From a virus, in the IMG/VR virus record IMGVR_UViG_3300043438_000779, positions 1 through 23,616 of that record: a DNA stretch of 23,616 bases; one strand, 5' to 3'. The number at the start of each line of letters is the position of its first letter. The first letter of the stretch is position 1. The position numbers were made by a program, and so were the translations under genes. Positions 1 through 23,616 of the stretch are shown here, one piece after another. The notes under the pieces are model-generated. The model did no database searches. It had not been told where the DNA came from and saw only the letters and a list, made by a program, of their open reading frames with translations.

Positions 1-50
1 AGAGTTATAAAGGGATATTTTTCCGCCAGTTTTTCAAAGATGTTATTACC

Positions 51-58
51 CATAAATA
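51..58 (+). promoter_or_regulatory. Candidate T4-type late promoter (CATAAATA)
   Basis: CATAAATA differs by one base from the T4 late promoter element TATAAATA and lies 23 bases before the start codon of the first structural gene. In T4 this element is read by RNA polymerase carrying the phage late sigma factor gp55. The spacing leaves a short leader that contains the GAGGA ribosome binding site. Assignment rests on motif and position only. Confidence 0.5.
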
Positions 59-73
59 CGTTTTGAGGATCCT

Positions 74-1153
74 ATGTATTCAACCACCATTTACTTATAT
101 CAACAAATCATTCGGGTATTATTGATTGACACCAGTGGTGGATACTTTACTGCGAGGTACGACCCAGTGTACGCAAAAACTTTAACCGTCAACAAAGGTG
201 TAGACAACGTTTTGTTGTTTGAATTCATCAACCAAGACCAAAAACCTGTGAATATCACAGGCAGCACATTCCGCTTTAGATTACTGAACCAAACTGGCGA
301 CGAATTGCTAATTGAAAAAGACATGACTGTACTTAGTGCCACGTTGGGACGAGTCAAAGTTGTGCTGGACACAGCAGACACCATCAACATAGTAGCACAA
401 CCTGGCAGTTACAGCATTGAACGCACACAGGGCAACTATGTACAGGCAGCATTCACAGACGACAATGCTGGTGCCAGAGCAGATTGCGATATTGTAGACA
501 GTGTATTGCCCGAGTTCATGGCCAGCCAACCAGTGACAATTCCCACGATAAATGGCAAAAATTCGTGGCCACAACCTGGACCACAATCATGGCCAGATTG
601 GGCATTGAATCCACAACCTCGATCTAATAACTATCTTACTGAATATTATTCAAGTCATATCAATACCACTGGTGCTAGTTTGACCACAATCAAGTATGAT
701 CTTGTGCATTATACTGGCACAGTCAAAGTACAAGCCGCACAGGATTACGAAGCCGTATGGGTAGACGTTACTGAAAGCCGCGAATACTTTGACGAGTCTG
801 GTACCTTTTACATCAATGTGGTGGGTTTCCACCCGTTGTTGCGACTGGGTATTAACAACAGTCAAGGGTACGGTGCGTCGGCAACTGCCACAGTGGTTGA
901 TGGTGTGGTCACTGGTATTGCTGTAAACAATGCTGGCATGGGATACATGGCAGCACCTTGTGTTCAAATCTTGGGCAATGGTGCCGGCGCAACTGCTGTT
1001 GGTGCACCATTCACAGGTCCCAGCGGAATTGGTGCAATCACTGTGACCAATGGTGGTTCGGGCTATTTGCCATTGAATTTTGGTGGCACTGAGGATCAAG
1101 CGGTTACTGTGCTGATCACAACTGGCTACGTTACCAATATCTTTTATCGTTAA
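74..1153 (+). CDS. Phage virion structural protein, baseplate/tail type
   Basis: A 359-residue protein, probably a tail or baseplate component. Residues about 35-150 are beta-rich and contain the segment NKGVDNVLLFEFINQDQKPV, which resembles the N-terminal domain of baseplate upper proteins (BppU-like). The C-terminal quarter (about 265-350) has two glycine-rich repeats of the type GxGYxxxP...GxGAxA...VTNxGxGY, seen in many virion proteins of T4-like aquatic phages and probably forming short beta-solenoid units. The ATG has a good GAGGA ribosome binding site at 65-69. A late-promoter-like CATAAATA lies just upstream. Family-level recognition is from memory of related phage proteins; the exact position in the particle is unknown. 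It could also be a tail-fibre adaptor. Confidence 0.7.
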   Translation: MYSTTIYLYQQIIRVLLIDTSGGYFTARYDPVYAKTLTVNKGVDNVLLFEFINQDQKPVNITGSTFRFRLLNQTGDELLIEKDMTVLSATLGRVKVVLDTADTINIVAQPGSYSIERTQGNYVQAAFTDDNAGARADCDIVDSVLPEFMASQPVTIPTINGKNSWPQPGPQSWPDWALNPQPRSNNYLTEYYSSHINTTGASLTTIKYDLVHYTGTVKVQAAQDYEAVWVDVTESREYFDESGTFYINVVGFHPLLRLGINNSQGYGASATATVVDGVVTGIAVNNAGMGYMAAPCVQILGNGAGATAVGAPFTGPSGIGAITVTNGGSGYLPLNFGGTEDQAVTVLITTGYVTNIFYR

Positions 1154-1166
1154 GCATTGCATTTGC

Positions 1167-1182
1167 GTAACAGATCTGTTAC
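1167..1182. promoter_or_regulatory. Perfect 16-base palindrome before the primase gene
   Basis: GTAACAGATCTGTTAC is an exact inverted repeat lying between the stop codon of the structural gene and the primase start. A second palindrome, CTGTACAG (1184-1191), follows one base later and abuts the ATG. A weak sigma70-like arrangement, TTGCAT (1157-1162), 17-base spacer, TACACT (1180-1185), overlaps the palindrome. This would suit an operator for a dimeric repressor, or an RNA hairpin controlling initiation. No Shine-Dalgarno sequence is visible here. The function is inferred. Confidence 0.5.
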
Positions 1183-1191
1183 ACTGTACAG

Positions 1192-2178
1192 ATGCTTGAT
1201 ATCCTTGCTTACCTACCTGCAAAAAAGAAACAGACGCCCAGTGGGTGGTTGAGTTTCAATGCAGTGTGCTGTCAGCACAATGGGTCAACACAGGATCGAA
1301 GAGGACGTGGTGGACTCAAAGCCACTGAGGCTGGTTGGAGTTATCACTGTTTCAACTGTAGTTACACAGCCAGTTTTATCTTGGGTCGTACTGTAAGTTA
1401 CAAAGCTCGAAAACTCCTGGGCTGGATGAATGTTCCTGAAGTAGAAATAGAGATGTTGAATCTTGAAAGTCTGCGGCATCGAAGCATCAATGGCATCTTA
1501 GAAGATCGACAACAAATGTGGAACACACTGAGTGGTGTGTCATTTGAAGAACGAGACTTGCCACCGTTTGCTGAACTGCTGACACCTGAACACAAATTTT
1601 ATTGGGACTACGTGCGTGGCAGACATGTGCCCGAAGACTTTCCTGTCATGGTGCAGATACAAAACGACGGCATCCACTGGACAAGATTGCATGTGGTAAT
1701 ACCATTTACCCATGACAACAAGATTGTGGGATACACTTGCAGATTTTTAGATGACAAACAGCCCAAGTTCATCAGTGACAGTCAACCTGGTTATGTGTTT
1801 GGCACAGACTTACAGCACTCGGATTGGCAACATGTCATAGTCACAGAAGGCATCTTTGATGCACTCAGCATAGGTGGTGTGGCAGTGATGCACAACACTG
1901 TGAGTGATGCACAAGTTAGATTGATACGCAGTTTAGACAAACAGATAACAGTGGTACCAGATCAAGACAAGGCAGGTATTGAACTCGTTGACCGTGCAGT
2001 AGAACTGGGCTGGGCTGTGAGCATACCTGACTGGCCCGCGGGCTGTAAAGATGTCAACGATGCAGTAATAAAGTTGGGCCGATTAGGTGCCTTGCTAACT
2101 ATAATGCAAGCAAGAGAAACTAGTAGAATCAAGATAGAACTAAGGAAAAAAGCACTTGTTAAAAGAATACGGACTTGA
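1192..2178 (+). CDS. DNA primase (DnaG-type zinc finger plus TOPRIM)
   Basis: A 328-residue primase that would make RNA primers for lagging-strand synthesis at the phage fork. The N-terminal zinc-binding domain shows C26/C27, H29, C53 and C56 (C-x-H...C-x2-C). The TOPRIM domain shows the catalytic glutamate E219 in VIVTEGIFDA, the D257-x-D259 pair in VVPDQDKAG and a further acidic patch, KDVND, at 286-290. The length is close to that of compact phage primases. The helicase gene follows with a 23-base overlap, as expected for primosome partners that are made together. The ATG at 1192 has no ribosome binding site and sits directly after two palindromes, so initiation may be leaderless or regulated. 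It is equivalent in role to T4 gp61, but the zinc finger/TOPRIM layout is DnaG-like. Confidence 0.88.
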   Translation: MLDILAYLPAKKKQTPSGWLSFNAVCCQHNGSTQDRRGRGGLKATEAGWSYHCFNCSYTASFILGRTVSYKARKLLGWMNVPEVEIEMLNLESLRHRSINGILEDRQQMWNTLSGVSFEERDLPPFAELLTPEHKFYWDYVRGRHVPEDFPVMVQIQNDGIHWTRLHVVIPFTHDNKIVGYTCRFLDDKQPKFISDSQPGYVFGTDLQHSDWQHVIVTEGIFDALSIGGVAVMHNTVSDAQVRLIRSLDKQITVVPDQDKAGIELVDRAVELGWAVSIPDWPAGCKDVNDAVIKLGRLGALLTIMQARETSRIKIELRKKALVKRIRT

Positions 2179-3577
2179 CGTCCAACGATTATTTTTAGAA
2201 ATGATGTTGGAAGACGCACAAAGTTACGTGCGTGTGCAGAACATTTATAACCCGCAGAACTTTGACAAGAGTCTGCGAGCCGCGGCTGAGTTTATCAAAG
2301 AACATTCAGACAAGCACAAGACCTTGCCCGACCGTACACAAATCTCTGCCACCACGGGTATTAAACTGCAAGCAGTGCCTGACTTGAACGAAGGCCACTT
2401 TGATTGGTTTATGGGCGAGTTTGAACAGTTTACCAAGCGGCAAGAATTAGAACGTGCTATTTTAAAAGCCGCAGACATGCTGGAAAAGGGTGACTTTGAA
2501 CCTGTAGAAAAACTGATCAAAGATGCTGTACAAATATCACTGACCAAGGACATGGGCACAGACTATTTCAGTGATCCCAAGGCACGTATTGAGAAGTATT
2601 TCAACTCGGGTGGGCAAGTGTCAACAGGTTGGCCACAACTGGACAGATTGTTGTATGGTGGATTCAGTCGTGGCGAACTCAACATCTTTGCTGGTGGATC
2701 CGGTTCAGGTAAGAGTCTTGTGATGATGAACATTGCGCTAAATTGGTTGCAACAAGGACTTAGTGGTGTGTACATCACACTGGAACTGAGTGAAGAACTA
2801 ACAAGTTTGCGAACAGATGCTATGTTGACCAACATGAGCACCAAGGACATTCGCAAAGATATTGACACCACAGAACTCAAAGTCAAGTTAGTGGCTAAGA
2901 AGTCAGGCAACTATCAAGTCAAAGGCTTGCCAGCACAAAGCAACATCAATGACATACGTGCATACTTGAAAGAGTATCAAATACAAACAGGCAAGCGTGT
3001 GGACTTTGTGATGATTGATTACTTGGATTTGTTGATGCCTGTGAGTGCAAAAGTCAGTCCCAACGACTTGTTTGTGAAAGACAAGTATGTTTCAGAAGAA
3101 CTACGTAACTTGGCCAAAGAATTGGGCTTCTTGATGGTCACAGCAAGTCAGTTGAATCGATCGGCTGTGGAAGAAATTGAGTTTGATCACAGCCATATTT
3201 CAGGTGGTATTTCAAAGATCAACACAGCAGACAACGTGTTTGGTATCTTTACAAGTCGTGCCATGAAAGAGCGTGGCAAGTATCAGATACAGTGTATGAA
3301 GTCTCGAAGCTCGACCGGCGTTGGTCAAAAAATTGATTTGGAGTACAACATTGAAACAATGCGCATTACTGACGAAGGCGGAGAAGATGGAGACACTTAT
3401 TCAAAGAAACCATCTGCATCCATCATGGACTCGATCAAAGCCCGCAGCCAAGTTAGCCCGGCTGGAGATGACAAAGACAGCCCTCCATGGGACAGTGGTG
3501 GTGACGCACCAAAAATCACAGCAGACGTTCAAAGTGCCAAACTAAAACAACTATTAGGAAAGATCAAAACATCATGA
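2156..3577 (+). CDS. Replicative DNA helicase, DnaB/T4 gp41-like
   Basis: A 473-residue RecA-fold hexameric helicase expected to unwind the fork 5'-3' and recruit the primase. The N-terminal 130 residues are helical, as in the DnaB/gp41 primase-interaction domain. Walker A is GGSGSGKS at about 180-187. Walker B is in VDFVMIDYLDLLM, with the DnaB-type TASQLNRS segment after it. The C-terminal tail (about 410-473) is polar and may be a flexible partner-binding tail. The start is TTG at 2156: the reading frame has no ATG near its beginning, and AAGGA at 2142-2146 lies 9 bases upstream inside the primase gene. This overlap with the primase suggests translational coupling. Its stop overlaps the next start (ATGA). 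Confidence 0.9.
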   Translation: MLKEYGLDVQRLFLEMMLEDAQSYVRVQNIYNPQNFDKSLRAAAEFIKEHSDKHKTLPDRTQISATTGIKLQAVPDLNEGHFDWFMGEFEQFTKRQELERAILKAADMLEKGDFEPVEKLIKDAVQISLTKDMGTDYFSDPKARIEKYFNSGGQVSTGWPQLDRLLYGGFSRGELNIFAGGSGSGKSLVMMNIALNWLQQGLSGVYITLELSEELTSLRTDAMLTNMSTKDIRKDIDTTELKVKLVAKKSGNYQVKGLPAQSNINDIRAYLKEYQIQTGKRVDFVMIDYLDLLMPVSAKVSPNDLFVKDKYVSEELRNLAKELGFLMVTASQLNRSAVEEIEFDHSHISGGISKINTADNVFGIFTSRAMKERGKYQIQCMKSRSSTGVGQKIDLEYNIETMRITDEGGEDGDTYSKKPSASIMDSIKARSQVSPAGDDKDSPPWDSGGDAPKITADVQSAKLKQLLGKIKTS

Positions 3578-4080
3578 CTAATTTAATTTTAGGTGCTAAC
3601 AGTAGATTTGGCAAGATATTAAAAAATTATTTGCCAGGAACATATTTGACTCGTCAAGAGTTTGATTTATCAAATCCTAATTTTGATCAATTTAACACAC
3701 TAACAGTGGATAACATAATTTTTTTGACAGCAAGCAACGCCAGTAGTTTTCAACAAGTTGGAAAAAATTGCGACAGTGTTTTTAAATTATTAGACATAGT
3801 CAAATACAATACAGCATGGATTTTTACTAGTGGACTCGGTACGTTTAGTGGCAGTAAAAATTATGAGAATGTTTATTACAGTACAGAAAAAATGCTGTTA
3901 AATTTCGTTGCATTTAAAAAAAATCACACAACCCATAACATAAAAATAATTCACCCAGGCCATATGAGCACAGTTGAAGAATACGCAAATACAGTCAATA
4001 ATTTTTTGCAGTTGATGGGCGACCCACCTAATAAAAATCTTATCTGGTCCCTGGCAAGAAATTCATATATTCCTTATTAA
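3574..4080 (+). CDS. Short SDR/epimerase-like NAD(P)-binding protein
   Basis: A 168-residue protein with the marks of a short-chain dehydrogenase/reductase: a nucleotide-binding loop GANSRFG at 7-13, a strand ending ASNAS at about 53-57, a candidate catalytic serine in FTSG (about 85) and Y102-x3-K106 in YYSTEK. It is much shorter than the usual 230-300 residues and lacks the C-terminal substrate-binding part, so it may be a minimal or reduced reductase. It starts by ATGA overlap with the helicase gene but is clearly more AT-rich than that gene, with many AAA/ATT/TTT codons, as is the radical SAM gene downstream. This suggests the two were acquired together. Nucleotide-sugar or small-molecule reduction is possible; the substrate is unknown. 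Confidence 0.6.
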   Translation: MTNLILGANSRFGKILKNYLPGTYLTRQEFDLSNPNFDQFNTLTVDNIIFLTASNASSFQQVGKNCDSVFKLLDIVKYNTAWIFTSGLGTFSGSKNYENVYYSTEKMLLNFVAFKKNHTTHNIKIIHPGHMSTVEEYANTVNNFLQLMGDPPNKNLIWSLARNSYIPY

Positions 4081-4126
4081 TACAAAACCACGTGCTATAC
4101 ACAATCACTGTGAGAAATAGAGTATC

Positions 4127-5266
4127 ATGAAAGATAAAAAATATTTTTGTTATGAAATATATAAAAATCTTGCAATAAGGTCTTTAAATGGGCAAATTGG
4201 ATATAGTCCCTGCTCATATTATGACGGAGTTATAAAAATTACCACTGATTTTGATTTATCTAAAGCCTGGCATAGCCCAGAACATAATCAGTTAAAATTG
4301 TTAATAGAAAATGATCAACCAATACCTGGATGTCATCAATGTTATCGTGAAGAATCACACGGTCTTGCAAGTCGTTGGAAGTCATCTAAACAACTGTATG
4401 AGGATTTTCACCAAGATACAAATATAGATCTAACCAGTCCACAAAGTATTGATTACAGCGTGGGAAATTTATGCAATTTAAAATGTTTAATTTGCGGTCC
4501 AGAGAATAGTTCTTCGTGGCTGCCTGATTATCAAAAAAAATATCCTCTAACAGACATAAACAAATTCAAATACGACAAGCACAATCAAATTGAAACACTT
4601 GATCTTGCATTGTTGATGAATGTAAAAAATATACATTTTCACGGTGGTGGTGAACCATTGATGTCTAACAATCATGTAACAATGTTAAAAAGTATAAAAG
4701 AAGCAAAAGGACTCAGTGATGTTAGAGTATTTTACAATACCAATGGCACACAAACCGTATCTCAGTCAGTTCTTGATTTGTGGGAAGAATGTAAACTGGT
4801 AGAATTATATTTTAGTATTGATGATATTGGCGATCGCTTCAATTACCAACGCACAGGCGCAAATTGGAATCAAGTAATTCAAAATATCAAATGGTTTGTG
4901 AACAACATGCCACACAATCACATGTTCAACATAAATTGTGCATGGGGATATTTAAATTTATATTACCTTGACGAAATTGAAGACTGGTATCAAAATAATT
5001 TAACAAAAAATCGATACGGCGATACTGTAAATTTAATATATCAAAAAGTAATAGGTGATTTTAGTATTAATCATGTGTCTAAGCCAACTAAAGAGGTTTT
5101 GCTAAACAAGTTTAGCAATCGCCCACGATTAATAGAATTGGTTAATTCTTTAACAACAAGTGCAGAAAGTAATAGTTTTTTCTGGGAAAAAATCAACCAA
5201 ATTGATTCTATTAGAGGCAACAGTTTTAGATCTGTATGCCCTGAGTGGGCTGAGTTGTTAGATTAA
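4127..5266 (+). CDS. Radical SAM protein, twitch/SPASM-like phage type
   Basis: A 379-residue radical S-adenosylmethionine enzyme. The [4Fe-4S]-binding motif C-x3-C-x2-C is CNLKCLIC, with C116, C120 and C123. FHGGGEPLM around 175 is the SAM-contacting GGEP motif. Extra cysteines before the core (C8, C29, C69, C72 in PGCHQCYREE) and one near the C-terminus (VCPEW) are arranged like an N-terminally placed SPASM/twitch auxiliary cluster region, a layout seen in radical SAM proteins of T4-like aquatic phages. The gene is AT-rich and follows the SDR-like gene after 46 bases. Related enzymes act on peptides or sugars; the substrate here is unknown. Its stop codon TAA shares bases with the stop of the convergent tail fibre gene. 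It depends on Fe-S supply, which the iscU/iscA cassette in this window may support. Confidence 0.85.
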   Translation: MKDKKYFCYEIYKNLAIRSLNGQIGYSPCSYYDGVIKITTDFDLSKAWHSPEHNQLKLLIENDQPIPGCHQCYREESHGLASRWKSSKQLYEDFHQDTNIDLTSPQSIDYSVGNLCNLKCLICGPENSSSWLPDYQKKYPLTDINKFKYDKHNQIETLDLALLMNVKNIHFHGGGEPLMSNNHVTMLKSIKEAKGLSDVRVFYNTNGTQTVSQSVLDLWEECKLVELYFSIDDIGDRFNYQRTGANWNQVIQNIKWFVNNMPHNHMFNINCAWGYLNLYYLDEIEDWYQNNLTKNRYGDTVNLIYQKVIGDFSINHVSKPTKEVLLNKFSNRPRLIELVNSLTTSAESNSFFWEKINQIDSIRGNSFRSVCPEWAELLD

Positions 5267-6936
5267 GACGCTGTGATCACAGGAGTCCAGGCAGTGGCAC
5301 CGTCAGTGTTGACATACATCCTGTCACTGGTAGCACTACCGTCTGTACGCATGTACAACGATCCTTGGGCAGCACTCAAGGTAGGTGCACCTGACCCAAA
5401 GAATATACCAAAGTTGGTGGTGCTGGACATTCTGTAACCTGCACCTGCTGTACCACCTGCTGGTACAGCGGTACCAGAAAGTATTCTAGCGTTGCCCACA
5501 GCAGATACCACAGCACCGCTCAATATATTACCACCAGAAATGTTGGCTGCAACTGATATGGTAGTGCCTGTAAACAGGGTGGCATTGACGTTGGCACCGC
5601 CCAGCACATTACCGCCTGTGATGTTGCCTGTGACACTTACAAGACCTGCAGTGAGTACGTTACCACCAGTGATGTTGCCTGTGGCTACTATTTGAGCACC
5701 ACTGCTGACATTGCCACCAATGACGTTTCCTGTAGCACTTACTATTGCTCCTTCCACAAGAGCCACTGAAATCACATTGCCACCAGTGATGTTGCCAGTG
5801 GCTATCACTTGAGCACCAGTATTGAGATTGCCTCCAGTGACGTTACCTACAGCAGTGATCAACCCTGCTGTGCTGACATTGCCTCCAGTGACGTTACCTG
5901 AAGCCGACATCTGCCCAGTGGTGCGTAAGTTACCACCAGTGACGTTGCCTGTGCTGTTAGTAATGCCGTTGATCAACACATTGCCCACAGAAATATTGGC
6001 TGTGGTTGTGATATTGGCCGTGGTATTGATAGCACTGAGTATATTACCACTCAAACTTAGTGTGGTAGAAAGCAAGTTACCACCAGTGACGTTACCAGTT
6101 GCAGATACCAATCCGCCTGTGCGTAAATTACTGCCGGTGACATTGCCCGTGGCACTGACCAGTCCACCAGTAAGCAAGTTGCCAGCGGTAACGTTGCCAA
6201 CAAATGTAGAACCAATGACCACAATGTTGCCCACAATATCGCCGGTCACATATAGATTGCCACTAACACCCACACCACCAGCCACAATCAGCGCACCTGT
6301 GCCTGCATTGGTGCTGACAGCAGTGTTTGCAATGGTCACTGTGTCAGTGTAATAATCTAACGGTCTAACAAAATCATACATGGCAATGGTAGCACCAGCA
6401 TTGATTGTGCTAAATCCAAATTCAAATGTGCCAGCAGCGGCAAACGTCAACACATTAGATAACAGTCCTTGTATGGTATTTGTGCCCTGCGACACACTGG
6501 CAGGCAAGGTCATGGTACGTCCTGCGGCATCTACAGTGACTCGCAATCGTATCATGCCAAATGTGCCCGAAGGTGGCCAAGTTGCGCTGTTAAATGCTAG
6601 AGTAATGTTGCCAGTTATTGATATGGTTTGATAAGGACCAGCATTGCAGTCTATGTTCACAGTGCCCGAAGTGGCTGCAATGGTTACAACAGTGCCTGCT
6701 ATGCCGCGTACTTGTGCATTGTAGATCACGTTGTTGGCCATGTTGTTGTCCAAAGTGGTGCCAGTTAATGCTGCTTTGAACACACCTTTTGACTGCAGAT
6801 CATTTATTTCGTCCTCTGCATATTGAAAATTTGTCTTGATGTTAGTAAAATTGTCACGCATGCCCTGCGTGTTGTTACTGACACCTGCCACGGGGTAATC
6901 ACCGTTTATATCGTTGGGATTGATCTGACTAGTCAT
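5263..6936 (-). CDS. Repetitive phage tail fibre protein
   Basis: A 557-residue fibre protein on the minus strand, opposite to its neighbours. The N-terminal about 60 residues (MTSQINPNDINGDYPVAGVS onward, with a helical stretch near 25-50) look like the attachment domain of T4-like aquatic phage fibres. Residues about 95-190 are beta-rich. Residues 246-482 hold about eleven copies of a 17-residue repeat of the form GNVTGGNLxTxGLVSAT, likely a trimeric beta-solenoid shaft. The C-terminus (GAPTLSAAQGSLYMRTDG onward) resembles the tip segment found on many phage fibres. The ATG at 6936 has AAGGA upstream and AATAAATA 20 bases beyond, so it probably has its own late promoter. The gene ends tail-to-tail with the radical SAM gene, overlapping by four bases. 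Confidence 0.82.
   Translation of the reverse strand: MTSQINPNDINGDYPVAGVSNNTQGMRDNFTNIKTNFQYAEDEINDLQSKGVFKAALTGTTLDNNMANNVIYNAQVRGIAGTVVTIAATSGTVNIDCNAGPYQTISITGNITLAFNSATWPPSGTFGMIRLRVTVDAAGRTMTLPASVSQGTNTIQGLLSNVLTFAAAGTFEFGFSTINAGATIAMYDFVRPLDYYTDTVTIANTAVSTNAGTGALIVAGGVGVSGNLYVTGDIVGNIVVIGSTFVGNVTAGNLLTGGLVSATGNVTGSNLRTGGLVSATGNVTGGNLLSTTLSLSGNILSAINTTANITTTANISVGNVLINGITNSTGNVTGGNLRTTGQMSASGNVTGGNVSTAGLITAVGNVTGGNLNTGAQVIATGNITGGNVISVALVEGAIVSATGNVIGGNVSSGAQIVATGNITGGNVLTAGLVSVTGNITGGNVLGGANVNATLFTGTTISVAANISGGNILSGAVVSAVGNARILSGTAVPAGGTAGAGYRMSSTTNFGIFFGSGAPTLSAAQGSLYMRTDGSATSDRMYVNTDGATAWTPVITAS
5491..6201 (-). repeat. 51-base coding repeats in the tail fibre shaft
   Basis: Roughly eleven imperfect repeats of about 51 bases (17 codons), centred on GGTAACGTCACTGG-type sequence on the minus strand and encoding GNVTGGN with a variable linker. 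One unit is interrupted by a longer insert near residues 293-328. The repeats are in frame and degenerate, so they are protein repeats rather than a CRISPR or a DNA-level element. They could still promote length change by recombination. Confidence 0.85.
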
Positions 6937-6955
6937 ACTGGTTCCTTGTATTAGA

Positions 6956-6963
6956 TATTTATT
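6956..6963 (-). promoter_or_regulatory. Candidate late promoter for the tail fibre (AATAAATA)
   Basis: On the minus strand AATAAATA matches seven of eight bases of the T4 late element and lies 20 bases before the fibre start codon, with AAGGA between. It sits in the 30-base divergent gap between the fibre gene and the next plus-strand gene. Assigned from motif and spacing only. Confidence 0.5.
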
Positions 6964-6966
6964 GCA

Positions 6967-7254
6967 ATGACGTTTCCACTAAATAATCCAAAGGCCCTTG
7001 AGCAAATGCAAAAGAAAACTAAAAGCATATTAGAAGAACTGGACAGTTTGTACATAGAACGTGATCGCAGAGCCATCATAGAAACTCGCGCCAGCAACCT
7101 AATAGAAACAGCCATTCGTTTGCTGGAACAAATCGACGCTGAATTCTCGCCAGATCAAGCAGAGAATCTTCAACGCAAACTGCTGAATGCAATACGTCAC
7201 AGAGACACCAGCAAGTTCTCACGGTCCGTAAGGAGAACCAATGCAGATCTTTGA
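6967..7254 (+). CDS. Small helical phage protein of unknown function
   Basis: A 95-residue, highly charged, largely helical protein with no signal peptide or membrane segment. Residues 5-60 have heptad-like spacing of Leu/Ile and could form a coiled coil. The C-terminal part carries an SPDQAENLQRKLLNAIRHRD segment that looks conserved in T4-like phages, as far as I can recall, without a known function. No ribosome binding site is visible before the ATG at 6967. It overlaps the next gene by 14 bases, and the ribosome binding site of that gene lies inside its last codons. It opens the plus-strand block leading to the nucleotidyltransferase/ligase-like gene. Confidence 0.65.
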   Translation: MTFPLNNPKALEQMQKKTKSILEELDSLYIERDRRAIIETRASNLIETAIRLLEQIDAEFSPDQAENLQRKLLNAIRHRDTSKFSRSVRRTNADL

Positions 7255-8092
7255 AATCACTGCTAAAAAACCCATACAAGAAGCCATCAATCCCGGTGCT
7301 GTGATTGGTGCATTAGGCGACAAATTAGATGCTTATAATTTTGCCCAAGCTGGGTTAACCAGACCGGGCGATTCGGCTAGTGCTTACGGAGATATGAGAG
7401 CCAAAGCCGCGGCAGCCGCCGATCCACTTATCGATCAAATGGCTGCAGACGAACTAGCCAACTGGAATCAGAGTCTGAGTAATGCCATGCAATCCACAGG
7501 TGCAAAATCACCAGGCGCATTACCTCCGAGAGTCAAGCAAGGACTATCAAACAGTTTTATGAATCGTGTTTATGGGTTCTTTTTAGACAATCAGTTAGGT
7601 AATGATTTTTCTCAGTTTCCTCGTTATGTAGATAACAAATCTCAATCTGAAGCCAGTATTTTATTATCTGAATTGCGAAGCAGCATTCAGTCTATTCTGA
7701 ATTATAACTCACCCCCATCTACTCCGCAAGGACAGTTCCAGCAATGGCGAAATCTTTCCAAAGCCACATACGACATGCGGTCATTGATGCAGTTTAACTC
7801 TGCTAAAAATCGTGCGCCAGCTGCCGCAAATAAAATGCCAATTATCATGTTGGATCCTGCTGGAAAATTCAAAATTGGCAGCACTAAATTAAACTACCGA
7901 AGCCCGGTGAGTACTAACGTACATTCATTGATCATGAGCATGATGCCAACTCCAGCCAGTTCAGAACCAACAATTACTATGTCTCCGTCGGGAGATGTAC
8001 TATTAGATGGACATCTATTAGATCCTCGAGACCCAGTCGAAGGCGAATTAGTAAAAATTATTACTGCAGAAATTAAAAAGTTAAACCCATGA
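7241..8092 (+). CDS. Unknown phage protein with capsid-targeting-like N-terminus
   Basis: A 283-residue protein that I do not recognise by family. The start at 7241 has a strong AGGAG at 7231-7235. The N-terminus MQIFEITAKKPIQEA resembles the capsid-targeting peptide of T4 internal proteins, and I12-Q-E14 followed by A fits the T4 prohead protease preference (Leu/Ile-x-Glu before Ala/Gly). Residues 45-75 are alanine-rich. The middle (about 100-190) is polar and helical, with aromatic residues. The C-terminal segment MSPSGDVLLDGHLLDPRDP suggests a small beta domain. It is translationally coupled (ATGA) to the next gene, which also begins with such a peptide. A role as a core or ejected internal virion protein is inferred, not shown. 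Confidence 0.6.
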   Translation: MQIFEITAKKPIQEAINPGAVIGALGDKLDAYNFAQAGLTRPGDSASAYGDMRAKAAAAADPLIDQMAADELANWNQSLSNAMQSTGAKSPGALPPRVKQGLSNSFMNRVYGFFLDNQLGNDFSQFPRYVDNKSQSEASILLSELRSSIQSILNYNSPPSTPQGQFQQWRNLSKATYDMRSLMQFNSAKNRAPAAANKMPIIMLDPAGKFKIGSTKLNYRSPVSTNVHSLIMSMMPTPASSEPTITMSPSGDVLLDGHLLDPRDPVEGELVKIITAEIKKLNP

Positions 8093-10005
8093 AAAGCCTA
8101 CGCACACTATTAGAAGGCGGCAACGTATTCAAGGATGCAGAAGGTCAGCCACTCACAGGTCGCATCAATCAAAGCGATGTGCCTGCCACAGTGGCCTGGC
8201 TTGAACAACTCACAGGCATAGAGTTTCCACGTGAGCGTTGGTTGGGCAGCACTGGTAAAGCACCTACGTCAGGAGACATGGATCTTGCTGTGGATGCCAA
8301 CCAAGTGTCAAAAGAACAATTGGCTGCCAAACTAACACAATGGATTGTGGGACACAAACTGCCGCCTGCTGAATGGATCAAAAAGGGCGGAGAAGTACAC
8401 CTGCGTACACCCATACAAGGACGTCCTGACTTGGGCTATGTGCAAACTGACTTCATGTTCTTTCCCAACTTGGACTGGGGCACATTTTACTACAACCAAG
8501 GTGCAGGATCGGCCTACAAAGGCATGAATCGTGCTGTGTTGATGTCAAGCCTGGCCAAACACTATGGACTCAAACTGGGTGCCAATGGGGTGTTCAGTAG
8601 AACCAGCAATCAACTGCTGACCATGGATCCTGACGAAGCAGCACGTATGATTCTTGGTCCAAAAGCCACAAGAGAAAACCTCAGCACAGTGGAAACCATA
8701 TTTGCTGCCTTGGCCAAGGACAAGGATCGGGAAGCCAAGATCAAAGATTTCCGTGAGTACTTGACCAAGGAAGGTCTACAACAACCTGATGCAGTGACAG
8801 AAGATGCTGACACTTATTTCCTGGCACGACTGCGTGATAGAATTGTCAACCAAGGCATGCAGCCCTTGGTAGAACGTGAAGCGGTCAATCCATATCGCAT
8901 CTACGAAGCCGATGAAGGCAATGTGGGCGGCAGAGCCAAGGGTATTGAACACCTAGAAGATCTAGTGTTTCGCAAAGGCAGCCGTGGTGCTGCAGAAGCA
9001 TTGAACATACTTGACCAGGCCGCTGCCAGTCCAGGAACCACTACCAGTGTAAAGTGGGACGGTATGCCTGCTGTGTACTTTGGTCGTAAACCTGACACTG
9101 GTGAGTTTGTGCTCACAGATGGATCTGGGTTCGAAGCCAAGGGCTATGACGGCCTGGCCACCAGTCCCCGAATGATGGCTAATATACAAAACACACGCTC
9201 AGGTGACAGATCTGGACTTATTCAAACTTATGCCACATTGTGGCCTATGTTAGAAGCATCTCTGCCCACTAACTTTCGTGGTTATGTACAAGGTGACTTG
9301 TTGTACATGAACACCCCGCCACTAGAAGCCGGCAACTATGTGTTCAAACCCAACACAGTGCAGTATCGTATTCCTGCAAAAAGTGCATTGGGTCAGCGTA
9401 TAGGCAACAGCACAGTTGGTGTTGCCATGCACACCATGTACTCGGATGCAGGTGACCCCAAGCAACCATTGCGGCGTGTAAAGTTCAATGATGTTCCGGG
9501 CCTGTTGTTGATCGAACCTATCTTTGCCAAAGAAATGATGCCAAACACAGATCTTGCAAAACAAATCAAAGCACTGGTGCGAGACAAAGGTGCTGCTGTT
9601 GACATCTTGTTCAACCCTGCTGAACTAAAAAGACAACAACTCACAGATCTAGCAAAACTGTGTGTGGACTACATCAACTTTAGAATCAAACAACCTGGGG
9701 GCAACTTTGACAACTTGTTGGCAGGGTTTGGTGATTGGCTGCAGACCAAGGTAACCCCACGTAAATTTGCCAACATTGTAGAATACCTACAAAGCCCTAC
9801 TTCAAACACAGAGGGCATGGCCGCAGCATTTACCTTGTTCTTGTTGTTGCACGACTTGAAGTTGGATGTACTGCGTCAACTGGATTTGAAAGATCCTGGA
9901 CACGAAGGTTGGGTCATGGCCACCCCTGCAGGCTACAGCAAAGCAGTAAATAGGTTTGATTTCTCTGCAAGAAATCAAGCAAGAAATAATCCGCAACAGG
10001 GCTAA
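8089..10005 (+). CDS. Pol-beta-type nucleotidyltransferase plus ligase-like protein (DUF6267-like)
   Basis: A 638-residue protein with two apparent catalytic modules. Near the N-terminus G53-S54 followed by D63-x-D65 (GSTGKAPTSGDMDLAVD), with a third acid D121 in YVQTDFMFF, matches the polymerase-beta nucleotidyltransferase signature. In the second half K322-x-D324-G325 in SVKWDGMPAVYFGR matches motif I of DNA/RNA ligases and capping enzymes, where the lysine is adenylylated. YVQGDLLYM (about 399-407) and NYVFKPN (about 416-422) could serve as motifs III and IV. The whole resembles phage proteins grouped as DUF6267. The start MKSLRTLLEGG contains L-L-E before G, a prohead-protease-type site, hinting at packaging in the capsid. 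A nucleic-acid repair or end-modifying role is inferred; no reaction is proven. Confidence 0.68.
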   Translation: MKSLRTLLEGGNVFKDAEGQPLTGRINQSDVPATVAWLEQLTGIEFPRERWLGSTGKAPTSGDMDLAVDANQVSKEQLAAKLTQWIVGHKLPPAEWIKKGGEVHLRTPIQGRPDLGYVQTDFMFFPNLDWGTFYYNQGAGSAYKGMNRAVLMSSLAKHYGLKLGANGVFSRTSNQLLTMDPDEAARMILGPKATRENLSTVETIFAALAKDKDREAKIKDFREYLTKEGLQQPDAVTEDADTYFLARLRDRIVNQGMQPLVEREAVNPYRIYEADEGNVGGRAKGIEHLEDLVFRKGSRGAAEALNILDQAAASPGTTTSVKWDGMPAVYFGRKPDTGEFVLTDGSGFEAKGYDGLATSPRMMANIQNTRSGDRSGLIQTYATLWPMLEASLPTNFRGYVQGDLLYMNTPPLEAGNYVFKPNTVQYRIPAKSALGQRIGNSTVGVAMHTMYSDAGDPKQPLRRVKFNDVPGLLLIEPIFAKEMMPNTDLAKQIKALVRDKGAAVDILFNPAELKRQQLTDLAKLCVDYINFRIKQPGGNFDNLLAGFGDWLQTKVTPRKFANIVEYLQSPTSNTEGMAAAFTLFLLLHDLKLDVLRQLDLKDPGHEGWVMATPAGYSKAVNRFDFSARNQARNNPQQG

Positions 10006-10018
10006 TTTTTACCGATTG

Positions 10019-10026
10019 TATAAATA
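10019..10026 (+). promoter_or_regulatory. T4-type late promoter (exact TATAAATA)
   Basis: An exact TATAAATA in the 65-base gap after the nucleotidyltransferase/ligase-like gene, 45 bases before the start of a small virion-like gene that has an AAAGGA ribosome binding site. It is the best late promoter match seen in the window and is paired with a terminator after the gene. Confidence 0.72.
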
Positions 10027-10070
10027 AAAGCAGGTCCACCGAGACCACTTAACTTTAAAGGAAATTTATT

Positions 10071-10499
10071 ATGGCACAGTTTACAAAAACAAACGGAACC
10101 ACACAACCAGTATTTGCACTGGACGTAGCCAACGGTTCAATCTCTGGAACAGCAAACGTTGCGGCCCAAGGCCCAGTGATGTTGTCTGGACCACAACTGC
10201 AATTCTTCACATTGACAGCAAACGCTGCACTTACCAATGCTGGTAACGTCAACGGTTACTTGAACAATGTGTTGCAAGCAGTTCAATCAGGTGCTGGATT
10301 GACAGTTCCTGGCAGTACCATTGCTTTCTATCAAGCAGGTGCAACAGCCGGTACTATCAACCTGGCATTGTACCCAGCTGGTGGTTACACAACTGCTCAG
10401 TTGGTTGCTGCTGCTCAAACAGCCAACGCCACAGGCGGCTTGAACATTGGTATTCCAACTGCCAACGTTGCTGCTAGTGCAACATTCACTAACCTGTAA
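10071..10499 (+). CDS. Small virion-like protein in its own late transcription unit
   Basis: A 142-residue protein rich in Ala, Gly, Thr, Asn and Val, predicted mostly beta with no cysteine or signal peptide. It looks like a small structural protein such as a decoration, head-fibre or tail-associated subunit. Its expression signals are strong: exact late promoter TATAAATA at 10019, AAAGGAAA at 10057-10064 before the ATG, and a stem-loop terminator directly after the stop. This is the only gene in the window seen to have a private promoter and terminator, which suggests a high-copy product. Codon use is more GC-rich than the radical SAM genes. I do not recognise a named family. Confidence 0.7.
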   Translation: MAQFTKTNGTTQPVFALDVANGSISGTANVAAQGPVMLSGPQLQFFTLTANAALTNAGNVNGYLNNVLQAVQSGAGLTVPGSTIAFYQAGATAGTINLALYPAGGYTTAQLVAAAQTANATGGLNIGIPTANVAASATFTNL

Positions 10500-10517
10500 T
10501 CAGTTTAGTTCCAATGC

Positions 10518-10551
10518 AACCCTGGACGTAAAAAATCCAGGGTTTCTTTTT
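10518..10551 (+). terminator. Rho-independent terminator
   Basis: AACCCTGGA (10518-10526) pairs perfectly with TCCAGGGTT (10536-10544) around a 9-base A-rich loop. It is followed by a T-rich run (TTTCTTTTT, 10543-10551). It lies 19 bases after the stop of the small virion-like gene. Confidence 0.88.
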
Positions 10552-10561
10552 GGCGTTAAAT

Positions 10562-11014
10562 ATGCACATAATGAAAGTCTTGTGCCGCACCCTTTTTGAT
10601 TGTACCTTCACTGGTGTCACAGGACATCTCCGCCCACAGCAATTGCCGTTTACTACCAAAACAGGCCTAGTAATCGACACTCCCGAACAATGGAATCGCA
10701 GTCGTAATCAGCAACGCAACTGGGAGAGTTTGCTGCAAATAATGAGTCTGCGAACACAGCCTATGAATGTGGTGCCACCTACAAAACACACTGATGGATG
10801 GCACTTTGAATTTGACGTAGAATCCGAAGGTGTACTTGGCAGCAATTTTGGCAGCGATGATTTAGACGGACTTGTTGGCGACTGCGAAGGTGTGCCCATG
10901 GTCACAGGCCTAGACGAAGCAGAAGTAGTCACTGCTACTTTGCATGCACAAGGCGTCAATCAAAACATTTGGTTTCAAACGGTAAATAACTCATTGGAGC
11001 CCGACCATGGTTGA
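10562..11014 (+). CDS. Conserved T4-like phage protein, function unknown
   Basis: A protein of about 150 residues. ATG codons at 10562 and 10571 are both possible; the second gives MKVLCRTLFDCTFTGVTGH, which I judge the more usual N-terminus for this type. The frame is open further upstream, but only through the terminator stem, so a TTG start at 10550 is unlikely. The protein has a conserved-looking LFDCTFTGVTGH motif, a basic NRSRNQQRNWE segment at about 37-47 and an acidic stretch near 100-125. Similar proteins occur, as I recall, across T4-like aquatic phages without a known function. No Shine-Dalgarno sequence is visible. The stop overlaps the next gene by 8 bases. Confidence 0.65.
   Translation: MHIMKVLCRTLFDCTFTGVTGHLRPQQLPFTTKTGLVIDTPEQWNRSRNQQRNWESLLQIMSLRTQPMNVVPPTKHTDGWHFEFDVESEGVLGSNFGSDDLDGLVGDCEGVPMVTGLDEAEVVTATLHAQGVNQNIWFQTVNNSLEPDHG
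10982..10988 (+). promoter_or_regulatory. Candidate late promoter variant (GTAAATA)
   Basis: GTAAATA lies 25 bases before the ATG at 11007, with TTGGAG (10994-10999) between as a ribosome binding site. The element sits inside the end of the preceding gene. The same 7-base core recurs at similar distances before other genes here. Weak on its own. Confidence 0.3.
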
Positions 11015-11273
11015 TACCACTGACATCGAAAAGAAAAGTCTCGAAGCACATGTTGAATTGTGTGCAGAACGTTACCGCATGCTGGAACTCAAAGTAGAGA
11101 CAGTGGAAAAAGAAGTCAGTGAAGTCAAACACATGGTCACAGAAGTGCATGGCATTGTGCGCAAAATGGGCGAAAAACGCAATGACCAACTGATTGCCTG
11201 GGGCATAGGTATCATTGGTGTTTTATTGGGTGCAGTAGGCTGGCTGGCCACACATTACGTTCGTACCTTATGA
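11007..11273 (+). CDS. Small coiled-coil protein with one C-terminal membrane helix
   Basis: An 88-residue protein. Residues about 8-58 are charged and heptad-patterned (coiled coil). A hydrophobic helix at about 61-84 (IAWGIGIIGVLLGAVGWLA) would span the membrane, leaving a tiny basic-to-polar tail. This architecture resembles XhlA-type lysis-associated proteins and some phage membrane accessory proteins. Holin-class lysis function is possible but unproven, since no endolysin is next to it. The ATG at 11007 has TTGGAG at 10994-10999. The stop overlaps the next start (ATGA), so it is translated with the downstream genes. Confidence 0.65.
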   Translation: MVDTTDIEKKSLEAHVELCAERYRMLELKVETVEKEVSEVKHMVTEVHGIVRKMGEKRNDQLIAWGIGIIGVLLGAVGWLATHYVRTL

Positions 11274-11722
11274 CCCGTGAACAAAAATTAGAACGCTTTG
11301 CCGAGCGTGAACTCAAGCGTGTGTACACTGAACTCATCATTGATGACGAACATGGTGGATATGTCGCATTTGGGAGGTATCATTTACGACCTGAATCAGC
11401 CGGCTTTGCAGTGTATCACAGCGACGATCTTGTGAGCACATTCAGCAGTAAAAAAACTGCCATGAGCTGGTGTGTAGCAGATCACTTGCAACAGTATCGA
11501 CTAGCACAAAACATCCGCATACTAGACAACAAAAAACAAACGCTGACAGCTGACATCCATTGCCGCCGTGGACAAGCGGATTGTAGCAACAGACCCGAAT
11601 TCCGTGAAATGGTGCGTACCAAACTTGCACCCAAAATTGAAAACCTTACCCTGCTGAATCAAGAACTTGAAAAATGTTTAAATTCGGCTAAATATCTACA
11701 ACTAAGAGGATTTGCCAAATGA
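11270..11722 (+). CDS. Conserved phage hypothetical protein
   Basis: A 150-residue soluble protein. The N-terminal helix is charged. A beta-rich middle (YVAFGRYHLRPESAGFAVY, about 51-69) is followed by a DDLVSTFSSKKTAMSWCVAD stretch and a C-terminal helical half with coiled-coil character (about 100-145). No catalytic motif or metal site is evident: the cysteines are scattered. It is linked on both sides by ATGA overlaps, so it belongs to the 11007-13016 operon. I recall similar sequences in T4-like aquatic phages but no function. Confidence 0.6.
   Translation: MTREQKLERFAERELKRVYTELIIDDEHGGYVAFGRYHLRPESAGFAVYHSDDLVSTFSSKKTAMSWCVADHLQQYRLAQNIRILDNKKQTLTADIHCRRGQADCSNRPEFREMVRTKLAPKIENLTLLNQELEKCLNSAKYLQLRGFAK
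11688..11694 (+). promoter_or_regulatory. Candidate late promoter variant (CTAAATA)
   Basis: CTAAATATC lies 31 bases before the ATG at 11719, with AGAGGA (11705-11710) as the ribosome binding site between. It is inside the end of the preceding gene. The same core and spacing occur before the tail-protein gene at 17966. Motif-based and tentative. Confidence 0.35.
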
Positions 11723-12660
11723 AATTAACCGAACTGGCCACACCAAAAAAGAGCCGCCAAGTAGCCAAAGTATTTGAAAGTTACTTCGGTACCAAGATGC
11801 CTGTGAACCGTCTCACAGTGCGTGAAGCACAGGCCATGCTGAAACGTGTGCGTGGAGTCATTGCTGAACATCAGCGTAGCCCCAGCCGTCATACCAGTGA
11901 ACGCAACCCTGCGTACTTAAAACTGGTGATGATGGAACAAGCATTGACAAGTCGTATCCGAGAAGAACAAGTTCCAATTCCGCCTACTTCATCCAGCACT
12001 AATCCCAGCACTAGTACTGCTACTACACCTCCACCATCGGGCAGTCAGAACACTGTGGATATCAAAGATCCTAAAATGGCTCAGGCATTGAAGAAAAGCG
12101 CAGCAGGACAAACTCTCACTCCAGACGAACAAAAAATGGTGGCTGGTCAGGCAATGATGGCTGCCGAAAGTCGTCTGCGTAGAGCATACCAGTTCTTGAA
12201 AGAATCAGAAGTTCAACAAGCACAAGTTGTGTTGGCTGCACAAGACATGGTTGACAAAATGCAAAGCATGTTGGAAGACACCACTGAAATGCAATTCAAA
12301 GAATTGCCTGCATTAGTTGATTCAATTCGCAATCAAATTGGCATGGAACAAGCCACACAGTTCAACACTGACGTCACTGGTGCATTGCAAGGACTTGTGC
12401 AAAACTTACAAGGTGCCAAGCAACAACTGGAGACAGCATTGGGTGTGGTCACAGGACAACCTGCCGCACTAGACACCAGCATGGCCGCCAGCGGTATGCC
12501 AGGTGCGACACCTCCACCAGTACCTGGTGCCGAAATGGGTGCCGATATAGGTGCTGATATAGGTGCTGATATAGGTGCTGATGTTGGAGCCGATATAGGT
12601 GCTGACCTTGAAACTGGTGCACCAGCACCCAAAGCAGCATTGGGCCGAGCACGTAGATAA
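11719..12660 (+). CDS. Helical phage protein with a GAD[IV] tandem repeat
   Basis: A 313-residue protein. Residues 1-80 are basic and helical (LTVREAQAMLKRVRG, RHTSERNPAYLKL). A Pro/Ser/Thr linker runs from about 92 to 112. A long helical region follows (about 115-245), rich in Gln, Met and Ala. A Pro/Gly linker leads into six tandem GADI-type tetrapeptides (about 274-297) and a basic tail. The layout would suit a scaffold, core or other assembly protein, but I cannot assign it. The ATG has AGAGGA upstream and overlaps the previous stop. Its own stop TAA overlaps the next ATG by one base. Confidence 0.6.
   Translation: MKLTELATPKKSRQVAKVFESYFGTKMPVNRLTVREAQAMLKRVRGVIAEHQRSPSRHTSERNPAYLKLVMMEQALTSRIREEQVPIPPTSSSTNPSTSTATTPPPSGSQNTVDIKDPKMAQALKKSAAGQTLTPDEQKMVAGQAMMAAESRLRRAYQFLKESEVQQAQVVLAAQDMVDKMQSMLEDTTEMQFKELPALVDSIRNQIGMEQATQFNTDVTGALQGLVQNLQGAKQQLETALGVVTGQPAALDTSMAASGMPGATPPPVPGAEMGADIGADIGADIGADVGADIGADLETGAPAPKAALGRARR
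12538..12609 (+). repeat. Six 12-base tandem repeats encoding GAD[IVL]
   Basis: Six head-to-tail copies of GGTGCTGATATA (with changes in copies 1, 4, 5 and 6) encode GADI-GADI-GADI-GADV-GADI-GADL. Copy changes of one unit stay in frame. The near-identity of copies 2 and 3 suggests recent slippage. Confidence 0.9.
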
Positions 12661-13016
12661 TGAGAATCGACGAAGTCGAAAACAGCAAACCACTAGATCC
12701 AGCCAAACTGCAAGGTCTAGTGGATTTTCTTTCAGGTCGTGCTGACGATGAAAATGCACAAAAACAAATCAGCACAGATGCATTTATATCAGCCGCTCGC
12801 AGTTTAGGTTTTCCTGTTAGTGAAAAAAACATTGTGAGCATTGTGAGTCAGCCTCCCTTGGACAGTGTGCTAGAACCCATGGATCCTAACAATCCCCGAG
12901 TGATCAAATACAAAGGTGCGGCTCCCGACGTAGCACCCAAAATGCCCGTAAACAAAGCACAAGACATTGTGGCCGCCTCGGCCAAATCCGCCATGCAACG
13001 CGGAATGAACAAGTAA
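12660..13016 (+). CDS. Conserved phage hypothetical protein
   Basis: A 118-residue protein starting MRIDEVE, coupled to the previous gene by a one-base stop/start overlap (TAATG). Residues about 15-60 are helical (LVDFLSGRADDENAQKQIS); a beta segment with PRVIKYKGA lies near 80. The C-terminal helix (about 95-115) is alanine-rich and basic. No catalytic motif is visible. I recall similar proteins in other T4-like phages, always uncharacterised. It is the last gene of the operon before the sigma70 promoter of the Fe-S cassette. Confidence 0.6.
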   Translation: MRIDEVENSKPLDPAKLQGLVDFLSGRADDENAQKQISTDAFISAARSLGFPVSEKNIVSIVSQPPLDSVLEPMDPNNPRVIKYKGAAPDVAPKMPVNKAQDIVAASAKSAMQRGMNK

Positions 13017-13026
13017 CCCATTCCGG

Positions 13027-13055
13027 TTGACATTTATCAGTAAATACGCTATAAT
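13027..13055 (+). promoter_or_regulatory. Perfect-consensus sigma70 promoter for the Fe-S cassette
   Basis: TTGACA (13027-13032), a 17-base spacer and TATAAT (13050-13055) match the bacterial housekeeping sigma70 consensus at all twelve positions with optimal spacing. Transcription would begin near 13062, just before the ribosome binding site GAAGGAA and the iscU ATG at 13073. A late-promoter-like GTAAATA (13040-13046) sits in the spacer. Host RNA polymerase should read this promoter strongly without phage factors. Confidence 0.88.
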
Positions 13056-13072
13056 CAGCGAAGGAATATCAC

Positions 13073-13444
13073 ATGGCTTATTCAGAAAAAGTAATTGATC
13101 ATTATGAAAATCCACGCAATGTGGGCAAGTTTGAAATTGACGACACTGTTGGTACAGGCATGGTAGGTGCACCTGCTTGCGGTGATGTGATGAAACTGCA
13201 AATCAAAGTTGAAAACGGAATTATAACAGATGCCAGATTCAAAACGTACGGATGCGGAAGTGCGATTGCCTCATCCTCTCTTGTTACCGAGTGGGTTAAA
13301 GGACGAACGCTTGACGAGGCCGCAGCTCTTAAAAATTCAGAGATTGCTCAAGAACTCGCATTGCCACCAGTCAAGATTCATTGTTCTATTCTTGCTGAAG
13401 ATGCTATAAAGGCTGCTGTAGAAGATTACAAGAAAAAACATTAA
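13073..13444 (+). CDS. iscU: Fe-S cluster scaffold protein IscU
   Basis: A 123-residue IscU, close to the usual 125-130 residues. IscU assembles [2Fe-2S] and [4Fe-4S] clusters from sulfur given by the cysteine desulfurase IscS, then releases them with HscA/HscB. All key residues are present: C36, D38, C61, H103 and C104. The HscA recognition motif LPPVK is intact at 97-101, so the protein should engage the host chaperones. The start MAYSEKVIDHYENPRNVG is typical of proteobacterial-type IscU. GAAGGAA lies upstream, behind a perfect sigma70 promoter. The gene leads a four-gene cassette with two radical SAM genes and iscA. No desulfurase or ferredoxin is encoded here, so host sulfur delivery is needed. 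Fe-S assembly genes have been reported in viral metagenomes as accessory metabolic genes. Confidence 0.96.
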   Translation: MAYSEKVIDHYENPRNVGKFEIDDTVGTGMVGAPACGDVMKLQIKVENGIITDARFKTYGCGSAIASSSLVTEWVKGRTLDEAAALKNSEIAQELALPPVKIHCSILAEDAIKAAVEDYKKKH

Positions 13445-13450
13445 CACAAC

Positions 13451-15175
13451 ATGTCGCGTAGCCCAAGCAGTTTTTTTTCACAAAAAAAAACTAGGATATT
13501 ATTTTATCAAACTGGAATGCAAGGTTGGATCAAAGTTAATGTTTTGGTGTTTAAAACATATATTGATACGCTGTATCCAGAACTAGCAGAAAAATTAGAA
13601 TGGTTGTTGCCTATACAAGATGCAATGACTGACGATGAGTTACTACAACATATTAAACAAAACAATGTTGATATTTTATGCACCAGTCATTATCTTTGGA
13701 ACCATGATTTTTTAATCAATCAGTTAGCTCGTATCAAGCCTAAACTGCATATTCAAGCAGTAATTGCAGGTGGTCCCAGCATTGATGTCAACAACAACAA
13801 ATATTTTTTTGATCAACACCCCTACATTGACTATGCAGTGTACGGTGCAGGCGAACAGGCATTTGCAGACATTGTCAGTCATTTGGTATTAGAAACGCCC
13901 ATGATTGCATTCAACACATCCAACTGTGCCTGGAAAAACAATCAAACTGGAAAAACAAATGTGGCCAATTACAAGTTTGTAAAGATGTTAGAGACCAGTC
14001 CTTTTGTACACAATGCAGAACTATTTGGGCGTATGGTTGCAAATGCCAAGAAAAAAAATGTGACTAACGTAGCTGAGTGGGTCCCGTACACTCTCACAAG
14101 AGGTTGCCCGTATGCATGTACATTCTGTGATTGGAACAGCGGACTTGGAAACAAAGTGTCTCGGCGCAAAAACACCTATCAACAAGAAATTGATTTGTTC
14201 CACAAATTAGGAGTTAAAAACATTTATTTGTCTGACGCCAATGTTGGACAATATGATGAAGATGTTGACATGGTCGAATACTTTGCTCAAAAAAATCTGC
14301 AAGAAAATGCAGGTTTTCGTATATCAGGAAATTATAGCAAGTTAAACAAAAAAAACAATTTGAAAATGTTTAGCATTATGGCCGAAAGTGGTCTTGTGCA
14401 AAAGACTTTGAACTTCTCCATACAGGACATCAATGAACAAGTATTAAAAAACATTGATCGTCCGGATGTGGGGTGGGAGACACATGTAGCCATGGCTGAC
14501 GAATTGCGAGGGAAATATCCTCACTTGATTGTCAAAACTCAGTTGATTTGTGGATTGCCTGGACAAACAGTTGAATCGTGGCGACAGACCATGCAACAAA
14601 TTCTTGCAAAAAATATGTTACCAATTTGGTTTGTAAATGAACCATTGCCAGCCAGTCCTGCCATGTATGATCCAGAATACCAAAAGAAATGGGAATTTGA
14701 ATACGACAAGGCTGTACGTAAAGATTTTCAACAAAATTATTATGTAGGTATAATTCCTAAAAAGTGTGTTTCATTTAGCCAACATGATCTAGTAGAAATG
14801 TTTATATTATCAGGGATATGCGAGGCAATTAGTCTAATAAATTTAACCATGATACAACATGTTGGATCGCGAATAGACACTGAATTTATAATTGATAATT
14901 TGTTGCTCAGCGAAGGATATCGTATTTTATGTGACAATCTTTATAAAAATTGGTCCAACGAACAAATTTTTTATCTCACTCAAGATTTTTCAGGAAATGT
15001 TGCAAATTATTCTTGTGAAGTTGGGTACCATGGTGTAGAGTTGATTAACCACGAGAAATTTCTTTTGCAAGTTCAAAACTTGTTACCAGATGATCAAAAA
15101 GAACAGTTATCTCATTTGGCCAGAGAAAAAATCTTATTTCATTACGTTATGAAACTATATGCTGAATTGGCTTGA
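13451..15175 (+). CDS. Radical SAM enzyme with N-terminal B12-binding-like domain (copy 1)
   Basis: A 574-residue radical SAM protein. The N-terminal about 150 residues form a Rossmann-like domain of the cobalamin-binding type (VIAGGPS near 104-110, YGAGEQAF near 131-138), but the DxHxxG motif that supplies the cobalt-ligand histidine is missing. The radical SAM core follows, with C-x3-C-x2-C in RGCPYACTFCDWNSG (C219, C223, C226). Segments such as YLSDANVGQYDEDVDM and QLICGLPGQT match later strands of the barrel. The C-terminal about 150 residues are of unknown fold. Members of this broad class do methylations, cyclisations or rearrangements; the substrate is unknown. It lies 6 bases after iscU, and its stop overlaps the start of a close paralogue. 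Confidence 0.88.
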   Translation: MSRSPSSFFSQKKTRILFYQTGMQGWIKVNVLVFKTYIDTLYPELAEKLEWLLPIQDAMTDDELLQHIKQNNVDILCTSHYLWNHDFLINQLARIKPKLHIQAVIAGGPSIDVNNNKYFFDQHPYIDYAVYGAGEQAFADIVSHLVLETPMIAFNTSNCAWKNNQTGKTNVANYKFVKMLETSPFVHNAELFGRMVANAKKKNVTNVAEWVPYTLTRGCPYACTFCDWNSGLGNKVSRRKNTYQQEIDLFHKLGVKNIYLSDANVGQYDEDVDMVEYFAQKNLQENAGFRISGNYSKLNKKNNLKMFSIMAESGLVQKTLNFSIQDINEQVLKNIDRPDVGWETHVAMADELRGKYPHLIVKTQLICGLPGQTVESWRQTMQQILAKNMLPIWFVNEPLPASPAMYDPEYQKKWEFEYDKAVRKDFQQNYYVGIIPKKCVSFSQHDLVEMFILSGICEAISLINLTMIQHVGSRIDTEFIIDNLLLSEGYRILCDNLYKNWSNEQIFYLTQDFSGNVANYSCEVGYHGVELINHEKFLLQVQNLLPDDQKEQLSHLAREKILFHYVMKLYAELA

Positions 15176-16893
15176 TGAATACCACTATGATATCTGTAAA
15201 TAATAAAAAGTTAAAAATATTGCTGTATCACGCTGGTGGAACAAAGTCTTGGTTATATCCGGCTGTGTTGCATCTAAAAACCTATGTTGATATAACATAT
15301 CCAGAAATTGCCAAGCAACTAGAATGGCTAGTGCCTGTTCAACAAACAATGACCAATGATGAATTGTTGATATACATTGATCAATATCAACCAAACGTTC
15401 TTTGCACCAGTCATTATATCTGGAATCACGAATACTTGATAAATCAACTGGTTCAAATTAGATCACAGTTGCCTGCCCATGTCAAAGTCATTGCAGGTGG
15501 TCCCAGCATCAATGTCAATCTTGACCCTGACTTTTTTATCAAGCACCCTTACATTGACTATGCAGTGTACGGTGCAGGAGAACAGGCATTTGCAGACATT
15601 ATTAAAAGTCTAGTTACTGAAACTCCACTGATTGCATTCAACACATCCAACTGTGGCTGGGTAAATCACCATACTGATTTGCCTATTGTAGCAGATTATA
15701 AATTTGTAAAAATGATCAGTACCAGTCCTTTTACACACAATCGAGAATTGTTTGCTGAGATGACCCGCACAATTTTAGACCGTAACGGAACACTGTATTT
15801 GCCATACACATTGACCAGGGGATGTCCGTATTCTTGTACATTTTGTGATTGGAACAGCGGATTAGGAAACAAGATATCTCGACGCAAGAATACCTACCGG
15901 GAAGAAATTGATCTATTTTATGAACTGGGAATCAGACAAATTTATCTGTCAGATGCCAATGTTGGACAGTATGACGAAGATGTTGACATGATTGAATACT
16001 TTGCACAAAAAAATCTGCAACACAATGCTGGATTTAAAATCAGTGGCAACTACAGCAAACTACGCAAAGACGTCAACTTGAAAATTTTCAACATCATGGC
16101 CGAAAGTGGTCTAGTGCAAAAGACGCTGAACTTTTCTATACAAGACACCAATGAGGAAATATTGAAAAACATTGATCGGCCCGATGTGGGCTGGGAAACT
16201 CATGCAGCCATGGCAGATGAACTGACCACACGACATCCGCAGTTGATTGTGAAAGCACAATTAATTTATGGATTACCTGGACAAACGCCGTTGACCTGGC
16301 GGGAAACTCTGCGACAAATAACTCAAAAAAATATACTACCCATTGTATTTTTAAATGAACCATTGCCAGCCAGTCCTGCGGTGTATGATCCTGAGTATCA
16401 ACGCAAATTTCAATTTGAATACGTAAAATCCACAAGGATTAATCCAAATTTTGATTTTTATGTAAGCGAAATTCCCAAAAAATGTATTTCGTTTGATCAG
16501 CAAGATTTGGCAAAAATGACAGTGTTGTCTGGGTTCTATAATGCTCTAAGTGTGATAAAATTTATTACGATACGACACACTGGAATGCACATAGACATTG
16601 AACCAATTATTGATAATTTGTTAAACAGCAGCGGATACAGTATACTATGCAACAACCTCTATACCAACTGGATCAACGAACAAAAATTTTATTTTACTCA
16701 GGATTTTTTAGGAAACCCTATACTAAAATCTTGTGAGCCTATGTCATTTGGTGGGTCGTTAACAGTTGATGACCGTTTTATTTTACAGGTGTTAAAGGTA
16801 TTGCCTAGAGACGTATCAAAAAAACTTTTTCAATTGACTGTAAAAAGCGACTTCAAACAAATTGCCAACGAGCTATGCAACGAGATTGACTAG
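15175..16893 (+). CDS. Radical SAM enzyme with N-terminal B12-binding-like domain (copy 2)
   Basis: A 572-residue paralogue of the preceding gene, starting at the ATG that shares an A with the upstream stop (TGATG). The radical SAM cysteines are C217, C221 and C224 in RGCPYSCTFCDWNSG. The N-terminal Rossmann-like region again has GGPS and YGAGEQAF but no DxHxxG. The core is very similar to copy 1 (for example ISRRKNTYREEIDLFYELGI and NIDRPDVGWETH), while the N-terminal edge, the segment before the cysteines and the last 150 residues differ more. This pattern fits duplication followed by specialisation, for example to two substrates, or to form a heterodimer. iscA follows after 11 bases, so both enzymes are framed by Fe-S assembly genes. 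Confidence 0.88.
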   Translation: MNTTMISVNNKKLKILLYHAGGTKSWLYPAVLHLKTYVDITYPEIAKQLEWLVPVQQTMTNDELLIYIDQYQPNVLCTSHYIWNHEYLINQLVQIRSQLPAHVKVIAGGPSINVNLDPDFFIKHPYIDYAVYGAGEQAFADIIKSLVTETPLIAFNTSNCGWVNHHTDLPIVADYKFVKMISTSPFTHNRELFAEMTRTILDRNGTLYLPYTLTRGCPYSCTFCDWNSGLGNKISRRKNTYREEIDLFYELGIRQIYLSDANVGQYDEDVDMIEYFAQKNLQHNAGFKISGNYSKLRKDVNLKIFNIMAESGLVQKTLNFSIQDTNEEILKNIDRPDVGWETHAAMADELTTRHPQLIVKAQLIYGLPGQTPLTWRETLRQITQKNILPIVFLNEPLPASPAVYDPEYQRKFQFEYVKSTRINPNFDFYVSEIPKKCISFDQQDLAKMTVLSGFYNALSVIKFITIRHTGMHIDIEPIIDNLLNSSGYSILCNNLYTNWINEQKFYFTQDFLGNPILKSCEPMSFGGSLTVDDRFILQVLKVLPRDVSKKLFQLTVKSDFKQIANELCNEID

Positions 16894-16904
16894 TAAATAC
16901 TATT

Positions 16905-17228
16905 ATGATAACCATAACTGATCAAGCACGAAACAAAATCCAAAAATTGGTTCAAACCAAGGGCTATGCTGGCATACGTCTGGGGGTTAAAACTACCGGT
17001 TGCTCAGGGCTTGCTTATGTGTTAGAATATGTTAAAGAATACGAACCTGACGCTGGCAACATAAATTATGCTCAAAATGATTTCTGTGTGTTAGTTGACA
17101 AAAAACATGATGTATACCTGCGTGGCACACAAGTAGACTATGTACGCCAAGGCCTCAATGAAGGCTTTGAATTTACCAATCCCAATGAACGTGACCGCTG
17201 CGGTTGCGGAGAAAGTTTTAGAGTTTAA
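16905..17228 (+). CDS. iscA: A-type Fe-S cluster carrier IscA/ErpA
   Basis: A 107-residue A-type carrier, the same length as E. coli IscA. The three conserved cysteines are present: C33 in TTGCSGLAYVL and C99/C101 in RCGCGESF. A-type carriers receive clusters from IscU and pass them on, in particular as [4Fe-4S] clusters, to apo-enzymes that include radical SAM proteins. The gene follows the second radical SAM gene by 11 bases and ends the cassette opened by iscU. No Shine-Dalgarno sequence is visible. GTAAATA at 16893-16899 lies just before the start but is too close for a normal promoter, so expression probably comes from upstream. IscA, SufA and ErpA cannot be told apart with certainty from sequence alone. 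Confidence 0.95.
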   Translation: MITITDQARNKIQKLVQTKGYAGIRLGVKTTGCSGLAYVLEYVKEYEPDAGNINYAQNDFCVLVDKKHDVYLRGTQVDYVRQGLNEGFEFTNPNERDRCGCGESFRV

Positions 17229-17946
17229 TTTGTTAAATCCCAGATTTGATTACCAACCAGTACCACGTGTCACAATTGAAGGCAAACGCTACTATGCCAC
17301 ACCTGACGGAAACAAGTTACCCAGTGTCACAACCATACTTGACAAAACCAAAAGTGAGGAAAGCAAACGGGCTTTGCAGAACTGGCGAGCCAGAGTGGGT
17401 ACAGAAGCGGCACAGGCCATTACCACAGAAGCAGCCAACCGTGGCACCCGTATGCATACCTATCTTGAACAATATGTCAAAGAAGGCGTGATCAAAGATC
17501 GTGGTACGAATCCGTTCTCATGGGCCAGTCATGCTATGGCACACAAGGTTGTGGAATACGGTTTGAAGAATGTGAGTGAATTTTGGGGCATTGAGGTTCC
17601 GCTGTATTTTCCCAAAGTGTACGCAGGAACAACTGATGGTGCAGGCATACATTTAAATGAAGAAGCCATATTAGATTACAAGCAAACCAACAAGCCCAAA
17701 AAACGCGAATGGATTGATGATTATTTTGTGCAGTTGTGTGCCTATGCTGAAGCACACAATGAACTGCATGGAACACGAATCAAAAAAGGCGTAGTTTTGA
17801 TGTGTGTCAAACCCCAGCTGGATGAACAAATGAACATGATCACCCAGCCAGAATATCAGGAATTTGTGCTGGAGGGGCAGGAATTTGAAAAATATCGTGA
17901 CCTGTGGTGGAAAAAGGTTGAACAGTATTACTTGCTAAATATGTGA
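17185..17946 (+). CDS. PD-(D/E)XK exonuclease, RecB/Cas4-like
   Basis: A nuclease of the RecB-like PD-(D/E)XK superfamily, expected to trim DNA ends in phage recombination or host DNA breakdown. Visible motifs are an N-terminal LPSVTTIL, RGTRMHTYLEQY (motif I histidine region), GTTDGAG (acidic motif II), ILDYKQ at about 163 (D-x-K motif III) and YFVQLCAYAEAHNE (Q-x3-Y motif IV). The start is uncertain. The frame is open from 17140, inside iscA. I used the ATG at 17185 (44-base overlap with iscA), but the conserved part begins near FNLLNPRFDY, so TTG at 17230, two bases after the iscA stop, is also credible, as is ATG at 17158 behind AAGG. As I recall, similar nucleases occur in many T4-like aquatic phages. 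Confidence 0.82.
   Translation: MNVTAAVAEKVLEFNLLNPRFDYQPVPRVTIEGKRYYATPDGNKLPSVTTILDKTKSEESKRALQNWRARVGTEAAQAITTEAANRGTRMHTYLEQYVKEGVIKDRGTNPFSWASHAMAHKVVEYGLKNVSEFWGIEVPLYFPKVYAGTTDGAGIHLNEEAILDYKQTNKPKKREWIDDYFVQLCAYAEAHNELHGTRIKKGVVLMCVKPQLDEQMNMITQPEYQEFVLEGQEFEKYRDLWWKKVEQYYLLNM
17935..17941 (+). promoter_or_regulatory. Candidate late promoter variant (CTAAATA)
   Basis: CTAAATATG overlaps the end of the nuclease gene and lies 31 bases before the GTG start of the tail protein, with GAAGGAA between. The arrangement matches that before the gene at 11719. Tentative. Confidence 0.38.
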
Positions 17947-17965
17947 TACCCGAAGGAATCACACT

Positions 17966-19717
17966 GTGGCAATCGTACAAATATCAAGAATTACCGCCCG
18001 CAAAGGTCTGCAAGAAGATTTACCTCAACCCCTGGCAGGTGCTGAACTAGGCTGGGCAGTTGACGATCGTAGGCTGTTCATTGGCAATGGTGCCCTAGAA
18101 GAAGGTGCCCCTGTAGTTGGCAACACAGAGATCTTAACTGAATTCTCAGATATCTTAAGTTTTGCTGGACAGTACACTTTCAAAGGCGAAGCTGCTGGAT
18201 ACACTGCACAAACAGGTGCCACACCCAGTAGTCCAATTTCACAAAGCATACAAAGTCGACTGGACAGTTATGCAGTGATCACAGACTTTGGTGCAGTGGG
18301 CGACGGAGTGACTGATGACACAGCGGCTATCAATCGTGCATTATTCCAATTGTTCTGTGTGCAAAACAACACAGCTATTCGACGCAGTCTGTTTTTCCCT
18401 GCTGGCAACTACATAGTCACAAACACAATAAAAATCCCTCCTTATGCCAAACTCTACGGCGAAGGTGCCAACAGCAGTGTCATCAACTTCTTGGTGCAAA
18501 ACTGGGCAGCCAATACAGCGTATGCTGAAAGTACATTGGTATACTATGTTCCCAACAGCACATACTATAGAAGCATTGCCCCTGTGCCTGCCACAGGCAT
18601 TGTGATTTCAAATGCGTTGTACTGGGCTGCTGAATCATTGCCCAGTTACGTGGTACAAACCGCTGACAGTTTGCAACAAACAGGTGTAAACATTGCTACC
18701 AACGGTGCCACTCCGCCAACAAACATTGAAGTATCTAGCATGGCCATTGTGACAAATCAAATGAACAATGGTCTATTGATTGAAAATGCACAACAGTGTT
18801 CTTTCAGCAGCATGGATTTCACTGGTCCATTGACCACTGCTGATTTGACCACATCCGTGGATGATACTCGTGCAGTTGACTGGGCCAGCACTGTGAGTTT
18901 GCCATGCAAACAAGTAAATTTTGATAACTGTAAATTTTCGGGATTTACTTACGGCACGAATACTGAACAACAAATACAAGGATGTGTGGTCAGCAATGGC
19001 CAATTTGACACATTGTACCAAGGGGCTATACTAGGTGGTGCCACTCCCAGCAATGGCGGTCCCACTGGTGTAAAATTCATTGGCAATGTTTTTGACAACA
19101 TCTACGAAGAAGGCATTTTGATCAATGGTGTGAGTTTGAATGCCTCAGGTTACAATATATTCTATGATGTGGGCAACCACTTCAATGGTACAGCACTGCC
19201 AGCATCGGCAGTGATTACTATTGATGCCATCAACAACATCAGTGTTGGCGACATGTTCCAACGTGCCACAGCCTTCAGTGGTACCTATCCTAGAATTAAA
19301 ATCTTTAATGGTGCCACACAAACTGTGCCTGCCAGCATTGGCATTGACAGTGCTGCTCAAATTCAAATGGGCAGTTTCGTAAGAGAGACTGGCACACAAG
19401 CAACTCTCAGTGCTGGTGCTACTGCTACCACATTGTTCACAGTGAGTTCAGTACAGATCAAAGCATTTCAAATGGAATACACAATCACTAGAGAAACATC
19501 AGTGAGAACAGGTACTATAACAGTGGTCAATGATGCTGATGATAGTGCAGGAGATGGACTGAGTTACACTGACGATTTTGTGCAAAATTCAGACACTGAT
19601 GTAATATTAGAAGTTACTGACGTAGGCAGTACAATGAGTGTAAAATACACTACTGATGCCGTTAGAGCTGCTGGTAAAATCTATTACAGTTTGACACACT
19701 TGGGTCGTAGTTATTAA
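17966..19717 (+). CDS. Tail fibre/tailspike with Mtd-like N-terminus and pectate-lyase-type beta-helix
   Basis: A 583-residue tail protein. Residues 1-55 (ISRITARKGLQEDLPQPLAG, then AELGWAVDDRRLFIGNG) match the small N-terminal domain shared with the phage major tropism determinant and many fibres, which attaches to the tail. From about 105, ITDFGAVGDGVTDDTAAINR is the hallmark start of a pectate-lyase-superfamily right-handed beta-helix, and the body to about 450 shows beta-helix-like turns. The C-terminal about 110 residues form a separate beta domain. Such proteins bind or cut host surface polysaccharide. The start is GTG at 17966, supported by GAAGGAA at 17952-17958. No catalytic acid set could be assigned with confidence, so enzyme activity is open. 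Confidence 0.82.
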   Translation: MAIVQISRITARKGLQEDLPQPLAGAELGWAVDDRRLFIGNGALEEGAPVVGNTEILTEFSDILSFAGQYTFKGEAAGYTAQTGATPSSPISQSIQSRLDSYAVITDFGAVGDGVTDDTAAINRALFQLFCVQNNTAIRRSLFFPAGNYIVTNTIKIPPYAKLYGEGANSSVINFLVQNWAANTAYAESTLVYYVPNSTYYRSIAPVPATGIVISNALYWAAESLPSYVVQTADSLQQTGVNIATNGATPPTNIEVSSMAIVTNQMNNGLLIENAQQCSFSSMDFTGPLTTADLTTSVDDTRAVDWASTVSLPCKQVNFDNCKFSGFTYGTNTEQQIQGCVVSNGQFDTLYQGAILGGATPSNGGPTGVKFIGNVFDNIYEEGILINGVSLNASGYNIFYDVGNHFNGTALPASAVITIDAINNISVGDMFQRATAFSGTYPRIKIFNGATQTVPASIGIDSAAQIQMGSFVRETGTQATLSAGATATTLFTVSSVQIKAFQMEYTITRETSVRTGTITVVNDADDSAGDGLSYTDDFVQNSDTDVILEVTDVGSTMSVKYTTDAVRAAGKIYYSLTHLGRSY

Positions 19718-19722
19718 ACGCA

Positions 19723-20148
19723 ATGTGGCCTAGAGACTTCAGTGAGCGGCTGGAGAGTTGGGCACAGTTAAGACAGCAATGTCAGACACTGGACTCAGAG
19801 CCTGCTTTAACCAAAATCAATCAATGGTGGTTTCAGACTCCATGGACCGCTTATCATTTGCACTGGGACGACCAACAAGATTGGCCTGATCCCTGGCAGT
19901 TGTTGAGCGACAACCAGTATTGTCCGGTTGCAAGAGGCCTGGGAATCATGTATACTATCAGCATGCTAGACCGTGAAGACATGCAAGATGCCTGCATGAT
20001 TGAGTATCAAAGCGACAATTTAGTCCTAGTCGCTCAAGAGAAATATATACTGAATTGGGATCCTGATCAAGTCGTAAATATCAGCCTGGGGCGGTCAAAA
20101 CCCCGGCGGCAAGTCAGTCAAGAACAAGTAAAACAAAAAATTCGTTAG
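19723..20148 (+). CDS. Conserved phage hypothetical protein, Trp-rich
   Basis: A 141-residue protein, unusually rich in tryptophan, mostly in the first 60 residues (WPRDF, INQWWFQTPW, HWDDQQDWPDPWQ). A helical middle with an acidic patch follows, then a short basic tail (GRSKPRRQVSQEQVKQK). No known catalytic motif is seen. It lies 5 bases after the tail protein gene and 6 bases before nrdA, and there is no clear ribosome binding site. The location next to a tail gene may point to an assembly or chaperone role, but this is a guess. I recall similar small proteins in T4-like phages, uncharacterised. Confidence 0.6.
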   Translation: MWPRDFSERLESWAQLRQQCQTLDSEPALTKINQWWFQTPWTAYHLHWDDQQDWPDPWQLLSDNQYCPVARGLGIMYTISMLDREDMQDACMIEYQSDNLVLVAQEKYILNWDPDQVVNISLGRSKPRRQVSQEQVKQKIR

Positions 20149-20154
20149 GATAAA

Positions 20155-22476
20155 ATGAAAAGCATCACAGTTGTAAAGCGTAGTGGGCATAGAGAACCGC
20201 TCGCCTTGGAAAAATGGCAGACCCAAATTGCCAAAGTATGTGCAGGCATAGCAGACGTTAGCCAAAGCATGGTAGAGATCAAAGCACAGTTGCACTTTTA
20301 TGATGGTATTACCACCAAAGAGATCGACGGTATTACTCTACGTGCCATTGTGGACTTAATCGACGTGGAATCCAATCCTGATGTTGGGCACACCAACTAT
20401 CAATATGTGGCAGGCAAACAACGCTTGTCAATGCTACGCAAAGATGTATACGGTTCCTACGATCCTCCCCACTTGTATGAGATCGTGAAGACCAACGTGG
20501 CCACTGGCCTGTACACTCCCGAACTCCTGGAATGGTACTCAGAGGACGATTGGAATCGTATGCAAGACATGATTGATCATGCCAAGGATGAATCATACAG
20601 TTATGCCGCAGTAGAGCAACTAATTGAAAAATACCTAGTAAAGAACCGTAGCACAGGACAAACATATGAAACTCCGCAAGTTAGATACATGGTGGCCGCT
20701 GCCACTGTGTTCCATAAAGAAGAACCCAACACAGCCCGCATGCGTTATATCAAAGAATACTACACAGCAGCCAGCGACGGACTCTTCACTCTGGCCACAC
20801 CTGTGTTGGCTGGCCTTGGTACTCCTACTAAGCAGTTTAGCAGTTGTGTTCTTATTAGATCAGACGATGACTTGGATAGTATATTTGCCAGCGGTGAGAT
20901 GATGGCCAAGTATGCCAGCAAACGTGCTGGCATTGGCTTGGAGATTGGACGCCTGCGCCCACTAGGTTCGCCTATTCGCGGTGGTGAGATCATGCACACT
21001 GGTATGATTCCTTTCCTTAAAAAATGGTTTGGCGACCTACGTTCATGTTCACAAGGAGGTATTAGAAATGCTTCGGCTACGGTTTTTTATCCCATATGGC
21101 ATCTGCAGTTTGATGACCTTATCGTTCTTAAAAACAACCAAGGTACAGAAGAGACCCGGGTACGACACATGGATTATGGTGTCGTGTTATCTGCATTCTT
21201 CTGGCGTCGCTTTAAGAACAAGGAGAACATTACGTTCTTCGACCCCAATCAAGTACCTGACCTTTATGAAGCCTTCTATAAAGACACTGCCCTTTTCGAA
21301 ACACTATACGTAAAATACGAAAAAGACAGCAGCCTCCGTAAGAAAACGATGGCTGCGGAGGAAGTTTTCAAAAGTGGTATTCTCAAGGAACGAACCGATA
21401 CTGGACGTATCTATCTAGTGTTCATTGACAATGTCATGGATCAAGGACCGTTTGATCCTGAGTACCATACCATTTATCAAAGCAATCTCTGCTGTGAAAT
21501 TCTTTTACCTACCAAGCCTTTCAAACGCCTAGACGATGAGGAAGGGCGTATTGCACTGTGTACCTTGGGGTCAATCAACTGGGGTGCGTTCAGACACCCT
21601 GAAGACATGCGTAGAGCCTGTCGTGTACTTCAACGCAGCCTTTGTAACATATTAGATTACCAGGACTTCTTGAGTATTCAAAGTCAACTGTCCAACGATG
21701 AAATCCAGCCATTGGGTATTGGCATTACAAATCTAGCTTACTGGCACGCCAAACGTGGACTGGAGTATGGAGAACGGGATGCCTTGGCAGAAGTCAAGTC
21801 ATGGATGGAGCACCAAGCATACTACTTGACCGAAGCCACAGTGGAACTGGCCAAAGAACGTGGTCGTTGCCGAGACAGTGACAAGACACGCTATGGCAAA
21901 GGAATTTTTCCTTGGGAACTACGTGCCAAAGGTGTTAATGAACTCACAGACTTCACACCTGATCCTGCACTAGACTGGAATACCCTGCGTGGCAACATGC
22001 GAGCATACGGTGTGCGTAATGCCACCTTGATGGCAGTGGCTCCTGTAGAGTCTAGTTCAGTTGTGATCAACTCAACCAATGGTATTGAAATGCCCATGAG
22101 CTTGATCTCAGTCAAAGAATCAAAAGCAGGAAGCCTTACACAAGTTGTACCTGAATACCACAAGTTAAAGAATCGATATCAGTTGATGTGGGCACAAAAG
22201 GATTGTGTTGGCTATTTGAAAACAGCCGCTGTGTTGGCAGCATACATTGATCAGAGTATCAGCACCAACACATTCTACAATCCAGCACACTTTGCAGATC
22301 GCAAAGTACCTACCACATTGATTGCCAAGAACTTGATGCAGGCACATCACTGGGGTATCAAGACATTCTATTACAGCCTGATCAACAAGCAAGGTGCCAA
22401 AGCCGCCAAAGAAGAATCACCGTTGGAAGTCATTGACTTTGATGACGTAGAAGACTGCGAAAGTTGCAAATTATGA
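20155..22476 (+). CDS. nrdA: Ribonucleotide reductase class Ia, alpha subunit NrdA
   Basis: A 773-residue catalytic subunit that reduces ribonucleoside diphosphates to deoxy forms for phage DNA synthesis. The N-terminal about 90 residues form an ATP-cone-like allosteric domain (VVKRSGHREPLALEKWQ). Active-site residues fit the E. coli pattern: C231 and C469 as the redox pair, C446 as the radical cysteine in N444-x-C446-x-E448 (SNLCCEILLPT), Y739-Y740 in the radical path (KTFYY) and the tail cysteines C768/C771 (CESCKL), which are re-reduced by thioredoxin or glutaredoxin. The start is ATG at 20155, with TTAGGAT just upstream. It overlaps nrdB by ATGA, giving balanced subunit synthesis. No truncation or intein is seen. 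Confidence 0.97.
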   Translation: MKSITVVKRSGHREPLALEKWQTQIAKVCAGIADVSQSMVEIKAQLHFYDGITTKEIDGITLRAIVDLIDVESNPDVGHTNYQYVAGKQRLSMLRKDVYGSYDPPHLYEIVKTNVATGLYTPELLEWYSEDDWNRMQDMIDHAKDESYSYAAVEQLIEKYLVKNRSTGQTYETPQVRYMVAAATVFHKEEPNTARMRYIKEYYTAASDGLFTLATPVLAGLGTPTKQFSSCVLIRSDDDLDSIFASGEMMAKYASKRAGIGLEIGRLRPLGSPIRGGEIMHTGMIPFLKKWFGDLRSCSQGGIRNASATVFYPIWHLQFDDLIVLKNNQGTEETRVRHMDYGVVLSAFFWRRFKNKENITFFDPNQVPDLYEAFYKDTALFETLYVKYEKDSSLRKKTMAAEEVFKSGILKERTDTGRIYLVFIDNVMDQGPFDPEYHTIYQSNLCCEILLPTKPFKRLDDEEGRIALCTLGSINWGAFRHPEDMRRACRVLQRSLCNILDYQDFLSIQSQLSNDEIQPLGIGITNLAYWHAKRGLEYGERDALAEVKSWMEHQAYYLTEATVELAKERGRCRDSDKTRYGKGIFPWELRAKGVNELTDFTPDPALDWNTLRGNMRAYGVRNATLMAVAPVESSSVVINSTNGIEMPMSLISVKESKAGSLTQVVPEYHKLKNRYQLMWAQKDCVGYLKTAAVLAAYIDQSISTNTFYNPAHFADRKVPTTLIAKNLMQAHHWGIKTFYYSLINKQGAKAAKEESPLEVIDFDDVEDCESCKL

Positions 22477-23585
22477 GCCAAGCCCAATACAACCTATCAA
22501 CCAAAACAGACTACCTGAGCCGCAAGATGTTTCTTGACCCAGCCGGTCCTGTCACCATTCAACGTTTTGAAGAAGTCAAGTACAACAAACTTGTGAAGTT
22601 TGAACAAGAAGCACGTGGCTTCTTTTGGATACCTGAAGAAGTATCATTGACCAAAGATGCCAACGACTTCAAAGACTCTTCAGACACTGTGCGACATATC
22701 TTTACATCAAACTTGTTGCGTCAAACAGCCTTGGACAGTTTGCAAGGACGTGGCCCAGCACAGGTGTTTACCCCTGTGGTGAGTATTCCTGAACTAGAAG
22801 CATTGATGTACAACTGGAGTTTCTTTGAAACCAACATTCACAGTAGAAGTTACAGTCACATCATTCGCAACATCTACAACGTGCCCAAGGATGTTTTCAA
22901 CACAATTCACGACACACAAGAGATTGTAGACATGGCATCGAGTGTGGGCAACTACTACGACGAACTACACAGAATAAATTGCCATAAAGAATTAAGCAGT
23001 GAAATGACAGGTATGGTTCTCGAACAAGAACATATCAAAGCCATTTGGCTAGCACTCAACGCCAGTTATGCACTAGAAGCATTCCGCTTCATGGTCAGCT
23101 TTGCCACAAGTCTGGCCATGGTTGAGAACCGTATCTTCATTGGCAACGGCAACATCATCAGCCTGATCCTGCAAGACGAAATCCTGCACAAGGACTGGAC
23201 TGCTTGGATCATCAACCAAGTTGTCAAAGAAGATCCACGCTTTGCCGCTGCCAAGGCCGAATGCGAAGCCGAAGTGTATCAGTTGTACCTGGATGTGATC
23301 CGTGAAGAAAAAGCCTGGGCTGACTACCTGTTCCAGAAAGGTCCTGTGATTGGACTCAATGCCAACATTCTCAAAGACTTTGTGGACTACACAGCAGTAG
23401 GCGCACTCAAAGAAATTGGCGTCAAGTACCAGGAGCCGGCACCACGCAGCACACCCATTCCCTGGTTTATGAAGCATGTGGACACGTCAAAGAAACAAAC
23501 TGCACTGCAGGAGAACGAATCAACTAACTATGTTATCGGCGTCATGAGTGATCAACTAGATTACGACGAATTGCCAGATTTATAA
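22473..23585 (+). CDS. nrdB: Ribonucleotide reductase class Ia, beta subunit NrdB
   Basis: A 370-residue radical-generating subunit, partner of NrdA, starting at the ATG that overlaps the nrdA stop. A TTG nine bases earlier is in frame but unnecessary. Di-iron ligands and the radical tyrosine can be placed by the E. coli pattern: D88, E119, H123, E202, E236 and H239, with Y127 in IHSRSYSHIIRN. One oddity is that E119 and H123 are four apart (E-T-N-I-H), whereas E. coli has E-x-x-H; flanking spacings (D88 to E119, H123 to Y127) match E. coli, so this is a one-residue insertion between two ligands. The C-terminus (SDQLDYDELPDL) is the acidic tail that docks onto NrdA. Confidence 0.95.
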   Translation: MSQAQYNLSTKTDYLSRKMFLDPAGPVTIQRFEEVKYNKLVKFEQEARGFFWIPEEVSLTKDANDFKDSSDTVRHIFTSNLLRQTALDSLQGRGPAQVFTPVVSIPELEALMYNWSFFETNIHSRSYSHIIRNIYNVPKDVFNTIHDTQEIVDMASSVGNYYDELHRINCHKELSSEMTGMVLEQEHIKAIWLALNASYALEAFRFMVSFATSLAMVENRIFIGNGNIISLILQDEILHKDWTAWIINQVVKEDPRFAAAKAECEAEVYQLYLDVIREEKAWADYLFQKGPVIGLNANILKDFVDYTAVGALKEIGVKYQEPAPRSTPIPWFMKHVDTSKKQTALQENESTNYVIGVMSDQLDYDELPDL

Positions 23586-23595
23586 AAGGAAAAAT

Positions 23596-23616
23596 ATGTA
23601 CAAACCCAATCCTGCA
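23596..23616 (+). CDS. Start of a further gene, cut by the window end
   Basis: An ATG at 23596 with AAAGGA at 23586-23591, 10 bases after the nrdB stop. Only seven codons (MYKPNPA) are visible, so no product can be named. It is in the same operon as nrdAB. A thioredoxin or glutaredoxin would be a common neighbour, but nothing here shows it. Confidence 0.5.

What the first reader, a model, noticed from the sequence alone, without database searches (positions are those of the whole stretch)
8089..10005. One protein joins a polymerase-beta-type and a ligase-type nucleotidyltransferase motif
G53-S54...D63-x-D65...D121 and K322-W-D-G325 are the signatures of two different nucleotidyl-transfer chemistries. 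Together they could fill and seal, or tag and seal, nucleic-acid ends in one polypeptide. If the family is DUF6267-like, its function is still undescribed as far as I know. It could repair incoming phage DNA, mend tRNA cut by host defences or modify nucleic acid ends.
Basis: partly seen in the sequence, partly recalled or inferred. Interest (0 to 1): 0.72.

Follow-up and report, generated by a model that had tools for sequence, protein, structure and literature searches.

The report
Phage gap-filling and end-sealing fusion enzyme
One phage protein joins a small DNA-polymerase-X-like domain to a ligase-like domain of unknown family (DUF6267) and starts with what looks like a removable capsid-packaging tag, so the phage may inject a ready-made fill-and-seal repair enzyme along with its DNA.

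Summary
ORF 8089-10005 (+) carries both motif sets, and both are invariant across diverse homologues.

The N half (residues 10-230) is a compact relative of family-X DNA polymerases. All 50 displayed PDB fold matches are Pol lambda, beta, mu, TdT or bacterial PolX. Profile comparison gives E 5.5e-5 to bacterial PolX and 0.22 to the RNA-repair enzyme RlaP.

The C half is DUF6267. It has ligase-order motifs (K322-WDG, E606-G607, K618) and its best fold matches are nucleic-acid ligases, though weakly. It lacks an OB domain.

In giant phages the two halves are separate: overlapping genes in Phosso and Atu_ph07, nearby genes in PAC2. This supports joint action.

That resembles the T4 gp21 prohead-protease site, and a 331-kb homologous contig encodes gp21 and gp23.

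Best explanation: a capsid-packaged, injected enzyme that fills and seals nucleic-acid ends, more likely DNA than RNA. Fold and conservation are shown computationally; activity, substrate and packaging are inferred. DUF6267 appears in no paper of the library searched.

The parts
8089..10005 (+). ORF, 638 aa: Pol-X-like domain fused to DUF6267 ligase-like domain
   Evidence: 197 near-full-length homologues
8089..8115 (+). N-terminal leader, residues 1-9 (MKSLRTLLE), predicted prohead-protease propeptide cleaved LLE|GG
   Evidence: leaders of varied length and sequence, P1=E 41/41, P3=L/I/V 41/41; disordered in the model; gp21 cuts after L/I-x-E (PMC9026906)
8116..8778 (+). Pol-X-like palm plus thumb, residues 10-230
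   Evidence: high pLDDT; Foldseek; hhalign to PolX E 5.5e-5
8245..8283 (+). GSTGKAPTSGDMD, residues 53-65: triphosphate loop and first two catalytic Asp (D63, D65)
   Evidence: invariant G53, S54, G62, D63, D65
8449..8451 (+). D121, third catalytic Asp
   Evidence: invariant
8791..8940 (+). Flexible linker, residues 235-284
   Evidence: low pLDDT
8944..9987 (+). DUF6267 ligase-like domain, residues 286-633
   Evidence: PF19782; separate model pLDDT 87.6, pTM 0.80; ligase fold matches
9052..9063 (+). Motif I KWDG, predicted nucleotide-accepting Lys K322
   Evidence: invariant in 62 sequences
9292..9306 (+). G-D-L-L-Y (402-406), candidate motif III
   Evidence: G402, D403, L404 invariant
9349..9366 (+). 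PNTVQY (421-426), shared with the split-gene ligases
   Evidence: P421, N422, Y426 invariant; composite motif
9904..9915 (+). EGWV (606-609), candidate motif IV
   Evidence: E606, G607, V609 invariant; G607
9940..9963 (+). KAVNRFDF (618-625), candidate motif V
   Evidence: K618, V620, R622, F625 invariant
7241..8092 (+). 283-aa gene of unknown function, translationally overlapping; also has a leader-like start (MQIFEITAKKPIQE|A)
   Evidence: directly adjacent in 58/58 loci where found
6967..7254 (+). 95-aa protein, PHROG 11854 'virion structural protein'; its counterparts lie beside the split ligase and NTase genes in Atu_ph07 and Phosso

Best explanation
A two-domain nucleic-acid end-repair enzyme carried in the phage head. 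During head assembly the short leader takes it into the prohead core and the gp21-type protease removes the leader (LLE|GG). The enzyme is then injected with the genome. In the cell, the minimal Pol-X-like domain (palm and thumb, D63/D65/D121) adds one or a few nucleotides to a 3' end or gap. The DUF6267 domain takes AMP on K322 and seals the remaining nick, most likely on the incoming phage DNA. Shown by computation: both domains, conserved catalytic residues, the leader's cleavage-site pattern, and separate genes for the two halves in other phages. Inferred: catalysis, packaging, injection, and DNA as the substrate.
For: Pol X: all 50 displayed PDB matches are family X, best E 2.4e-4, prob 1.00; hhalign to bacterial PolX E 5.5e-5, collinear through GS..GDhD, the third Asp, YFTGS and GLKLNEYG; catalytic residues invariant. 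Ligase: fold matches LIG3 (prob 0.98), archaeal ligases, LIG1, T4 Rnl1, AsfvLIG; invariant KWDG, EG and K..R motifs in order. Joint action: ligase and NTase genes overlap in Phosso and Atu_ph07 and lie close in PAC2. The composite DUF6267 motif is found in those three ligases and in no other tested non-family ORF. Packaging: L/I/V-x-E leaders in the fused family (41/41 distinct) and in HTVC008M-type DUF6267 (20/20), against direct M-[AS]-KNTHLEH starts in 80/80 S-SZBM1-type copies. The Phosso NTase starts exactly at the domain (MGGAAFKD). gp21 and gp23 occur in a homologous 331-kb contig. Three of the four non-structural enzymes in S-CREM2 virions bear MxxFxxFLxE starts. DNA rather than RNA: Pol X kinship, DNA-ligase-leaning fold hits, a gene site near primase and DnaB helicase in the window, G003, Phosso and Atu_ph07.
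Against: No activity data. The ligase half finds no ligase by sequence profile, its fold matches have low TM (about 0.2) with E no better than 1.7e-3, and it has no OB domain after motif V. Packaging is inferred from sequence only. A loose leader pattern is not clearly enriched in S-CREM2 virion proteins overall (6/52 against 5/79), and the tighter CTS-like pattern (5/26 against 1/79, p=0.003) was written after seeing the data. S-SZBM1 DUF6267, which lacks a leader, was not found in its virion (PMC9146016). The split ligase in Atu_ph07 is annotated RNA ligase in BFVD.
Confidence: 0.45

Rival explanations
1. RNA repair: the protein restores nucleotides lost from host or phage tRNAs cut by defence nucleases and reseals them, as proposed for RlaP plus RNA ligase pairs in jumbo phages.
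For: RlaP NTases paired with RNA ligases are an established prediction (PMC7824862). The split partner in Atu_ph07 is named RNA ligase in BFVD and Phosso gp446 has a weak RNA_ligase hit (E 0.085). HTVC008M has a Zeta-toxin/AAA_33 kinase two genes downstream of DUF6267.
Against: The N half is not RlaP: no PF10127 match, hhalign E 0.22 against 5.5e-5 for PolX, GDhD instead of SDYD motif. Fold hits rank DNA ligases above RNA ligases.
Confidence: 0.25
2. Ordinary intracellular DNA repair enzyme, made after infection and not packaged; the leader is just a variable N-terminus.
For: Gene sits near primase and helicase. The split Phosso and Atu_ph07 NTases and S-SZBM1-type DUF6267 have no leader. No virion detection of a DUF6267 protein was found.
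Against: P1=E and P3=L/I/V in 61 of 61 distinct leaders of two families while P2 and length vary is hard to explain without a protease site. A distant NTase (29% identity) on another phage contig also has ...KLTE|GG.
Confidence: 0.2
3. End-modifying or nucleotidylating enzyme rather than a repair ligase: either domain transfers NMP to a protein, small molecule or nucleic-acid end and no joining occurs.
For: DUF6267 lacks the OB domain of DNA ligases and capping enzymes (secondary structure). Polbeta-fold and ligase-fold enzymes include protein and small-molecule modifiers (general knowledge).
Against: Pairing with an independent ligase-like gene in three giant phages and family-X kinship both point to nucleic-acid joining.
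Confidence: 0.1

Closest known systems
Family-X DNA polymerases (Pol beta, lambda, mu, TdT; bacterial PolX; ASFV Pol X)
   Same: Palm and thumb fold, GS..GDhD plus third Asp, YFTGS/LNEYG-like thumb stretch
   Different: No 8-kDa lyase, fingers or PHP domain; fails the PROSITE family-X signature as recalled; fused to a ligase-like domain
RlaP plus Rnl RNA repair pairs of phages and bacteria (PMC7824862)
   Same: Polbeta-superfamily NTase working with a covalent ligase
   Different: Not RlaP by Pfam, profile comparison or motif; single polypeptide; DUF6267 is not Rnl1/Rnl2 by Pfam
ATP-dependent DNA ligases (PF01068) and RNA ligases (PF09414)
   Same: KxDG, EGxV and K motifs in order; nucleotidyltransferase-domain fold matches
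   Different: No Pfam or profile match, no C-terminal OB domain, about 150-residue helical insert between the PNTVQY and EGWV motifs
DUF6267 (PF19782 / PHROG 455)
   Same: C half is a member, 109 bits
   Different: Usual cyanophage and pelagiphage members are standalone without the Pol-X-like half (0 of 160 such loci show the Pol X motif nearby)
Bacterial LigD NHEJ enzyme (general knowledge)
   Same: Polymerase and ligase in one chain for end repair
   Different: LigD polymerase is of the primase (AEP) fold, not Pol X; no Ku or nuclease domain here
T4 internal head proteins and Alt (capsid targeting sequences, PMC9026906)
   Same: Short N-terminal peptide ending (L/I)-x-E
   Different: T4 IPs are small basic proteins and Alt is an ADP-ribosyltransferase; no repair enzyme of this kind was named in the passages read

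Membership tests
Family-X DNA polymerase | Palm/thumb fold of family X | tested here: met
   All 50 displayed PDB matches are family X, prob 1.00, E 2.4e-4 best
Family-X DNA polymerase | GS..GDhD plus third catalytic Asp | tested here: met
   Invariant G53, S54, D63, D65, D121
Family-X DNA polymerase | Profile similarity to known PolX | tested here: met
   hhalign E 5.5e-5, probability 66%, against 17 bacterial PolX
Family-X DNA polymerase | PROSITE PS00522 signature and Pfam palm/thumb models | tested here: not met
   Signature (written from memory) absent; no Pol X Pfam model at E<=10
Family-X DNA polymerase | 8-kDa lyase and fingers domains | tested here: not met
   Only about 40 residues precede the GS motif; ASFV Pol X also lacks them (general knowledge)
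RlaP (PF10127) | PF10127 match | tested here: not met
   No match to the protein; none in G001-G003
RlaP (PF10127) | GSR.WGF..DSDYD motif and profile similarity | tested here: not met
   (hhalign E 0.22)
DUF6267 (PF19782) | Score above the curated cut-off | tested here: met
   109.3 bits against 27, residues 286-629
Covalent nucleotidyltransferase / ligase superfamily | Motif I KxDG with further motifs in order | tested here: met
   K322-WDG, G402-D-L, E606-G607, K618 invariant or nearly so
Covalent nucleotidyltransferase / ligase superfamily | Nucleotidyltransferase-domain fold | tested here: inconclusive
   Top matches nearly all ligases but E >= 1.7e-3 and TM about 0.2
Covalent nucleotidyltransferase / ligase superfamily | Adenylylation of the motif I lysine | not testable with these tools
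   needs biochemistry
ATP-dependent DNA ligase | OB-fold domain with motif VI after motif V | tested here: not met
   Protein ends 13 residues after the motif V stretch (618-625 of 638)
ATP-dependent DNA ligase | PF01068 or profile match | tested here: not met
gp21-processed internal head protein | N-terminal propeptide ending (L/I)-x-E | tested here: met
   41/41 distinct leaders end L/I/V-x-E, 39 of them with L
gp21-processed internal head protein | gp21-type protease in the same phage | tested here: met
   Found in homologous 331-kb contig G003; the window itself is a 23.6-kb fragment and was not itself shown to have it
gp21-processed internal head protein | Protein present, cleaved, in virions | not testable with these tools
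   needs virion proteomics

The most novel reading that the evidence does not exclude
A single-polypeptide Pol-X-like polymerase plus DUF6267 ligase, packaged in the phage head as a cleavable precursor and injected to repair the incoming genome before any phage gene is expressed. This would make DUF6267, present in at least 464 public phage records, a family of ligase-like enzymes.
Probability: 0.35. Interest if true: 0.85.

Novelty: new variant of a known kind. Interest (0 to 1): 0.68.

Why it matters
DUF6267 is found in at least 464 phage records, mostly marine cyanophages, and no paper in the library searched mentions it. The fused form, with its split-gene relatives, gives it a testable role as the sealing half of a fill-and-seal enzyme. 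If the leader works as predicted, phages carry a pre-made repair enzyme into the cell, useful against nicking or breakage before phage genes are expressed. A natural polymerase-ligase fusion with a minimal Pol X would also be a useful enzyme and an analogue of the ASFV Pol X and ligase pair.

Tried and rejected
RlaP membership: rejected by Pfam, motif and hhalign.
Missing replicative ligase of the phage: rejected, since all three large contigs tested encode a canonical ATP-dependent DNA ligase (PF01068); no NAD+ ligase.
Sequence-only search of PDB with the protein and with either half: no useful hit.
hhalign of DUF6267 against small ATP DNA-ligase and RNA-ligase alignments from genomes: no signal. 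Those alignments were picked by a motif regex and contain at least one wrong member (L452), so this is weak negative evidence.
Neighbour genes of DUF6267 as a common PD-(D/E)XK nuclease: motifs looked alike by eye but hhalign found no relation; dropped.
Loose leader pattern as a general predictor of virion proteins in S-CREM2: not clearly enriched.
Cellular relatives of the N half in genome contigs: a single hit, on a contig binned in a Planctomycetota MAG that reads like phage.
The search for related loci with the Phosso NTase: none.
DUF6267 in S-CREM2 virions: none was seen in the cytidylyltransferase region read.
NCBIfam and PADLOC: no match to the protein.

Full report
Observation. The window is a complete 23,616-base IMG/VR virus record. 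Nineteen aligned sequences (the 18 homologues 76-90% identical to the first) keep all of them. So do 13 N-half sequences including Phosso, Atu_ph07 and PAC2 proteins at 28-31% identity, and 62 C-half sequences down to about 24%. Pfam covers only residues 286-629, as DUF6267.

Structure. AlphaFold2 on a 47-sequence alignment gives two well-predicted domains (10-230 and 286-633), a disordered linker (about 235-284) and disordered residues 1-9. Against the PDB, the 50 displayed matches are all family-X polymerases. The displayed list is 50 of 323, and Pol X is heavily represented in the PDB, so the ranking matters more than the count. Against predicted viral proteins, hits include DNA polymerase family X of giant viruses, the Atu_ph07 NTase and the neighbouring Atu_ph07 RNA ligase. 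The C domain modelled alone (pLDDT 87.6, pTM 0.80) matches mainly nucleic-acid ligases: LIG3 prob 0.98, Thermococcus ligases, LIG1, T4 Rnl1, AsfvLIG. The E-values are modest (1.7e-3 at best) and the TM-scores low, so this half is less secure.

Which NTase? Seventeen PolX and fourteen RlaP proteins were taken from bacterial genomes. hhalign gives E 5.5e-5 (probability 66%) to PolX and 0.22 to RlaP. The PolX alignment runs through GSxRRxKETxGDhD, the third Asp, QYFTGS and GLKLNEYGLF. The protein lacks the 8-kDa and fingers domains and fails the PROSITE signature (written from memory), so it is a minimal, diverged relative rather than a standard member.

Which ligase? DUF6267 carries KWDG (322), GDLLY (402), PNTVQY (421), EGWV (606) and KAVNRFDF (618). 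The three split-gene ligases show the same order: KxDG, PN[TSV][IV]xY, EGxV, K.[VF]D..F. A regex for this order matches 192 of 283 DUF6267-family ORFs, all three split ligases, and no other phage ORF among 889 tested. It also matches none of the 17 DNA-ligase or 12 RNA-ligase sequences. The pattern was written after seeing these proteins, so it shows specificity rather than an independent test. Profile comparison with canonical ligases gave no signal.

Split-gene forms. In Phosso the ligase (gp446) overlaps the NTase (gp447). In Atu_ph07 gp066 overlaps gp065. In PAC2 the two lie within a few genes of each other. In Phosso and Atu_ph07 this pair lies downstream of primase and DnaB helicase, and shortly before it sits a small PHROG-11854 virion protein. 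In the window the order is primase, helicase, unrelated insertions, PHROG-11854 protein, 283-aa gene, fusion. Locus and partners are thus shared, with gene order reversed relative to the fusion. This is the strongest evidence that the halves act together.

Leader. Among 197 fused homologues there are 41 distinct leaders, 5-9 residues long. All end E at P1 and L/I/V at P3 (39 L), with eight residues seen at P2, directly before GGNVF. Twenty distinct leaders of HTVC008M-type DUF6267 behave the same before KNTHLEH. Eighty of 80 S-SZBM1-type copies have no leader. The Phosso NTase begins M-GGAAFKD with no leader, and a distant NTase in L395 begins ...KLTE|GG. T4 gp21 cleaves after L/I-x-E, and propeptides of 7 to 65 residues are known (PMC9026906). 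The 331-kb contig G003, syntenic with the window, encodes gp21 and gp23.

Experimental virion data from papers. S-CREM2 virions contain a SAM hydrolase, a Cas9-like nuclease, an APH-like kinase and a cytidylyltransferase (PMC10665884); three of the four have MxxFxxFLxE starts. In S-SZBM1 the cytidylyltransferase with MRFRQFIIE|A was detected, while its leaderless DUF6267 neighbour was not listed (PMC9146016). The loose leader pattern is not clearly enriched overall, and the tighter one is post hoc (p = 0.003). Packaging therefore remains an inference, to which I give about 0.7.

DNA or RNA? Favouring DNA: Pol X kinship, DNA ligases leading the fold hits, and the replication-gene setting. Favouring RNA: the RNA-ligase name of the Atu_ph07 partner and the RlaP precedent (PMC7824862). 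The phages also have a canonical DNA ligase, so this is a specialised second enzyme. I put DNA at about 0.6.

Verdict. Estimated probabilities: Pol-X-like fold 0.93; ligase-type covalent NTase 0.85; leader cleaved and protein packaged 0.7; whole mechanism as stated 0.45.

Noticed in passing
window 13451-15175 and 15172-16893: Two tandem, clearly paralogous B12-binding radical SAM proteins, between IscU (13073-13444, NifU_N) and an IscA/HesB-like Fe-S carrier (16905-17228): an apparent phage Fe-S/rSAM cassette of unknown product.
   Followed up: partly
window 4127-5266: A third radical SAM protein inserted between the helicase and tail-fibre-like genes; not seen at that place in G003.
   Followed up: no
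window 7241-8092: 283-aa gene overlapping the fusion ORF, no Pfam or PHROG match, with its own leader-like start ending IQE|A; homologues show the same style of start.
   Followed up: partly
L084 5962-10155 (HTVC008M gp127-gp130): DUF6267 is followed two genes later by a Zeta-toxin/AAA_33 P-loop kinase starting MIPFILKE|G, then a cytidylyltransferase; a possible packaged end-repair or nucleotide-enzyme set.
   Followed up: partly
L396 5513-6226 (S-CREM2 gp156): A NTP_transf_2 nucleotidyltransferase (E 3.4e-4) annotated hypothetical but detected by MS in S-CREM2 virions.
   Followed up: partly
L395 818-1675: Contig binned in a Planctomycetota MAG looks like phage: standalone Pol-X-like NTase with leader ending KLTE|GG, followed by genes starting ...KLDE|A and ...PIKE|G.
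   Followed up: partly
window 887-985: ARAGORN tRNA-Tyr call lies inside ORF 74-1153 and is probably spurious.
   Followed up: no
window 12526-12605: Tandem repeat of a 12-base unit coding GADI repeats near the C-terminus of the 11719-12660 ORF (PHROG 14154 virion protein).
   Followed up: no

Follow-up and report, generated by a model that had tools for sequence, protein, structure and literature searches.

Organization of the iscU locus

The window, by which we mean the whole 23,616-nt virus record IMGVR_UViG_3300043438_000779, carries a gene for an Fe–S assembly scaffold protein, iscU, which is separated by a gap of 56 nt from a preceding 118-aa open reading frame, w_118. The gap is occupied by a sigma70 consensus promoter sequence. 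The following genes and promoter elements are considered here.

12660..13016, plus strand: w_118, 118-aa open reading frame, ending in a stop codon 10 nt ahead of the promoter
13027..13032, plus strand: -35 hexamer TTGACA, read directly; 0 differences among 19 clade-1 sequences
13033..13040, plus strand: 8-nt half-spacer following the -35 hexamer, variable; clade-1 mean pairwise difference 0.384
13041..13046, plus strand: TAAATA, predicted T4-type late element inside the sigma70 spacer, assigned from its register, its enrichment and the position of late elements (PMC1524935); predicted late start ~13052
13050..13055, plus strand: -10 hexamer TATAAT, read directly; clade-1 mean pairwise difference 0.018; predicted sigma70 start ~13062
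13061..13065, plus strand: Shine-Dalgarno-like AAGGA, read directly
13073..13444, plus strand: iscU, NifU_N-type Fe–S scaffold protein, 123 aa (PF01592, E 2.3e-52; phrog_8429)
13451..15175, plus strand: radical-SAM/B12-binding protein 1, of low GC content, variable cargo
15190..16893, plus strand: radical-SAM/B12-binding protein 2, 63% identical to protein 1
16905..17228, plus strand: iscA-like A-type Fe–S carrier, 107 aa (PF01521, E 2.8e-19; phrog_17776)
17140..17946, plus strand: exonuclease of the same co-directional block (phrog_298, E 2.1e-54); the true start may be later
20155..22476, plus strand: nrdA-like ribonucleotide reductase large subunit, syntenic downstream; C48C1 NrdA matches the orthologue in the related genome G002
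22464..23585, plus strand: nrdB-like ribonucleotide reductase small subunit, named from its orthologues and from synteny

For w_118 neither a Pfam nor a PHROG match was found. Between the exonuclease and the nrdA/nrdB-like genes lie a tail-fibre-like gene and then a 141-aa open reading frame, w_141. The nearest cellular matches of the window IscU are from freshwater Comamonadaceae (91%), which we therefore regard as the likely hosts.

Several further features of the window were noted. The exonuclease reading frame and the end of iscA overlap by about 88 nt (17140-17228), and in several relatives the homology reaches into the overlap. Positions 13470-13494, in the 5′ coding part of the first radical-SAM gene, contain T8 and A9 tracts that together make up an AT hairpin (AGTTTTTTTTCACAAAAAAAAACT) and a possible slippage site. 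An AT-rich island with a GC content of 0.31-0.32 (3574-5266) holds a short open reading frame and a further radical-SAM gene; at the same place in G002 no match to either of these island genes was found. ARAGORN calls a tRNA-Tyr at 887-985 within a virion-like open reading frame (74-1153), and this call is probably a false positive.

The sigma70 promoter sequence

The sequence TTGACA-N17-TATAAT at 13027-13055 of the plus strand agrees with the sigma70 consensus at all 12 positions. The first-pass annotation had pointed out this exact consensus in front of the Fe–S cassette, and the observation holds, there being no second 12/12 site anywhere in the 23.6 kb record. The runners-up in the window are two 11/12 sites, at 19005 (N16) and at 15485 (minus strand), both of which lie within genes. 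For the two strands together, a first-order Markov model with the dinucleotide content of the window predicts about 0.0067 such sites at N17, and 0.02 when spacers N16-18 are allowed. A match to a consensus by itself proves no function, and the site could in principle be a chance match. With only ~0.007 sites expected and a conserved footprint, as described below, we regard the probability of such a functionless match as close to negligible.

Conservation of the promoter region

We compared 80 IMG/VR loci with close IscU relatives, all of them recruited through IscU. In many of these the gene order is w_118 - iscU - (0 to 2 radical-SAM genes) - iscA - exonuclease - fibre - w_141 - nrdA, and this order persists down to ~40% identity of the neighbouring proteins. 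Where w_118 is followed by iscU, 44 of 55 loci have a sigma70 match of 11/12 or better within the first 140 nt past the w_118 stop codon, nearly always 1-20 nt past that stop. In 28 of 29 loci the -10 hexamer and the ATG are 16-18 nt apart. Several loci contain a small open reading frame with a signal-peptide-like start (MKKLIAL...) between the promoter and iscU, and the promoter is still found at the w_118 junction. In L017 (1304-1690) an apparent 5′ remnant of iscU (MAYSQKVIDQIVK) comes after the promoter, and the intact iscU lies 382 nt downstream.

Within clade 1 (n = 19) the mean pairwise difference is 0.000 for the -35 hexamer, 0.384 for the adjoining 8-nt half-spacer, 0.000 for TAAATA, 0.035 for the following 3 nt and 0.018 for the -10 hexamer. 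At the four-fold sites of iscU in the same clade it is 0.182. Both hexamers at the iscU locus are therefore under selection, as their values (0.000 and 0.018) lie far below those of the half-spacer and of the four-fold sites. Judged from these sequence comparisons, the sigma70 site is very probably a functional promoter.

TAAATA is as invariant as the -35 hexamer. Among 41 distinct homologous promoters 30 carry it exactly 8 nt past the -35 and 3 nt before the -10 hexamer, whereas shuffled spacers have it in this register 0.06 times on average and 2 times at most. These register and footprint counts ignore shared ancestry, but the adjacent 8 nt drift in the same set of sequences and thereby provide an internal control. 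The exact TAAATA is missing from the other 11 distinct promoters, some of which retain an 11-12/12 sigma70 match; the late element is thus not indispensable. This observation would also suit a plain early sigma70 promoter, in which TAAATA, as part of the spacer, affects no more than promoter strength or geometry without being recognised by a late sigma factor.

In a second clade (L023, L026, L030, L033, L045 and others) the -35 hexamer past w_118 is part of a dyad, GTCAAC-N5-GTTGAC, of which it makes up one arm; the dyad could serve as an operator. One might accordingly suppose that a phage repressor or activator binds TAAATA or dyads near the promoter and thereby times a sigma70 promoter. The dyad over the -35 hexamer in this one clade speaks for such a regulator, but the window's own clade lacks it, and TAAATA is an upstream motif found genome-wide and placed like a core promoter element. 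We therefore consider a regulator of this kind improbable.

TAAATA as a predicted late-promoter element

Genes and start codons of the genomes compared were called by a simple script. In G002 (148 kb) words containing TAAATA top the list of sequences enriched upstream of genes. Of the 208 genes of this genome 39 have TAAATA in the 70 nt upstream (3.5 expected; 6 on the antisense strand), as do 42 of 239 genes of the related genome G015 (2.8 expected). In the window the corresponding count is 9 of 23 genes with 0.5 expected, and the sigma70 site thus stands among genes that carry late-type elements. The first-pass annotation had noted T4-type late elements elsewhere in the window. None of the hexamers of the same composition is as enriched. 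Many of the copies lie 20-35 nt ahead of the start codon, and the copy at iscU lies at -32. Genes carrying the motif include tail-fibre-like, virion-structural and holin genes; most of the G002 carriers that were tested have no annotation.

The late promoter of T4 has the sequence TATAAATA at -13 to -6, while Aeh1 uses CTAAATA and S-PM2 NATAAATA (PMC1524935, PMC2984593). In the genomes studied here the base preceding TAAATA is free, with A, C, G and T all being enriched. The element at iscU matches the relaxed late-promoter form NTAAATA (positions -13/-12 to -6), of which the Aeh1 sequence is an example, and the full TATAAATA is absent there.

A gp55-like late sigma factor is encoded by G014 (E 2e-22) and G015 (E 1.5e-23), both of which carry iscU and have a gene set in common with G002 and the window. 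Neither the window nor G002, both of them fragments, yielded a gp55 match; for G002 the search used PHROG, Pfam and a home-made profile. The G015 genes that flank gp55 have no homologues in G002 either, so the lack of gp55 in this fragment is explained, at least in part, by the region around gp55 being missing from it. Searches for gp33 and gp45 found neither in the fragments or in 200 kb of G015; the phrog_223 search had no positive control.

Two promoter classes and their overlap at iscU

In G002 and G015 all genes preceded by TAAATA have a best sigma70 score of at most 9/12, with the sole exception of iscU (12 and 11). Genes with a sigma70 score of at least 10 are otherwise without TAAATA. 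There are 21 strong N17 sites in G002 and 17 in G015, and only the spacer of the iscU site contains TAAATA. The enrichment of TAAATA before genes lacking a good sigma70 site, its absence from the spacers of the other strong sigma70 sites in both genomes and its resemblance to the known late elements of T4, Aeh1 and cyanophages all argue against a plain early promoter with a spacer that only tunes its strength or geometry, and we consider that explanation rather unlikely.

The first-pass annotation had proposed a genome-wide promoter scan and had seen only weak sigma70-like matches elsewhere in the window. When the scan was run on the relatives, sigma70 sites were found in front of a minority of genes: only 13 of the 208 genes predicted in G002 reach a score of 10/12 or better in the 75 nt before them. 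A restriction of sigma70 control to the cassette, however, breaks down on the genome scale, since the 148 kb of G002 contain 21 N17 sites with at most one mismatch as compared to 2 for a reversed control pattern. As the relatives are rich in sigma70 sites, it is the combination with TAAATA that is peculiar to the cassette and not the sigma70 signal.

Many of the strong G002 sites are of the type TTGACC-AATAATT...TG-N-TATAAT and lie in an early-looking region of small open reading frames (61-91 kb); several of these promoters leave about 30 nt to the ATG as compared to 16-18 nt at the iscU loci. A near-identical family of early-type promoters, TTGACCAATAATT-N-CC-N4-TGCTATAAT, precedes small open reading frames in G002 (L083, L085, L086), G001, G003 and G004.

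On the plus strand of G002 the stretch from iscU to 30.3 kb was found to contain no further sigma70 site scoring 11/12 or more (N16-18). The exonuclease and nrdAB might therefore depend on the iscU promoter for their early expression.

We also considered whether the composite pattern is exclusive to iscU across IMG/VR and rejected this, because the pattern is found in unrelated viral contigs, as is a control pattern. Among the matches listed, iscU lies within 60 nt of the composite pattern in 6 of 121 cases and within 1.5 kb in 2 more; for the control pattern the count is 0 of the 120 listed.

Origin of the cassette

The first-pass annotation had seen a fit with an early metabolic takeover role or a moron-type insertion; the latter would be a recent acquisition bringing its own early promoter. 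The radical-SAM genes do have a GC content of 0.36-0.38 as compared to ~0.45 around them, and they are present or absent at the same site in close relatives: the interval between iscU and iscA (window 13451-16893) holds 0, 1 or 2 of them and is an insertion hotspot. For iscU and iscA themselves no such presence and absence was seen. Both are in place, in syntenic positions, across dozens of divergent contigs with neighbours down to ~40% identity, these loci having been recruited by IscU. In addition, insertion of a gene before iscU leaves the promoter in place at the w_118 junction. The preserved order and the fixed position of the promoter lead us to conclude that iscU and iscA are long-standing residents and that the radical-SAM genes are variable cargo. 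The promoter is also missing from 80 cellular iscU genes, which score at most 9/12, and an origin of the promoter from a host was accordingly rejected. A recent insertion with its own promoter thus appears highly improbable.

One apparent phage relative, 'Acinetobacter phage MD-2021a', was set aside. Two records, CAKLQF020000009 and CAKLQH020000011, bear this name, and the former carries a bacterial isc operon (iscR, iscS, iscU, iscA, hscB, hscA, fdx) and resembles host DNA.

A probable nested early/late promoter

Taken at the level of sequence, the data make it likely that iscU is preceded by a nested dual-phase promoter, used first by the host sigma70 polymerase and later by a polymerase with a gp55-like late sigma factor. 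Early in infection the host RNA polymerase, still unmodified and carrying its main sigma70 factor, would use TTGACA-N17-TATAAT and start at ~13062, giving a transcript with an 11-nt leader that begins within the AAGGA sequence. Later the host polymerase equipped with a gp55-like phage sigma factor would recognise TAAATA and transcribe the same block from ~13052, with a 21-nt leader beginning about 9 nt before AAGGA. As the footprints of the two holoenzymes overlap, their use should be mutually exclusive, and the site would be handed from one form of the polymerase to the other. Through this handover iscU, the radical-SAM genes where present, and iscA would be kept on throughout infection. We infer the use of TAAATA by a gp55-like sigma factor, both start sites, their timing and the early reach to the exonuclease and nrdAB.

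Of the earlier proposal that the cassette is served by a host-polymerase promoter, the part concerning a sigma70-type promoter, very probably a functional one, is supported, as the hexamers are fixed and the half-spacer drifts. The second part, that the cassette is transcribed separately from late transcription and apart from the virion genes, is not supported because the late-type TAAATA sits in the spacer and is conserved in register.

A more far-reaching and rather doubtful possibility is that the nested promoter heads the long co-directional series iscU - radical SAM - iscA - exonuclease - tail fibre - nrdA - nrdB. The handover might then have both Fe–S assembly and ribonucleotide reduction transcribed during the whole infection, and the change of leader, from ~11 nt early to 21 nt late, might shift translation.

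Discussions of auxiliary metabolic genes in uncultured phages usually stop at gene content. In this case regulation could be read from the sequence, and Fe–S assembly emerges as the one function found that is apparently on in both phases of transcription. This suggests a continuous need for Fe–S supply, perhaps for the many radical-SAM enzymes of these phages. The nested promoter predicts two start sites 10 nt apart.

Comparison with known systems

Taken separately, both elements have familiar counterparts. The sigma70 site matches the bacterial consensus and phage early promoters at 12/12 positions of TTGACA-N17-TATAAT. It has no TG extended -10, whereas many other strong sites of G002, those of the TTGACC type, have the TG and a longer leader. 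The TAAATA elements share with T4-type late promoters the short AT element just upstream of late genes, the absence of a -35 box and the core TAAATA; they differ in that the bases before TAAATA are free and in that the late sigma factor was found only in the relatives G014 and G015.

Marine T4-like phages with IscU, an A-type carrier and radical-SAM genes have been described (PMC5332604). They have the same gene set but are marine, whereas the window IscU is nearest to that of freshwater Comamonadaceae, and the passages of that paper considered here do not treat promoters. In T4 gene e and I-TevI a late promoter lies near the ribosome-binding site of a gene that is also contained in early transcripts (PMC3014915). 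There a hairpin in the early transcript hides the ribosome-binding site.

A parallel for the combination of both elements is RB49, a T4-like phage without motA and asiA, whose middle-type genes are thought to be controlled by overlapping early and late promoters; such overlaps have been proposed for S-PM2 and Syn9 as well, with middle-like or prolonged expression as the proposed outcome (PMC2984593). As in RB49, sigma70-type early and gp55-type late elements are predicted here to overlap before one gene. Unlike in RB49, the late element is nested, at a fixed register, inside the sigma70 spacer of 17 nt. The gene concerned codes for an Fe–S assembly scaffold and does not belong to the MotA-dependent genes of T4; no other gene with both signals was found in the genomes examined. 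Overlapping early and late promoters are thus already known, and what is new here is the nesting, the fixed register and the association with one Fe–S operon.
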